A stretch of DNA of 64,000 bases from contig JAFWZX010000001.1 of the NCBI GenBank assembly GCA_017517275.1, positions 1-64,000 on the forward strand. The letters are read 5' to 3'. A program made the position numbers and the translations under genes. Below are positions 1 through 64,000 of the stretch, one piece after another (position 1 is the first letter of the stretch; the number at the start of each line of letters is the position of its first letter). This DNA comes from Clostridia bacterium (GTDB lineage Bacteria > Bacillota > Clostridia > UBA1212 > UBA1255). The notes below the pieces were generated by a model, which did not search any database, had not been told where the DNA came from, and saw only the letters and a list, made by a program, of their open reading frames with translations.

Positions 1-232
1 CTGCCTGATTTACCCGTATGAGTTACGGTTGCCTTTTGGACTTCATCGCATCTTGCCGACTTATCCGTCATACGAGCCTTGGTATCAGGTTTCTGTTCGT
101 CAGGCTACGATTTCGCTATTGCTTCTTCTCTCCCACACCTCGCGATGTGAAACTTGCAAATTGCTTTGGGGTTCGTTGGCAACTACGCCCCTTGTGGACT
201 TTCACCACAGACGAACGGCATGCCCGTCATAC
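1..232 (-). mobile_element. 5' fragment of a group II (IIC-like) intron
   Basis: Read on the - strand from 232, the sequence begins GTATGACGGGCAT and carries elements I recognise from domain I of clostridial group II introns, such as GGTGAAAGTCCAC, AATCGTAGCCTGACGAACAG and GGATAAGTCGGCAA. A second, diverged copy lies at 63536-63773. The 5' end sits 4 nt after the stem of the terminator at 237-274, which is the usual target of group IIC introns. The intron continues past the left window edge, so whether a reverse transcriptase follows cannot be seen. Family assignment is by recognition, not by a covariance model. Confidence 0.7.
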
Positions 233-236
233 AAGC

Positions 237-274
237 AAAACGCACTCCGACCGTTCTGTCCCGGAGTGCGTTTT
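237..274 (-). terminator. Rho-independent terminator of the surface-protein operon
   Basis: A perfect 13-bp stem (AAAACGCACTCCG paired with CGGAGTGCGTTTT) encloses a 12-nt loop. It lies 31 bp after the stop codon of the small zinc-ribbon gene and closes the long - strand operon. The U-tract side is cut short by the intron fragment, whose first base is at 232. The flanking runs of A and T would let it act on the + strand too. Confidence 0.85.
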
Positions 275-305
275 GTTGAAAGCCGAAACTCGGCATCGTG
301 TGTGA

Positions 306-521
306 TTATTTCTTTAGTTTTTGCAAGCAATTATTGCATAATTGACCACAGCCCGAGACATAGTTTTCACGCAAATCGATCGGCATGGTCGTTGGGATAT
401 TGGTTATTCTTCCACATATAACACAACGCTCAATTTTTTCTTTGCAGAAATTGAATTTTCGTGTCGATCTTTTTAGTTCTCTCGCTGCCATTGATACGCA
501 ATCATTTCTGACATCAGCCAT
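306..521 (-). CDS. small cysteine-rich zinc-ribbon-like protein
   Basis: This 71-residue protein has a CVIC pair (C33, C36) and a second cluster (C58, C62, C65), a spacing expected of a zinc ribbon; it has no signal peptide or membrane segment. The ATG overlaps the stop of the preceding gene by 8 bp and has an AAAGGA ribosome binding site inside that gene's 3' end, so translational coupling is likely. It is the last gene of the SipW/TasA-like operon and is followed by a strong terminator. I do not recognise a named family. A cytoplasmic accessory or regulatory role is only a guess. Confidence 0.6.
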   Translation of the reverse strand: MADVRNDCVSMAARELKRSTRKFNFCKEKIERCVICGRITNIPTTMPIDLRENYVSGCGQLCNNCLQKLKK

Positions 522-1179
522 TTGCTGTATCCTTTTTACGTTTAAGTATCAAGATTACCAAAGCAATTCCGCTCACGCCCGCAAGCATTGCATAGAAGTA
601 AAGATTGCTATTATCACCTGTTTGTGGTGGCTTAGGATCATCGGGATCAATGGGCATTTCTTCTGCTTTAAACTCCCAATCGATATATCCGATTGCGTCC
701 TGATATTCGTTACCCAATTCGATAGGAATATCAAGATTCAATATCAGATTCACTTCACCGCCGGAATATAAGGTGCCCAGATAAACCCAATCGGTCATTC
801 CTCCTGTTTGATCTGCTGCCGCATCAAACATATATGCCATTTCATTGTTCTCTGATTTCGCAATAGTCAAATGAAGTTTTGAAAGAAAATCAACTGAATC
901 CTCGTGAGCGCCATGAGAGCGGACATAGAGTTTAACTTTGACACCATACGATGAATCATTTTTAACCGTGATATCTTGCCTTACGCTGTCTCCGGGCATC
1001 AACCCTTTGTACTCAGTGAATAAGTCTGTTGGAGAATGAGAACTACCGGGTTCAAAGATAAACTTGCTCGAATCAGCACTATACGTTACCGTACCGGCTG
1101 CATATGCGGAAATTGACAAACCACACGTCATAGCAGTCACAACAAGGAGTGAGATAAGTATACTAATTATTTTCTTCAT
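514..1179 (-). CDS. sortase-anchored surface protein (PPQTG motif)
   Basis: The 221-residue product has a classic N-terminal signal peptide (MKKIISILISLLVV, with a likely cut after AYA near residue 28), a beta-rich exported domain, and a C-terminal wall-sorting signal: PPQTGD, a hydrophobic stretch (YFYAMLAGVSGIALVILIL) and a KRKK tail. The motif is an LPXTG variant, so covalent attachment to peptidoglycan by a sortase is expected; no sortase gene is in the window. The signal peptide is unlike the SipW-type leaders of its neighbours, so it may be cut by an ordinary signal peptidase. The start overlaps the preceding stop as ATGA. It could anchor or cap the surface fibre made by the operon. Confidence 0.8.
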   Translation of the reverse strand: MKKIISILISLLVVTAMTCGLSISAYAAGTVTYSADSSKFIFEPGSSHSPTDLFTEYKGLMPGDSVRQDITVKNDSSYGVKVKLYVRSHGAHEDSVDFLSKLHLTIAKSENNEMAYMFDAAADQTGGMTDWVYLGTLYSGGEVNLILNLDIPIELGNEYQDAIGYIDWEFKAEEMPIDPDDPKPPQTGDNSNLYFYAMLAGVSGIALVILILKRKKDTANG

Positions 1180-1808
1180 TGCAATCTTCCTCCTTTTTTA
1201 CTGATTGTTCCATCATCAGAAACCGTAACACCCCATTGGTCTGAAACCGTAGACGCAGGTGTAGATTGAATTGCTGAAGCAACGATTTCAATTGAAAGGT
1301 AATATTGCGTGTTATCGGTTCCTACAGGTGCGGTTACGCCGCTCATCAATGCTGCATTGCTGATTAAGATCTCTGTAAGATTGTTGGGAGAAACGGCTTT
1401 GCTGAAATAATAAAAGCCGTCTCCACCATCAAACCAACCATCCTCGCCATCCTCGCTGAGGTTATAGGTAATCGTATAATCGGTGTTTTGAATTGGTTTT
1501 TGCGCCCAAACTCTTGTGCCGTCTGCATTCATCCAGTTTACTGTCACGGCAACTCGGATATAGGCATCCGTGTCGCCTGTGTTTTGAATCTGAACGTTTT
1601 CCTTGACGTTGCCTGTGTTCGTTACTGAATCGGTAACAAGCGTTCCGTTATTTTCAACAACTGCACAAGAAACCTTTGAAGGCTTGAATGTGTTTTCTAC
1701 AGGATCGGTTTCGGTAAAAACGTAAGCAAGTGTAGCAACAACCGCAACTGCAAGAAGTAGAATAACAGATGTGATAATGATTGAGTTTTTACTGATGAAT
1801 TTTTTCAT
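1176..1808 (-). CDS. TasA/CalY-like exported protein (SipW-type leader)
   Basis: This 210-residue protein has a charged start, a long hydrophobic stretch ending in ATLAYVFTETDPVENTF, and then a beta-sandwich-like domain with NTGDTDAYIRVAVTVNW. The A-x-L-A-Y-x-F/T-x-T/D-x-D leader is the hallmark of SipW substrates such as TasA and camelysin. It is more distant from the upstream paralogues and lies downstream of the giant adhesin, so it may be a minor or tip subunit. An AAGGAG site precedes the ATG. Its stop overlaps the start of the PPQTG protein, which indicates co-translation. Confidence 0.78.
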   Translation of the reverse strand: MKKFISKNSIIITSVILLLAVAVVATLAYVFTETDPVENTFKPSKVSCAVVENNGTLVTDSVTNTGNVKENVQIQNTGDTDAYIRVAVTVNWMNADGTRVWAQKPIQNTDYTITYNLSEDGEDGWFDGGDGFYYFSKAVSPNNLTEILISNAALMSGVTAPVGTDNTQYYLSIEIVASAIQSTPASTVSDQWGVTVSDDGTISKKGGRLQ

Positions 1809-1822
1809 GTCATTCTCCTTTC

Positions 1823-4800
1823 TTAATTACTCTTAAAGATGTTGTTACACCAACTGTCGCCGTCGAGCCAATAGGGATTGCTGCGTTCGTTAGTAAACAT
1901 GATCACGTTTCCTGTGGGATTAAGTGTAAATTCTGCGCCGTCCGCAATGGTATCATCGGTAATCACCACTGTGGTTTCATTTTTTACAACACCGTTGTTT
2001 GTGTATCTCCAAGACCATCCAGTGATTTCAACGATCTTGTATTTCTTACCAACTGTAAGGCCGTCAATTGTAACAGATCCGTTTCCGTGAACCGTTACTG
2101 TAAGCTCAAGTCCTTCCTCGTCAGTAATTCTAAATAGGAACGTTTGGTTTTCATCGATAGGATCATGTCCCTGCTTCTGAATCTTCAAAGAAGTGAGATT
2201 ATATTCGAACTTTGCATAGTAGGTGGCAGCTACGTGGAGACCATTGACCTGCTTAGGTTCGATGACACGAGATTCTGTAACAAATTGTGTGCAAGCCTCA
2301 TCCTTGTACCAACCAACGAACTTGTAAGCGGCACTGGTTGCATCCGCAGCAGACAGAGGTCTACCGTTAATCACATTGACCGTCTGACTGGTAGGAGTTA
2401 CCGTACCGCAACCGGCGGGACCCTTTACAACGTAGTTGATGGTAACCTGATCCTCTGCATAATAGAAAATGATCACGTTCGCCACAGGATTTTGCATATT
2501 AGCATCCTGCTCGATCTGAATGATGTGGTTAACGGGAGAATTACTTACCAGATGGTATCCGCTAAACGTATGGTTGGGGGATACGGAGATGGATTCGCTG
2601 TAATACTTCATCGAATCTTCCGTGATAAAAGCATCGGTCTCCAGAAGTACACCTGAGCCTTCGATTCTATACTCGACCTTGTAAGGATACCTGTTTCTCG
2701 TATAGAAGAGCTTCAGGTGCAGGCCTTCTGCGGTGAGCTCGCCGGTGGTAAGCGTATCTGCGATACCGGGATTGTAAGTAAATCCGTTAATCGTTCTGGG
2801 AGTTTCGGTATAAATCGAACCAATCGTACCGACGGATTCATAGGTAGAATACTCATACCAGGATCCGTCCAGGTTCTGTGTATAGTGAGATACCTTGTAA
2901 TACGCATGAACGGTATCCACGGTGTAGAAGAAGTATATTTCGTTGACTGCATCATCTGCACCACTGAGTACCAAAGACTGCTGATAAGCGTTCGGCATGT
3001 AGCCCTGCACCTGTACAAAGTTTTCGGTTACGATGGCATCTCGGCTGTTGACCGTCTTATCCGATACGATCTTGTAATAAGTCTTACCGCCATACTCAAT
3101 CGTTCCGTAACTCGTCGCACCGTCATTCAGGGTTTCTGCAAGATAATAAACGGTGTAAGGCACAGCATCCTTGTAGACATATTCAAAGACGTATTCGTAA
3201 GAAGGAAGATTGTCTTTAAGGTTAAACTCAATAGAATGGCTGGGAACCGTGGGGAAATAGCCGGACTGATAACCCGGATTCAGAGCGTCTCCGGTCTTTG
3301 CATGGAAGGTCATGGTTTCGCCGGCGAATTGCTTACCGGTCTCTCTTTCAGCAATTTCCGTATTCGTTCCCTTCAGCACGTACTTGATGGTGTAAGGAAG
3401 CTGAACATTGGAGCTCCATTTTGCATAGATCTGCAGATCCTTTGTGACCGGCATATTCTTAAAGTCAAACGCCTTTTCAGTATTGCCGTCCATATAGAAC
3501 CAGCCTACGAAGGTGTAGGGGGTGTTTTCGGGATCCTCGGGGATATACTGCTGCTGCAGGAAGGAACCGTGAGGAAGCTTAATGGTTTCCTGGATGATAT
3601 CGTTGCCGGTGGGGAAAGATCCGTCCGCATTCTTGTAACGGTAGATCGTTACGTCGTGCTCAACGGGAACCCACTTGGCGTAAAGAAGCTTATTAGAGGA
3701 AGGCATGGTAGTATTGGAAAGAACCACTTCTTCGCCGGTACATTCGGGGTTCTGATACCATCCTGCAAACTGAACGGAGCCTGCTTCGTAGTAGGAAGGA
3801 GGAGTAGGAGTGAATGCATAGGAACCGAGATTATACAGATACTTGACACTCGCTGTTTTTTCTATTGTCTCACCATTATTGAATTCAAGAATGTACTGGT
3901 TACGGAGGTAGTAGAACTTAGCATTATTATAGGAGTTACCGTTGGCTGTACCTTCCTTATATGTAAAACCTTCAATGCCGTATCTCTCTTCATCTGTAAC
4001 ATTACCGCTGCTTGAGCTGACATCTGTGTGATGAAGAACATACGTTACGCCGTTATAAACTATAGTATTGGTATCTCCAGGAAGTGCTTCTGTGTAATAA
4101 TAAGCTTTGTAGCTACTATTACCTGTTTTAGGTCCCCAGAACTTAGCGCCACCAACAGGCATAATCTGAATGCTGTTCTGCCAAGTGTTGTTCTTATTCT
4201 GCACTAACCAGCTGGAACTTTCATTATACGTAGGCCACTTGGAAAGAATACTTGCTCCCCACTTGGCCGTAATACGCAGAGTGGTATACTCGTTTGTACA
4301 GCTTTGATTATTATGAAACTCTACCGCATATTCAACACGATCATAAAACACGTTCATAACGGTAGTACCGTCTGCCGCAACGGTAACGGACTTATTCTTT
4401 TCCGGATCGGTATTCAGCGTCCACAATGCGGAATCGTATTCATCTCCGGTAGGCGTGTTCAGACGACAGCTACTTGAGTGAGTATGTGCAATACAAGAAG
4501 GATAACAAGAAGCATTATGAACATGCAGAGAGCAGTCTACACATGAATCTATGTGTGTATGCTCACAATTGCTGGTAGTCACATTAATATCTGTTCCGCT
4601 ATTAACGCTTCTGCTAAGTTCATACCAAGTTCCGTCAATCTCTTTATAGTAATGGTAGCCCGAAAGCCGTCCTCCGGTTCGTACGACACCATTATCCCAT
4701 TTTTCACTGGAATTTAAAGTGTTGATCGTATTAGTATTCGTTACCTCAGTAAGCGTAGCGTCGTTGTTACCCACTCTTACGGCGTAACACTGTGCGGAAT

Positions 4801-7800
4801 GCTTGTGTGTACAATTGCCATAGCATGTATCAGTATGCGTATGCCCTTCTTGATTACACGTCGTTGTGCAACCGGCGTTATGGGTATGCTCATCCAAGGT
4901 ACAAACCATTTGATTTGTGCCAAAAGTCAACGTAGAGCCAACCTTGGCATAAATCTCAACGGATTCCTTGTAGGAATATCCATCGTCATTGGGATTCTCG
5001 CCCCAGTATACGATGGTCACCTTGGCGTTTTCGGCAGCCTTCCAAATCGCCTTATAGGTCTTGCCGTTTACAGGCATTGTGTCAGGAAGAGTGTCAGCAA
5101 TGCCGTCGCCGGAACCGGAGGTGATATCATCCCAACCAACGAAGGTGTAGCCTGCCTTAGTGGGACTCGGAATATCCAGCTTCACACCGTGACGGGCAAA
5201 GATAGGCTGTACACCGTAACCGCCGTCCAGGTCAAACTTCATCAGGTAGTAGATACGGTCGTAGTACAGATTGAATACCGTACTGCCGTCTGCCGCTACG
5301 GATGCCGTAGTAGTGGTCATCTTCGTCTGATAATAACCGGGAATAGGCATAGAAATCGCATCGATCACGGTTCCGGTCAGAGCATACATGGTTCTCGTCA
5401 TCAGAAGCTGATAGTTATCATCCTCCGCATTCTGTGTATAAATATTGACGGTATACGAAACATTCGTGGGCTGATAGAATACGTTCAGTTCGAAGTCTTC
5501 GGTCAGGTAGCCCTCAAACTTCCATTCATCCATACGGACGAAAGTGCCGTTCTCATTCATCACGTAAGGCAGATAGCCCATAACGGTGGGGAATACTACG
5601 GGGTCTGTCAACTGGGTCGTAGATCCAACAGATGAAGTATAGGCAGGAGCTGCGATCTGCATATTGTGATAGTAGAGATAATTGATCTCAATTTTATAGA
5701 TCGTAGTATCGCCACTACCGGTCGTACCATCTGAAGCGTCAGCCAAAGCAACGACATTTCTAGGCCTTGATCTGTAGGATGCAACAGCGGACACTTCGTT
5801 ATTCACAGTGATAACAAAGGTGTTTCTGACCATATTGGTGCCATCCGAAACAGTCAGACGAATGTAAATTTCAGATGTCGTAGCATCTACCGCATGGATG
5901 AAATTCGAATCGAGATACGTTCCATCCTTATACGGATCAAATACGGGCTTGAAGGTTGCAGACTGTCCCTGCAGCCACCACATATCGTATGTTTTGTCAA
6001 AGAGCACTTCCCAGGAGTAAGTCAGATCTCCGGTGAGAGTCGTATTGGCGGAAAGCGCGGAGTTGAAAGACTGCAAATCAGAAGCAGAAATATTCATATT
6101 TTCTGCAACTTCGCCATCGACCAGAACATCTACCGTATCATCGCTCGGCTTAGGTTCCAAAAGGGTGATGATAATGGGTTCGGTAATAACCGTCTTACTA
6201 CCTGCAGAAGTAACGCAACGAACTTTTACTTGATCGTTTTCATCCTTCAGGCTTATTATCATACCTGCCACGATGGTAATCTCCGCATCGTTTTCACCGG
6301 AAATATTCACCCACAGATCGTTTTCGGTGTCGTAGCAGATCTGCCATTTGTATGTGATATCTGCGCTCTGCAAAGAAGTAATTGCAGAAACAACCACTCC
6401 CGCAGAAGTAGTAACCGACGTGTTGACAACGGGATCGCCGTTGGAATCAAAGACACCGGCGGTGCCATCGACATTGATACCGATAAGGTCAGTAGACTCG
6501 CACCAATGTGCGTGTGCAAAATCTTCCGGCCAAACATAACCAGGAGCAGCATCAATCTTATAGAGCAATCTTGCGTTGCCGGCATCGAAATAGTAATCGG
6601 TGATAATGAGTTTTTCGGGAAGATTGGTTTTGAACGCCATGGTAGCGTTGAGGCTCATGGGTTCGGGATAAAGCATTAACAGATCATGGCTAATCTCAGC
6701 CGTTGCACCAAGGGCTGCGCCGTAGTTGGTGGAGATCACGACAACGGAGAATCCATCAATTTCAAAAGTGGCGTATCCGTCAGCGACTACGAAGGGGCCG
6801 AGAAGCTCGGTTTTACCATTGTGCAGGTGATACACGGTGAAGAAGTCACCGTCTTCCAGACCAAGCTGGGCTGCAAGAATCGATACGGTAACGGTTTCAC
6901 CTTCAGCGGGCTGCCATTCCGAATCGTTCTGCTTAATCTTAACGTCAAGCGCAAGCGCAATCTCAAACGACTCAACGCCATTCACCTCGGTGCCGCTTGC
7001 ATCTTCAAGATTCAGTTCTGCATCCTCGGGGATATTACCCGAAACGGTAACGGCTACATTCTCACCCTCGGAAGTGGTGATATCCTTCGAGATTTCAAAC
7101 TCGGGATCATTGGGCTCGGAAGCTACAAGCGTTAAGGGAATCGCCTTACTGTACGCAATCTGGTTTCCCGCCTGAGACTTGCAACGGATATTGACAACAC
7201 CCTCGTCGTTGAACAAAGCAGCAACCATACCGTAGGAAATATTGATGGCAGCAACATCTTCACCGTAAATGTCTACCCACTTGCCATCTTCATATTCAAT
7301 CTCCCATTGATAGTTTACGCCTGCGGTGAGCTGAGAGAGAGAGGAAACGGCGGTGAATTCGAGCTTTTCGTAGATGGGAAGGGTGATGGCTGAAACCGCA
7401 TTTCCGTTTTCATCGGTTACGGTAACTCTGCCATCTCCGTATTCTTCGGGTAATTCGCCGAGAGTTACATCGGATGCCTTTACAATGAAGTAAGGAGAAC
7501 CGATGAAGCCTTCACTTTCAAGCCAATAGTAAATCTCATCGTTATATGTAAAGGAATAACCTGCTTTGAATTCAGCGGGAAGTTGTGCCGCGAGATAGTC
7601 TTTTGCACCAAATTGATTATCATACAGCGTTACACTTTCACCTGTAAAGTAAGCGGTTTCTGCAAGCCAATCAAAAGATTCAAGCAAAAATTCAAACACG
7701 ATAACGGATGATGCGGAATTTGTATATACAATATCACTGACATCGTATCCCATTTTATCGGTAACGGCTGCCGAAAAAACGACTTCGTCAACGTACAGAA

Positions 7801-8572
7801 AAGCTGCTCCATAGAGTACATCTTCATTATAGGTATCGGTCGCGATCTGTTCTGCTGTGTAAAGGATACCGACATTTCCGTCCACAGATGTCCAAGGAGC
7901 ACCGTTCGCTTTTGTAATTTCAACCTTCAGTGCGTTGCTCCAGGAGCCGTTTTCCTCATGTACAAATGCAAGTGATGAAACAGAATAATCGTCATTATGA
8001 TCGGTTATTGAGATCGTTGCATCTGCAAGAGCATCGGGACCGGAAAGGACAAAACGAACGTTGGTAAGATTGTTTACAGAAACATTTATGATGCGGATCA
8101 CGTCGTTTTCGTTGTAGATCACAAGATAAGGATCATATCCATCTTCAAGACCAATATCATCGGAGTATAAGATCCAGGGCTTTTCCTGAAGGATTTCGGG
8201 AAGGTCGTCACCTGTCACCTTATACCAATGGAAGCCATTTTCCTCATCGTAGTGATAGTCGGTGATCTTGAGCACAAGATCGTTTGCGGGGATATCGTCA
8301 TAAAGTACCCAATTCTCATATCCGACCTCTGAATTTCCGTAATAGTCAGACATTTCGGCGGCAGTACTGTTCATAAGTGTGTCTTGGTCAATAAGAAGGA
8401 AATCCGTCCACCAGTCAAATATTGCCTGTTTACCAATATTAACTTCTAAGTTAATAGGTCCCCTCGAATCTGCTACAACCGAATATACCGGCTTTGATTG
8501 CGTAAGCATTGGTATAAGCATACTAATGCAAAGTACAAGAGACAAAATTCTTTTCATGATTCCGTATTTCAT
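1823..8572 (-). CDS. giant InlB-repeat adhesin, 2249 residues
   Basis: The protein opens with a signal peptide (MKYGIMKRILSLVLCISMLIP) after an AAGGAGG site. Residues of about 40-1100 form beta-rich immunoglobulin-like modules. From about residue 1110 there are InlB B-type repeats (for example FDLDGG followed by GYTFVGWD; later YKFVGWYKDEAC). Two Cys/His-rich clusters at about 1226-1262 and 1345-1385 repeat HTHxxxCY-like units. A CnaB/SpaA-like domain occupies about 2120-2230. The end (ERSNPYWLDGDSWCNNIF) has no LPXTG motif and no membrane segment, so anchoring is unexplained. It lies inside the SipW/TasA-like operon and is probably the large adhesive component. Ligand unknown. Confidence 0.85.
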   Translation of the reverse strand: MKYGIMKRILSLVLCISMLIPMLTQSKPVYSVVADSRGPINLEVNIGKQAIFDWWTDFLLIDQDTLMNSTAAEMSDYYGNSEVGYENWVLYDDIPANDLVLKITDYHYDEENGFHWYKVTGDDLPEILQEKPWILYSDDIGLEDGYDPYLVIYNENDVIRIINVSVNNLTNVRFVLSGPDALADATISITDHNDDYSVSSLAFVHEENGSWSNALKVEITKANGAPWTSVDGNVGILYTAEQIATDTYNEDVLYGAAFLYVDEVVFSAAVTDKMGYDVSDIVYTNSASSVIVFEFLLESFDWLAETAYFTGESVTLYDNQFGAKDYLAAQLPAEFKAGYSFTYNDEIYYWLESEGFIGSPYFIVKASDVTLGELPEEYGDGRVTVTDENGNAVSAITLPIYEKLEFTAVSSLSQLTAGVNYQWEIEYEDGKWVDIYGEDVAAINISYGMVAALFNDEGVVNIRCKSQAGNQIAYSKAIPLTLVASEPNDPEFEISKDITTSEGENVAVTVSGNIPEDAELNLEDASGTEVNGVESFEIALALDVKIKQNDSEWQPAEGETVTVSILAAQLGLEDGDFFTVYHLHNGKTELLGPFVVADGYATFEIDGFSVVVISTNYGAALGATAEISHDLLMLYPEPMSLNATMAFKTNLPEKLIITDYYFDAGNARLLYKIDAAPGYVWPEDFAHAHWCESTDLIGINVDGTAGVFDSNGDPVVNTSVTTSAGVVVSAITSLQSADITYKWQICYDTENDLWVNISGENDAEITIVAGMIISLKDENDQVKVRCVTSAGSKTVITEPIIITLLEPKPSDDTVDVLVDGEVAENMNISASDLQSFNSALSANTTLTGDLTYSWEVLFDKTYDMWWLQGQSATFKPVFDPYKDGTYLDSNFIHAVDATTSEIYIRLTVSDGTNMVRNTFVITVNNEVSAVASYRSRPRNVVALADASDGTTGSGDTTIYKIEINYLYYHNMQIAAPAYTSSVGSTTQLTDPVVFPTVMGYLPYVMNENGTFVRMDEWKFEGYLTEDFELNVFYQPTNVSYTVNIYTQNAEDDNYQLLMTRTMYALTGTVIDAISMPIPGYYQTKMTTTTASVAADGSTVFNLYYDRIYYLMKFDLDGGYGVQPIFARHGVKLDIPSPTKAGYTFVGWDDITSGSGDGIADTLPDTMPVNGKTYKAIWKAAENAKVTIVYWGENPNDDGYSYKESVEIYAKVGSTLTFGTNQMVCTLDEHTHNAGCTTTCNQEGHTHTDTCYGNCTHKHSAQCYAVRVGNNDATLTEVTNTNTINTLNSSEKWDNGVVRTGGRLSGYHYYKEIDGTWYELSRSVNSGTDINVTTSNCEHTHIDSCVDCSLHVHNASCYPSCIAHTHSSSCRLNTPTGDEYDSALWTLNTDPEKNKSVTVAADGTTVMNVFYDRVEYAVEFHNNQSCTNEYTTLRITAKWGASILSKWPTYNESSSWLVQNKNNTWQNSIQIMPVGGAKFWGPKTGNSSYKAYYYTEALPGDTNTIVYNGVTYVLHHTDVSSSSGNVTDEERYGIEGFTYKEGTANGNSYNNAKFYYLRNQYILEFNNGETIEKTASVKYLYNLGSYAFTPTPPSYYEAGSVQFAGWYQNPECTGEEVVLSNTTMPSSNKLLYAKWVPVEHDVTIYRYKNADGSFPTGNDIIQETIKLPHGSFLQQQYIPEDPENTPYTFVGWFYMDGNTEKAFDFKNMPVTKDLQIYAKWSSNVQLPYTIKYVLKGTNTEIAERETGKQFAGETMTFHAKTGDALNPGYQSGYFPTVPSHSIEFNLKDNLPSYEYVFEYVYKDAVPYTVYYLAETLNDGATSYGTIEYGGKTYYKIVSDKTVNSRDAIVTENFVQVQGYMPNAYQQSLVLSGADDAVNEIYFFYTVDTVHAYYKVSHYTQNLDGSWYEYSTYESVGTIGSIYTETPRTINGFTYNPGIADTLTTGELTAEGLHLKLFYTRNRYPYKVEYRIEGSGVLLETDAFITEDSMKYYSESISVSPNHTFSGYHLVSNSPVNHIIQIEQDANMQNPVANVIIFYYAEDQVTINYVVKGPAGCGTVTPTSQTVNVINGRPLSAADATSAAYKFVGWYKDEACTQFVTESRVIEPKQVNGLHVAATYYAKFEYNLTSLKIQKQGHDPIDENQTFLFRITDEEGLELTVTVHGNGSVTIDGLTVGKKYKIVEITGWSWRYTNNGVVKNETTVVITDDTIADGAEFTLNPTGNVIMFTNERSNPYWLDGDSWCNNIFKSN

Positions 8573-8589
8573 TTTGCTTTACCTCCTTA

Positions 8590-9156
8590 CTATGCTTTCG
8601 GCCAGCCGACAGCTTCAAATACCGTGCTACCGTTGTTAACAACCTGCGTTGCTTGTGCATTGATTTTTATGGTAGCTTTACTTTGCTGATACATGTTGCT
8701 CATATTAGATGCGAACGTCACTTTCGTAAACAGCGGTGCTGTTGTTTCTCCGGGATTAAGAATATCTTTGTAATAGAAATAACCGTCCTGTTCAATCCAA
8801 TATTGCGTATTCAAATCATATGTAATGAGTGACAAATCTACCTCACCGATGATACCGTCGGCAAGTAATATGGATTTTGCTACAGAAACACGAATCCAAG
8901 ACGGTTGAACTCCGACGTTCTTTACTTGAACAATTTTTGATACATCCATTCCGGGAAGGACATCCATCGCATCCTCGAAGGGGATTGGATCTCCACCACT
9001 ATCCGGGATGGCCAACTCCTGTAGTTCAATTTTGATATTCCCCATCGTTATTACATTAGTAGCAGTATCTTCATATGAAAAATATGCAGTCGTACTATAT
9101 GCAACAATTGATAAGCAAACAGCTATGAAAGCACAAACCAATAATTTCTTTTTCAT
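8590..9156 (-). CDS. TasA/CalY-like exported protein (SipW-type leader)
   Basis: The 188-residue product starts MKKKLLVCAFIAVCLSIVAY and continues TTAYFSYEDTATNVITMGNI, the SipW-type cleavage region with the following TMGNIxIEL strand. A beta-sandwich with PSWIRVSVAKS follows. It lies 17 bp upstream of the giant adhesin and 158 bp downstream of the three closely related paralogues, with two RNA hairpins between. That position suggests it works with the adhesin, for example as a linker to the fibre, but this is inference. Confidence 0.8.
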   Translation of the reverse strand: MKKKLLVCAFIAVCLSIVAYSTTAYFSYEDTATNVITMGNIKIELQELAIPDSGGDPIPFEDAMDVLPGMDVSKIVQVKNVGVQPSWIRVSVAKSILLADGIIGEVDLSLITYDLNTQYWIEQDGYFYYKDILNPGETTAPLFTKVTFASNMSNMYQQSKATIKINAQATQVVNNGSTVFEAVGWPKA

Positions 9157-9213
9157 TGCTCATTTCCTTCCATCAAATAAGATTATCTTATAAACCTGCT
9201 CATATTTATAGTA

Positions 9214-9278
9214 GGGCATATATGGATATCTCAGCCAAGCTGAGGTATCCGTATATACCCTGCTCCCAAAAGGGAGCA
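9214..9278. other. tandem intergenic hairpins inside the surface operon
   Basis: A 22-bp imperfect inverted repeat (arms 9214-9235 and 9239-9260, 19 of 22 positions matching) is followed by a compact hairpin TGCTCCC-AAAA-GGGAGCA at 9261-9278. Neither is followed by a U-tract on the - strand, so this is not a standard terminator. The hairpins separate the upstream fibre-subunit genes from the downstream adhesin half of the operon, and they could slow transcription, protect an mRNA 3' end, or act as an RNase processing site. Confidence 0.5.
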
Positions 9279-9314
9279 GAGTGTATGAGTGTATGTAAGG
9301 TGAGTATTTAAAAA

Positions 9315-10055
9315 TTACTCGTTGTAGGGATCGTAGGAGCCGGGAACACCGAAAGCAGTGTCAAGCGCCTCGTGAGCGTTTGCAAAGGTCTCAGCCTGTG
9401 CAGCCTCAGCGATAACCTTGATCTGGATGTTACCATTTTCGTCTGCAAACTGGTCAAGAGATACTTCGTTGCCCAGCGTGTCGGTGTATACAAATTCCTG
9501 TCCGTTCCAAGTTGCGTCTACAGTCTTGTCAACGTATACCTGAGAAATAGCATACTGAAGAGTAGAGGCACCGGGGGTCAGAATGGACTCGTAAGTGATA
9601 ACGTAAACGTTGTACTTGATGCCGTCGACAGTAGTGGTGTAGAAGTTCCACTCGTCGCTACCGGTTCCGGGATAGTTAGCACCGTCAGCAGTCTTGTTCC
9701 AGCTCCACATACCGTCAGCAACGGATTCCTTGTCGAAGTTGAAGTGCAGGAAATTGTTAACAGCTGCGAAGGTGGGGTTGCCGTCGTCAAGAGCAGCGGG
9801 GATTGCAACGTGTACGCGAACGTAAGCGTTGGTAGAGTGAGACTCGTTGGAAACCCAAACGTCCTTATTTATCTTGAGGTTGGGAACAAGTTCGGAATTC
9901 TGCTCAAAGTTCTCGTTGAGAACAATGTCAACGCCTTTCATTACGAATACGTTGTCAGCAGTTTCTTCATCGGTGAAGTATGCCAAAGATGCGCCTGCAA
10001 CTGCAACGAAAGCAAGGCAAACCACCAGAGAAATAGCAAGAATCTTTTTTTTCAT
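9315..10055 (-). CDS. TasA/CalY-like fibre subunit paralogue
   Basis: This 246-residue protein has the leader MKKKILAISLVVCLAFVAVA followed by GASLAYFTDEETADNVFVM, a typical SipW substrate signal. The mature part shares with the next two upstream genes the motifs YVRVHVAIP, ADGMWSWNK, YNVYVITYES and the end ALDTAFGVPGSY. The three genes form a tandem paralogous set that arose by duplication. By analogy to Bacillus TasA/CalY it is a secreted, possibly polymerising surface subunit. A GAAAGGA site lies before the ATG. Confidence 0.85.
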   Translation of the reverse strand: MKKKILAISLVVCLAFVAVAGASLAYFTDEETADNVFVMKGVDIVLNENFEQNSELVPNLKINKDVWVSNESHSTNAYVRVHVAIPAALDDGNPTFAAVNNFLHFNFDKESVADGMWSWNKTADGANYPGTGSDEWNFYTTTVDGIKYNVYVITYESILTPGASTLQYAISQVYVDKTVDATWNGQEFVYTDTLGNEVSLDQFADENGNIQIKVIAEAAQAETFANAHEALDTAFGVPGSYDPYNE

Positions 10056-10101
10056 GATTATGTTTTCCTTTCATAAAATTTTGTTTGAGAAAAGGTGAAT
10101 A

Positions 10102-10851
10102 TTAGTTACCCTTAGTGGTGTCAACACCTGCTGCTGCAGTCCAGTCAACAGTGTAAGCGCCGGGAACGCCGAATGCAGTGTCAAGAGCCTGGTAAGCATC
10201 GGTGAAGCCTGCTGCCTGAACGCCTTCAGCGGCAACGTAGATGCTCCACTTGCCATTGAGTTTTTCGTTGATACTTGCGATATCTTCGTTGGTAACCTTA
10301 GGATCAAGGTAAACCTGCTTCATAGCGCTGCAAGTAGCCTCGCCTGCTGCAAGGGTCGACTTGAAGGTAACAACGTAAACGTTGTATGCAACGTTATCGA
10401 TAGTTGTGGTGTAGAAGTTCCAGTTGCCGCCGTTTTCAGGATAGTTGGCGCCGTCAACGGCCTTATTCCAGCTCCACAGACCGTCAGCATAGGTTTCCTT
10501 ACCCATATTGAAGTGGAGAACGTTTTTGCTTGCGTTGAAGCTGGGATCGCCATCATCGAGAATGCTAGGAATTGCGATATGTACACGAACATAAGCAGCT
10601 TCGGAGCCGGTATTGGTTACAAATACTTCCTTGGTTACTGCGTTATTCCAAACCTTATTTTCTGCATCGTAAACTGCAGGAAGAAGCTTGGACTCGTCTA
10701 CAAAGTTTTCATAAAGATCGATTTCAACGTTACCGACGGTGAATACATTGTCTTCAGCGTCAGTGTCCTGTAAATATGCAAGAGAAGCACCCGCAATAGC
10801 TGTTATCACAAGGATAGCGGCGCATGCAAGTATAAATAGTTTCTTTTTCAT
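10102..10851 (-). CDS. TasA/CalY-like fibre subunit paralogue
   Basis: The 249-residue product has the leader MKKKLFILACAAILVITAIA, then GASLAYLQDTDAEDNVFTVG, and the family motifs YVRVHIAIPSILDDG, ADGLWSWNK and ALDTAFGVPGAY. It is the middle member of the tandem triplet at 9315-11631. The 46-50-bp gaps each carry a GAAAGGA ribosome binding site and no terminator, so the triplet is co-transcribed. Cleavage by the SipW encoded upstream is expected after the ASLAY-region. Confidence 0.85.
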   Translation of the reverse strand: MKKKLFILACAAILVITAIAGASLAYLQDTDAEDNVFTVGNVEIDLYENFVDESKLLPAVYDAENKVWNNAVTKEVFVTNTGSEAAYVRVHIAIPSILDDGDPSFNASKNVLHFNMGKETYADGLWSWNKAVDGANYPENGGNWNFYTTTIDNVAYNVYVVTFKSTLAAGEATCSAMKQVYLDPKVTNEDIASINEKLNGKWSIYVAAEGVQAAGFTDAYQALDTAFGVPGAYTVDWTAAAGVDTTKGN

Positions 10852-10905
10852 CTTGGTCTTTTCCTTTCAAATCATGGATTGGAATTACAATATCAATTAT
10901 TCTGC

Positions 10906-11631
10906 TTATACGGGCCAATCAATTTCGTAGGTGCCGGGAACACCGAATGCAGTGTCAAGAGCCTCATAAGCATTCTCAAAGGAAGCGGCCTGTACGCCCT
11001 CTGCAACCACCTTGATAGACCAATTGCCACCAAGAGCCTCGTTCATACCAACGAGCTGTTCGCTGGTTACTTTAGTATCCAGGAATACCTTGTAGATTGC
11101 ATTTTCAGCGGTGGTTTCACCTGCATTGAGAATGGTCTCGTAGGTAGCAACGTAAACGTTGTACGCAATACCGTCAATCTCAGTAGTATAAGAGTTCCAG
11201 TTACCGCCGTTGCCGGGCCAACCGGGCATTGCTTCGCTCGCACCGGCATCATCAATAGAAGCATTCCAGTTCCAAAGTCCATCAGCTACGGAAGCCTTGG
11301 AGAAGTTCCAGTGAAGAGTGTTGTTATAGGATGCATACTGAGGCTGATCTTCAGCACCGCTGTCAAGGATAGCGGGGATAGCAATATGTACACGAACGTA
11401 AGAGGGCTGAGAATCATCAGCAACGGTTACGCCTACTTCCTTGGATACATCAACGCCGGGCATCAAAAGAGAACCGTGAACAAACTCATCGTTCAAAGTG
11501 ATGTCGATCTTACCGATGGTGAATACGTTGTCGGCAGAATCTTTGTCGGTCAGATATGCCAAAGAAGCTCCGGCGATAGCAGTTACAACCATAATTACTG
11601 CAAGAGCTGCTATAAGAAGTTTCTTTTTCAT
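10906..11631 (-). CDS. TasA/CalY-like fibre subunit paralogue
   Basis: I place the start at MKKKLLIAALAVIMVV (11631; 241 residues) because GAAAGGA lies 8 nt upstream. An in-frame ATG 18 nt earlier would contain that ribosome binding site. The SipW-type leader continues TAIAGASLAYLTDKDSADNV. The mature domain shares YVRVHIAIPAILDSG, ADGLWNWN and ALDTAFGVPGTYEIDW with the two downstream paralogues. It is the first of the triplet and is likely a main structural subunit. Confidence 0.85.
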   Translation of the reverse strand: MKKKLLIAALAVIMVVTAIAGASLAYLTDKDSADNVFTIGKIDITLNDEFVHGSLLMPGVDVSKEVGVTVADDSQPSYVRVHIAIPAILDSGAEDQPQYASYNNTLHWNFSKASVADGLWNWNASIDDAGASEAMPGWPGNGGNWNSYTTEIDGIAYNVYVATYETILNAGETTAENAIYKVFLDTKVTSEQLVGMNEALGGNWSIKVVAEGVQAASFENAYEALDTAFGVPGTYEIDWPV

Positions 11632-11661
11632 GATATTATTTCCTTTCATTATTTATTTTAG

Positions 11662-12207
11662 TTAAGAGTTGGCGGGATCTACGAGCTTCCAAGCATCAGC
11701 TACAGATGTAACATTGTCCTTCTGTACTGCATATGCAGTAAAGGTGAGTGTAGGCATGGTGCCTTCAGTCAGTGCATTAAGCTCTGTTTTAAGAACAGTC
11801 GCTTTAACAAGAACTTCGTTGTCCTTCAAAACTGCAAACTCGGTATCAGCTTCTGTTGCGGGAACTTCACGGTAATAAACATTAGTTTCCCCGGGGAGGG
11901 CAGTCCAGCCGTCAGCGATTTCATAAGTCATAAAATCATCAAAATTTGCAGACTTATCGATTTTTACAAACAGCCAGCACGCTTCACTATCCTTTAAAAC
12001 AGTTACTGTGGGATCCTTGGTAATGGTGTTTCCGGGAATCATCTTGAGGTCGAGATTCTCAGATTCATCAAGAGTTATGTTGATATCGCCATACTCAAAG
12101 GTGTTTTCTACAGGGGGTGTCTCAACAAACAAATATGCAAGAGTTGCACTGATGCTGATGCAAACAACCATCACTATAGAAAGAATAAGAATTAAACCTT
12201 TTTTCAT
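11662..12207 (-). CDS. TasA/CalY-like exported protein, shorter type
   Basis: This 181-residue protein has the SipW-type leader MKKGLILILSIVMVVCISIS followed by ATLAYLFVETPPVENTFEYG and a short beta-sandwich with MIPGNTITKDPTVTVLKDSE and WLFVKIDKS. It belongs to a second subgroup with the two genes upstream (12248, 12891), which share the KDPxIxVxxGSExCxxFVKL pattern. It lies 31 bp before the triplet of longer subunits. Known relatives are exported, surface-associated proteins. Confidence 0.8.
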   Translation of the reverse strand: MKKGLILILSIVMVVCISISATLAYLFVETPPVENTFEYGDINITLDESENLDLKMIPGNTITKDPTVTVLKDSEACWLFVKIDKSANFDDFMTYEIADGWTALPGETNVYYREVPATEADTEFAVLKDNEVLVKATVLKTELNALTEGTMPTLTFTAYAVQKDNVTSVADAWKLVDPANS

Positions 12208-12247
12208 ACTATGTTTTCCTTTCTTTGACTTCGTGGTTTGATGCGAC

Positions 12248-12829
12248 TTAATTTGCAGCTGTTACGCCAGCCCAAGCGATCGCCGAAGTATCGGCAACAG
12301 TTACATCATCATCGAAATTTTCAGATTGGTGTGCATAAGCTGAAATTACAACATTTTTTCCTACGAGGTCATCGACATCATCCTTAACGAGGTCATCGGC
12401 AAAGTTTAATTTGGTAAATACTTCAAGGTCTTTCTCTACATCTGTAGCATCTACAATTTCATTGTAGCGATACAATACCTTGGTACCGGACTCACCAACT
12501 TTTATCCATGCCGGACCTATGTTATACGTTGCTGCAGCACCAAGTTGATTGTCAATGAGCACGTAGACATAGCAGGTTTCACTGCCTTCAACCACAGTAA
12601 TGACAGGATCCTTATCCAATTCATCACCCGGAACAACGTTGGTAAATTCCAAACCATCCTTGTCGGCTTTGTTGTTCTCTGATAGTTCGAGAGTGATCGT
12701 ACCATATGTAAAGGTGTTGGTTACAACGTTGGACTGAGCAACGAGGAATGCCAAGGTGCCTCCAATGGCACAAAGAAGCGCAAGAGAAAGAGCAACAACA
12801 GCAATCACAAGTTTCTTATTAGTTGTCAT
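12248..12829 (-). CDS. TasA/CalY-like exported protein, shorter type
   Basis: The 193-residue product has the leader MTTNKKLVIAVVALSLALLC, then AIGGTLAFLVAQSNVVTNTF, a variant of the SipW cleavage region, and TYGTITLEL as the first strand. The mature domain has VVPGDELDKDPVITVVEGSE and CYVYVLIDNQ, matching its two neighbours in the subgroup. An AAAGGAG site precedes the start. It is co-transcribed with sipW. Its exact place in the fibre is unknown. Confidence 0.8.
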   Translation of the reverse strand: MTTNKKLVIAVVALSLALLCAIGGTLAFLVAQSNVVTNTFTYGTITLELSENNKADKDGLEFTNVVPGDELDKDPVITVVEGSETCYVYVLIDNQLGAAATYNIGPAWIKVGESGTKVLYRYNEIVDATDVEKDLEVFTKLNFADDLVKDDVDDLVGKNVVISAYAHQSENFDDDVTVADTSAIAWAGVTAAN

Positions 12830-12890
12830 ATCAATTTTCTCCTTTCATGGGATTTGTTATTAATTAAGCATTTCTGCTCTAATTACGAAA

Positions 12891-13562
12891 TTAGTTTCCA
12901 AAGGAATTTGCGGTTGCTGTCCAAGTAGCGGTAGCGTCATCGGTAGAAACTGTAGTACCTGCAGTAGTATTTGCGATGAATCCATCAGCCTGAACTGCGT
13001 ACGCGGTTAAGTTAATAAATGCACCACCAGTAACATTTCCTTGAGCATCCTTTTCTGTTGCATACTTAGAAACATCAGCATTTTCGGTGAGTGTGAACTC
13101 ATCAAACACTTTGATGTGATCGTTTTCGGCAACGACTTCATTGTAAGCCCAAATGTTATTGGTAGAGTCAATAAGAGTCCAGCCATAACCCTGCATCTGT
13201 TCTTCAATGGTTTTAGAAGCAATAATATCCTTCAAACCATTTTCGAGTTTTACGAACAGTAAGCAATTTTCACTGCCGTCATCTACGTGGATCGTGGGAT
13301 CCTTTACATAGTTGTGACCGGGAATAAGATGATACTCATTCTCCTGAACACGGCCTTCAGTAGACTCACGGTCATCACCGGCTTCTACTACACCGTTTGA
13401 ATCCACATCCGCTTCATCAAGCGATATTCCTACTTGACCAAACGTGAATGTGTTTTTGACAAAATCTCTGTCGGTGAGGAACGCCATCGTTACGAACACT
13501 GTACTAACGACGAGTAACACCGCGCAAAGAGCCAGAGCCAATGCTTTCGTTTTTGTTCTCAT
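12891..13562 (-). CDS. TasA/CalY-like exported protein, first after sipW
   Basis: The 223-residue protein starts MRTKTKALALALCAVLLVVS and continues TVFVTMAFLTDRDFVKNTFT, a SipW-type leader. The mature part includes HLIPGHNYVKDPTIHVDDGS and CLLFVKLENG, and an insert with DVDSNGVVEAGDD that resembles a calcium-binding or dockerin-like loop. It is the first substrate gene after sipW (45-bp gap) with a strong AAGGAGG site, as expected for an abundant subunit. Confidence 0.8.
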   Translation of the reverse strand: MRTKTKALALALCAVLLVVSTVFVTMAFLTDRDFVKNTFTFGQVGISLDEADVDSNGVVEAGDDRESTEGRVQENEYHLIPGHNYVKDPTIHVDDGSENCLLFVKLENGLKDIIASKTIEEQMQGYGWTLIDSTNNIWAYNEVVAENDHIKVFDEFTLTENADVSKYATEKDAQGNVTGGAFINLTAYAVQADGFIANTTAGTTVSTDDATATWTATANSFGN

Positions 13563-13606
13563 AACAAAAACCTCCTTAAAAATATTTATTTGGGAGCCTT
13601 TCGGCG

Positions 13607-14149
13607 TTACCCCTGTGTTGTGTCCCCAATACTTGGGGATTTTTTGTTTTTCTTCTCATATTTTTGAAATAAATCGGGAAGAAAAACAAGAATCAGCAAT
13701 ATTGCACCAGCCGCGATTGCGATATACATTCCCGGTGGATGTTGGATGTAATATGCAATATATCCGAGAAGCGGGATTTTGAAGATCGGTGTTCCAATTA
13801 AGTTCTTGAAATGAACAGGAGCACCGTCTTCCGTTTTATTCGCATCACCCTTTGTATAAAAAAGTTGATTCTCTTCATCAATTCTTATAACACGGTGTGT
13901 TGATGGCGTATCATTTGGTAAGACATATGTAATAACGTCATTCACTTCGATTTCAGTAGGATCAATCTTCTTTACATAGATCAATGAGCCTACCGGATAT
14001 TCCGGTTCCATGGATCCCGAAATGACCGAATACACTTGAACTCCAAACAAACGTACTCCCGCCAAAAGAATTGCAAATATCACCACGATCACTACTAAAA
14101 CGGTAGAAACGATGTCCCAAGCTCTTTTTATTTTCTTTGGTATCTGCAT
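13607..14149 (-). CDS. sipW: signal peptidase I, SipW (ER-type)
   Basis: This 180-residue membrane protease would cut the leaders of the TasA/CalY-like proteins encoded downstream. It has an N-terminal membrane segment (about 14-34), the nucleophile in VISGSMEPEYP (S46), the general base as histidine in STHRVI (H85) in place of the lysine of bacterial-type enzymes, and a GD motif (D102). A second membrane segment lies at about 141-157. The Ser-His arrangement defines the ER-type family of B. subtilis SipW. It is the second gene of the operon, 14 bp after the TetR gene. Confidence 0.9.
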   Translation of the reverse strand: MQIPKKIKRAWDIVSTVLVVIVVIFAILLAGVRLFGVQVYSVISGSMEPEYPVGSLIYVKKIDPTEIEVNDVITYVLPNDTPSTHRVIRIDEENQLFYTKGDANKTEDGAPVHFKNLIGTPIFKIPLLGYIAYYIQHPPGMYIAIAAGAILLILVFLPDLFQKYEKKNKKSPSIGDTTQG

Positions 14150-14163
14150 ACCATAATTCCCTC

Positions 14164-14757
14164 CTAATTTTCTTGATTATTCCTCTTTAAATACGGCTGT
14201 ATCGAATAATAGACCAGTCGAAACACATGTTCCGTTGTATCATCGTTATTTTCAATCTCTTCCGAAAACACTTTTACAGCAAAATCCAGCATCACGTTAA
14301 GAATGTGATTCAAGAGCATCCAGGCATTTGCTTCCTCAATAAATGCCTCCGAAAACTTTTCAACCAATGGAGAGTATCGCTTTTTATGTTCGAATGCAGA
14401 ATACTTTGCAAAATACGGCGAATAATAATAGCGAACAAATGCAAGATACTTGTCCTTGTTCCCGAGCAGAAACTTCCAAACCGCTTCAAAAAAGACTCTA
14501 CAACGTAGTTCGTATTCCAACTCTGACATATACATCACTGAAATATGTTGCATCGCTTTTCTGACAAGCTCTTCATCTAAAGTTTCAAAAGCTTTGGTTA
14601 ACAAATTTTCTTTATGGGCGAAGCAACGATAGATGTACGCCTCGTTGATCCCCGTTCCTTGCGTGATTACTTTTGTTGTAGTTTTGTCAAGACCTTCATT
14701 TGCAATCACCGATATGGTTTTTGCAATCAATGTTTGTCGCATCTCCTGCGGACTCAT
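14164..14757 (-). CDS. TetR/AcrR-family regulator
   Basis: The 197-residue protein has a TetR-type helix-turn-helix at about residues 10-53 (TTTKVITQGTGINEAYIYRC, then FAHKENLL) and a variable helical ligand domain. It is the first gene of the sipW operon, and an AAAGGGGGGGAG site precedes its ATG. TetR proteins mostly repress nearby promoters, so autoregulation of the surface operon is likely. A palindrome AGAGT-N5-ACTCT at 14897-14911 upstream could be its operator, although the same sequence resembles the recombinase repeats. Ligand unknown. Confidence 0.85.
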   Translation of the reverse strand: MSPQEMRQTLIAKTISVIANEGLDKTTTKVITQGTGINEAYIYRCFAHKENLLTKAFETLDEELVRKAMQHISVMYMSELEYELRCRVFFEAVWKFLLGNKDKYLAFVRYYYSPYFAKYSAFEHKKRYSPLVEKFSEAFIEEANAWMLLNHILNVMLDFAVKVFSEEIENNDDTTEHVFRLVYYSIQPYLKRNNQEN

Positions 14758-14990
14758 GGTCTCCCCCCCTTTACTCGCAAATAGCGTTCACTACAAAAAG
14801 AGTGAAAAATAGGCGGTCAATCTCCATTCAGTCCACACATTGCAGTCTTGATCAAAAACGGACGAAAGAGGTTGTCGGCCTCAAGAACTTATTTGCAGAG
14901 TCTATCACTCTGTTTTGTGGCAGATATAGATAGTAAAACTTAAACGATTAGCCTTAATCATTTGCACCTAAAATTTCTAATGAGCATAGA
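14758..14990 (-). other. leader region between tetR and the invertible segment
   Basis: No coding sequence is evident here. I could not find a convincing sigma-A promoter facing tetR on the - strand: the TTGACC and TTGATC candidates have no good -10 at proper spacing. The stretch contains the third recombinase-like repeat at 14891-14909. The lack of an obvious local promoter fits the idea that transcription enters from the adjacent invertible segment. Confidence 0.5.
14891..14909 (+). repeat. third, degenerate copy of the recombinase repeat
   Basis: The sequence TTTGCAGAGTCTATCACT resembles the left repeat at 14991-15010 in direct orientation, with a few differences. With two more bases it forms the palindrome AGAGT-CTATC-ACTCT. 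It could be an accessory binding site, an alternative crossover site, or a TetR operator. Confidence 0.5.
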
Positions 14991-15010
14991 CTTTCGTAGA
15001 GTTTATCACT
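14991..15010 (+). repeat. left inverted repeat of putative invertible segment
   Basis: CTTTCGTAGAGTTTATCACT matches the reverse complement of 16445-16464 at 19 of 20 positions. It lies between the recombinase gene's 3' end and the tetR-sipW operon, as expected of a crossover site for a tyrosine recombinase. Confidence 0.7.
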
Positions 15011-15025
15011 CAATAAAGAAGGGTG

Positions 15026-15051
15026 AAAAAGGCCATACGTATAGCCTTTTT
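15026..15051 (-). terminator. terminator after the recombinase gene
   Basis: On the - strand the hairpin AAAAAGGC...GCCTTTTT with an ATACGTAT core ends in five U residues, 35 bp after the recombinase stop. In the present orientation it also blocks read-through from the recombinase into tetR-sipW. Confidence 0.85.
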
Positions 15052-15085
15052 GCACCTTATAGACGGATATTCATGACGGCTTAAA

Positions 15086-16207
15086 TCAGAAACCAATTGC
15101 AGACAACTTGTTCATATTGTCTCGCTTCAGTTCCATAGACGAATGAACATAACGCTCTAAAGTAATGCGCGGACTGGAATGTCCTAATATTTCGCTAAGT
15201 GACTTTATTTCAAAGTTCACTTCCACGCATCGAGTCGCAAAAGTATGTCTCAGTGTATGAAAATGAATTCCTTCAAAACCACACTCACGAGTATACCTTT
15301 CAAGTCTGTATTGCATGGTTCTCGGCTCAACAAATTGATCTTTTTTTCCGGTTAAAACATAAGCTGATGGAATGCCATTGTATTGTGTTTTGCACAGTCT
15401 TGCTGCATAGTCGGTAAGTGGGATAATGCGAGTTGAAAAGTCGCTTTTGGGATCGCTTATGACGATCTTGGTTTTCGTTAAAGATCCTTCATCTAAATTC
15501 TTTAGTCTCTGCATTGTTGCGTTTACCTGTATTGTTTTTTCAGTTAACGAAATATTGCTCCAACGCAATGCACAAACTTCACCAATACGCATACCGGTTA
15601 GAAGCGCTAACAATACTCCGAATTTACATTCATCCATATCGTCAAGCAAATAATTGACAAAACGAGTTTGATCTTCCTTGCTCAGAATTCGAATCTCATT
15701 TTTGGGCACTTTTGGATATATGATATCTATTTCAGGAAGCCGTTCAGGAGATTGCTTCGAAGTATATTTAATAATTGAATGAAGAATAGTTAGAATATCC
15801 TTCACCGTCTTTGGTGACAACTCCTCTTTGAAGAGCAAGTCATGACTAAACTCTTCGATCAATAAGGAACTGAGAGACTGTACCAAACAACTACCTAATC
15901 TTGGCTTGATATGTTTTTCTACCATACCGCTATACTTTACATAGGTGGATTGTTTGACACGATCTCGATTTAATCTCAGCCACTCATCACAGTAAAATGC
16001 GATTCTTCTTTTCTTTGTTGCTGTAGATACCGGTTTCCCGGATATCAAAGACGCTTTTGCCTCCGTCAATTTTCGTTTTGCCTCTCGGTATGATTTTCCG
16101 TAGCAATAACCGAACTTTGCACTTCCGTCAGGGTGGTAACCTTTAATATATCTTGCCTCCCAACGATTGTCCTTTCTTTTATAAATGTTTTCGCCTTTTC
16201 TTGACAT
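15086..16207 (-). CDS. tyrosine site-specific recombinase
   Basis: The 373-residue protein has an AP2-like N-terminal arm-binding region (about 8-50), a SAM-like core-binding domain (about 68-155) and a catalytic domain with R207 (TGMRIGEVCALRW), K254, H317 and R320 (HTLRHTFATRC), H343 (LGHSS) and Y353 (LERYVHSS), so all the catalytic residues are present. An AAGGAGG site precedes the ATG. The family includes Tn916-type integrases and phage integrases, but no other phage or conjugation genes are nearby. Flanking inverted repeats and adjacency to the surface operon suggest it acts as a DNA invertase. A plain integrase of a lost element is the alternative. Confidence 0.9.
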   Translation of the reverse strand: MSRKGENIYKRKDNRWEARYIKGYHPDGSAKFGYCYGKSYREAKRKLTEAKASLISGKPVSTATKKRRIAFYCDEWLRLNRDRVKQSTYVKYSGMVEKHIKPRLGSCLVQSLSSLLIEEFSHDLLFKEELSPKTVKDILTILHSIIKYTSKQSPERLPEIDIIYPKVPKNEIRILSKEDQTRFVNYLLDDMDECKFGVLLALLTGMRIGEVCALRWSNISLTEKTIQVNATMQRLKNLDEGSLTKTKIVISDPKSDFSTRIIPLTDYAARLCKTQYNGIPSAYVLTGKKDQFVEPRTMQYRLERYTRECGFEGIHFHTLRHTFATRCVEVNFEIKSLSEILGHSSPRITLERYVHSSMELKRDNMNKLSAIGF

Positions 16208-16413
16208 AAAGATGTCCTCCTTATTTTTGATATAAATATTTTACTAAAAAAATGTGTAGATCATTTTGTAGAAATTATGACAAGACGATAATTTTGACGG
16301 CTATTCTTTTGTTAGATAGTGCACCTGCGTATAAAAAAACGGGAATCAAATGTAAACAAACAGAATTTTTTTGTAAACTTCTTGATTTAGTAAGTGAAAA
16401 CACTTGATTTTTT

Positions 16414-16443
16414 TTAAGAAAGTATGCTACAATTTCCTTCGTA
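16414..16443 (+). promoter_or_regulatory. outward sigma-A promoter at the edge of the invertible segment
   Basis: TTGATT (16414-16419), an 18-bp spacer and TACAAT (16438-16443) form a near-consensus promoter reading rightward. Its start point would fall inside the right inverted repeat. In the present orientation only about 60 nt would be made before the terminator at 16503-16538. After inversion it would read leftward into tetR-sipW. Confidence 0.6.
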
Positions 16444-16444
16444 T

Positions 16445-16464
16445 AGTGATAAACTCTGCGAAAG
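16445..16464 (-). repeat. right inverted repeat of putative invertible segment
   Basis: On the - strand this reads CTTTCGCAGAGTTTATCACT, identical to the left repeat at 14991-15010 except C for T at position 7. It begins one base after the -10 box of the outward promoter. Confidence 0.7.
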
Positions 16465-16502
16465 AAAACCAATATTTTATCATTGTGCGTTATATGTTTT
16501 CC

Positions 16503-16538
16503 AAAGATGCTGTCTGATTTGAAAGCATCTTTTTTTCG
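16503..16538 (+). terminator. terminator facing the outward promoter
   Basis: A 9-bp stem AAAGATGCT/AGCATCTTT is followed by a run of T residues on the + strand. No gene lies between it and the promoter at 16414-16443, so its evident role is to stop transcription leaving the invertible segment. Confidence 0.8.
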
Positions 16539-16567
16539 TTCAGTAACAGACTGAGACCTGCGAAAAA

Positions 16568-16621
16568 GCATAAAAAGCCAACATCGAAAATAATGAAGCT
16601 TTCGATGTTGGCTTTTTATGC
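16568..16621. terminator. strong bidirectional terminator, 22-bp perfect stem
   Basis: The arms 16568-16589 and 16600-16621 are perfect reverse complements around a 10-nt loop, with A and T runs on both sides. It is a second barrier behind the terminator at 16503 and insulates the surface locus from the region to the right. The 16622-16815 stretch beyond it contains no gene that I can see. Confidence 0.75.
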
Positions 16622-16815
16622 AATAGTCGATATGAAGTTCTATAGATTCGGTTTTATGCTGCGGATATAGATTTAGCCTGCTGTATGCAATGCTTCTGTA
16701 GATTTAATATAGTTTTAGATTAATTTCGTGACAATAATTTTCGTGTTCGACTTTTATTGTTTACACTAAAAGATATTGGTGCAAAATCAAGCGGCTTTGG
16801 CTACTAAATGTATTT

Positions 16816-17050
16816 GTGTTACGATTTCTGATATTCGCCGTGGTTCTCATATCGCTATATAGCGGTCTTCTGTACTGTGCCGACTGCGGTTCAAAGCTGT
16901 ACTTTGTTCGGGGAAAATCACAAACGAACAGTTCCAAATGTTATCCCACGGTTACAACGCAGAGCAACAAATCGACATCTACTTTAGATACGTTGGATGC
17001 ATTGTTACAGATCCCACAGATTGAAACAAAAGAAAAGGACGGACAGCCTA
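16816..17050 (+). pseudogene. relic of a large serine recombinase (TndX/TnpX type)
   Basis: One frame encodes YSGLLYCADCGSKLYFVRGK, the start of the zinc beta-ribbon domain of large serine recombinases. About 80 bp further, another frame reads HGYNAEQQIDIYFRYVGCIV, which resembles their C-terminal DUF4368-like end. The intervening sequence is too short and the frame is broken, so this is a deleted remnant. The N-terminal catalytic domain is absent. It marks an old transposon or conjugative-element insertion near the inverton. Confidence 0.7.
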
Positions 17051-17062
17051 AACTGTCCGTCC
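17028..17062 (-). terminator. terminator of the RpiB-family gene
   Basis: On the - strand a perfect 10-bp stem GGACGGACAG/CTGTCCGTCC with a 6-nt loop is followed by TTTTCTTTTG. A further 9-bp inverted repeat (TTACGCAAG/CTTGCGTAA) lies just upstream, near 17081-17115. Confidence 0.85.
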
Positions 17063-17148
17063 AACTCCAAGACACCGCCTTACGCAAGATATCCCTATGA
17101 CAACTTGCGTAAAGGAAAGCCGTTTTTTTGTTTAATTTTTATTGATTA

Positions 17149-17718
17149 TTACTCAGGCTTTGTTTCAAGAACTAAATCATAATCGCCCAGATGTTTGAGT
17201 TTGAACCCGTTTGCTTTGTACTCTTCATAATTAAAAGCTTCAAGCTCATCGATTGCTAATTTATGGAATTCATAGAAGTTATGCCACCATTCGTAGCCGG
17301 AACCCAGTTCCGCATTGAGATATGCCTCTGCTATATCAATACCCATTTGAGGTGCAACATAAAAAGCACCCATTGCCAAAACGTTAACACCGTTTCCTGT
17401 AATCGCTCTAAGGGCGGCAGGAACACTTTCTACAACGCCGGCATGCACGTGAGGACATTTGCTCGCTGCAATATGTATGCCCATGCCTGTACCGCAGAAG
17501 ATAAGAGCTCTCTCAAATTCGCCTTCAGCAATCATAGATCCAACTCTAAGACCTACTCTGTGAAACATCAGATCTGTATCGTCATCTTCAGGTGAACGTA
17601 CACCTACGTCTGTTACTTTCCAACCCTTGTTCTTTAGGTGTGCAACAACGGCTTCTTTAAGCGGAAAACCTGCAAAGTCTGCACCTACCAGAATTTCTTT
17701 ATCTTTTACCATTTTCAT
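17149..17718 (-). CDS. RpiB/LacA/LacB-family sugar-phosphate isomerase
   Basis: Members interconvert aldose and ketose phosphates in the cytoplasm. The 189-residue protein has the Rossmann start EILVGADFAG and the phosphate loop FCGTGMGIHIAASK with the catalytic cysteine (C75). It departs from ribose-5-phosphate isomerase B: the usual DH pair near the N-terminus is DF, the active-site histidine in the SxxHN region is missing (ALRAITGNG), and there is a C-terminal extension of about 40 residues. The substrate is therefore probably not ribose 5-phosphate. A GGAG site precedes the ATG, and a TTGACA element lies upstream at 17777-17782. Confidence 0.8.
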   Translation of the reverse strand: MKMVKDKEILVGADFAGFPLKEAVVAHLKNKGWKVTDVGVRSPEDDDTDLMFHRVGLRVGSMIAEGEFERALIFCGTGMGIHIAASKCPHVHAGVVESVPAALRAITGNGVNVLAMGAFYVAPQMGIDIAEAYLNAELGSGYEWWHNFYEFHKLAIDELEAFNYEEYKANGFKLKHLGDYDLVLETKPE

Positions 17719-17754
17719 AACGTGTATCGCTCCTTTTTTTCGATTAATAATATT

Positions 17755-17782
17755 ATTTTATTGAAAAAAAGAAGACTGTCAA
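17755..17782 (-). promoter_or_regulatory. promoter of the RpiB-family gene
   Basis: On the - strand TTGACA (17782-17777), a 16-bp spacer and TAAAAT form a sigma-A-like promoter. It is divergent from, and does not overlap, the + strand promoter at 17801-17830. Confidence 0.5.
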
Positions 17783-17800
17783 GTCAAACTTGTTCTGTAC

Positions 17801-17830
17801 TTGACATTACATGCCTTTTTTGTTTATATT
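17801..17830 (+). promoter_or_regulatory. promoter of the GNAT-MocR pair
   Basis: TTGACA (17801-17806), an 18-bp spacer and TATATT (17825-17830) lie 26 bp before the acetyltransferase start. Confidence 0.6.
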
Positions 17831-17856
17831 GTTCTATCTTCTTTTGGAGGTTTTTT

Positions 17857-18381
17857 ATGTTTGAGATTTCAATTGCAAAAGCACAAGATTTTGATGAAAT
17901 ATATTCAATGTATACCCGGGTGTGTAAGGAACTTGAGACGTCACCCTTTTCACCGCATTGGGAAATCGACGTTTATCCGAATCGCGAAGACATTACGGGC
18001 CTGATTAATCGCGACGAAATGATTATTTGTAAGAAAAACAATAAAATCGTCGGTGCGGTTGCAGTGTATAACGGCAGCCTCGAGTCAGAGTCAACTGAGC
18101 CCCTTGAAGACGGCGAACCCGGTGAAAATGAATCAGGTATCCGTTTGTTTGCAGTACATCCGGAATTTCGCGGGATAGGTGTTTCCAATGCAATGCTTGA
18201 CTACGCAAAAACTTTGACCCGCAGCCGCGGTCACAAAGCCTTGGTCCTTACAGTAGCAATCGGCAACAGTCCTGCGGAAAATCTCTACCGTCGCAACGGA
18301 TTCGCCTTTTTACGCGAAACACTTTTGTATTTTCATTCTGCGGAGGGCGACCCATATTATGTTTGTCGCTATGAGGTTTAA
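17857..18381 (+). CDS. GNAT-family N-acetyltransferase
   Basis: The start at 17857 follows GGAGG by 6 nt and gives 174 residues, the usual size of a single-domain GNAT enzyme. The acetyl-CoA loop is visible as VHPEFRGIGVSNAMLDYA, followed by GNSPAENLYRRNGF. The acceptor is unknown. The TAA stop directly abuts the ATG of the MocR-type gene, so the two are co-translated. The pairing with a vitamin B6-related regulator and kinase may be functional, but there is no direct evidence. Confidence 0.85.
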   Translation: MFEISIAKAQDFDEIYSMYTRVCKELETSPFSPHWEIDVYPNREDITGLINRDEMIICKKNNKIVGAVAVYNGSLESESTEPLEDGEPGENESGIRLFAVHPEFRGIGVSNAMLDYAKTLTRSRGHKALVLTVAIGNSPAENLYRRNGFAFLRETLLYFHSAEGDPYYVCRYEV

Positions 18382-19488
18382 ATGAAATATCACGTTGATT
18401 ATACTAAAAATACCCCTGCATATTTGCAGCTTTATCACCAGCTCCGTCAAGATATTGTCAACGGAGCTTTTGCCTATGGCAGTCGGCTTCCGTCGAAACG
18501 CTTGCTGGCAGAAGAAGCGGGTGTTAGCGTAATTACAATTCAACGCTGCTATTCTATTTTATGTGACGAGGGCTATGTTGACGCCAGGCAACGCAGCGGA
18601 TATTTTGTGGTATATCGCGAAAAGGATTTCTTTGTAACAGGCGCATCCAGACAGGAATCAGGTCCTTTACAGACTTCGAAAGATACTCACTACACTCCGC
18701 ACAATGGAACCGACAGCGAATTTCCTTTTTCAGTATTATCAAAGACTATGCGCAAAGTAATGTTGGATTATGCAGATCGCCTGTTGATTAAGTCTCCTAA
18801 TCACGGATGTTCTGAATTAAGATATGCCGTTTCTTGCTATCTGTCACGAGCAATGGGGATCATCGCAGAACCGCAGCAAATTATCATAGGCTCAGGAGCT
18901 GAATATTTATACACGTTACTTGCCCAGCTTTTTGGAAATAATTGTATCTTTGCGTTGGAAAATCCTTCCTATTCTAAAATTGCTCAGGTATATACGGTAT
19001 CCGGAATCCGGTGCGATTTACTTCAAATGGACAACAGCGGTATTATGTCTTCAGAATTGGCGCGTACCCCCGCTAAAGTGCTTCACATTACTCCTTTTAA
19101 CAGCTTTCCAAGCGGTATTACGGCTGACGTTTCTAAAAGGCAGGAATATTTACGTTGGGCGGAGGCTCGCGACGGCTTTATCGTCGAAGACAATTACGAG
19201 TCAGAACTTACCGTTTCCAGGAAAAATGATGACACTGTTTTTTCGCTTTCCAAAACTGATTCCGTGATTTTTTTAAATACATTTTCTACGACGGTTGCTC
19301 CCTCGATTCGAGTAGGCTACATGGTGCTTCCAAAACGCCTGCTTGCAAAATTCGAAGATCGTTTGGGCTTTTATTCTTGTACTGTACCTGTTTTTGAGCA
19401 ACTTGTTTTGGCAGAATTGCTGGACAACGGCGATTTTGAGAGGCATATTAATAGAGTTCGCAGGAAACGTCGTCAAAATATGAGATGA
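18382..19488 (+). CDS. MocR/PdxR-type regulator, truncated and lacking the PLP lysine
   Basis: The 368-residue protein has a GntR winged-helix domain (about 8-75; SRLPSKRLLAEEAGVSVITI) joined to an aminotransferase-like domain. MocR regulators normally have about 450-490 residues and bind PLP through a lysine in an FSKTL-like motif. Here that motif reads FSTTVAPS with T303 in the lysine place, and the protein stops at RRKRRQNMR before the C-terminal small domain. No continuation is seen in other frames. It lies 128 bp upstream of a pyridoxal kinase gene, so it probably is or was a PdxR-like regulator. Whether it still works is uncertain; it may be a decaying gene. Confidence 0.75.
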   Translation: MKYHVDYTKNTPAYLQLYHQLRQDIVNGAFAYGSRLPSKRLLAEEAGVSVITIQRCYSILCDEGYVDARQRSGYFVVYREKDFFVTGASRQESGPLQTSKDTHYTPHNGTDSEFPFSVLSKTMRKVMLDYADRLLIKSPNHGCSELRYAVSCYLSRAMGIIAEPQQIIIGSGAEYLYTLLAQLFGNNCIFALENPSYSKIAQVYTVSGIRCDLLQMDNSGIMSSELARTPAKVLHITPFNSFPSGITADVSKRQEYLRWAEARDGFIVEDNYESELTVSRKNDDTVFSLSKTDSVIFLNTFSTTVAPSIRVGYMVLPKRLLAKFEDRLGFYSCTVPVFEQLVLAELLDNGDFERHINRVRRKRRQNMR

Positions 19489-19616
19489 TTTATTTACATA
19501 TTGTTAAGGCATTCGTGTAAATCTGGTTATATAATATTCTTTTATTTTGGGTATTAACTTATTACCAAATTTATTGTAATATACGCATACAATTTTATTT
19601 GAAGGGACTTTTTACG

Positions 19617-20447
19617 ATGGATTATAAAAGAATTTTAACTATTCAGGATATTTCATGTGTCGGACAGTGTTCTCTGACAGTTGCCTTACCGATTATATCT
19701 GCGTGCGGCATTGAAACTAGTATTCTTCCGTCCGCAATTTTATCTACGCATACAGCCGGATTTACGGGCTACACTTTTAGAGATCTGACAGACGACATGC
19801 CGGCAATCAGAAATCACTGGCTTGACCAGTCCCTGGATTTCTCGGCGATTTATACAGGATATTTAGGCAGCACAAAGCAAATCACACACGTTGGTAATAT
19901 TTTTATGTCCTGCGGAACATATGACTGCATTAAGATTGTAGATCCTGCAATGGCAGATAACGGAAAGCTCTATCCCGGCTTTGACGATGCTTATGTTGAT
20001 GCTATGAAGGGACTTTGCGGTATCGCTGACTATATTGTTCCAAATCTCACTGAAGCTTGTTTGCTGGCAGATACCGAGTATAAGACTGATTACGACAAAG
20101 CTTTTATTGAGGGTTTGTTGGAGAAGCTTGTTCGTCTGGGTTGTCCTAACGTTATTTTCACAGGTGTTTCGTACGCCCCCGGTAAGACAGGCGTTGTTGT
20201 ATACGAAAGCGGTAAGTATTCATACTACGAACATGATCTTTTGCCAAACAGCTGTCACGGAACAGGAGATATTTATTCTTCTGCCTTTGTCGGTGCATTG
20301 ATGCGCGGCAAGAGTGCTTTCGATGCCGCTAAAATCGCTGCAGATTTTGCGGTAGAATGCATAAAGTATACAGCCACCCTTGATAATCATTGGTACGGAG
20401 CTGCTTTCGAGCCGGTTCTCAGCAAGCTTATCGAGTCTCTTACTTGA
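19617..20447 (+). CDS. pdxY: pyridoxal/pyridoxamine kinase
   Basis: This enzyme phosphorylates B6 vitamers with ATP in the salvage route to PLP. The start MDYKRILTIQDISCVGQCSL follows GAAGGGA by 9 nt; a TTG 18 nt earlier would contain part of that site. The 276 residues fit the PfkB/ThiD-like kinase family. Seen are SAILSTHTAGFTGYTF (B6 pocket), VDPAMADNGKLYPGFD, and NSCHGTGDIYSSAFVGAL with the anion hole and catalytic aspartate (GTGD). The gene is followed by a terminator. The MocR-type gene upstream suggests B6-dependent control. Confidence 0.87.
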   Translation: MDYKRILTIQDISCVGQCSLTVALPIISACGIETSILPSAILSTHTAGFTGYTFRDLTDDMPAIRNHWLDQSLDFSAIYTGYLGSTKQITHVGNIFMSCGTYDCIKIVDPAMADNGKLYPGFDDAYVDAMKGLCGIADYIVPNLTEACLLADTEYKTDYDKAFIEGLLEKLVRLGCPNVIFTGVSYAPGKTGVVVYESGKYSYYEHDLLPNSCHGTGDIYSSAFVGALMRGKSAFDAAKIAADFAVECIKYTATLDNHWYGAAFEPVLSKLIESLT

Positions 20448-20494
20448 GCAAAATATTCATTTGGGAAATAATCGGGAAATAATTCACATTTATT

Positions 20495-20530
20495 CGGCAT
20501 AGCGTTATACTTAAGCTATGCCGATTTTTT
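20495..20530 (+). terminator. terminator of the pyridoxal kinase gene
   Basis: The hairpin CGGCATAGC...GCTATGCCG followed by ATTTTTTG on the + strand begins 48 bp after the kinase stop. Confidence 0.85.
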
Positions 20531-20560
20531 GCGGTCTCCCTACTGCTTGTTGCGAAAAAA

Positions 20561-20893
20561 TCAAGTCATATGCCGGGTATGGTCATGCTTGATAATTCCC
20601 ATATGTGCCGGAAATTGCCCACAGATCTGCTTGAATATCTTAATTCCATTATAAAAAATTACCATTACAAATTTGGCAATGGTCTGTCTTGCTGTAAACA
20701 ACTCATCATTAGGGTTCAGTTCTGTTTTAACTTCCTCGTGATTATCGTCAAAGTCTTCTGGTGCCAGCGTTACTGAAAAATGCTCTAACTCCGGCATCTC
20801 GGTAGAATCAAATTCATCTTCCATTGCATATGCAAACTCATCAAGGGTGCAAAAAAAAGAAAACCCGTTCAAAGTAATGAAGTGAACGGGCAT
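20561..20893 (-). other. doubtful open frame, possible gene fragment
   Basis: An open frame of up to 110 codons contains a protein-like acidic stretch (TLDEFAYAMEDEFDSTEMPE). Its upstream end runs through the terminator at 20851-20892, and no ribosome binding site supports a start. It may be the 3' remnant of a lost gene. I recognise no family. Confidence 0.2.
20851..20892 (-). terminator. terminator of the small membrane-protein cluster
   Basis: On the - strand CCCGTTCA.../...TGAACGGG is followed by TTTTCTTTTTTTT, 40 bp after the stop of the pilin-like pseudogene. Confidence 0.8.
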
Positions 20894-20931
20894 TCTTTCT
20901 GATTTTTCCTGAATTAATGTGTTGCCGAAAA

Positions 20932-21117
20932 TTAAGCAACAGTAACTGAGTCGATATAAGAAATAGCTTCGCTACCCTTATCGATAAGAGACTCTTAGGC
21001 GTTTGTCACAGCTGTCTTGATAGCGTCAGCAAAAACTGGAGCAAGCGCAATCATAACTGCTAAAACGAGCACACATATAACTATCCATCCATAATTTGAT
21101 AATGTTTCTCTATCCAT
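20932..21117 (-). pseudogene. small pilin-like membrane protein with an in-frame stop
   Basis: The frame starts at an ATG preceded by AAAGGGG and encodes MDRETLSNYGWIVICVLVLA plus VMIALAPVFADAIKTAVTNA, then TAA at codon 41, then ESLIDKGSEAISYIDSVTVA and a final stop, 61 codons in all. A polar head with one hydrophobic helix resembles small Flp-type pilins or similar single-span peptides of Clostridia. The residues after the stop are in frame and protein-like, so a recent nonsense mutation (for example CAA to TAA) is the simple reading. A functional 40-residue peptide is the alternative. Confidence 0.6.
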
Positions 21118-21300
21118 AGTTGTTCCCCTTTCTCGATTTACTAGAGCAAACCGTATTGATTGTTGAGCTATCAAGCTCTTCGTTTTTAGTATGAAAGAAA
21201 TCGATATAAAAAAGGGTGAGGTTTTTTCAACTATAAAATCATTGTTTTAAAAGTAACGCAAACAAATTTAAAATACCTCCCAAGTAGATTTTGTCCTTGT

Positions 21301-21509
21301 CTATTTAAGAGGTGTCATATTATTTTCATCTTCGGGCGGATTGTTTTGTTGTATAAAGTCCGCTATTATTTTTCCCTATATAGCAACATATGGCGCTATG
21401 CACAAAAGAGGCAAATCAGTATGCATTGCTATAAAAATAAATGATTATCAAGCTCCCTATGACTAAGATTGTCGCTACTGCAATAACGAAAAATCTTTTT
21501 TTTGATCAT
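21301..21509 (-). pseudogene. frameshifted small single-span membrane protein
   Basis: An AGGAGG site and ATG begin MIKK, then a run of eight A residues. Skipping one A gives KRFFVIAVATILVIGSLIII, a clear membrane helix, whereas the uncorrected frame gives an unlikely peptide. Further on, a third frame reads GKIIADFIQQNNPPEDENNM and ends TPLK and a stop. At least two disruptions are therefore needed to rebuild the gene. It starts 13 bp after the zinc-ribbon membrane gene. Confidence 0.45.
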
Positions 21510-21521
21510 ATTTACCTCCTA

Positions 21522-21857
21522 TCAATCCAGTAGAGTGATGCGTTCAAACCTTATTACTGCATATTCAATTAGATTAATCAGTAATAATGATATGGCATCT
21601 ATTATAATAAACAAAACAAACATTTGTATCATATATTTTCGATGAAAAAAGGTGTTGACCTCAATCAGTAAAAAAGCTATTCCTAATACAATAAGATTAT
21701 CAACTACAGTAAAAATTCTTGTAAGTATTTTGTGTTTCTTATGTACCTTTATTGATTTGCTACATTTTTTGCATGTAAAAGTAACATTAAAGATTTCTTT
21801 TCGCGGAAAAACGCTTTTTATTAAAAAAACAAAAAAATTTGGTTTGTGCTTGCACAT
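21522..21857 (-). CDS. zinc-ribbon membrane protein
   Basis: The 111-residue product has a cysteine pair FTCKKCSKSIK (C29, C32) with an N-terminal CKH, then two hydrophobic helices (about 46-66 and 75-96). It resembles the small CxxC-20-CxxC membrane proteins of Firmicutes. It is 3 bp from the gene before and close to the small frameshifted gene after, so they form one cluster. Function unknown. Confidence 0.5.
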   Translation of the reverse strand: MCKHKPNFFVFLIKSVFPRKEIFNVTFTCKKCSKSIKVHKKHKILTRIFTVVDNLIVLGIAFLLIEVNTFFHRKYMIQMFVLFIIIDAISLLLINLIEYAVIRFERITLLD

Positions 21858-21860
21858 TTT

Positions 21861-22199
21861 CTACCTCCTACGATTTCCATAACAATACGCTATATATTCA
21901 TCATTTATTCCGTTTGATTGAATTTGTACTATTTCACCATTCATAAAATAATATGATATACTATAAGTTAATTTAAACGGTCTATCTTCATAAATTGTAT
22001 AGCCACCTCTAAAAGTTTCTTTTGCTACCTTACGGGTGACATATTTTGTCCAAGTTACAGAGTATACAGGATATGTTCCCTCACCAAGAGCATTCGATAA
22101 ACTTCCATAACCTAAAACTCTTGAAAATATATTCACAAGAATAGGATCTCCTCCTGATTTTGAACTAACATATGATACTAATTCACATACTAGTTCCAT
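21861..22199 (-). CDS. uncharacterised 112-residue protein
   Basis: I do not recognise this protein. It has no clear signal peptide. The composition is beta-rich (YPVYSVTWTKYVTRKVAKET, then FRGGYTIYEDRPFKLTYSIS), ending YIAYCYGNRRR. The ribosome binding site at 22199 is weak. A related, longer N-terminus may have been lost. It lies at the head of the small membrane-protein cluster that ends at 20932. Confidence 0.45.
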   Translation of the reverse strand: MELVCELVSYVSSKSGGDPILVNIFSRVLGYGSLSNALGEGTYPVYSVTWTKYVTRKVAKETFRGGYTIYEDRPFKLTYSISYYFMNGEIVQIQSNGINDEYIAYCYGNRRR

Positions 22200-22658
22200 T
22201 GTAACATATTCAATAACCCGTTCTAAAAAAGTTACTGTTGTCTTTGTTTTTTTTACATGAACAGAAGTATAATGTTGGTTACCGATAGAACAAAGATTAA
22301 ATAGCTATAATCAAAGCTACAATGTGATACATAAATACAATTATTAAAATACAAAAATTATCTCATAACTATCATCTCTTTTTGTATAAGTCTGTAGATA
22401 TTAAAATACTATAATTTAAATTCGTCAATACTTTTTTTAAACGATATATTCTATGCTTGTTTTGTTTTGTAAAATTGCCGAATCATTTTTTATAAAACAT
22501 TACCTTCCTAAGAAACATCGTTTAAAGTCATTTGAAAAAATAAATCACACGCCTAATTCAACTATTTTCGCCTTTTATCTTCCCCTTATTTTTTCAGCAG
22601 CCGGCATTTCTATTAAAAAAACGGACGTGGAAAAAGGCGGAGTTAGAAGTATGAGAGC
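22200..22658. other. AT-rich intergenic region
   Basis: No supported gene is seen. On the - strand TTGACG (22428-22423) and TTTAAT with a 17-bp spacer form a weak candidate promoter for the small-gene cluster, with a leader of about 200 nt. A 75-codon + strand frame here lacks a ribosome binding site. Confidence 0.4.
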
Positions 22659-22688
22659 AAAAAAAAAACGGCTGAGCTAAGCTCAGCC
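22659..22688 (-). terminator. terminator of the arginine operon
   Basis: On the - strand GGCTGAGC/GCTCAGCC with a 3-nt loop is followed by a long U-tract. It begins 17 bp after the stop of the metallohydrolase gene and is the first clear terminator after the promoter at 35.5 kb. Confidence 0.85.
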
Positions 22689-22704
22689 TGGCGAAATTCA
22701 TAGA

Positions 22705-23448
22705 TTAATCAAAAACAATTTCCATACGATCGTAAGCCGTCTCAATCTGCTTATTACTCGTTTTGGCATACTCATACAGAGCATCCAGATTCGACTCAAG
22801 AACGTGCGTCATAATAATCCGGTCTGCCAAAGATCGCTCTATATATTCCCCACACTCTTCAATCCCAAAATGAGCAAGTTCGCAAATAAATAAATCTACC
22901 GGCACAGTGTCCAACATCGGCGGTAGGTCATGCGCTGCAAGATGCTGTGAACAATCGCCGGAAAAAAGGATGCGATGACCTTCAGCTTCAACAAGAATAC
23001 CATAAGACAACATGCGATCAGCCATGTGAGCCGTTGGGAAATATGTGATGCGAACATTATTATCTTCAAAAACAACGCCACTGGATGCAATATGAATGCG
23101 AAGACGACTCTCATCCGGCGGATTATTTGTATTAAGGCAAGTAAGCATCTCTATAAAAGCCTTTTTGAAACGCTCTTCCGTCAAAAAAATATCAACGGAC
23201 GTTTTCGTAAAGTACCAACTAAACAAATGGCAAATATTGAAAAGCCCGTTTGTATGGTCCCCGTGAGCATGTGTAGTAAAAAAAGCTTTTACATTGTTCA
23301 AATTCTTATCCATACGAATGAGTTCATCTACAACAGGCGCTCCGGCATCTATAAAATAGATGCTGTCGCCAACCTCAAGCATACAACAAGAACAATATTT
23401 TTCCTTGGAAGGAACTCCATGAGAAGTACCAAGGAATGTTAATTTCAT
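22705..23448 (-). CDS. metallo-beta-lactamase-fold hydrolase
   Basis: The 247-residue protein has the metal-binding motif FFTTHAHGDHT (H60, H62, D64, H65), the later TAHMADR and FSGDCS with the bridging aspartate, and a C-terminal MTHVLESN histidine. The start MKLTFLGTSHGVPSKEKYCS resembles PhnP and RNase Z-like phosphodiesterases. The substrate is not evident. Its start overlaps the stop of the zinc-ribbon gene by 4 bp (ATGA), and it is the last gene of the arginine operon, so a role linked to that metabolism or to stress is possible. Confidence 0.8.
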   Translation of the reverse strand: MKLTFLGTSHGVPSKEKYCSCCMLEVGDSIYFIDAGAPVVDELIRMDKNLNNVKAFFTTHAHGDHTNGLFNICHLFSWYFTKTSVDIFLTEERFKKAFIEMLTCLNTNNPPDESRLRIHIASSGVVFEDNNVRITYFPTAHMADRMLSYGILVEAEGHRILFSGDCSQHLAAHDLPPMLDTVPVDLFICELAHFGIEECGEYIERSLADRIIMTHVLESNLDALYEYAKTSNKQIETAYDRMEIVFD

Positions 23449-23846
23449 AATCCAAGATCCTCCTTTGTAGTCGGTTCAATGACAAATGAATTTGTCCAGA
23501 AACCGGGCTTCATATAGAACTTTGTATATGCAATAGGATTTTCCGGTGTAATAGTAACAATCAAATCCTGGCATTTACGGCTCATTCCAACTGCAACATG
23601 TAAATTATGAGAGCCATACGGAAGCGGGATACAAAGGGTTTCTCTGTTGCCGATATGTCCATAAGGCTGTCCGTCAATATACAAGCCAATGCCACCGCCG
23701 GCACCTAGGAAATTCCCCATTCGGTACAAATAAATCTGTCCCCCCTCAGGAAAGATAATAGGTTGATTACAATCACGGCAGACACTGCCCGGAGTTGCAT
23801 TCATAACATTACCACATGGGCATTTAACACGATACTCTTTTGCCAT
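23445..23846 (-). CDS. zinc-ribbon protein with a PEGA/DUF2846-like domain
   Basis: The 133-residue protein begins with a zinc ribbon (KCPCGNVMNATPGSVCRDC; C9, C11, C23, C26). A beta-sandwich follows with IYLYRMGNFLGAGGGIGLYI, DGQPYGHIG, and LPYGSHNLHVAVG, the pattern of PEGA or DUF2846-like domains. No signal peptide is seen. It follows carB by 20 bp and overlaps the hydrolase gene, so the three are co-expressed. Function unknown. Confidence 0.6.
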   Translation of the reverse strand: MAKEYRVKCPCGNVMNATPGSVCRDCNQPIIFPEGGQIYLYRMGNFLGAGGGIGLYIDGQPYGHIGNRETLCIPLPYGSHNLHVAVGMSRKCQDLIVTITPENPIAYTKFYMKPGFWTNSFVIEPTTKEDLGL

Positions 23847-23866
23847 AATATACCTCCATAGAAATA

Positions 23867-26800
23867 TTAAATACTAACTTTACCTTCGTATACTAATTGT
23901 GCGTTACCCGTAAGCGTTACACCGTCATCAGAATAATTAACAATCAAATCCCCGCCGGGAAGCTTAACGGTTATATCTACGTTTTTCTCGCAATAACCAT
24001 TCTCAACAGCAACAATAGCAGCCGCACAAGCTCCGGTACCGCAAGCTAAGGTCTCACCGTTTCCGCGTTCCCAAACACGCATCTTTAGCGTACGGCTATT
24101 AACAACGCGTACAAATTCGACATTTACTTTCTCCGGGAAAATAGGTGATAATTCAATAGCCGGACCTTCTTTTTCAATATCAACTGCATCAACGCGATCT
24201 TTGAAAATAACGCAATGCGGGTTTCCCAAAGACAAGCAGTTAATAATATATGGTGTATCATTTATTTTTTGAGAGTAATTAATAACACGCTGCATATAAT
24301 AATATCCGCCGCTGTGAGGATCGCGCAAGTGAACAGGAATTTTATCAGAAGAAAACAAAGGCTTGCCGAGATCAACACTAACGGATGCAACTTTGCCGCT
24401 GTATATGTACAGCTTTAACTTCTTTATACCAATACGTGTCTCAATCGTAACCTCGTCTCTGTCATTTGAAACGTATCCGTAATCATATAAATATTTACCT
24501 ACACAACGAATACTGTTTCCGGCTATAGTGCCTTCGCTGCCGTCTTTATTAAACACGCGCATCATACAATCTGCTGTTTCAGATTTTTCAATAAGAACGA
24601 TGCCGTCGCCACCGATGCCGTAATGCCTGTCGCACATAGTAATGGACAGAGATTCAGGACAAGTAATGTGGCCGTCGAAATTATTAAAGAAAATATAGTC
24701 ATCTCCGGAACCCTGCATCTTCACAAAGTCCAAAACGAGACGTTCAGATCTCATATTATTAATATCAATAAGCTCAGTGTTAAATAAACTGTATTTAGAA
24801 GCAATGATATTTGCGAGAGCGTTAGCAGTATCAAGTGACGTAATACACGTTACACCAAGTTGCAAAGCTCTTCTATACATTCTGATATAGTCAGCAATAG
24901 AATCCTTATCGCTCTTTCCGGTATAAACCAAGAACTCAACCTTGCCGCTTTCGAGCATCTCTATCATACTGTTGTCTTCATAGAGTTTATTTACAACTTC
25001 AACGTCAATACCCAATTCAGATATAACGTCAGCCGTACCCTTCGTTGCATAAATCTTCAGACCCAGATCATCAAACTTCTTAGCAAGCTTAACAATTTCA
25101 AACTTGTCCTTATCGCAAACAGTTATAAATACACCTGAGCCGCGTTTAATATTAAGTTTAAATGCAGCAGATACAAGTCCCTTGAAAAGAGCTTCGTCAA
25201 GAGTCTTTCCTATGCCGAGAACTTCTCCGGTAGATTTCATTTCAGGGCCGAGAACAGAGTTTACGTCTGATAACTTCTCAAATGAAAATACCGGCACCTT
25301 AACTGCAACGTATGGCGGAGTCTTATGAATGCCGCTTCCGTAGCCAAGGCTCTGCAGGGTCTGGCCCAGCATAACTTTGGTGGCAACGTCTACCATAGGA
25401 ACACCCGTAACTTTGCTAATATACGGAATAGTACGAGATGCACGGGGGTTTACCTCTATAACGTACAGCTCGTTATCGCAAATCAAATACTGTATATTTA
25501 AAAGGCCTTTTGTTCCAAGAGATTTTGAAATAACAATTGAAGAAGACTCGATTTTCTTCAGCATAATATCGCTGATATTCTGAGGCGGATACATAGCAAT
25601 AGAGTCACCGCTGTGAACACCGGTTCGTTCAATATGTTCCATAACGCCCGGGATAAACACGTCAATACCGTCGGAAATAACGTCAACTTCGACTTCTGTT
25701 CCGCTCATGTATTTATCAACAAGCACAGGATTTTCGATTTTCTGAGCAAGAATAAGATCCATATACAAGGACACGTCATCTTCATTATATGCAATTGTCA
25801 TATTCTGGCCGCCAATAACGTATGACGGGCGGAGCAAAACAGGATATCCGATAGACGATGCCGCGTCAAAAGCCTCCTGCTTTGTCATGACGCTTATACC
25901 CACAGGTCTTTTTATATTATGTTCCTCAAGCAACGCATCAAAAAGTTCTCTGTCTTCTGCAGTGTCAATTCCCTTTGCCGAAGTACCAAGAATTGTTATA
26001 CCATTACTGTCTAAAAACTTAACAAGCTTAATCGCGGTTTGACCTCCGAACGCAACAACAACACCTACCGGCTTCTCAACACGAAGCACTCCCATAACGT
26101 CCTCAGGTGTCAAAGGTTCAAAATAAAGTCTGTCAGATATATCAAAGTCTGTAGAAACAGTTTCCGGGTTGTTATTAATAATAATTACCTCGTATCCCAA
26201 ATCCTTGAGCATGCTTGCGCAATGAACCGAAGAATAGTCAAACTCAATACCCTGACCTATTCTGATAGGACCGGAGCCGAGAACCACGATTTTTTTCTTG
26301 CTACCGTCGTTAACGCCAGCCTCAGAATTACCGTAAAACGTAGAGTAAAAATACGGCGTTTGTGCTGCAAATTCGCAAGCACACGTATCAACCATTTTAT
26401 AAGAAGGCCATAATCTGGGCATGGAAGATGAAATTACGCTGTCGATTTTCACTCCTGACAAACTCTCAATAGCCCGATCCGTATAGCCGTTTTTCTTAGC
26501 TTTACAATACAGTTCGTAATCAAGGCCCTCTGCCATAGCAGTTTCCATAGCACACAGATTCTTAATTTTATTGATGAAAAACATATCAACTCTCGTAATC
26601 TCATGAATCTTCTGTGCATCAACGCCAAGCTTCAATGCATGATATATCTGGAAAACACGCAAATCGGTGGGCTTTGCGAGAACTTCCATCGTCTCTTCTA
26701 ACGACAGCTTCTCAACGGCCGGCAAAGCCAACGTATCAACGGAAAGCTCAACTCCCCTGATAGCTTTCAAAAGCGCCGATTCAAAGTTATCACCGATAGC

Positions 26801-27949
26801 CATAACCTCACCGGTTGCCTTCATTTGGGTACCGAGCACACGTGATGCATTAACAAATTTATCAAAAGGCCATTTTGGCATTTTAACTACAAGATAGTCT
26901 ATAGCAGGTTCAAAACATGCGTACGTCTTGCCTGTAACGTCATTTATAATCTCATCTAATGTATATCCCAATGCAATCTTCGTAGCAACCTTGGCTATAG
27001 GATATCCTGTTGCCTTACTTGCCAACGCAGAGGATCTTGACACACGAGGGTTAACTTCAATAACAGCATACTGCATACTAACCGGATCAAGGGCAAACTG
27101 ACAGTTACAGCCGCCTTCAATCTCCAGCTCCTCAATAATATTCAAAGCAGCTGTTTTGAGCATGTTATATTCCTTGGGAGATAATGTAAGAGCGGGCGCA
27201 ACAACGATACTGTCGCCGGTGTGAATTCCTACCGGATCAACGTTCTCCATAGAGCACACCGTAATAGCATTGCCCTTAGAGTCGCGCATAACTTCAAACT
27301 CGACCTCTTTCCAACCAAAGATATACTTCTCGACTAAAATCTGGGTTATCGGCGAAAAGTCAAGGCCGGTCTTTGCAACAATACGAAGCTCCTGCGCGTT
27401 ATAAGCAACACCGCCGCCACCGCCGCCTAACGTAAATGCCGGACGAACAATTACCGGGTATCCGATTCGCTCTGCAATCTCCAGTGCTCCGTCTATCGTA
27501 TTCGTAGTGTCAGAAGGAATAACAGGCTGATTGATCTTATTCATCGTATCCGTAAAAAGCTGTCTGTCTTCAGCCTTATCAATAGCCTCAGCATTAGTAC
27601 CGATAAGTCTTACGTTCTCCTTTTCCAGGAAGCCCTCTTTTGCAAGCTTCATTGCGATAGTAAGACCTGTCTGTCCGCCAAAACCTGCTAAGAGACAGTC
27701 GGGATGTTCTTTTTGAATAATACGCTTAATTGTTTCAATATTCAGAGGCTCCAGATAAATCTCATCAGCCATAAGATTGTCGGTCATAATCGTAGCCGGA
27801 TTAGAATTAACAAGAATTGTATTAATTCCCTCTCCTTTGAGCACGCGGCACGCTTGAGTACCTGCATAGTCAAATTCTGCAGCCTGGCCGATAACAATCG
27901 GACCTGAGCCTATAACTAAAACTTTTTTTATTGTTTGATTTCTTGGCAT
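23867..27949 (-). CDS. carB: carbamoyl phosphate synthetase large subunit fused to diaminopimelate epimerase
   Basis: The 1360-residue protein combines two enzymes. Residues 1 to about 1060 are CarB: two ATP-grasp halves (each starting with a GSGPI motif, at about 13 and 560) and a C-terminal MGS-like allosteric domain. It makes carbamoyl phosphate from bicarbonate, ammonia and ATP. Residues of about 1071-1360 form a full-length DapF domain (FVKMQGSGDDYIFF; RHYGIGGDGIVLI; LACGTGACAAA), the last racemisation step of the lysine and meso-DAP pathway. In DapF the first catalytic cysteine (MCGNG motif) is alanine (TIAGNSIRC, A1143); the second, C1303, is kept. The gene lies 15 bp after carA in the arginine operon. 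Confidence 0.93.
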   Translation of the reverse strand: MPRNQTIKKVLVIGSGPIVIGQAAEFDYAGTQACRVLKGEGINTILVNSNPATIMTDNLMADEIYLEPLNIETIKRIIQKEHPDCLLAGFGGQTGLTIAMKLAKEGFLEKENVRLIGTNAEAIDKAEDRQLFTDTMNKINQPVIPSDTTNTIDGALEIAERIGYPVIVRPAFTLGGGGGGVAYNAQELRIVAKTGLDFSPITQILVEKYIFGWKEVEFEVMRDSKGNAITVCSMENVDPVGIHTGDSIVVAPALTLSPKEYNMLKTAALNIIEELEIEGGCNCQFALDPVSMQYAVIEVNPRVSRSSALASKATGYPIAKVATKIALGYTLDEIINDVTGKTYACFEPAIDYLVVKMPKWPFDKFVNASRVLGTQMKATGEVMAIGDNFESALLKAIRGVELSVDTLALPAVEKLSLEETMEVLAKPTDLRVFQIYHALKLGVDAQKIHEITRVDMFFINKIKNLCAMETAMAEGLDYELYCKAKKNGYTDRAIESLSGVKIDSVISSSMPRLWPSYKMVDTCACEFAAQTPYFYSTFYGNSEAGVNDGSKKKIVVLGSGPIRIGQGIEFDYSSVHCASMLKDLGYEVIIINNNPETVSTDFDISDRLYFEPLTPEDVMGVLRVEKPVGVVVAFGGQTAIKLVKFLDSNGITILGTSAKGIDTAEDRELFDALLEEHNIKRPVGISVMTKQEAFDAASSIGYPVLLRPSYVIGGQNMTIAYNEDDVSLYMDLILAQKIENPVLVDKYMSGTEVEVDVISDGIDVFIPGVMEHIERTGVHSGDSIAMYPPQNISDIMLKKIESSSIVISKSLGTKGLLNIQYLICDNELYVIEVNPRASRTIPYISKVTGVPMVDVATKVMLGQTLQSLGYGSGIHKTPPYVAVKVPVFSFEKLSDVNSVLGPEMKSTGEVLGIGKTLDEALFKGLVSAAFKLNIKRGSGVFITVCDKDKFEIVKLAKKFDDLGLKIYATKGTADVISELGIDVEVVNKLYEDNSMIEMLESGKVEFLVYTGKSDKDSIADYIRMYRRALQLGVTCITSLDTANALANIIASKYSLFNTELIDINNMRSERLVLDFVKMQGSGDDYIFFNNFDGHITCPESLSITMCDRHYGIGGDGIVLIEKSETADCMMRVFNKDGSEGTIAGNSIRCVGKYLYDYGYVSNDRDEVTIETRIGIKKLKLYIYSGKVASVSVDLGKPLFSSDKIPVHLRDPHSGGYYYMQRVINYSQKINDTPYIINCLSLGNPHCVIFKDRVDAVDIEKEGPAIELSPIFPEKVNVEFVRVVNSRTLKMRVWERGNGETLACGTGACAAAIVAVENGYCEKNVDITVKLPGGDLIVNYSDDGVTLTGNAQLVYEGKVSI

Positions 27950-27964
27950 ATATACCGACCTTTC

Positions 27965-29041
27965 TTATTGAGCAGTATCAAAAATACTATTTATAAAATC
28001 ATCGTACACAAAACTCATATCATGAGGGCCATTAGACTCGTCCGGTACAAATTGGATGGAATAATCACCATTATCATAGCTGATTCCCTCACACGTTTTA
28101 TCGTTAGCATTAAAGTACGTTTGGTGAGCAACTTCCTCATGAATCGATTCAGAAACAACGTAATACGAATGGTTCTGACTGGTTATGTACGTTCTGTCCT
28201 GAGTTGCAGGTTGACTTGCTCCTCTGTGTCCATACAGTAGTTTCTTAACGGCAAAACCATTTGCCAAAGCCAAAATCTGGTGGCCTAACCCAACAGCAAA
28301 CACCGGTTTGGAACCGTAAATTTTCTTCACCGTCTCTATCTGTTCAACGCACTCTCTCGGATCTCCCGGGCCGCCGGAAAGAACAACGGCATCGTATCCG
28401 CCGAACAAAATATCATAAGCCTTTGTATCAGCAGGCAAAACGATAACTTCCGCGCCTCTTGCAGCAAAAGCCGCCGCAACCTCTTTATGCTTACCATAAT
28501 CAATCAGTGCAACTTTAAACTTGCGTACAGCATTTTCACAAGGTTCAATAACATATTTTTCCTTAACCGTCGTACGCATAACGCCGCCGTTTACTTTATA
28601 CGTTTTAAGTAAAGTCTCTTTTTCGGCAGACAACACCGGTAAAAAAGATATACAAGCATTCATCGTTCCGTTCTCACGTAAAAGTCTGGTAACCTCTCTC
28701 GTATCTATATCACAAAGACCTGTAACACCGGCTTTACATAAAAAGACTTCCAAAGCACCCATGCTCCGGAAGTTAGAAGGGGTATCACAAAGCTCTTTTA
28801 CAATGTAAGCACTAACGTGAACACTGTCACTTACTGTATCGCTCTCCATAACGCCATAGTTACCAATCATCGGAAACGTTTGAAGCAACATCTGACCCTC
28901 GTATGCGGGGTCAGTGAGAGCTTCCATATATCCTACCATAGAAGTGGAAAATACCAGTTCCGCTATAACTTCTTGCTCACAGCCAAACATTTTGCCTTCA
29001 AACACACTTCCGTTTTCAAGTACTAAATAAGCCTTGCGCAT
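27965..29041 (-). CDS. carA: carbamoyl phosphate synthetase small subunit, glutaminase-dead
   Basis: The 358-residue protein has the normal CarA N-terminal domain (FSTSMVGYMEALTDPAYEGQ) and a class I amidotransferase domain. The nucleophile motif, usually GICLGHQ, reads FAVGLGHQ with G251 in place of cysteine. The HPE motif reads QFVPDES (V332, D334), and GANHP reads GASQP. All three catalytic positions are therefore lost, as in ammonia-dependent CPS of urea-cycle animals. It should still hold CarB's structure without releasing ammonia from glutamine. Context: 4 bp after argF and 15 bp before carB, so this CPS serves arginine synthesis. Confidence 0.93.
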   Translation of the reverse strand: MRKAYLVLENGSVFEGKMFGCEQEVIAELVFSTSMVGYMEALTDPAYEGQMLLQTFPMIGNYGVMESDTVSDSVHVSAYIVKELCDTPSNFRSMGALEVFLCKAGVTGLCDIDTREVTRLLRENGTMNACISFLPVLSAEKETLLKTYKVNGGVMRTTVKEKYVIEPCENAVRKFKVALIDYGKHKEVAAAFAARGAEVIVLPADTKAYDILFGGYDAVVLSGGPGDPRECVEQIETVKKIYGSKPVFAVGLGHQILALANGFAVKKLLYGHRGASQPATQDRTYITSQNHSYYVVSESIHEEVAHQTYFNANDKTCEGISYDNGDYSIQFVPDESNGPHDMSFVYDDFINSIFDTAQ

Positions 29042-29045
29042 ATAA

Positions 29046-29957
29046 TTATTTCTCCTTTTTCATCAATAAAACCATAACAGCTTTTTGTGCATGCAATCTA
29101 TTCTCTGCTTCATTAAAAATCTCATCGGCATGAGCCTCGAATACGTCAGCAGTAATCTCTTCACCCTTATGAGCCGGCAGGCAATGAAGAATCATTACGT
29201 CAGGTTTTGCCAGCGAGCAAGCATGAGCATCAACACAGTAATTTTTAAAAGCAGCGTGCCTTATGGCTTTTTCGCTTTCCTGACCCATCGAAGCCCAGAC
29301 GTCTGTGTAAATAACGTCTGCATCACGAACTGCCTCGTCAACTGAAGTTGTGCACATGAAATTGCCATTCTCATTAGCCCATTTCATAATATCGCTGTCA
29401 GGCTTGTACTGCTCCGGACATGCAATAGCAAAGCTCATACCCATCTTAATCGCTCCCACTATAAGAGAGTTTGCCATATTATTACCGTCACCTACGAAAG
29501 CCATTTTAAGGCCCTTAAGGTCGCCTTTATACTCGCGGATAGTCATAAGATCTGCTAATACCTGGCAAGGATGTGCGTAGTCAGTAAGGCCGTTTATAAT
29601 CGGAATACTGCCAACTCTTGCCATAGTATCTACCTCTTCCTGGTCAAAAGTTCTTATCATAATACCGTCGAGATAGCGTGACAAAACTCTGATTGTATCA
29701 GCTGTGTCCTCTCCTCTTCCGATTTGCAAATCATTAGATGACAGGAAAAGAGCGCTTCCGCCCAAATCATACATACCTACCTCAAATGAAACACGCGTAC
29801 GCGTTGAGGATTTCCTAAAAATCATTCCAAGAGTTTTATCTGCAAGATGTTTGTGGGGTATACCGTTTTTTTTCTCATACTTGAGTTGATCTGCCAAGTC
29901 AAGAATCTGAGTGATTTCCGCTGTAGACAGGTCTCCTAATTTTAATAAATGTTCCAT
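29046..29957 (-). CDS. argF: ornithine carbamoyltransferase
   Basis: This cytoplasmic enzyme joins carbamoyl phosphate and ornithine to give citrulline. The 303-residue length is normal. The carbamoyl phosphate loop SSTRTR (51-56), DYAHPCQVLAD, and the ornithine-side HCLPAHKGEEI are intact. The clostridial anabolic form is favoured by the biosynthetic context; no arginine deiminase or carbamate kinase gene is near. It lies 21 bp after argD and 4 bp before carA. Confidence 0.93.
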   Translation of the reverse strand: MEHLLKLGDLSTAEITQILDLADQLKYEKKNGIPHKHLADKTLGMIFRKSSTRTRVSFEVGMYDLGGSALFLSSNDLQIGRGEDTADTIRVLSRYLDGIMIRTFDQEEVDTMARVGSIPIINGLTDYAHPCQVLADLMTIREYKGDLKGLKMAFVGDGNNMANSLIVGAIKMGMSFAIACPEQYKPDSDIMKWANENGNFMCTTSVDEAVRDADVIYTDVWASMGQESEKAIRHAAFKNYCVDAHACSLAKPDVMILHCLPAHKGEEITADVFEAHADEIFNEAENRLHAQKAVMVLLMKKEK

Positions 29958-29978
29958 CGCTATGCCTCCGCTTGAGAA

Positions 29979-31154
29979 TTAATTATTTATTGCTGCGGCT
30001 ATAATCTCCACGGCCTCTTTGAGAATATCCATTGGGATATTAAGGGCCGGCAGTAACCTTACTTTATCTTTGGCACTAAGGACAAGCACTCCGCTTGCTA
30101 TACATGTTGAAATGACCTCTTTAGCCGGTCTAGTTGTCTTTATGCCAAGCATGAGGCCTTTTCCGCTGATATATTCAACACCCGGAACCTTACCGAGCTT
30201 CTCTATAATATACCTATTTTTTGCCTGAACTTCAAGCAAAAGTTTGTTATCAATTCGTGAAATAATATTATATGCGCCGGCAGCACAAATAGGATTGCCG
30301 CCGAAGGTGGAGCCGTGTGTGCCTGCAGTCAGAGTGTTTGCTACCTTTTCTCCCAACATAACCGCGCCAATCGGGAGACCGCCGCCAAGACCCTTTGCAG
30401 TCGTGACAATATCCGGAAGTATATCGTACTGTTCGTAGCAATAAAGCGTACCTGTGCGTCCGTTTCCTGTCTGCACCTCGTCAACAATAAATAATATATC
30501 GTTTGCCTTGCAAAGATCGTACAGTTCCTTTACATACTCGTACTCCAGTTCCAAAACGCCGCCTTCACCTTGCACAAGTTCTACCATAACTGCCGCACAA
30601 TCAGGCTTACCGTCTTTGAACATCTTTTCCTGAATCGCTTCAATATCATTTGCAGGAGCATAATCAAAGCCTTCTGTAAACGGTCCGAAATCATGGTGAA
30701 AAACATCTTGTCCCGTAGCGCTTAGTGTTGTTACCGTACGGCCATGAAAAGAATTAACGAGAGTAATTATCTTCTGTGACGGCTTCCCGTTATCAGATGC
30801 ATATTTACGCGCTGCTTTAATTGCGCCCTCGTTTGCTTCCGCACCGGAATTGCCAAAGAAAATTTTCTTCATACCTGTTCTCCGGCAAAGAAGTTCTGCA
30901 AGTTTAACCTGCGGCTCTGAGTAATAAAGATTAGATACGTGAGCATATTCGCTTAGTTGGGCTGTAATTGCTTTTGTCCACTCGTCATCGCAAATACCAA
31001 AGCTGTTAGTTGCAATGCCGCTTCCCATATCGATATAACGTTTACCCTCTATATCATAAATAATGCTGCCTTTACCGCTTTTAACGGCTACAGGGAAGCG
31101 TCCGTAAGTATTGGCAATATATTGTTTATCTTTTTCAAAAATTGAATTATCCAT
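29979..31154 (-). CDS. argD: acetylornithine aminotransferase
   Basis: This PLP enzyme converts N-acetylglutamate semialdehyde to N-acetylornithine. The 391 residues show the class III aminotransferase motifs FGNSGAEANEGAIK, IVDEVQTGNGRTG and the PLP lysine K254 in TTAKGLGGGLPIGA. It lies 12 bp after argB within the arginine operon, which makes ArgD more likely than a GABA or succinylornithine aminotransferase. Confidence 0.93.
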   Translation of the reverse strand: MDNSIFEKDKQYIANTYGRFPVAVKSGKGSIIYDIEGKRYIDMGSGIATNSFGICDDEWTKAITAQLSEYAHVSNLYYSEPQVKLAELLCRRTGMKKIFFGNSGAEANEGAIKAARKYASDNGKPSQKIITLVNSFHGRTVTTLSATGQDVFHHDFGPFTEGFDYAPANDIEAIQEKMFKDGKPDCAAVMVELVQGEGGVLELEYEYVKELYDLCKANDILFIVDEVQTGNGRTGTLYCYEQYDILPDIVTTAKGLGGGLPIGAVMLGEKVANTLTAGTHGSTFGGNPICAAGAYNIISRIDNKLLLEVQAKNRYIIEKLGKVPGVEYISGKGLMLGIKTTRPAKEVISTCIASGVLVLSAKDKVRLLPALNIPMDILKEAVEIIAAAINN

Positions 31155-31166
31155 ATTATCTTCCTT

Positions 31167-32027
31167 TTATTTGAACATTGTGCCCATACCTTCATCGGTA
31201 AGCATCTCAATAATAATTGAATGAGGCACTCTACCGTCAATAACAAAGACCTTCTTAACACCGTACTTTATGGCATCTACACAGCATTGAACCTTAGGAA
31301 TCATGCCGCCTGAAATAATACCGTTGTCAAAAAGCTTTTGGGCGTCATTAATATCAATAACTTTTATAATAGAAGAAGGGTCATCCTTATCTTTGAGAAT
31401 ACCTTCAATGTCCGTCATAGAAATCAAACTCTCTGCTTTAAGCGCACCTGCAATACAGCTTGCCGCGGTATCAGCATTAATATTGTACACATTGCCCTTT
31501 TTATCACAGCCTACTGTTGAAACAACAGGAATATAGCCTTTATCCAACACATCAGTAATTATTTTCGCATTAACAGACGTAACCTGACCTACGAAACCGA
31601 GCTCCGGATCTTTAACCTCAGCCTCCAGCAGATGACCGTCCATACCCGAAAGGCCGATTGCTTTGCCGCCTGTGTTCTCTATAAAGTTAACAAGGCTTTT
31701 GTTAATTTTACCTGCTAAAACCATTTGAACAACCTGCGCAGTCTCTGCATCCGTTACTCTGAGCCCGTTATGAAAACGGCTCTCAATATGCATCTTATTT
31801 AATGTTTGCGTAATCTCAGGACCGCCGCCGTGAACCAGAACAACCTTAACACCAATAAGAGATAAAAGAACAACATCTCTCATAACAGCCTGCTTCAAGT
31901 CCTCGTTGATCATCGCGTTTCCGCCGTATTTGATAACAACTATCTTATCGTAATACTGTTTTATATACGGCAGGGCCTTTACAAGCACCTCTGCCCGCTG
32001 TGAATTTGTAATCTCTTGATAATTCAT
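31167..32027 (-). CDS. argB: N-acetylglutamate kinase
   Basis: The 286-residue amino-acid kinase phosphorylates N-acetylglutamate. Motifs seen are VIKYGGNAMI near the N-terminus, VLVHGGGPEI, and NINADTAASCIAGAL. A clear N-terminal helix (YQEITNSQRAEVLVKALPYI) of the type found in arginine-inhibited hexameric enzymes is present, so feedback inhibition by arginine is likely. It lies 35 bp after argJ. Confidence 0.93.
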   Translation of the reverse strand: MNYQEITNSQRAEVLVKALPYIKQYYDKIVVIKYGGNAMINEDLKQAVMRDVVLLSLIGVKVVLVHGGGPEITQTLNKMHIESRFHNGLRVTDAETAQVVQMVLAGKINKSLVNFIENTGGKAIGLSGMDGHLLEAEVKDPELGFVGQVTSVNAKIITDVLDKGYIPVVSTVGCDKKGNVYNINADTAASCIAGALKAESLISMTDIEGILKDKDDPSSIIKVIDINDAQKLFDNGIISGGMIPKVQCCVDAIKYGVKKVFVIDGRVPHSIIIEMLTDEGMGTMFK

Positions 32028-32062
32028 TTTTTTACCTCTTGCGTGAAAAGTAACCCTGTGTA

Positions 32063-33277
32063 TCAGGTTCTGTAGTCGCCGTTTATTTTAACATAATCAT
32101 ACGTAAGATCACAGCCCCATGCTGTAGCCTCTGCATGTCCGTCGTTCATATTTACATCAATTATAATTTCATCTTCAGATAAAACAATCTTTGCCAACTC
32201 TTCGCTGAACTCAATGCCGCTGCCGTTTTTACAAACTTTCACTGCGCCTGCTTTAGATTTGAATGCAACGTCAATCTTCGTAACGTCCGCGCCTGTACCG
32301 GCATAACCTAATGCGCAAAGTATTCTTCCCCAGTTTGCGTCACTTCCGAACATAGCCGCCTTTACCAAACTTGAGCATATAACTGATTTGGCAAGAACTC
32401 TGGCATCTTTAATCGTTGCAGCGTTTCTTATCTGACATTCAAGCAGCTTTGTTGCACCTTCTCCGTCTTTTGCAATCATTCTGCTCAAATACTTTGTAAC
32501 TTCTAAGAGAGCTTCCTTGAAGATATCCAGGTCCGGGCCGGCGGACATGATTATCTCGTTTCCTGCCATCCCGTTTGCCATAATACTAAGCATATCATTT
32601 GTTGACGTATCTCCGTCTACGCTTACCATGTTAAAAGTATTATCTGCATTTTCTTTAAGAATCGTTTTCAATAAGTCACTGTCGATAGCAACATCGGTTG
32701 TAATAAACACGAGCATCGTTGCCATGTTAGGGTGAATCATTCCGGAACCCTTTGCGATACCGCCGATTTTACAGATTTTGCCACCTAATTCAAACTCTAC
32801 GGCAATTTCTTTCAACCTCGTGTCTGTCGTCATTATGCCGTAGGCTGCATCCTTGCTGCCGTTTTCTGACAGCTTCGAGCACAGCTCATTCATATGCAGA
32901 GCAATAGGCTCAATATCAAGAGGCTGTCCTATAACGCCGGTAGAAGCCACAATAAAATCCTCTGCTTTATATCCTGTCGCCTCTGCTACCAGAGCACACA
33001 TTTTCTCAGCTATCTCCACACCGTTGCTGTTGCAGGTGTTGGCGTTTCCGCTGTTACAAATCATACCGATAGCCTTGCCGTCTTGGATATTTGCCTTAGT
33101 AACGGCAATAGGAGCACCTTTCACAAGGTTCGTTGTATACACGGCGCCTGCGCAAGCCATTTTGTCACTAAGAATAAGAGACAAATCTTTTTTATCTTTA
33201 TTTTTGCGGATACCGCAGTGAATACCTGCTGCTTTGAATCCTTTTGGCGCACAAACGCCGCCTTCTATAAATCTCAT
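32063..33277 (-). CDS. argJ: ornithine acetyltransferase / N-acetylglutamate synthase
   Basis: ArgJ recycles the acetyl group from N-acetylornithine to glutamate, and bifunctional forms also make N-acetylglutamate from acetyl-CoA. The start MRFIEGGVCAPKGF at 33277 overlaps the argC stop as ATGA and gives 404 residues, the usual size. The self-cleavage site HPNMATMLVF (nucleophile T187) is intact. No argA or argE gene is in the operon, which supports a cyclic pathway with a possibly bifunctional ArgJ. Confidence 0.93.
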   Translation of the reverse strand: MRFIEGGVCAPKGFKAAGIHCGIRKNKDKKDLSLILSDKMACAGAVYTTNLVKGAPIAVTKANIQDGKAIGMICNSGNANTCNSNGVEIAEKMCALVAEATGYKAEDFIVASTGVIGQPLDIEPIALHMNELCSKLSENGSKDAAYGIMTTDTRLKEIAVEFELGGKICKIGGIAKGSGMIHPNMATMLVFITTDVAIDSDLLKTILKENADNTFNMVSVDGDTSTNDMLSIMANGMAGNEIIMSAGPDLDIFKEALLEVTKYLSRMIAKDGEGATKLLECQIRNAATIKDARVLAKSVICSSLVKAAMFGSDANWGRILCALGYAGTGADVTKIDVAFKSKAGAVKVCKNGSGIEFSEELAKIVLSEDEIIIDVNMNDGHAEATAWGCDLTYDYVKINGDYRT

Positions 33278-34218
33278 ACTAACTCCAATCCTTCTGTTTC
33301 TTCTAATCCACACGAAATGTTCATGCACTGAATCGCTGCACCAGACGCGCCTTTTCCTAAGTTGCAAAAACGCGATACAACCACAATCCTGTCATCATTT
33401 CCGCTAACAATTATTTCCATATTATCTTTGCCCGACAGCGTATTTGAATACAAAAATCCGCCTTCGACACCTTTGTCATTATAAGGAAGTACTTTAATGA
33501 GCTTTGCATCTTTATAATACTCGCTGTAAAACTCACAAAGTTCCTTTGCACTTACTTTCTTTTCCATATATTTGGTGAAAAACGGCACAGTTACTGCCAT
33601 TCCGCTGTAATAATCTGCAACAATCGGGCTGAAAACGGGATAATCCGAAAGGCCGCATACAGTTTTCATTTCAGGAAGATGTTTGTGAGTCTGACCAAGA
33701 CCGTATTGGGCAGGAGATTCCATATATGCTGTCTTTGCTTCTGTATAATCCTTAATCATGTTCTTTCCGCCTCCGGAGTAACCGGTAAGAGAATGAGCAG
33801 TAACAGGATATTCCGGGGATATTATGCCTGCGGCAACAAGCGGATATACCACTGAGCAAAAGCCGCTTGCATGACATCCCGGCACTGCGATCCGTTTACT
33901 TTTCTTTATTTTATCTCGATGAAAAGGACTTAGTTCCGCAAAGCCGTATGCCCAATCAGGATTGGTTCTGTGCGCGGTAGACGTATCTAAAATAACTGTC
34001 TGCGGATTTTCACAATACGTTACAGCCTCCATAGATGCTGCGTCCGGTAAACATAAAAAAGTCACATCTGATTTATTCATCATTGCTTTAATTGCTCCCG
34101 GGTCTTTACGAAGCTCTTCCGGAAGCAATAAAAGGTTTATTTCACTATTTCCTTGTAATCTCTCACGGATTCGCAGGCCTGTTGTACCTGCGGATCCGTC
34201 AATAAATACGTTAATCAT
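33274..34218 (-). CDS. argC: N-acetyl-gamma-glutamyl-phosphate reductase, type 2
   Basis: This NADPH enzyme reduces N-acetylglutamyl phosphate to the semialdehyde. The 314-residue length, the start [20 protein letters not shown] and the active-site cysteine C115 in AVPGCHASGF are typical of the short form (AGPR type 2). The gene overlaps argG by one base (TAATG) and argJ by four, so the first three genes are translationally coupled. Confidence 0.92.
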   Translation of the reverse strand: MINVFIDGSAGTTGLRIRERLQGNSEINLLLLPEELRKDPGAIKAMMNKSDVTFLCLPDAASMEAVTYCENPQTVILDTSTAHRTNPDWAYGFAELSPFHRDKIKKSKRIAVPGCHASGFCSVVYPLVAAGIISPEYPVTAHSLTGYSGGGKNMIKDYTEAKTAYMESPAQYGLGQTHKHLPEMKTVCGLSDYPVFSPIVADYYSGMAVTVPFFTKYMEKKVSAKELCEFYSEYYKDAKLIKVLPYNDKGVEGGFLYSNTLSGKDNMEIIVSGNDDRIVVVSRFCNLGKGASGAAIQCMNISCGLEETEGLELV

Positions 34219-35453
34219 TATTTGTTCCTTTTCTGATCAAGCATTGCCTTTACTTTGAGAGGCAGACCAAAGAGGTTAATAAAACCGTCTGCATCAGCCT
34301 GGTTGTATACTTCATCTTCTGCAAACGTTGCAATCTCTTCATCGTAAAGTGAATAAGGAGATTTAACACCGGCATTGATCATGTTGCCTTTATAGAGTTT
34401 GAGCTTAACAGTACCTGTTACTGTCTGCTGTGTGCTGTCTACGAATGCGTCTAAAGCTTCACGCAGAGGAGTAAACCATTGTCCGAAATAAACAAGGTCA
34501 GCATATTTTGCAGCAATAAGTTCTTTATAATGCATTGTATCGCGGTCAAGTGTAAGAGTCTCAAGAACTTTGTGTGCTTTGTAGAGAATCGTTCCGCCGG
34601 GAGTTTCGTAAACACCTCTTGACTTCATGCCGACAAGACGGTTCTCAACGATATCAACAAGGCCGATACCATTGTCGCCACCCAGCTTATTGAGCTTTTC
34701 AAGAATAGCAACAGGAGATAATTTCTCGCCGTCAACAGCAACCGGAACACCCTTTTCAAAATCAATTGTAACGTAAGTAGGTGTATCAGGTGCCTGCATC
34801 GGTGAAAGACCCATTTCCAGGAAGCCTTCTTTTTCATACATGGGCTCGTTTGCAGGATCTTCAAGATCAAGTCCTTCGTGTGACAGATGCCAAAGGTTCT
34901 TATCTTTTGAGTAATTTGTCTCTCTGCTTATCTTAAGAGGAATATTATGTGCTATAGCATAATCAATCTCCTCGTCTCTTGATTTGATATCCCAGATTCT
35001 CCAAGGAGCAATTATCTCCATCTCCGGAGCAAAAGCCTTGATTGTGAGTTCAAATCTTACCTGATCATTACCTTTACCTGTACATCCGTGGCAGATAGCG
35101 TCTGCTCCCTCTTTCTTCGCAATCTCAACAATTCTCTTTGCGATGATAGGACGGGCGAAAGACGTACCCAGGAGATATTCTCCTTCATATACTGCACCTG
35201 CTTTGAGAGTCGGATAAATATAATCCGTAATAAACTCTTCTTTAAGATCTTCTATGTATAATTTTGATGCACCTGTTGCAATAGCTTTCTCTTCAAGGCC
35301 ATCAAGCTCTGTTCCCTGACCTACGTCGCCGGATACTGCAATAATCTCACAGCCTTCGTAGTTTTCTTTAAGCCACGGAATAATAATAGATGTATCCAAA
35401 CCGCCTGAATACGCTAAAACAATTTTTTTGATTTTCTTTCCTGATTTATTCAT
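34218..35453 (-). CDS. argG: argininosuccinate synthase
   Basis: This ATP-dependent enzyme joins citrulline and aspartate. The start [20 protein letters not shown] at 35453 is chosen because GGAG lies 10 nt upstream. An ATG 15 nt earlier contains that site. The product has 411 residues. The PP-loop [23 protein letters not shown] and the C-terminal tetramerisation region are present. It is the first gene of the arginine operon. The lyase gene argH is not in the window. Confidence 0.94.
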
Positions 35454-35510
35454 TTTTCTCGGCTCCATTCGTGAAAATTATGTATATATGCATTGATTAT
35501 ACAACTTATG

Positions 35511-35554
35511 CTGTATAATTGTGTATATTATACAGTATTTTTATTCATTGTCAA
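35511..35554 (-). promoter_or_regulatory. arginine operon promoter with palindromic operator
   Basis: TTGACA (35554-35549), a 16-bp spacer and TATAAT (35532-35527) form a consensus sigma-A promoter. A palindrome with 9-bp arms, CTGTATAAT and ATTATACAG, around 7 bp spans 35511-35535 and covers the -10 box. AT-rich palindromes of this size at an arginine operon fit an ArgR box, so repression by arginine-bound ArgR is inferred. The argG start lies about 60 bp downstream. No other structure was seen in 35556-35720. Confidence 0.8.
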
Positions 35555-35720
35555 TAGTTTTATGATTCGCGTTATGCAATTTTCTGTAGGTTTTCAAACA
35601 TATGTTACACCGTCGTTGATAAACTATAATATACACTTTTGGATACTTTGCGTATTTTTACATTTTTAAGGCTTCCCGAATCTTCTTTTGATGTTTACGT
35701 ACAGGATATATAGCAAATAA

Positions 35721-35755
35721 AACGACCGCCACCATAAAATATGATGACAGTCGTT
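35721..35755 (-). terminator. terminator after the transporter gene
   Basis: A 15-bp stem with three G-U pairs and a 5-nt loop, followed by TTATTTG, lies 87 bp after the transporter stop on the - strand. It separates the upstream housekeeping operon from the arginine promoter. Confidence 0.75.
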
Positions 35756-35841
35756 AAAGTCGCTGAAAAAGATGAATCAGTAATTGTGACACAAAATAAA
35801 GTATTGGTACAAAAGCTCATAAAATTTCGGTTTTAACCATT

Positions 35842-36795
35842 TCATAACAGCTCGCTAAGCGCCAATACTACAATAGCTGCCATAGCAATGCAGAATCCGA
35901 TAATTCTTCGTCCGCTGATCTTCTCACGGAAAAGAGTCATAGCTACAACGACAGATACCATTGTTGTGCCGCCGTTTTGTACCGGGAACAAGAAAGCACT
36001 GGGAAGCACTCCTGACAAGAAAAGGTTAATATTGTGCAGGAAAGTAATAAACGCTGCGCATATTAAAGTGCAAGCAATCAGCCTGTTGGTAGAAATACCT
36101 GACGCCGGTGCGATAGACGCTGTATCCGATACACAAGATGCTGCCGCTGCCGTCTTGTTCTCTTTGCTGCGTGTTACAAGGTAGCTTATCAAGCATAATA
36201 AAGCAGCTGAAGTAAACGCGATGATCAGGAACGTAGCCATCTGCTCGTCAGAATCATATCCGGGCTCACTGTGTTTTCTTTGGAACTTCTGTGTAACTCC
36301 GATAATACCCTGGAAAAGGAAAGCCAAAAAGCTGAAGACGAGCCACTTTGTGCTTTGTTTCTTTTCACTTGAATCAGCCTTTTTCTCAGTTGAAAAATAC
36401 GCAGCAACCAGCATCATAGCTGTTCCGATAACTTTCCAGACAGACATAGGCTCATCCCAGATTATGTAACCTGAAAAGGCCGGTATAATCATGGAAGCAG
36501 TAATAATCATTACTGTAAAAGACATCGGACCGCAGTTTAAAGCGCTGAGCTTGAAAATACTGCCGAGTGCCATTGCAACACCTAATAATATTCCCAATAA
36601 CACAGTAAACCAAGTAATGTGCAGCCCTTTTATAAGACCTATTACTATTAGGAAAATAATGGAAACGCTGTAAATCATCAAATTAATCTTATAATTATCA
36701 GAACGTCTTTTCAGAACTTTCTTGCCAAAATAATTATAAAATGATGAATACGCTACGTTCGCACAAACTGATAAGAACAACAAAAAATAATACAT
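35842..36795 (-). CDS. EamA/DMT-superfamily transporter
   Basis: The 317-residue membrane protein has about ten hydrophobic helices in two EamA-like halves joined by a hydrophilic stretch (STEKKADSSEKKQSTK). The repeat-end motif (GSIFKLSALNCGPMS; VQNGGTTMVSVVVAMTLFRE) is typical of drug/metabolite transporters. The substrate is unknown. It starts 5 bp after the alpha-galactosidase, so a sugar-related metabolite is possible but unproven. Confidence 0.75.
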   Translation of the reverse strand: MYYFLLFLSVCANVAYSSFYNYFGKKVLKRRSDNYKINLMIYSVSIIFLIVIGLIKGLHITWFTVLLGILLGVAMALGSIFKLSALNCGPMSFTVMIITASMIIPAFSGYIIWDEPMSVWKVIGTAMMLVAAYFSTEKKADSSEKKQSTKWLVFSFLAFLFQGIIGVTQKFQRKHSEPGYDSDEQMATFLIIAFTSAALLCLISYLVTRSKENKTAAAASCVSDTASIAPASGISTNRLIACTLICAAFITFLHNINLFLSGVLPSAFLFPVQNGGTTMVSVVVAMTLFREKISGRRIIGFCIAMAAIVVLALSELL

Positions 36796-36799
36796 AAAC

Positions 36800-38701
36800 T
36801 CACGACCTATACAAAATAATCTTACTGGAGTGTTTCTCAGGCATATTCATAACAAAACCGTCTTCGATAAGTGACTTGCCTGTAATTACACGTTCTTCTT
36901 TCGTGTCAATATCGGTGAAAGTATACGTGCGATCAGCTTCAATGCCGCCAAGTTCGAAAACAGAAGTAACACAAGTAGAATTTCTTCTGCGAAATACCAT
37001 AATCATACCATCATGGCCTTCCGGACGGTCGTACTGGTATGCATTCCAACCTGTATGCAAATGTGACCAACCACTATTTTCCAAAGGATAGAAGTCACAT
37101 GAGAAATACGGACGAATCAAGAAATATTCATTGCATCTGTCTGCCATCCACTGGAATTCCTCGTCAGAAGGAGTAGGGTTATTTACGTTCCACCAGCTGC
37201 CAACGTAAGCTGCAGCGTAGGTAGTACGCGTTCCGTAAGTATCGTTCTTACGCTTGCAGGCACCTCCTGAATACGGCAGGAATCTGTTGATACCAAAAGC
37301 CTGTGCCTGCAGAATATCAGGATCGCGGTTAGTATCACATAGAGCGTCTGTTCTCCAAATCGGCACACTTCTTGCCATCATTTCAATATCAATTCTACGT
37401 CCGCCGGCAGCACAGTTGTCAATAACAAGATCCGGATATTTTGCGAGCAAATCATCCCATAAACGATACAGATTCATTATGTATTTAATCTCATGAATAC
37501 CTATTCTCTCCTTCTCGTCTGCCATACGCCAAGATCTAAGAGGCGGCATATTGAAGTCCTGTCTGTAGCATTTGATATCAAAATCATCAATGAATTTGCA
37601 AAGCATATTGAAAAGATACTCTCTTACCTCGTCTTGTTCTAACTTAATAAGGAGGTAGAAGCCGTCTGCAGGATAGAACCAATCAGGATGCTGTTCAACA
37701 AGTTCTGTTCCCGCATGGCCTCTTTCCGGTTCAAACCAGAGTAAAAACTTTAGGCCTGATTTCTTTACTTCGGCTAAAACGTCTTTCAACCCGTCAGGAT
37801 GCTCATCTTTACGTACAAACCAGTTACCTACCTGTTTATACCATTCTGCAAAACTTGGTTTTGTAGAATTACCGTACCAACCTGCATCAATCCAATAATA
37901 CTCCGCATTAACTCCATGTTCACGGAAGTTTTTAATATGATGAATGTGCTTTTCCGTTGTCATACCAATACCCTCTAAGCTGAACGGAGGATATTCAGGC
38001 GCTTGACCTTTTCCTATCGGTGAAACACAATTTTTAACAAATCGTCTGAATTTGTTACTGCCGTCTACTTGTTTACCATAGTATTCAAGCAATACGATTG
38101 ACGAAGTCCTTATTCTCTCGCCGGGATGAAGCTTAAACGCCGTTTCCTCAAGACCTGTTCTGATTCTGATTAAATCATCTGCACGCGAGAATATTGCTTT
38201 CCATTGGCCGGTCCAACCGATCGCTGCAATCATTCCGTGTCCCATTGGAGAATATATATCAAAGAAAGGGAACCAAGTGTCACTTGAACGACCAAATTTT
38301 GGAGTATAAGTGCAAGACTTTCCGGAAGGCATAGGAACCTCATGAGTAGAATATTCCATAGCGGTTCTTTCGTCTGACTCATAGCTTGTATTGCCCATGG
38401 TAGCAAGCAAAGTAACAGGCGGATATGCCGGAGCCGGCTTGCCATCTTCGCGAATCTGAATATCCCAGTCGCAATCACAGTCCATAAGCTCGCTGATAAC
38501 GCCTGTGTCTTTATCTCCTTTATTTTCCAGATAAAGCATCCAGCGAACTGCGTCGTACTCTTTAAACTCTTCTACGTGAAGCTCAACACAAAGGCCATCT
38601 GCAAACTCAAAGCTGTGGCCATACGGAGTCTTGGTTATTCTGGCATCTGTCAGAGTACAAGGCTCACCATTATACTTAAATGAGAAATTCGGTACAAACA
38701 T
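36800..38701 (-). CDS. alpha-galactosidase, GH36 family
   Basis: I start at MFVPNFSFKYNGEPCT (38701), preceded by AAAGGTGG, giving 633 residues. The enzyme hydrolyses terminal alpha-galactosides such as melibiose or raffinose. GH36 motifs seen are EYYWIDAGWYGN, WFEPERG, CYRQDFN with the nucleophile D382, DNCAAGGRRID, and IWRTD with the acid/base D452. There is no signal peptide, so it acts in the cytoplasm on imported sugars. No sugar transporter or regulator lies beside it except the EamA-type protein, so it is not in a typical raffinose cluster. Confidence 0.88.
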   Translation of the reverse strand: MFVPNFSFKYNGEPCTLTDARITKTPYGHSFEFADGLCVELHVEEFKEYDAVRWMLYLENKGDKDTGVISELMDCDCDWDIQIREDGKPAPAYPPVTLLATMGNTSYESDERTAMEYSTHEVPMPSGKSCTYTPKFGRSSDTWFPFFDIYSPMGHGMIAAIGWTGQWKAIFSRADDLIRIRTGLEETAFKLHPGERIRTSSIVLLEYYGKQVDGSNKFRRFVKNCVSPIGKGQAPEYPPFSLEGIGMTTEKHIHHIKNFREHGVNAEYYWIDAGWYGNSTKPSFAEWYKQVGNWFVRKDEHPDGLKDVLAEVKKSGLKFLLWFEPERGHAGTELVEQHPDWFYPADGFYLLIKLEQDEVREYLFNMLCKFIDDFDIKCYRQDFNMPPLRSWRMADEKERIGIHEIKYIMNLYRLWDDLLAKYPDLVIDNCAAGGRRIDIEMMARSVPIWRTDALCDTNRDPDILQAQAFGINRFLPYSGGACKRKNDTYGTRTTYAAAYVGSWWNVNNPTPSDEEFQWMADRCNEYFLIRPYFSCDFYPLENSGWSHLHTGWNAYQYDRPEGHDGMIMVFRRRNSTCVTSVFELGGIEADRTYTFTDIDTKEERVITGKSLIEDGFVMNMPEKHSSKIILYRS

Positions 38702-38791
38702 TATAAATACCACCTTTCTTTTTTTTCAATTTCGCGCATACTATCACAAAACATTGAAAAAGTAAATAACTATGCACCATTATTTCACGGC

Positions 38792-39931
38792 TTATTTTCT
38801 TTTTCTTACAACTATTTTATTTATAAGCGGCTTCTTTATTTCTACCGCGATAAAAGGACATAATTCCTGGCAACAAAAGCATCTTATGCAACCGCCAAGG
38901 TCTACCACAGCCTTTTTATTTTCATCAAGCCGTATCACTTTTGCAGGACATGACCTTACGCACTCTCCGCATCCTCTGCATTTATTCTTGTGAAAAACAG
39001 GCCGCGGCTTCATAATCTTTGTTAAAAATTTTCCTAATATACCGTCAACGTAGTGAAGGCGTTTCATTTCGTCATTATACTTCACAACAAACTTAGGGCA
39101 CTTTATTTGATCTCCCTGTACGTCAATGCCGCCAACGTCGGCGCAAACAAGTTGTCTTTCAAAAGCTTGCCTGAAAATAGGAACCCTCGATGGATTGCAA
39201 TTAATAATGTCCATTCCTACCATATCCACCTCATAGGCATCACATCCGGACAGAATCGCGCCTATTTCAATCGGTTCACCTGCAGTAGGGCCGTCTTTGT
39301 GCATTCCCACTACGGCATCCAATATATTCAAATCAGGCTTTACGCTTTGATGAATGTCGATAATGCAATCTGCAAAGTCAGAATATTCCGACATATTGAA
39401 GTGATACTCCGCCTTCTCAAGCCCGGCAATAGCACCAAACATGTTCTTCACTGCACCGGTATAAACCATCATTCCGTGGGTTTTTAGCTTTGCAATGTTT
39501 ATGATAACGTCAGCTTTGGCAAGTGGCGTAATAACGTTTAATTTTTTCAGATTTTTAGCGTTGGTATTGTCAATTTCTGTAACTGAAAGGTCGTAATTAA
39601 GCTCTGCTCCCGCTCTTTTGGCAGCATCTTCAATACCGGATACACGGTATTGACCCTTTAGCAGTGCCTTTTCGTACATGCCGCCGGGACTCTCCGCAAC
39701 AACTACGTGTGCTCCGTTGCGGCGGCACACTTCGCAAACGGCCCAAACTAAAGAAGGGTGTGTGGTTGCGGCCTCCTCGGGCTTTTTCTTGCTTACAATA
39801 TTTGGCTTTATAACAACCTTAACCCCCGGTCTTGCAAACTTTTCAATTCCGCCGTGTGCAGTAAATAGTTCTGTGACCTTTTTAAGAATTATTTCTTCAT
39901 CATACGTATTGCACTGCTGAACAAGAACCAT
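38792..39931 (-). CDS. DUF362 protein with a C-terminal two-[4Fe-4S] ferredoxin domain
   Basis: The 379-residue protein has a DUF362 domain (about 1-290; VKVVIKPNIVSKKKPEEAAT, then KLKTHGMMVYTGAVKNMFG) and a ferredoxin domain with CRGCGECVRSCP (C318, C321, C324, C328) and CIRCFCCQELCP (C348, C351, C354, C358). DUF362 proteins are common in anaerobes, and their reactions are mostly unknown. It starts 2 bp after rdgB, so they are co-transcribed. A redox role is likely. Confidence 0.85.
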   Translation of the reverse strand: MVLVQQCNTYDEEIILKKVTELFTAHGGIEKFARPGVKVVIKPNIVSKKKPEEAATTHPSLVWAVCEVCRRNGAHVVVAESPGGMYEKALLKGQYRVSGIEDAAKRAGAELNYDLSVTEIDNTNAKNLKKLNVITPLAKADVIINIAKLKTHGMMVYTGAVKNMFGAIAGLEKAEYHFNMSEYSDFADCIIDIHQSVKPDLNILDAVVGMHKDGPTAGEPIEIGAILSGCDAYEVDMVGMDIINCNPSRVPIFRQAFERQLVCADVGGIDVQGDQIKCPKFVVKYNDEMKRLHYVDGILGKFLTKIMKPRPVFHKNKCRGCGECVRSCPAKVIRLDENKKAVVDLGGCIRCFCCQELCPFIAVEIKKPLINKIVVRKRK

Positions 39932-39932
39932 A

Positions 39933-40568
39933 TCAGATAATTTCCTTTAACTTTTCAACTGCATTCACAAGCGCTCTTCCTCTGTGGCTGATCTCATTTT
40001 TTAATTCTGCGCTCATTTGGGCAACGGTCATGTGGTATTCCGGAATGTACAACACAGGATCATATCCAAAGCCGCCCTCTCCTGCAGGTACGCGCGCGAT
40101 ACGTCCTTCAAGGTAACCGAGAGCTTCTATATCATAAGTGCTACCGTCCTTGACAACCTTTACGGCTATGGCGCAAACGAATCTGGCCGTTCTGCCACTT
40201 TCCGGAACATCATGCATAACCCGAAGAAGTTTATTTACGTTTGCAATATCATCATGGTCATAACCCTCATCATCTGCATATCTTGCAGAATATACACCCG
40301 GTTCTCCATTTATGTAATCAACACAAAGACCTGAATCATCTGCCAATATTATACAGTCACCGATATCTCGGCAAGCTTCCCGGTAGAGACTGTTTACTTT
40401 AATCCATGCATTCTCAGCAAATGTCTCGCCTGTTTCCTCAGGATCAAAATCAGGAACGAGATTTTTAGCCGGTATCACTTCTACCGGGCATATGTTGGTG
40501 AAAATCTGCTGAAACTCTCTTAATTTATTTTTATTTCCAGTAGCCGCAATCAGCTTTATTTTTTCCAT
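39933..40568 (-). CDS. rdgB: XTP/dITP diphosphatase (RdgB/HAM1)
   Basis: This enzyme removes inosine and xanthosine triphosphates from the nucleotide pool. The start at 40568 gives MEKIKLIAATGNKNKLREFQ, 211 residues. Motifs present are TGNKNKLREF, ADDSGLCVD, GVYSARYA and GEGGFGYDPVLY, with the end SHRGRALVNAVEKL. A GTG three codons upstream is less likely because AAAGGGTGG fits the ATG. It lies between the QueH-signal peptidase fusion and DUF362. Confidence 0.92.
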   Translation of the reverse strand: MEKIKLIAATGNKNKLREFQQIFTNICPVEVIPAKNLVPDFDPEETGETFAENAWIKVNSLYREACRDIGDCIILADDSGLCVDYINGEPGVYSARYADDEGYDHDDIANVNKLLRVMHDVPESGRTARFVCAIAVKVVKDGSTYDIEALGYLEGRIARVPAGEGGFGYDPVLYIPEYHMTVAQMSAELKNEISHRGRALVNAVEKLKEII

Positions 40569-40580
40569 ATTAACCACCCT

Positions 40581-41837
40581 TTAACCTAACACTTTAAAAA
40601 CCTTACCAAGAATGTCATTTTCAGGCACAAAACCTAACATACGGCTGTCGGTACTGTGATTACGGTTGTCTCCCATAACAAAAACGTGGTCTTCGGGGAC
40701 TTCAACACCTTCGTGCAGGGCAATCAACCAATCATTCGCTTCAAAATCAGCGCCTGGTATGGGATATAAAGGATTCTCATCAGGATTAACGTAATTTTCC
40801 GAAACCTTTTCGTCGTTAACGTATACGCCGTCTTCTGCAAGACGGATAACGTCTCCTTCTACCGCGATGATTCTTTTTATATAGTATTTCTTAGGCGGAG
40901 CAACCTTGAAAACAGCTTGCGTTATCACGTTATATTGAAAAGACTCCTTTATGTCCGTCAAAAAAGTCCTGTCTGTCATTTCAGAATCAAAGACAATAAT
41001 ATCTCCCCTGTCCGGATCACCGAAAATGTACGGCAGGCGCGACATGCACACTCTTTCTCCACCCTGGTACGTTTGTCTCATAGATATCCCTGATACTTGG
41101 CTTATTCTAAATACGTAGGTATTGATAATAATAGCTATAACCAAAGCAGCGACTATAGTAAGCAGCCAGCTGACTAATTCTCTTGCAAATTTATTCTTTA
41201 TCAAATATTTTTTTTGTGCTTCCTTTTCTAATTCAAGCCCGGCCGCTATCGATTGATAATTTTTCAATGTGGCATTTGAAATTTTTTCATTATTTTTCTT
41301 TTTTATTTCTATGCGAGCTTTATAATCTGAAAAAGACAGAACACAACCGCAATATTTCTGTCTGTACATGCCAAGCGATTGAGCTTCCTTCTGTCCTTCA
41401 CGATATACTGCTCTGAAATCGTCATAGTAGAATTTCACCCCATATTTTTCTGCCATTTCTTCACAGATCTGAATAAGCAGATCATGGTTCTGATAAGGGC
41501 TTACGAGCAACGTGGTAGTAAAATGTGTAAATCCGTTTTCTGCAGCGAATTTTGCCGTAGCTTCTATTCTGCGTCTGTAACACATTTCACAGCGATTACC
41601 TTTTTTTTCATTAAACTCCAGCCAGCTTTTAATATCATACTCGCTTTCGAGATTCAATGCGATTCCCTTCTTTGCGCAGGCCTGGCTGGTGCTGTACAAT
41701 CTTCGGGCAAATTCTTCCTTCGGATGAATATTCGGGTTGTAATAATAGCCCTGAATATTACAGTCAACTTTTTCTTTAATTTTGTCTATAACCTTTAAGC
41801 TGCACGGACCGCAGCAAATGTGAAGTAATAATCTCAT
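40581..41837 (-). CDS. epoxyqueuosine reductase QueH fused to signal peptidase I
   Basis: Residues 1 to about 195 form QueH, which reduces epoxyqueuosine in tRNA to queuosine; its cysteine motifs HICCGPC (C8, C9, C12), CEMC (C83, C86) and YCGC (C163, C165) are intact. Residues of about 215-418 form a bacterial-type signal peptidase I: a membrane helix (221-241), SGISMRQ with nucleophile S252, YIKRIIAVEGD with the lysine base K321, and MGDNRNHSTDSR. The linker is charged. Topology fits a cytoplasmic QueH domain and an outside protease domain. I know of no such fusion. The ATG overlaps the ruvC stop by 4 bp. Confidence 0.9.
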   Translation of the reverse strand: MRLLLHICCGPCSLKVIDKIKEKVDCNIQGYYYNPNIHPKEEFARRLYSTSQACAKKGIALNLESEYDIKSWLEFNEKKGNRCEMCYRRRIEATAKFAAENGFTHFTTTLLVSPYQNHDLLIQICEEMAEKYGVKFYYDDFRAVYREGQKEAQSLGMYRQKYCGCVLSFSDYKARIEIKKKNNEKISNATLKNYQSIAAGLELEKEAQKKYLIKNKFARELVSWLLTIVAALVIAIIINTYVFRISQVSGISMRQTYQGGERVCMSRLPYIFGDPDRGDIIVFDSEMTDRTFLTDIKESFQYNVITQAVFKVAPPKKYYIKRIIAVEGDVIRLAEDGVYVNDEKVSENYVNPDENPLYPIPGADFEANDWLIALHEGVEVPEDHVFVMGDNRNHSTDSRMLGFVPENDILGKVFKVLG

Positions 41838-42319
41838 ATTTTACGTGCTCCTCTATATCCGTAAGCGTGACTAATTGCAATAGCAACTGCATCTGCCGCG
41901 TCATCCGGTTTAATAATTTTATCTAATTTTAAAATAATTTTTACCATTTGCTGAACTTGATTCTTGTCAGCTCTGCCATATCCTGCCACCGATTGTTTTA
42001 CCTGCAGCGGCGTATATTCATATACCGGTACGTTGTTATGTGTTGCAGCCAGAACGGCAACGCCTCTTCCCTGTGCTACCATAATAGCGGTTTTTTGATT
42101 ACTGTTAAAAAAAAGTTCCTCTATGGCAAAAGCCTCCGGTTTATATTTTTTTATAAGATCAGACAGCTCATTATATATTTTTTCACACCTTTCGGTGAAA
42201 AGTTCCCCTGCCTTAGTACTTATACAGCCTGCTTCAAGAAGCTTCATTTTACTTTTATCAACTTCTATTATTCCATAGCCAGTAAGCGCAAAGCCGGGAT
42301 CCACACCAAAAATAATCAT
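41834..42319 (-). CDS. ruvC: Holliday junction resolvase RuvC
   Basis: The 161-residue nuclease cuts Holliday junctions. The catalytic acidic residues lie in [14 protein letters not shown] (D7), AIEELFFN and the C-terminal [10 protein letters not shown]. Its start overlaps the ruvB stop by 4 bp, and its stop overlaps the start of the QueH fusion. The order ruvA-ruvB-ruvC forms one unit, as in many Clostridia. Confidence 0.93.
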
Positions 42320-43323
42320 TCTTCGCCTCCGGTATAGGGAATATTTAAATGCTTGTATGCGTTGGGCATTGCAATTCTGCCTCTTGGAGTCTTGCTTATA
42401 AAGCCCAGCTGAATAAGATACGGTTCGTATACGTCTTCAATGGTGGTGGCTTCCTCTCCGGTTGCCGCAGCTAACGTATCAAGACCCACAGGTCCGCCAC
42501 TGAATTTATATATAATGCTCTCAAGAACGTTTCTGTCTACGTGGTCAAGTCCCAAGGCGTCAACCTCGAGAGCATTTAGCGCCATGTCGGAAATTTCCTT
42601 TGTAATCACACCGCTTCCCTTTATCTGAGCAAAGTCCCTGACTCGCCTGAGAAGTCTGTTTGCAATACGAGGAGTTCCCCTTGATCTTCTTGCGATCTCA
42701 ACAGCTCCTGCCTTTTCAATTTGAATATGTAATATCCCGGCGGATCGAAGGACAATCCTTGTCAATTCTTCCGTATTGTACATTTGAAGTCTGCTGATAA
42801 CACCGAATCTGTCTCTAAGCGGTGCAGTAAGTAAACCGGCTCTTGTGGTAGCCCCTACTAACGTAAACTTAGGAAGATCAATTCTCAAAGATCTTGCCGC
42901 AGGACCTTTCCCCATAACTATATCAAAGGCAAAATCTTCCATTGCCGGATATAAGATTTCCTCAACCGACCTATTTAATCTATGAATCTCATCAATGAAA
43001 AGAACGTCATTTTCTTCAAGATTGGTCAATATTCCTGCCAAATCACCGGCCTTTTCAATAGCAGGGCCTGTAGTAATTCTCAGATTAACTCCCATTTCAG
43101 AGGCAATTATGCCGGCCAGTGTTGTTTTACCTAAACCGGGCGGGCCGTATAAAAGAACGTGGTCAAGCGGTTCGGAGCGCATTTTAGCAGCCTCGATGAA
43201 TACAGATAGGTTATTTCGTACCTTCTCCTGTCCAACGTACTCTGTAAAAGTTTTCGGTCTAAGAGACAGCTCATCGCTATCATCAAGGGTGTAGACTTCA
43301 CTTACAAGCCTGTCTTCACTCAT
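42316..43323 (-). CDS. ruvB: Holliday junction helicase motor RuvB
   Basis: This AAA+ ATPase drives branch migration with RuvA. The 335 residues show Walker [14 protein letters not shown], Walker [13 protein letters not shown], the arginine finger in PLRDRFG, and the C-terminal winged helix ending [19 protein letters not shown]. It lies 25 bp after ruvA and overlaps ruvC. Confidence 0.95.
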
Positions 43324-43348
43324 CTTATCGCTCCCATCTCATACTCAA

Positions 43349-43954
43349 TTAAAAAGCGTGCTTTAATGCGCTTTTTACAATTTCCTCAAGGGTCATCCCC
43401 TCTTTGTATACTTTATTAACAGCCTTTGAGGCTTCTGCCGACGAATACCCCAATACCATCAGAGCAGATATCGCTTCATGACTGGCAGACATACCTGATA
43501 CAGTTTGCAAGTCATTGGCAGCTTGCTCTTCCACATTTTGACTATTGAGTTCCTTTGCCACTTTATCTTTTAATTCAAGAACAATTCTCTGTGCTAATTT
43601 AGGACCAACACCTTTTGTCTGACTGATTTTTTTATAGTCACCGGTAGCTACAGCCAGGCTGAAAGAAGACGGATCCAAAGTTGCTACGATGGCAATGCCT
43701 ACCTTCGGTCCTACGCCGCTTACAGATATTACCATAAGATACATAGACAATTCTTCTCTGGAAGCAAAGCCAAACAGGGAAATATCATCTTCTCTCACAC
43801 TCATATACGTATAAAGCGTTACGGTCTCACCTACGTTTCCGATGCGTGACATGGTATTGAGCGATACGTAGACTTTAAAGCCTACTCCGCCTACGTCTAT
43901 CACGCAGTAAGCTGCACTTTTATATTGTAAAACTCCTTTAATATACTCGAACAT
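43349..43954 (-). CDS. ruvA: Holliday junction DNA helicase RuvA
   Basis: The 201-residue protein has the OB-fold start MFEYIKGVLQYKSAAYCVID, two helix-hairpin-helix motifs (LMVISVSGVGPKVGIAI; ISQTKGVGPKLAQRIVLEL), and a C-terminal domain (about 150-201) that controls RuvB. Length and order are normal. Confidence 0.94.
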   Translation of the reverse strand: MFEYIKGVLQYKSAAYCVIDVGGVGFKVYVSLNTMSRIGNVGETVTLYTYMSVREDDISLFGFASREELSMYLMVISVSGVGPKVGIAIVATLDPSSFSLAVATGDYKKISQTKGVGPKLAQRIVLELKDKVAKELNSQNVEEQAANDLQTVSGMSASHEAISALMVLGYSSAEASKAVNKVYKEGMTLEEIVKSALKHAF

Positions 43955-43987
43955 TTTGCCACCTTTTCACAGAAAAAATCAAAACAA

Positions 43988-44470
43988 TTACGGAATATGC
44001 TCCATTATAATCTGGATGAAATTCTTGTCATAGAAGAATTTTGCAATCCTCGTTTGTTCAACGGCATGTATAACATTTGAAAAGAACGACTGCGAGCTGA
44101 ACATGTGAAGCAGAATCACAATCACAAAAATCAACAAAAATCCCTGGGCGAGTCCTATAAGCAAGCCACCGAAAGAATCCAACTGTCTGATAATAGGCAG
44201 ATGATGTAGCGCTTGAATAAATCTTCTCAATATCATAATGCCGATACAACATAAAATAAATAAAACGATGAAAGCAATTGACTTTGCCTGGAACTCATCT
44301 TCCACACCCAGCTTAGTAACGATAAAGCTTAATTTAGCCGCAAACAAGCTTGAGGCAACAATACAAATCAACAGCGACGTCATATCTAAAACAGATAGCA
44401 TCAAGCCTCTTTTTAGTCCAATAACCGCGAATACGGCAATTATTACAATAACACACACATCAAGTAACAT
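43988..44470 (-). CDS. CvpA-family membrane protein
   Basis: The 160-residue protein has four hydrophobic segments and the CvpA-like start LLDVCVIVIIAVFAVIGLKR, GLMLSVLDM. In E. coli CvpA is linked to colicin V production and stress; in Firmicutes the role is unclear. It lies 33 bp before ruvA and 3 bp after the DUF5711-like gene. Confidence 0.75.
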   Translation of the reverse strand: MLLDVCVIVIIAVFAVIGLKRGLMLSVLDMTSLLICIVASSLFAAKLSFIVTKLGVEDEFQAKSIAFIVLFILCCIGIMILRRFIQALHHLPIIRQLDSFGGLLIGLAQGFLLIFVIVILLHMFSSQSFFSNVIHAVEQTRIAKFFYDKNFIQIIMEHIP

Positions 44471-44472
44471 TC

Positions 44473-45720
44473 TTATTCTCCTTCATACGAAACACAAGCA
44501 AGCATGCTGTCCCCCTGAACAAGCAATACTTTATCACCTATATACGATATACTCTTTACGTCAAAATTTGATTCATACTTTCCGATAATTCTTGCTTTAT
44601 TATCAAACATATAAACAAATCTCTCTGTAAAAAGCGATACAGTCTGTCCGTTGGCAATTATACCATTAATATTCCCGGTAATTCCAAATTTATATATTTC
44701 CTGACCGTTACTGTCGTAATACATCACGGTTGAAATATTATCTTCCGTATCATTGTTTGCCTTCCTGTATGCGGCAATACAGTATTTGTTTCCCATAGAA
44801 ACAATATCTACCAGTTCTGTAGCCTTTCCCTGTCTTTCCCACACGGTCACTGTCTTATCACTGTCACTCGAGGCTGTAATTTCTTTTCTCATCATCACGA
44901 GCTTATCGCTATTTGCCATAAAAAGACTACTTTTCCCTGTGAAAAGCGCTTTGACATATATGTTATCATCAAACAACTGTGTTGCATATTCACTGCCATC
45001 TTCCGCTTTAAGAAAACATACTGTACCGCGTACCGAATTAACATCCGTATACATACCTGTTATCGCAATTTGGGAAGACGATGCGGCAACACATATGCTG
45101 TGATAAGAAACAAATTTCCTGGTATATTTTACCGTAGGCTCTCCTTTGGCAAGCAAAGCCAGGGACACTTCCGACACAGCAGAAGTGAAATCATCAGAGT
45201 CATGTATAATAAAGAGCTTTTTGAGGTCTTTGCTTACAAAAACGCCACGCACAACCTTATCAAAGTTATACTTCCATGCAATGCCTGCAGAATCGAAGGC
45301 CCAGATAAGATGCCCGTCTACGTTTGTCAGAATAACAAAATCTCCGTAGCTTTGCAGTATTGGATTATCAAAAGCGCATTGGATGTTCCATTTCCATATG
45401 CCGTCTTCTGAATATCCGGTAACACCGTTTTCATCGTAAATAATTATTGTATCCCTTGTTGAAGTGCAGATACTTGATACGCTCACAACACAATCAAGTT
45501 CCCTGCCTACAGGCCTTACTTCTACGTACCTTTTTGCCCCCACACAATCCAGGAAAAATTCATAACCGCCTGTTATCATAGAAATAACAACAGCAAGAAA
45601 TATTACTGCAGCGATTGCCACAGTAATAAACCCGACGCGTCTTTTTTTCTTGTTATTCTTAACGTTGCGAGCTTCTTGACTATCTATAATTTTACGGCTT
45701 GAATCTTCTTTTTCCGGCAT
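44473..45720 (-). CDS. DUF5711-like membrane-anchored beta-propeller protein
   Basis: The 415-residue protein from MPEKEDSSRKI has a short cytoplasmic basic stretch (KNNKKKRRVG), one membrane helix (about 30-52), and an external domain of propeller-like blades with repeated patterns such as GYSEDGIWKWNI and DSNGQEIYKFGI. A GTG start 27 nt upstream is possible. It lies 53 bp after the DUF4340 gene and 2 bp before the CvpA-like gene. Function unknown. A cell-envelope scaffold role is plausible. Confidence 0.65.
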   Translation of the reverse strand: MPEKEDSSRKIIDSQEARNVKNNKKKRRVGFITVAIAAVIFLAVVISMITGGYEFFLDCVGAKRYVEVRPVGRELDCVVSVSSICTSTRDTIIIYDENGVTGYSEDGIWKWNIQCAFDNPILQSYGDFVILTNVDGHLIWAFDSAGIAWKYNFDKVVRGVFVSKDLKKLFIIHDSDDFTSAVSEVSLALLAKGEPTVKYTRKFVSYHSICVAASSSQIAITGMYTDVNSVRGTVCFLKAEDGSEYATQLFDDNIYVKALFTGKSSLFMANSDKLVMMRKEITASSDSDKTVTVWERQGKATELVDIVSMGNKYCIAAYRKANNDTEDNISTVMYYDSNGQEIYKFGITGNINGIIANGQTVSLFTERFVYMFDNKARIIGKYESNFDVKSISYIGDKVLLVQGDSMLACVSYEGE

Positions 45721-45773
45721 AAACCAAATCCCCGTTTTTATTCTCACCTTGTATTATACACCATAATTTAAAA

Positions 45774-47201
45774 TTAGTCTTTAATTCCTAACAAGGATTT
45801 CATATCGGCGATACAGCCGGAAAGACCATAGTTTTCTTTCGTTCCGGTAAGACCTCTGATATTTGAATATCCGCCTATATATTCATCGTTAACGTATACG
45901 CTATAAGTGTAATCGTCACGTTTATATCCTACCACGGTCACTACAGAACCGTCTTTTAACGTATATTCGATATCAATAATAATCTCGTCCGTGTGGTTAG
46001 GTTCTATCTCTATCGTATCAATTGCTATACCATATAAAGAAGTACCAATGCACTTAAAATCAAACCTGTAGTCTCTTTGCTCATCAAGGTATACGTTTAT
46101 ACCGTTGAAATATAACGTTTCATCGTTTCCGTCTATTTCATACGTAAGGATATACTCTTCTCCGTCATATTTAAATTTAAGTTGGGTAAGCTCAATATAG
46201 TTTACCATATACGCATATTCATAAATAAACGAAAGTTGTGCCTCATCTGCAAAGATAATAGTATCGGCTTGTATTGTAAGAACGTCATCAATACCTGAAA
46301 CAAGGCAGTAATAATGTGTTCCTTCCGGAGTACGGTTGCCAAGCATCATGGTAACAGTTTTCTTATTGTCAGTTATTGACAATTGGAAGAAGGGCACTTC
46401 CAGACCGTATTTTGCTAAATTATCAGGATTTGATTCTACGTGATCCACAGTAACCAGTGAAACAGCAGCCGATATCAACGATTCAATATTAGCACGGCTT
46501 CCCCTCCTCTTAAGCGGATACGTTGCATCCCATTCTCTTTGCTCGCCGGACATATCGGCATCTGCAGAGAAGAACAATTCGCCCTTTTTATAAATCTCAA
46601 TGTGACGGATTTTTCCTTGATCTTCAAAAGAAAAGACGCTTGTCGATATTAAATCATGTTGATTAAAGAATAGAGAATCAAGATACGTTGACGTAACTAA
46701 ATATATGCGGTCTTCATTAGTCGGATCATTTGTAATGCTTACGTAGCTTGAGCTTGAACCGGGCTTTTGCATACCTACAGAAAGCTTAACAACAGTGCCA
46801 TCAGTAAGCGTATAATTTATATATTCAGTATCTTCTATTTTATAAAGATTTCTCTTTTCATCTGTCATTTCCCCTTCATATACGACCGTGCCCTTGGCAT
46901 TCCTCAATATAGTTAGGAATGACTTTACATTGGTCTGCACAACGGGAAGATTTGCGGAAGTTGTGCATTCCCATGAACCGTCGTACCTCAGAGCAACTAC
47001 CAGATTGTTATTTTCTGTAATAACCTCCATTTGGTTCACATCACTGGGAACAAAACTAACAAGTTCAACTGTATGAATCTCATCTTCCGTATTATTATCT
47101 TCATTTTCCCTATCCGGGATTAAAGCTCTTACGGTAAAGAAGGCCACAAGAGCTACTACAATTACAATTAATGCTATGATAGTTGTTTTGTACTTTTTCA
47201 T
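45774..47201 (-). CDS. DUF4340 protein of a Gld-type ABC system
   Basis: The 475-residue protein has an N-terminal membrane helix (about 7-27) and a repetitive external beta domain typical of DUF4340 (DGSWECTTSANLPVVQTNVK; KYGLEVPFFQLSI). It is 12 bp after the GldG-like gene, the standard neighbour. These proteins are thought to sit outside with GldG. The substrate is unknown, and gliding is not implied in Clostridia. Confidence 0.82.
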   Translation of the reverse strand: MKKYKTTIIALIVIVVALVAFFTVRALIPDRENEDNNTEDEIHTVELVSFVPSDVNQMEVITENNNLVVALRYDGSWECTTSANLPVVQTNVKSFLTILRNAKGTVVYEGEMTDEKRNLYKIEDTEYINYTLTDGTVVKLSVGMQKPGSSSSYVSITNDPTNEDRIYLVTSTYLDSLFFNQHDLISTSVFSFEDQGKIRHIEIYKKGELFFSADADMSGEQREWDATYPLKRRGSRANIESLISAAVSLVTVDHVESNPDNLAKYGLEVPFFQLSITDNKKTVTMMLGNRTPEGTHYYCLVSGIDDVLTIQADTIIFADEAQLSFIYEYAYMVNYIELTQLKFKYDGEEYILTYEIDGNDETLYFNGINVYLDEQRDYRFDFKCIGTSLYGIAIDTIEIEPNHTDEIIIDIEYTLKDGSVVTVVGYKRDDYTYSVYVNDEYIGGYSNIRGLTGTKENYGLSGCIADMKSLLGIKD

Positions 47202-47213
47202 TTATATCTCCTA

Positions 47214-48710
47214 TCACAGGTGTCTGCGTCTTAACCAGATAACGACACCCAGCAATATTATAAGACAAGGATAAATAACAATTGCAAAAGCAGCAAGCCA
47301 TCTGCTTGTAGTACCGGATACAGCTACAATACCGCCGGCATTTGTCTTAACCTCTATGTCTTCAGCACCGCTTTCAAACATATCTTCCATCCAGAATGCT
47401 GAGTATATAAACGTACCGACAGTATTTGTGTTGGCATACTTATTGATAACGTCATCTTTAAGAAGTTGCGAAGAACCAAATACTGCAACTCTGTTATTTG
47501 TATTAAGACGCTGACTATAAGCTGCCAAAGTTGCTTTGCCCTGAATCTTTTCACCGGTCAGAATATCTGTACAAGTAGATTCAGTTCCCCTTGTTTCGAT
47601 TAATTTACCGGCATCATACTCTCCTACAGGGGCCAAAACCTTTATACTACAAGAATCAAAAGCATAGAATTTTGTCGATGACGTAAAGTCTGATAAAGGA
47701 CCTTCTTCCTCCTCTACAGAAGCAGCGTAGATATAGCTGTCTTTACCTGCAGAAGCAAGCTGATTGCCTGTTACGTCAGTTACAATATCATTATTAACCT
47801 GCAATCCGAATAATTCGGCAAGAAGTCTTGTAAAGTTAGCTAACTTACCACCGTTTAACAGCGGATCAAAGACAAACATCGCGTCTCCGCCATCATCTCT
47901 TGTAAGCCAATCATACATCATGTTGTACATTCTGTCTGTAAGATCTCTCTCCGGACTCATGAAAACAATAATGGATGCATCTTCCGGTATTTTCTCCGTT
48001 ACATCAAGGTCAATTGTTTTTATATCATAATTGTAAATACCAAGAGAATCAGTAAGTCCCTTATAGTCATCTAACTCATCTTCTCCATATGAGGTTGAGA
48101 AATAGATTACCGGTATTTTCTCAGCCATAACGTAGTAAATGGCTGACGTAACAACCTGCTCTGTATCAACAGATACGATGTTGTACTGGAAGCTGGAATA
48201 ATCTAACTCCATAGTAAACATTCTGCTGGCCGCGATTCTTTGAACTCTGCCGGTTTTGGTATTTCGTACGATATAATCATCTTCTTTAAAGCTTGAAGCC
48301 AAAGTAGCATCAGGAACTTTATCTGCTATAATTCCCGGGTTATCGTCTAATGAAACGTAAGAAATATCAATCATATCTCCACCATATCTTTCATATTGGT
48401 CAAGAATACGTATGATAGTTGCTTTCTGACTGTCTGCTTCGCCTCTTACTCTGTCATATAAAGCAATAATTTCAATCTTTGTATCTAAATCTTCAACTTT
48501 ATCAATAGTTTCCTCTGATAACGAGTACATTTTATTTTGGCTTACGTCTATCGACATAGGCAATTGTTCAAGTATTACGTTTACTACCACAAACAACACT
48601 ACCACTGCAATCAATGAGAGTATCGAGCCGGAGCCGAATCTGAACATTCGTCTTGTTTTTTCAGAGAAAAACGATTTTTTTTCATTATTTATATTTTCAG
48701 GCTTTGCCAT
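47214..48710 (-). CDS. GldG-family ABC transporter auxiliary protein
   Basis: The 498-residue protein has an N-terminal membrane helix (about 33-52), a large external domain with SIDVSQNKMYSLSEETIDKV (the usual GldG start of that domain), and a C-terminal helix (about 470-492) followed by WLRRRHL. It works with the permease and ATPase encoded just upstream. It is 44 bp after the permease gene. Confidence 0.83.
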   Translation of the reverse strand: MAKPENINNEKKSFFSEKTRRMFRFGSGSILSLIAVVVLFVVVNVILEQLPMSIDVSQNKMYSLSEETIDKVEDLDTKIEIIALYDRVRGEADSQKATIIRILDQYERYGGDMIDISYVSLDDNPGIIADKVPDATLASSFKEDDYIVRNTKTGRVQRIAASRMFTMELDYSSFQYNIVSVDTEQVVTSAIYYVMAEKIPVIYFSTSYGEDELDDYKGLTDSLGIYNYDIKTIDLDVTEKIPEDASIIVFMSPERDLTDRMYNMMYDWLTRDDGGDAMFVFDPLLNGGKLANFTRLLAELFGLQVNNDIVTDVTGNQLASAGKDSYIYAASVEEEEGPLSDFTSSTKFYAFDSCSIKVLAPVGEYDAGKLIETRGTESTCTDILTGEKIQGKATLAAYSQRLNTNNRVAVFGSSQLLKDDVINKYANTNTVGTFIYSAFWMEDMFESGAEDIEVKTNAGGIVAVSGTTSRWLAAFAIVIYPCLIILLGVVIWLRRRHL

Positions 48711-48754
48711 AATTTGTATCTTCCTTTCTGCAAATCAAACGTATACCCATTTCA

Positions 48755-49468
48755 TCAGCTCCAACGCTTACGTTCCAGATTTATTACCGTCGCGTACAAA
48801 AACAGCATTGTAAACGTTATATAGTAAATCAAGGAAGCAAAGTTGAATGATCCAACCGTAAAGTCAGAGTATCTTGCAAGCGGTGAAAACCATTTGAGAA
48901 TACCGCCAAACGTTCCGCCTAACGTAGCGCCTATTGACTGCATAAAATATAATACCAACAAGGTTACTACACCGGACACAGCTGCAGCTGTCTGACTCTC
49001 CGTAAAAGAAGAAGTGAACATTGTAACAGCCAGATATGATGCACCTAATAAAATAAATCCAACATAAGCACCAAAATCCTGACCTGCTGCAGAATTAGTG
49101 CCTCCCTCAGTTAAGAACAACAATATTATCGGGAAAACTGTTGTAAGCAGCGCCATAGCCAGGAATACTGTAAAGGCTGCAAGATATTTTCCTACTACAA
49201 CCTGTCCCATTGAAATAGGAGCTGTTCGAAGCAAAACTTCAGTTCCGTTTTTCTTTTCATCAGCAAGAAGCTTCATAGTAATAATCGGTATAATAAACGT
49301 AAGGAACATGCCGATAGCACTCAGCGTTACAGAAAACAGAGGAGAAGAACTTAAAATATTCTGTATCCAGAAATACAATCCTACGATAACCATAAAGAAT
49401 CCGGCAATACAGTAGGCAATAGGTGATCTAAAATAAGAACTCATTTCACGTTTATAGATTGTTAACAT
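48755..49468 (-). CDS. ABC-2 type permease (GldF-like)
   Basis: The 237-residue protein has six hydrophobic segments. The start MLTIYKREMSSYFRSPIAYC and the loop LLADEKKNGTEVLLRTAPIS are characteristic of GldF-like permeases, where the KKxGTxExLLTxPxS sequence contacts the ATPase. It lies 12 bp after the ATPase gene. Confidence 0.87.
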   Translation of the reverse strand: MLTIYKREMSSYFRSPIAYCIAGFFMVIVGLYFWIQNILSSSPLFSVTLSAIGMFLTFIIPIITMKLLADEKKNGTEVLLRTAPISMGQVVVGKYLAAFTVFLAMALLTTVFPIILLFLTEGGTNSAAGQDFGAYVGFILLGASYLAVTMFTSSFTESQTAAAVSGVVTLLVLYFMQSIGATLGGTFGGILKWFSPLARYSDFTVGSFNFASLIYYITFTMLFLYATVINLERKRWS

Positions 49469-49480
49469 GTCCTTTCCTCC

Positions 49481-50428
49481 TTATTGTTCTACAACAGCGT
49501 CTTTATTAACGACGTCGATAAATATTTCTTCAAGCGTTCTGCCCACAGGCCTGAGCTCTAAAATCGGAAGTGAAGCACGGCTGAGTTCGTTGAAAAGCGG
49601 TCTTCTGACATCCAGATTCCTCGTAGACTCTACCAGGAAAATACAAGCATCTTTGTCAATTCTTACAAAAGAAACGTTTCTGACGCCCGGACAGTTCTCG
49701 AGTACTTTTTGTATAGCAGGTTTTGCTCCAACTATGCTTATCATGAATTTGTTAACAGTACCTTCTGCGGAAGTAAAATCAGATACAGAGCCGGATGCAG
49801 CAATCTTACCTTTGTTGATAATGACAACGTTACTGCATACAGCATTAACTTCTGATAAAATATGCGTACTCAATATTATTGTATGTTCGTGTCTAAGAGC
49901 ACCTATAAGCTTTCGGATCTCTATAATTTGTTTCGGATCAAGACCTACAGTAGGCTCGTCAAGAATAAGTACTTCAGGATTACCAACCAGCGCCTGAGCC
50001 AGTCCTACACGCTGTTTATATCCTTTTGATAAATTTCGGATAACACGACCGCGAAGGTCTCCAATTTTTACCAAATACATAATATCATCCAGCTGTGCCT
50101 TTCTCTTTTTCTGCTCAACGCCTTTAAGATCACATATAAAATTAAGATATTCCTTAATCGTCATATCAAGATATAAAGGAGGCAATTCAGGCAAATAACC
50201 AATCTTCTTCTTTGCTTCCTTAGGATTCTCAATAATATCATAGCCATCGATAATGGCATGTCCGGACGTCGGCGATATGTATCCGGTTAAAATATTCATT
50301 GTTGTAGACTTACCTGCACCGTTAGGGCCCAAGAAACCAAGTATCTCACCTTTTTTAACAGAAAAAGACACGTCATCAAGAGCCTTAATCACGCCATATT
50401 GCTTCGTCAGGTTCTTTATCTCAATCAT
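49481..50428 (-). CDS. ABC transporter ATPase (GldA-like)
   Basis: The 315-residue protein has Walker A FLGPNGAGKST, the signature NLSKGYKQRVGLAQAL, Walker B VLILDEPTVGLDP and the switch histidine in ILSTHILSE, plus a C-terminal extension of about 90 residues typical of ABC-2 exporters. It is the first gene of the ABC-DUF4340-DUF5711-CvpA-ruv run. I found no convincing promoter in the 107 bp before the next terminator. Confidence 0.9.
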   Translation of the reverse strand: MIEIKNLTKQYGVIKALDDVSFSVKKGEILGFLGPNGAGKSTTMNILTGYISPTSGHAIIDGYDIIENPKEAKKKIGYLPELPPLYLDMTIKEYLNFICDLKGVEQKKRKAQLDDIMYLVKIGDLRGRVIRNLSKGYKQRVGLAQALVGNPEVLILDEPTVGLDPKQIIEIRKLIGALRHEHTIILSTHILSEVNAVCSNVVIINKGKIAASGSVSDFTSAEGTVNKFMISIVGAKPAIQKVLENCPGVRNVSFVRIDKDACIFLVESTRNLDVRRPLFNELSRASLPILELRPVGRTLEEIFIDVVNKDAVVEQ

Positions 50429-50535
50429 GAAATTATACCTCCGCTTCTAATATTGCAACTAAAAATTGTATAATACATATGTTAACAAACCTTTAATGAA
50501 AAATAAATTATTTGTTCACACTTTCTGTTGATTCA

Positions 50536-50574
50536 ATATAAAAAGCCGGGATACACGTAACGTAATCCCGGCTT
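50536..50574 (-). terminator. terminator of the small lipoprotein gene
   Basis: AAGCCGGGAT/ATCCCGGCTT with a 12-nt loop, followed by TTTATATTG on the - strand, lies 15 bp after the lipoprotein stop. Confidence 0.85.
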
Positions 50575-50589
50575 AATAAAAAATCCTGA

Positions 50590-50898
50590 TTATCTTCCTG
50601 CTTTACCCTCAGGCATATGAGTTGCATCAAAGAAATCCTCTATAATATCAGTAGGATTTATTATACTGTCATCGATTCTATGCCTTGTCGAATTAGAATC
50701 ATCCGTTCCGTCCGGCACCCCTTGTGTCGTTTGCGGCTGGGTAGTTGCATTCGGTGTATTTACCGGATTTTGAGTTTGTCCGGGAGTTGCGGTAGGTTCC
50801 AGCATATCCTCCCCACATTTTTCCATATTACATCCCGTCATTGAAAAGACAAAACATCCCAAAACGAGAAGTGTTATAAATATTTTCTTGATTTTCAT
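50590..50898 (-). CDS. small lipoprotein with a Thr/Pro-rich linker
   Basis: The 102-residue protein has a lipobox (SMTGC, lipidation at C23), a low-complexity stretch (PTATPGQTQNPVNTPNATTQ), and an acidic tail with IINPTDIIEDFFDATHMPEG. It has its own terminator and lies alone between tuf and the ABC cluster. No known family; perhaps an envelope spacer or an inhibitor peptide. Confidence 0.7.
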   Translation of the reverse strand: MKIKKIFITLLVLGCFVFSMTGCNMEKCGEDMLEPTATPGQTQNPVNTPNATTQPQTTQGVPDGTDDSNSTRHRIDDSIINPTDIIEDFFDATHMPEGKAGR

Positions 50899-50981
50899 AC
50901 TTTTTCCTCCTAAGCGTCACGCTATTCGTATTTATAAATACGAGCATTGATTATTATGTGAAAAAAAAATGAAAATATACA

Positions 50982-51010
50982 AAAAAGCTTCCGAAAATCG
51001 GAAGCTTTTT
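50982..51010 (-). terminator. terminator of the fusA-tuf operon
   Basis: AAAAAGCTTCCGA/TCGGAAGCTTTTT with a 3-nt loop lies 20 bp after the tuf stop on the - strand. Confidence 0.9.
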
Positions 51011-51029
51011 ACATCAAATAAAATTACAA

Positions 51030-52238
51030 TTATTCAATAATTGTTGTAACGTTACCGGCACCTACTGTACGGCCACCTTCACGGATAGCGAACTTGAGGC
51101 CTTTTTCCATAGCGATAGGAGTAATAAGTTTAACTTCCATCTCGATATGGTCGCCAGGCATAACCATTTCTGTTCCCTCAGGAAGAGTAATAACGCCTGT
51201 AACGTCAGTTGTTCTGAAATAGAACTGAGGTCTGTAGTTGCTGAAGAAAGGCTTATGACGGCCACCTTCATCTTTTGTTAAAACGTAAACCTGACCTTTG
51301 AAGTGTGTGTGAGGCTGAATTGTACCGGGTTTAACGAGAACCTGTCCTCTTTCAACTTCTGATCTCTGGATACCTCTTAAAAGAACACCTACGTTGTCAC
51401 CTGCTTCAGCCTGATCAAGAAGTTTTCTGAACATCTCAACGCCTGTAACAACTGTTGAACGATTTTCATCTTTAAGACCAACGATCTCAGCAGGATCACC
51501 AACTTTGATAACACCTCTCTCGAGACGACCTGTAGCAACTGTTCCACGACCTGTGATTGTGAATACGTCCTCAATAGGAAGAAGGAAAGGAAGGTCTGTA
51601 GGTCTTTGAGGTGTAGGAATGTAAGAATCAACAGCGTCCATAAGTTCGTTAATGCAAGCATAAGGAGCTGCAGAAGGGTCTGTATCTTCGCACTCGAGAG
51701 CCATAAGAGCTGAACCTCTGATTACCGGAATATCATCGCCCGGGAAGTCATATGAGCTAAGGAGCTCTCTGATTTCCATCTCAGCGAGGTCGAGAAGCTC
51801 TTCGTCGCCTTCGTCGATCATGTCACATTTGTTCATGAATACAACAATATAAGGAACACCTACCTGACGAGCAAGAAGGATGTGCTCTCTTGTCTGAGCC
51901 TGCGGGCCGTCAGGACCGGAAACGAGAAGAATTGCGCCGTCCATCTGAGCTGCACCTGTGATCATGTTCTTAACATAGTCAGCGTGTCCGGGGCAGTCAA
52001 CGTGAGCATAGTGTCTTGTAGCTGTCTGATACTCAACGTGTGAAGTGTTAATCGTGATACCTCTTGCCTTCTCCTCTGGAGCGTTATCAATCTGATCATA
52101 AGCTCTAACTTCTGCATTACCTGCTAAAGCGAGTACTTTTGTGATTGCAGCTGTTAAAGTTGTCTTACCATGGTCAACGTGACCGATAGTACCGATATTT
52201 ACATGTGGTTTGGTTCTTTCGAACTTTGATTTTGCCAT
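51030..52238 (-). CDS. tuf: elongation factor Tu
   Basis: This GTPase delivers aminoacyl-tRNA to the ribosome. The start [20 protein letters not shown] at 52238 sits 8 nt after AGGAGG; an ATG two codons earlier is too close. The 402-residue product has [16 protein letters not shown] and NKCD, and the domains 2-3 motifs RGTVATGR and GGRHKPFF. It follows fusA by 108 bp with its own promoter. Confidence 0.97.
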
Positions 52239-52296
52239 TTTCATATCCTCCTTAAATTAATTAAAAAACTTACTAATGAAAAGGTGAGTATATAAT

Positions 52297-52325
52297 AACA
52301 TACAGCTTTTTCATTTGCAAATCAA
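52297..52325 (-). promoter_or_regulatory. candidate tuf promoter
   Basis: TTGATT (52325-52320), a 17-bp spacer and TATGTT (52302-52297) lie in the fusA-tuf gap. A short hairpin (ATCAAGT...ACTTGAT) lies beside it. An extra tuf promoter is common because EF-Tu is needed in excess. Confidence 0.5.
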
Positions 52326-52346
52326 GTTTATATACTTGATAAATTA

Positions 52347-54425
52347 TTATTTTACATTTCTGCCTGCGAGAACAGTTTCCTGTACACTCTTCGGCACTTC
52401 TTCATAGTGACTGGGTTGCATTACAAACGCACCACGTCCCTGAGTCATTGAACGAAGCATTGTTGTATAACCAAACATTTCAGCCAGCGGACATGCGCCA
52501 CTAACAACCTTGCTTCCTGCCAAGTCTTCAATACCTTCAACACGACCACGCTTAGAACTGATAGAACCGATAATATCACCTAAATATTCTTCAGGAGCAT
52601 TAACGTTCACTGACATGATAGGTTCAAGCAATACAGGATCACCTTTACGGCAAGCCTCTTTGATAGCCATAGAGCCGGCAATCTTGAAGGCCATTTCTGA
52701 AGAGTCAACTTCGTGGAATGAACCGTCAACGAGTGTTACCTTAAGGTCAACAACAGGATATCCGCCGAGGACACCACTTTGAAGAGCTTCCTGAATACCT
52801 TGGTCAACAGGTCCGATATATTCTTTTGGAATAGCACCGCCCACAATCTTGTTAACGAATTCGTATCCTTTGCCTCTTTCCTGAGGTTCAACTTCTATAA
52901 CACAATGTCCGTATTGTCCACGACCACCTGACTGTCTTACAAACTTACCTTCAACCTTAACAGCCTTACGGATACCTTCTTTGTAAGCAACCTGAGGATT
53001 ACCTACGTTAGCTTCTACTTTGAATTCACGAAGTAATCTGTCTACGATAATCTCAAGATGGAGTTCACCCATACCAGAAATAATAGTTTGTCCTGTCTCT
53101 GTATCAGTATGAACTTTGAATGTCGGGTCTTCTTCTGCAAGTTTCTGAAGAGCAACACTCATCTTCTCCTGTCCTGCCTTTGTCTTAGGCTCAACAGCAA
53201 CTGAAATAACAGGATCCGGGAATTCCATTGTCTCTAACTGAACAGGATGTGTCTCTGCACAAAGTGTATCTCCTGTAGTTGTATCTTTAAGACCAACTGC
53301 GGCAGCGATATCTCCTGCGTAAGCACAAGGAATCTCTTCTCTGTGATTAGCGTGCATCAGCACGATACGTCCGATTCTTTCTTTCTTTCCCTTTGTAGCG
53401 TTATATACGTATGAGCCAACGTTCAATACGCCTGAATAAACTCTAAAGAAACAAAGTTTTCCGATAAATGGATCTGTAACAATCTTGAATGCTAATGCTG
53501 AGAAAGGCTCTGAATCGCTTGCATGTCTTACTTCATCTTCACCTGTACGCGTGTTAACACCCTTGATAGCGGGAATATCTGTAGGAGCCGGCATATAGTC
53601 GACAATTGCATCCAAAAGCTGTTGAACACCTTTGTTTCTATATGATGAACCACAAGTGATCGGAATAATTTTAACTGCAATTGTAGCACTTCTGATAGCA
53701 CGTTTAATCTCATCAGTTGTAAGTTTTTCACCGTCAAGATATTTCATCAGGATCTCTTCATCCTGATCAGCTACTGCTTCCAGTAAAGCCATATGATATT
53801 CTTCTGCCATTTCCTTCATGTCATCAGGAATATCAGTAATCTCCACATCACGGCCCAATTCGTCCTTATATATATGAGCATTCATCTCAACTAAGTCGAC
53901 AATACCCACAAAGGATTCTTCCTTACCTATCGGAAGCTGAATCGGAACTGCATTGGCTCCTAATCTTGTACGGATCATATCTACAACTCTGAAAAAGTCA
54001 GCGCCCGTAATATCCATCTTGTTTACGTGACCCATACGGGGAACGTTGTATTTATCAGCCTGACGCCAAACTGTCTCAGACTGTGGCTCTACTCCGCCTT
54101 TAGCACAGAAAAGCGTAACACTACCGTCAAGAACTCTCAAAGAACGCTCAACTTCTACTGTGAAGTCAACGTGTCCGGGAGTATCGATGATATTGATTCT
54201 CGTGCCTCTCCACTGAGCTGTAGTAGCAGCAGAAGTGATAGTAATACCACGTTCCTGTTCCTGTACCATATAGTCCATTGTTGCTGCACCTTCGTGTGTC
54301 TCACCTAATTTGTGAGTACGTCCTGTGTAGAACAAAATACGCTCTGTAGTGGTAGTCTTACCGGCATCAATGTGAGCCATAATACCTATATTTCTTGTAT
54401 TTTCTAAACTAAACTCTCTTGGCAT
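52347..54425 (-). CDS. fusA: elongation factor G
   Basis: This GTPase drives ribosomal translocation. The 692-residue length is normal; motifs are [30 protein letters not shown] and NKMD. Domains II-V are complete to the end ([13 protein letters not shown]). It is 21 bp after rpsG. No extra domain is seen. Confidence 0.97.
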
Positions 54426-54446
54426 AATCTCTTCCTACGTCCTAAA

Positions 54447-54917
54447 TTACCATTTATAATGAGCAAATGCACGGTTAGCTTCAGCCATTCTATGCATTTC
54501 TTCTTTTCTCTTAAATGCGCCGCCTGTGCTATTAAGAGCATCCATAAGCTCTCCTGCAAGTCTTGCAGCCATTGTTCTTTCACTTCTCTTACGTGAGAAT
54601 GTAACAATCCATCTCAAACCGAGAGCCTGTCTTCTTTCGGGTCTAACTTCCATTGGAACCTGGTAAGTAGAACCACCTACACGTCTGGCTTTAACTTCCA
54701 ACTGTGGCATTACATTATTGAGAGACTCTTTAAATACTTCTAACGGTTCCCTACCTGTTTTTTCGTGAACAATCTCGAAAGCATCGTATACGATCTTTTG
54801 AGCAACACCTTTCTTACCGTCAAGCATAACTCCGTTGATGAGCTTTGCTACAATCTGGTCACGATAAATAGGATCAGGTAAAACCTCTCTCTTTGCTATA
54901 AAACCTTTTCTGGGCAC
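54447..54917 (-). CDS. rpsG: ribosomal protein S7
   Basis: The 156-residue protein of the 30S head begins [20 protein letters not shown] and ends [12 protein letters not shown], the normal length. In many bacteria S7 represses this operon, but no evident binding structure could be assigned in the 119-bp rpsL-rpsG gap. Confidence 0.97.
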
Positions 54918-55036
54918 TTTCCTTCCCTCCTTCTATGATAATTAATCAATGGGTACTCTGCTTTTTAATCAAAGCAGTCCGCGCCGGCACAAATTATATA
55001 TATGCATCCGGCACATCCGGGTTAACCGGCCGGTAA

Positions 55037-55456
55037 TTATTTCTTTGCTTTTGCCTTCTTGGCACCGTACTTTGATCTACTCTGATTTCTATTTGCAACA
55101 CCTGCAGTATCGAGTGTACCTCTGATAATGTGGTATCTTACACCAGGCAGATCCTTAACTCTACCTCCACGAATCAAAACTACGCTGTGCTCTTGTAAGT
55201 TATGACCGATACCAGGAATGTATGCGAATACTTCCATACCGTTTGTCAAGCGCACTCTGGCAATCTTTCTCAACGCAGAATTTGGTTTTTTGGGAGTTGT
55301 GGTTCTTACAACTGTGCATACGCCTCTCTTTTGAGGACCGCTCTTATCAATGCTCTTCTTATTAAGACTGTTATAAATCTTCTGAAGTGCCGGTGATGTA
55401 GACTTCTTCTCAATTGTAGATCTTCCCTGCTTAACCAATTGGTTAAATGTTGGCAT
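55037..55456 (-). CDS. rpsL: ribosomal protein S12
   Basis: The start [20 protein letters not shown] at 55456 follows AGGAGGTGAC, giving 139 residues; upstream in-frame codons are untranslated leader. The decoding-centre motifs [12 protein letters not shown] and [13 protein letters not shown] have the wild-type lysines, so there is no classic streptomycin-resistance change. It is 135 bp after rpoC. Confidence 0.97.
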
Positions 55457-55591
55457 TAATGTCACCTCCTGTTTATAATATCTTTTTACATCCAAAGGTT
55501 GCACGCTTGGCATAGTTATTCCTTGCAAGCAGTGCAACTTTTTGATTTTACAATATTAGATTTTAGTTGTCAACACGGATTTTATGAACAA

Positions 55592-58500
55592 TTATTCAGC
55601 ATCCTGTATTTCATCTTCGATTGCCTCTACAATTTCTTCTGCGAGTGAAGACAACGGTGTTGCGTAGTCTTCTTCTGAAGGCATCGCATCTTCAAGACTG
55701 TCAGATTCTGTCATAGCAATCGCTTCGTCAATCTCTTCTGTTATCTCATCTACTCTCTGCGGCAGAGGAGTTACGTCAATTTCGATATCCTTGTAGCGAC
55801 TCATGCCTGTACCGGCAGGAATAAGTTTACCGATAATAACGTTCTCTTTGAGTCCGAGGAGCGGATCCTTCTTGCCCTTGATAGCTGCTTCGGTGAGAAC
55901 TTTTGTTGTTTCCTGGAAGGAAGCGGCTGACAAGAATGACTCTGTGGCAAGTGATGCTTTTGTAATACCGAGCAATGCACGTTTACCTTCTGCAGGTTTC
56001 TTACCCTCTGCTAAAGCTTGTTCATTAGCGCGTTTGAACTCAAAAACATCTACCATTGATCCGGGGAGAAGTGATGTATCACCGGATTCATCGATTTTAA
56101 CTTTTCTGAGCATTTGACTTACGATTACTTCAATGTGGCGGTCGTTAATTTTAACACCCTGCATATTGTATACCTTCTGAACTTCTTCGATGATATACTT
56201 CTCAACACCCTCTTCACCTTTTACACGGAGAATATCGTGAGGGTTGATAGAACCTCCGACCAATAAGTCACCGGCTTTTACTACGTCGCCTTCATTAACT
56301 TTAAGAACAATACCCAAAGCAAATGAATACGTTTTTGTAGTTCCGTCTTCTGCAGTAATAGTTACTTCTCTCTTCTTACCTGTTTCTGAGATTGAAATAA
56401 CACCGTCTATATCTGCAATTGTAGCATTTCCCTTAGGCTTTCTTGCCTCGAAGAGCTCTTCTACTCTCGGAAGACCTTGTGTAATATCGTCTGCTGTTGC
56501 AACACCGCCTGTATGGAACGTTCTCATGGTAAGCTGTGTACCCGGCTCACCGATTGACTGAGCTGCAATAATACCTACTGCGTCACCTACGTTGCATTCT
56601 TCGTTTGTAGCAAGGTTAGAACCGTAACATTTAGCACATACACCGTGTTCACAGTGACATGTGAGAACTGAACGGATTTTGACGGATTTAATACCTGTTG
56701 CCTCGATTTTTTCAGCAAGTTCTTCAGTTATTAACGTATCTAAATCAGCAAGTACGCTGCCGTCTTGATCAGTAATAACCTGTGCAGGATATCTTCCAAC
56801 GATACGAGCGCTAAGCGGAACGATCGGTCCCTGATCCGGAACATCCTGATTCTCAATAGCGGATACCTCAATATATTCTTCTGTACCACAATCTTTCTGA
56901 CGAATAATAACCTGCTGGCTGACGTCAACAAGACGGCGTGTAAGGTAACCTGAGTCAGCTGTTCTTAAGGCTGTATCTGAAAGCGTCTTTCTGGTACCGT
57001 GGCTGGAAATAAAGAACTCTAATACGTCAAGACCTTCACGGAAGTTTGCCTTAATCGGTATTTCGATTGACTTACCTGATGTATCAGTCATAAGTCCTCT
57101 CATACCGGCAAGCTGCTTAATCTGGTTGATATTACCTCTGGCGCCTGAATCACTCATCATGTTAATCGGATTAAATTCACCCATGTTCTTCTTGAGGATA
57201 GCTGTCAGCTTGTCGATTGCAACCGTCCATGCCTGAATTACGTTATTATAACGTTCTTCTTCCGTAATGAGACCTCTGCGGTACTGTTTGACAATCTTAT
57301 CTACTAATTTATCTGTTTCTTCAATAAGTTGCTGTTTCTCAGGAGGTACAATAATATCTTCTATACCTACTGTGATAGCACCCTTTGTTGAAAATTTGTA
57401 TCCTAAGGCCTTAATCTTATCAAGTACAACTGCCGTATCTGTAAGACCATGCTTTTTAATACATTTATCGATAATCTCTCCTAAAGTTCCTTTTTTAACG
57501 AGCTTATCAATTTCAAGATCAAGCACGTGTTCCGGATCGGATCTGTCAACAAATCCCAGATCTTGAGGTATTGCTTCGTTGAAAATGAGTTTACCGATTG
57601 TAGTTTTAATTCTGCGTGTAATCTTCTCGCCATTAAGTTCGCCTGTACGTCTTACGATGATAGCAGTGTGGAGCTTAATAATGCCAAGGTCATACGCCAT
57701 CTTTGCTTCGTCAAAAGAACCAAATACAGGTGCATTCTCATAATCTTTTTCCTTAACGAGTGTAAGGTAATAACTACCAAGAACCATGTCCTGTGTAGGA
57801 ACTGTAATCGGCTTACCGTCTTTGGGAGCAAGAAGGTTGTTTGCAGAGAGCATAAGCACTCTTGCTTCTGCCTGTGCTTCAACTGACAAGGGTACGTGTA
57901 CAGCCATCTGGTCTCCGTCGAAGTCTGCATTGTATGCTGTACAAACAAGCGGATGGAGCTTGAGAGCCCTGCCTTCTACAAGAACAGGTTCAAATGCCTG
58001 AATACCAAGTCTGTGAAGCGTAGGAGCACGGTTCAAAAGTACCGGATGTTCCTTGATAATATCTTCCAAAATATCCCAAACTTCTGTGCGAACACGTTCT
58101 ACCATTTTACGTGCGCTCTTAATATTAGGAGCTTTACCGTCGTTTACGAGCTTTCTCATTACAAAAGGCTTAAAGAGTTCGAGCGCCATTTCTTTAGGAA
58201 GACCGCATTGGTAAATTTTAAGTTCCGGGCCTACAACGATAACGCTTCGTCCTGAATAGTCTACACGTTTACCGAGAAGGTTCTGACGGAAACGACCCTG
58301 CTTACCTCTGAGCATATCTGACAGAGATTTGAGAGGTCTTGTATTAGGACCTGTAACAGGTCTGCCTCTTCGGCCGTTATCAAGAAGGGCATCTACCGCT
58401 TCCTGCAGCATTCTCTTTTCGTTTCTTACAATAATGTCAGGAGCTCTAAGCTCTTGGAGTCTTTTTAATCTGTTATTACGGTTAATAACTATTCTGTATA

Positions 58501-59305
58501 AGTCATTAAGGTCTGATGTAGCAAATCTGCCGCCGTCCAATTGCACCATAGGACGAAGATCAGGCGGAATAACAGGAATTGCTTTGAGAATCATCCACTC
58601 AGGCTTGTTATTTGACTGTCTGAAAGATTCTACTACTTCAAGACGTTTAACAAGACGCATCTTTTTCTGGCTTATTGTCTGTCCACCCTTCTCTTTTTCT
58701 GCTTCAGAGAGTCGTTCAATCTCACCGCGAAGTTCTCCTGATAATCCGTCAAGATCAATGTCTTCAAGAAGTTGGCAGATGGCTTCTGCTCCCATGCGTG
58801 CTGTGAAGGCCTGTGTGCCATACATTTGGAGAGCTTCTCTATATTCTCTTTCAGAAAGAATCTGCTTATATTGGAGAGCTGTATCACCGGCATCTAATAC
58901 TACGTATGCAGCAAAATAAAGAACCTTTTCTAATGAACGTGGAGCCATGTCAAGTATCAATCCCATTCTGCTGGGAATACCGCGGAAGAACCAAATGTGA
59001 GATACAGGCGCAGCCAATTCAATGTGACCCATACGTGTACGTCTTACTTTTGAACTTGTTACTTCTACACCACATTTATCGCAAACGATACCTCTGTATC
59101 TGTTCTTTTTATATTTTCCACAGTGACACTCGCCATCTTTGCTTGGTCCAAAGATTCTTTCACAGAACAAACCGTCTTTTTCCGGTTTGAGAGTTCTGTA
59201 GTTTATTGTCTCAGGTTTTTTTACTTCACCATGAGACCATTTCATTATTGTCTCAGCAGAGGCAAGCCCAATCTGTATTGAATCAAAATTATTAAAATCT
59301 ATCAT
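55592..59305 (-). CDS. rpoC: RNA polymerase beta' subunit
   Basis: The start [20 protein letters not shown] at 59305 follows GGGAGG by 7 nt and gives 1237 residues. Seen are the zinc cluster [20 protein letters not shown], the catalytic [12 protein letters not shown], the bridge and trigger region [17 protein letters not shown], and the second zinc site [13 protein letters not shown]. The tail is acidic. The gap to rpoB is 15 bp. Confidence 0.97.
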
Positions 59306-59320
59306 GTGCAATCCTCCCTA

Positions 59321-62300
59321 TTATTCTTCATCAGAATCGCTGTATTCTTCTGTCATAGACTCTCCTGTGAAATCAATCACACCTGCATCGAAATCAGATA
59401 TTTCTTCTACATTCTGGAGTTCGTCATCATGAAGAACGTCATCACTGTCTTCAGTGTCATTTGCCATCACAATCTCACCGTTCTCACCCATAAATGATGA
59501 AAAATCAGGGTTGAATACGTCTTTTTTCGTTCTGTATTTATCAGGATTCTTTATATAATCCTCCTCAACCTCTTTGAGAGGAATCTCTGTACCATCGGTA
59601 GCAAATACCTTAACGTCAAGAGCAAGACTCTGCAATTCTTTGAGCAATACTTTGAAGGATTCAGGTATTCCGGGTTCAGGAACATTCTCGCCTTTTACGA
59701 TAGCTTCGTATGTCTTCACACGGCCGATTGTATCGTCTGACTTGATTGTAAGGATTTCCTGTAAAGTGTAAGCAGCACCGTAAGCTTCCAATGCCCAAAC
59801 TTCCATCTCACCGAAACGCTGACCGCCGAACTGAGCTTTACCACCCAAAGGCTGTTGTGTAACAAGTGAGTAAGGACCTGTTGAACGAGCGTGAATCTTG
59901 TCATCTACCAAGTGGAACAGCTTGAGATAATACATATAACCTACTGTTACCGGATTATCAAACGGTTCACCTGTTCTGCCGTCGTAGAGAATTGACTTAC
60001 CATCTGCTTCTTTACCTGCGAGTTTGAGTGTTTCTATAATATCATGCTCCGATGCTCCGTCGAAAACAGGAGTCGCAATCTTCCAACCAAGGGCTTTCGC
60101 TGCATAGCCAAGGTGAACTTCCAATACCTGTCCGATGTTCATTCGTGAAGGAACGCCAAGAGGGTTAAGAACAATCTCAAGCGGAGTACCGTCAGGAAGG
60201 AAAGGCATATCTTCTTCAGGTAAAATGCGTGAAATAACACCCTTGTTACCGTGACGTCCGGCCATTTTATCACCAACAGAAAGTTTACGCTTTTGAGCGA
60301 TATAAACTCTTACCATCTTGTTTACGCCGGGAGAAAGTTCATCATCATTCTCACGTGTAAACTCTTTTACATCAACTACGATACCTGACTCACCGTGAGG
60401 AACTCTGAGAGACGTATCTCTTACGTCTCTTGACTTTTCACCGAATATAGCACGAAGGAGTCTCTCTTCTGCAGTAAGCTCTGTCTCTCCCTTAGGAGTT
60501 ACCTTACCAACGAGGATATCACCTGCGTGAACTTCTGAACCTATAGTAACAATACCTTGCGCATCAAGCATTTTAAGAGCATCATCACCAACGTGAGGAA
60601 TCTCTGCTGTTATCTCCTCAGGTCCGAGTTTCGTGTCTCTTGCTTCACATTCATACTCTTCAATATGGATGGATGTGTATATATCTTCTTTTACGAGTTT
60701 TTCACTGATAAGGACAGCATCCTCGTAGTTGTAACCTTCCCAAGTCATGAAACCGATAAGCACGTTACGTCCAAGAGCAATCTCACCTTTGTCTGTTGAA
60801 GGACCGTCAGCGATAACTTCGCCTTCTTCTACGCGCTGGTCGAACGTAACAACAGGCTTCTGATTGATACAAGTACCCTGGTTAGAGCGAAGGAACTTGA
60901 GCAAGTTGTACTTGTCAATAGTACCGTCATCGCGTCTAATCATAATGTATCTGCCTGTAACTTCCTGTACGGTACCTGCGTGTTTTGCAAGAACAACCGC
61001 ACCTGAGTCTCTTGCTGCTTTATACTCAATACCTGTAGCAACAATAGGAGATTCTGCACGAAGAAGCGGAACTGCCTGTCTTTGCATGTTTGATCCCATC
61101 AGCGCACGGCTGGCATCGTCGTTCTCAAGGAACGGAATCATAGCTGCAGCAACAGATACTACCTGTTTTGGAGAAACGTCCATGTAATGAACACGGTCAT
61201 TTTCAATCTCAAGGAATTCATCTCTGTAACGGCATACAACCTTCTTATTGATGAAATGTCCTTCTTCATCAAGAGGCTCATTTGCCTGTGCTACGATGTA
61301 TTTATCCTCTTCGTCTGCCATCAAATAGTCAATTTGATTTGTAACCGTCTTTGTTTCAGGATCATATTTTCTATACGGTGCTTCGATAAATCCATACTCA
61401 TTAATTCTCGCGTATGTACTCAGCGAGCCGATAAGACCGATGTTAGGACCTTCAGGTGTCTCGATAGGACACATTCTGCCGTAATGTGTGTAATGTACGT
61501 CACGTACATCAAAAGTTGCTCTGTCTCTGTTCAAACCGCCGGGACCCAGAGCACTAAGACGTCTCTTGTTTGCAAGTTCTGCAAGAGGGTTTGTCTGATC
61601 CATGAACTGTGAAAGCTGTGAAGATCCGAAGAACTCTTTAATAGCCGCAGTAACGGGGCGAGTATTGATGAGAGCCTGAGGAGTAATTACGTCTCTTTCC
61701 TGCATGGACATACGTTCTTTAACAATTCTTTCCATTCTGGAAAGTCCGATACGGAACTGATTCTGAAGGAGCTCGCCAACTGAACGGATACGTCTGTTAC
61801 CTAAGTGGTCGATATCGTCAATAGAGCCAAGATCATATGTCAGGTTGAAAATATATGAGAAGGAAGCCGTAACGTCGTCCATAGTAAGATACTTAGGCTG
61901 GAGTCTGTTATAGTTCTCTTTAATTTCTTTCTTAAGAACTTCCATGTCGCCATCTGCGATATCAAGTAATTCCTTTAGAACAGGATAGTAAACCTGATTT
62001 GTAATTTCTAATTCATCAAGATCAAAGTCAACAAAGTATGAAATATCAACAATGTTGTTACCGATAACCTTCACAGGTCTGTAGATTGTATTAATAATAA
62101 CAGTGTTCACACCGCAAGCTTGAATCTGCGTTGCCTGTTCCTCTGTGATGATAGAGCCTGCCTCAACAAGCAGTTCGCCTGACTGAGGATCTATAATATC
62201 CTGAGCTGCCTCTTTACCTGCAATACGTGTTGCAAGAGAAAGCTTCTTGTTAAATTTATAACGGCCAACTTTTGCAAGGTCATATCTCTTTGAATCAAAG

Positions 62301-63133
62301 AACATGCCATACAGAAGTGAGCGGGCATTCTCTACGATAGCAGGATCGCCGGGACGAAGTTTCTTATATATTTCAAGAAGGGCGCTTGTCTCGTCGGTAG
62401 TAGTATCCTTCTGAAGAGTGTTCATGATTCTGTCGTCAAGAATGATAAGTTCATCTTGGAGTTCAGCATATTTCGGTGCAAGTTCGTCACGTCTTACACA
62501 GAACGTATTGATAATATCGTCATTGCTACCGAGGCCAAAAGCACGCATAAGCATAGTAGCTGGCATCTTACGGTTACGGTCAACTCTTACGTTGATAACG
62601 TCACTGTAATCAATCTCGCATTCAAGCCACGCACCCCTGTTAGGAATAAGCGTAGAAGAAGTGATATTCTTACCCTTTGCTTTGTCAAATACTCTCTCAA
62701 AATATGCCCCGGGCGATCTAACCAGCTGGCTTACGATAACACGTTCTGCACCATTCATAATGAAAGTACCATTATCTGTCATAAGCGGGAATTCGCCGAA
62801 ATAGATAACGTCCTCCTTCATTAATCCTGATTCTTTATCAATAACACGTACCTTAACCTTAAGCGGTGAAGCATACGTAGCGTCTCTTTCTTTACATTCT
62901 TCAATAGAATAGTTGGTTTTGTCTTCAAGATAATAATCTACAAATTCCAACATCAGATTGCCTGAATAATCAGTTATCGGAGAAACATCTCTAAAAACTT
63001 CCTTAAGACCGTTCTCTAAAAAGTTCTGGTAGGAACTCTTCTGAACAGCAATAAGATTAGGCATCTCAAGGATCTCTTGAATCCTGGAATAGCTCATTCT
63101 TTCGCTCTGACCGTACTTTACCGAATGCACCAT
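59321..63133 (-). CDS. rpoB: RNA polymerase beta subunit
   Basis: The start [20 protein letters not shown] at 63133 is chosen because GAGGTGAT lies 7 nt upstream and the family begins here. An upstream ATG at 63226 would add 31 unrelated residues. The product has 1270 residues. The rifampicin region [20 protein letters not shown], then [11 protein letters not shown], is of the sensitive type, and the C-terminal domain is complete, with an acidic tail. It is the first gene of the rpoBC-rpsLG-fusA-tuf run; rplJ and rplL do not precede it. Confidence 0.97.
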
Positions 63134-63356
63134 ACTGATAATCACCTCATAAATTGATTCTAAAGCAGTAATGCTCGTCCTGTTAACCTTGCCGGCAAAA
63201 GCCTCCTGCCCGTTTCGGTCTTGCATGCTGCTTTTTTTTGTGTTATAATCTGTTTAGAAAGAAAAAATCAATCATAAAAAAGTCCTTATTTAAGATTTAA
63301 AATTTTCTTTTTTCGGACGAAGGTCCTGTGCCGCGCAGATTACAACGCAGTATGTT

Positions 63357-63385
63357 ATTGTAGCACTATCAAATCAAGATGTCAA
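63357..63385 (-). promoter_or_regulatory. rpoB promoter
   Basis: TTGACA (63385-63380), a 17-bp spacer and TACAAT (63362-63357) form a near-consensus sigma-A promoter. The leader to the rpoB start is about 215 nt and includes a small GGAC-CTTC-GTCC hairpin; no gene was seen in it. This promoter begins about 150 bp after the intron fragment. Confidence 0.85.
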
Positions 63386-63535
63386 CATAGTTTTTTGTTA
63401 TTTTTATTGTAATCGATATTGTTATTTGCTGTTTAAGATATCCTCATGACAGCCTGATTTCCTATTTGTTTTTATCCTCGTTCAATTTGCATCTACCATT
63501 CATGCAATAGAATCTATAGGTCAGTCTTTCTTCCT

Positions 63536-63773
63536 CGTCTACCTGCTCGGTTTACGCAACAGGGTTACGGTTACCTTTGGGACTTCGTTGCTTTTTGCCA
63601 ACTTATCCGCCTATTACGCCTTCATACCGAGTTTCTGTTCGTCAGGCTACGATTTCGCTATCCCTTCTTCTCGCCTATGCCTCGCGACATAAACCTTGGG
63701 AGTCGCTTTCGGGTTGGTCAGTAACTACCTCCCAGTGGACTTTCACCACAGAGCATTGATATGCCCGTCATAC
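63536..63773 (-). mobile_element. 5' fragment of a group II (IIC-like) intron upstream of rpoB
   Basis: From 63773 leftward the sequence begins GTATGACGGGCATAT and shares GGTGAAAGTCCAC, GAAGGGATAGCGAAATCGTA, GCCTGACGAACAGAAAC and GGCGGATAAGTTGGCAA with the copy at 1-232. No reverse transcriptase and no intron 3' end lie before the rpoB promoter, so it is a truncated relic; similarity may continue weakly to about 63430. Its first base directly follows the U-tract of the terminator at 63774-63805. Confidence 0.7.
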
Positions 63774-63805
63774 AAAAAAGGGATTCACAAGAAATGTGAA
63801 TCCCT
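63774..63805 (-). terminator. terminator of the partial small gene at the window end
   Basis: On the - strand AGGGATTCAC/GTGAATCCCT with a 7-nt loop is followed by six U residues, and the intron fragment begins at the next base (63773). Confidence 0.85.
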
Positions 63806-63819
63806 GGATTTAGTCAAAA

Positions 63820-64000
63820 TCAATAAATAAAATAATAAATACCGAATGTGTCAGGATCACCAAAACCGTTAGCAACGCCATTAATGATTGAAATAGAGAG
63901 AAAAACGCCAAACAAAATGAGACTAATCAAATTGAAAATCTTACCGATCTTACCCATTTTGCAAAGTCCCGACTTATTACCAATACAAGAAAGGATCATG
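63820..64000 (-). CDS. partial small membrane protein at the window edge
   Basis: The frame is open from the window edge to a TGA at 63820, about 60 codons. The visible part has a CxxxKSGLCKMGKIGK segment, one hydrophobic helix (IFNLISLILFGVFLSISIIN) and the end GFGDPDTFGIYYFIY. It is followed by a terminator. The start may lie outside the window. No family is recognised. Confidence 0.45.
   Translation of the reverse strand, partial: MILSCIGNKSGLCKMGKIGKIFNLISLILFGVFLSISIINGVANGFGDPDTFGIYYFIY

Follow-up and report, generated by a model that had tools for sequence, protein, structure and literature searches.

A candidate self-contained promoter inverton, encoding its own integrase-like recombinase, beside a SipW/TasA-type fibre operon in Clostridia

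The window, the 64,000-nt stretch of a Clostridia contig analysed here, carries an operon of surface protein genes read on the minus strand, followed upstream by a short segment holding a tyrosine recombinase gene (Table 1). The operon had been described as a tetR-sipW unit with fibre and adhesin genes, and profile matches back this description, with a signal peptidase scoring above the TIGR02228 cut-off standing beside TasA/camelysin-like substrates that match PF12389 and TIGR04088, as in a SipW/TasA-type fibre operon. Orthology with SipW is not claimed because the score against the equivalog model NF046067 is below its cut-off.

The recombinase gene is complete and lies between inverted repeats at 14991-15010 and 16445-16464 (19/20 identical), as stated in the original prediction, and both terminators that it proposed are present, the one on the recombinase/operon side as a hairpin with a T-run and the outward one, claimed at 16503-16538, two bases shorter. 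This reading was incomplete in that the repeats are full core sites of a tyrosine-recombinase system, with the consensus TTTCGCAGAG-N7-CTCTG in which TTTCGCAGAG is the outer arm and the CTCTG-like stretch the inner arm, and in that a third, imperfect site between the left repeat and tetR (motif match at 14890-14909) had been missed. With up to three mismatches allowed, the window has three copies of the repeat motif where 0.02 would be expected. The window sites are less perfect than those of most related loci, having CGTAGAG in the left arm and CTCA and CTAT as inner arms. The third site is probably decayed or weak, and the weak hairpin between it and the left site is probably a decayed terminator cassette. 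The segment measures about 1.45 kb and the recombinase gene is the sole mobility gene inside it. On the distal flank no intact gene precedes the terminator, just past which lies a perfect 22-nt hairpin with a 10-nt loop, bidirectional and terminator-like (16568-16621). A recombinase zinc-ribbon fragment (PF13408) at 16816-17100 is a serine-recombinase remnant adjoining the switch, and serine integrases also adjoin the switches of loci L061 and L065. Matches to group II intron D1-D4-3 (Rfam RF02001) were seen on the minus strand at 63518-63691 and at 1-149, the latter cut off by the start of the contig.

Table 1. Features of the switch and its operon. Coordinates are those of the window (contig JAFWZX010000001.1, GCA_017517275.1, positions 1-64,000, forward strand), except in the last row, where they refer to the loci named.
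Feature	Position	Strand	Basis or remark
Cell-wall-anchored protein, LPXTG type	514..1179	-	PF00746
Operon ORF, 210 aa	1176..1808	-	no Pfam family
Giant surface protein, 2249 aa, Listeria-Bacteroides repeats	1823..8572	-	PF09479, TIGR02543
Operon ORF, 188 aa	8590..9156	-	no Pfam family
Further TasA-like protein	9315..10055	-	48% identical to protein 4
TasA/BsaA-like protein 5, SipW-type signal	10102..10851	-	TIGR04088
TasA/BsaA-like protein 4, SipW-type signal	10906..11649	-	TIGR04088, PF12389
TasA-like protein 3	11662..12207	-	TIGR04090 weak; homologous to proteins 1 and 2
TasA/camelysin-like protein 2	12248..12829	-	PF12389
TasA-like protein 1	12891..13562	-	homologous to the next two proteins of the operon
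SipW-like signal peptidase	13607..14149	-	TIGR02228 101 bits (cut-off 52); NF046067 99.6 bits, below cut-off 190
tetR-family regulator, first gene of operon	14164..14757	-	TetR_N E=1e-5; 65% identical to tetR of the paralogous switch
Third core site ATTTGCAGAG-TCTATCA-CTCT	14891..14911	+	direct orientation to left site, one spacer mismatch
Weak hairpin between inner and outer operon-side sites	14942..14963	-
Left core site TTTCGTAGAG-TTTATCA-CTCA, inner site, operon side	14992..15012	+
Predicted invertible segment, spacer to spacer	15002..16453		end core sites inverted with identical 7-bp spacers
Terminator hairpin with T-run 3' of recombinase gene, within segment	15026..15051	-
3' arm-type repeat pair GCCGTCA...CCGTC	15062..15080	-
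Tyrosine recombinase, 373 aa; arm-binding-like N-terminal, core-binding and catalytic domains	15086..16207	-	PF00589, Phage_integrase E=1e-26
5' arm-type repeat pair GCCGTCA...TCGTC	16284..16301	-
Outward promoter TTGATT-N18-TACAAT, extended -10 (TGC)	16404..16433	+
Right core site TTTCGCAGAG-TTTATCA-CTAT	16443..16463	-
Terminator on distal flank	16503..16536	+	would absorb promoter in OFF state
Double-site regions of other loci	L011:3315-3420; L013:9641-9770; L008:6487-6610; L048:4121-4235		terminator-like hairpin enclosed

The catalytic R-K-H-R-H-Y set of the recombinase (R207, K254, H317, R320, H343 and Y353, with K254 assigned by inference) is invariant, being kept in all 31 aligned intact relatives. 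Among solved structures, those of the Tn1549 integrase are closest in both sequence and fold, and full-length lambda Int aligns over 363 columns. In the structure model the N-terminal domain takes up a beta-beta-beta-alpha fold (residues 8-55) and strands are present at residues 225-251, a possible counterpart of the IntTn916-type beta insertion of the catalytic domain, while a search of the recombinase with the Pfam arm-binding model gave no match. Inside both segment ends are GCCGTCA-type repeats, frequently in pairs with a period of 12-13 nt, at 1.64 and 2.1 per locus, compared with 0.11 and 0.23 in shuffles. Core sites together with such repeats have the layout of a heterobivalent integrase, with arm binding putative, and the enzyme is predicted to be of the arm-binding Tn1549/lambda-like integrase type, unlike the simple invertases of phase-variable fimbriae. 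The arm-binding domain is associated with the integrases of mobile elements (Smyshlyaev et al., PMC8138268), such that its use in an inversion switch would be unusual.

The outward promoter that had been proposed inside the right end of the segment is real but sits ten bases to the left of its claimed place of 16414-16443, and the single base said to separate it from the right repeat gives way to 11 nt between the end of its -10 and that repeat. The view that the operon side lacks a good promoter stood, with no independent candidate for tetR in 14758-14990 scoring better than 200 shuffles of that region (125/200 shuffles were as good). Within the segment a TTTACA-N17-TACATT candidate is predicted to drive the recombinase. 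When the segment is inverted in silico, the outward promoter comes to lie on the minus strand at 15022-15051, some 260 nt of leader ahead of tetR, and this predicted ON-state leader would contain the weak hairpin and the third site.

The same genome holds a second recombinase gene (L004, G000:C23), 75% identical to that of the window, which adjoins its own tetR and sipW genes, both reading away from the recombinase. The L004 segment has its own 29-nt inverted repeats, with sites cleaner than those of the window, and lies the opposite way round, the 5' end of the recombinase towards tetR (ON) and a TTGCAA-N17-TAAAAT promoter directed at tetR, which begins about 60 bp from the site. On this comparison the window and the paralogue would show one design in its OFF and ON arrangements, respectively. 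In both genomes with two switches the spacers differ from switch to switch, being TTTATCA in the window and TTCAGCA in L004, and TTCCCAA in L012 and TTCATTC in L047. Distinct spacers of this kind would keep switches in the same genome from recombining together. A search of the window's own genome for orphan core sites, as might allow trans-acting control, found good pairs only at the two switches, single matches with one or two mismatches on contigs C19 and C12 looking like chance.

The comparison was extended to 32 intact relatives of the recombinase (43-100% identity) drawn from genome collections with one genome per species, core sites being located by their arm sequences alone. In 28 relatives core sites flank the recombinase gene on both sides, the start of the upstream site usually preceding the start codon by 206-281 nt and the end of the downstream site following the stop by 92-143 nt. 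In 28/28 loci, the window included, the two ends share an identical 7-bp spacer, with 23 distinct spacers among them, while shuffling of partners gave a mean of 1.4 matches (maximum 8), and the middle spacer positions matched at 0.26-0.32 between loci, which is chance level, against 1.00 within them. A tyrosine recombinase needs identical spacers for strand exchange, and with the sites inverted the product of such exchange would be inversion. In 29/29 testable loci the recombinase-upstream site has close by on its inner side an outward promoter of sigma-70 type, whose -10 is most often extended and which beats shuffles in 28 of these loci (p<0.05), with mean scores of 11.8 at this end and 4.6 at the other (Mann-Whitney p=6e-11) and with 9-11 or 31-33 nt between the end of the -10 and the inner arm in most loci. 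Outward terminators were found on the far flank in 16/27 loci and on the operon flank in 0/27 (Fisher p=1e-6), an excess that may come in part from the terminators of convergent neighbour genes. A terminator 3' of the recombinase is clear in the window, L004, L007 and L013, was not found in many loci and was dropped as a family-wide feature on that account.

Both orientations occur beside SipW operons, with the 3' end of the recombinase facing the operon (OFF) in seven loci (the window, L007, L009, L016, L029, L048 and L051) and the 5' end towards it (ON) in five (L004, L008, L028, L030 and L052). Orientation relative to the operon has changed at least seven times on the recombinase tree, which includes sister pairs in opposite states (window/L004, L007/L008 and L013/L027). 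These differences lie between species or paralogues and attest to past inversions rather than to present switching. The flipped arrangement was seen in homologous loci and the paralogue but was not found within the species, the genus having one other genome, which is without the recombinase gene. Contigs L019, L020, L027, L049 and L053 break off less than 320 nt from the stop codon of the recombinase, always on its 3' side. Such ends could be assembly breaks caused by mixed orientation, but were not taken as evidence of a mixture because all are on the 3' side.

The first genes targeted often encode a TetR regulator and/or SipW, followed by TasA/camelysin-like and giant surface proteins, while at other loci the target is a VWA protein beside a giant adhesin homologue, an S-layer-homology protein or a sugar transferase, such that surface functions appear to dominate among the predicted targets. 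SPFH/Band-7 proteins with C-terminal zinc ribbons lie downstream of the switch in two distant loci (L022:11887-13131 and L065:4644-5801). In addition, five IMG/VR contigs (L060, L061, L065, L067 and L068) encode integrases 37-44% identical within 22-29-nt inverted repeats in the same layout, indicating that the family is broader than the set analysed. Outward TTGACA promoters were seen in several of these viral-database contigs. On its sequence and layout the window switch appears to be one member of a Clostridia family of self-encoding promoter invertons that often stand beside SipW/TasA-type operons.

The reading of the segment as a candidate inverton, its outward promoter, the OFF state ascribed to the present orientation and the choice of the operon as target are all supported by the comparisons, namely by the oppositely oriented paralogue, the two orientations among homologous loci, the identical spacers within pairs, the conserved outward promoter and the terminator sink on the far flank. 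We put the probability at about 0.9 that the segment is a self-contained promoter inverton in which the segment-encoded, integrase-like recombinase inverts 15002-16453 to switch the fibre operon. In such a mechanism the recombinase would act on the two inverted core sites at the ends of its own segment. In the present orientation the promoter would fire away from the operon into the distal terminator, and after inversion it would face tetR and the sipW, TasA-like and adhesin genes beyond. Inversion would exchange the segment and leave the outer arms and flanks in place, and would therefore be reversible. From the arrangement of these parts we infer that the segment would flip in the source organism, that the outward promoter would transcribe the entire 14-kb operon and that the resulting phenotype would be phase-variable fibres.

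The segment might instead be a small integrase-only mobile element, a Tn916/Tn1549-like remnant in which the repeats are the ends and the effect of the promoter is accidental. Such an origin would suit the integrase-type enzyme closest to Tn1549 Int, its arm-binding-like domain, the arm-type repeats at both ends, the serine-recombinase remnant on the right flank and the relatives on phage-like contigs, but excision and integration would need directly oriented sites, and the end spacers are inverted copies in 28/28 loci. Further, the outer arm TTTCGCAGAG, which is not part of the segment, recurs in conserved form at all loci and is therefore not random target DNA, no further mobility gene is present, and promoter and terminator sink are conserved relative to the operon, making this explanation improbable. 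An integrative element with direct att sites was rejected, the sites being inverted in 28/28 pairs with only a recombinase inside. A shade less probable again is a fossil switch that once inverted and is now locked OFF in the window by decayed site arms and the spacer mismatch of the third site. The recombinase and the operon genes are intact, no catalytic residue has been lost and the two main sites share one spacer, and although the left arm and both inner arms depart from consensus and L004 and other loci have cleaner sites, the arms CGTAGAG and CTAT recur in other intact loci (L028, L029 and L027). Just as slight is the likelihood that inversion mainly controls the recombinase or the distal side while the operon has another promoter. 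The candidate recombinase promoter would favour this, but it lies within the segment, so that inversion leaves its relation to the gene unchanged, and the distal flank, which carries a terminator in 16/27 loci, offers no intact gene ahead of it. In addition, no tetR promoter beats shuffles and the gap between site and tetR in L004 is very short. A Hin-type system was rejected, the enzyme belonging to the PF00589 tyrosine family and not to the serine recombinases.

The extra sites of the family add a further layer to the inverton reading. In L008, L011, L013 and L048 a second, directly repeated core site lies 82-109 nt from the first on one flank. The paired sites of L011 and L013 enclose a clear terminator that reads outward from the segment, those of L008 and L048 weaker hairpins, and the cassette of L013 nearly duplicates its own segment's 3' end. 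The counterpart in the window (14891-14991) has the spacer mismatch and weak hairpin already described. In L012 eight sites stand in tandem at 32-bp spacing on the side away from the operon (L012:11218-11442), their spacers drifting from TTCCCAA to CTCCGGG with only the nearest two matching the partner site. A broader scheme may be offered tentatively, with the odds against it as a whole, in which heterobivalent integrases of Tn1549/lambda type became self-inverting promoter cassettes in a widespread family, kept independent by locus-specific 7-bp spacers. In those four loci, and in decayed form in the window, the directly repeated site would enclose a movable terminator, giving four arrangements of which one would be fully ON.

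Promoter inversion controls surface structures in gut bacteria, but to our knowledge a given switch can seldom be paired with its flipping enzyme. Here enzyme, sites, promoter and target would form one portable unit, offering an explicit and testable pairing of enzyme and site, and a rule of private 7-bp spacers would account for the coexistence of several switches within a cell. The locus also suggests that SipW/TasA-type fibres are phase variable in uncultured Clostridia and that arm-binding integrases, regarded as enzymes of mobile elements (PMC8138268), have been recruited as phase switches. As the segment is about 1.45 kb long, such switches may escape repeat scans that set a low maximum distance. 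Promoter invertons and switches with the recombinase inside the segment, such as Hin, are already known. In the open literature searched, no paper was found that joins an inverton to SipW, nor one describing an arm-binding tyrosine integrase inside its own invertible promoter with private spacers, and the text of the PhaseFinderDC paper (PMC11892184) gave no match to TasA or signal peptidase.

The gut invertons of PhaseFinder and PhaseFinderDC (PMC11892184) resemble the window in having inverted repeats around an outward promoter aimed at surface genes with a tyrosine recombinase nearby, but in the window the recombinase is inside the segment, hence its length, and has an arm-binding-like domain with arm repeats. 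The RecV switches of Clostridioides difficile (PMC5903667, PMC2784873, PMC5386303) are likewise Clostridia systems in which a tyrosine recombinase sets surface structures OFF or ON, but RecV serves several switches in trans, whereas each switch here has its own enzyme and private spacer. The H segment of Salmonella shares the outward promoter and the recombinase gene within the invertible segment, Hin being encoded within its own segment (mentioned in PMC5903667), although Hin is a serine recombinase with an enhancer and the window enzyme a tyrosine recombinase. The sipW-bsaA operon of C. perfringens (PMC7395162) has SipW and TasA/BsaA-type fibre genes in common with the window, and its bimodal expression is tied to a two-component system and PilA2 rather than to DNA inversion. 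The integrases of Tn1549, Tn916 and lambda offer the closest solved structures, the arm-binding-like N-terminal fold and the core and arm-type repeats, but integrate and excise at directly oriented sites, whereas the sites of the window are inverted and enclose no other cargo.
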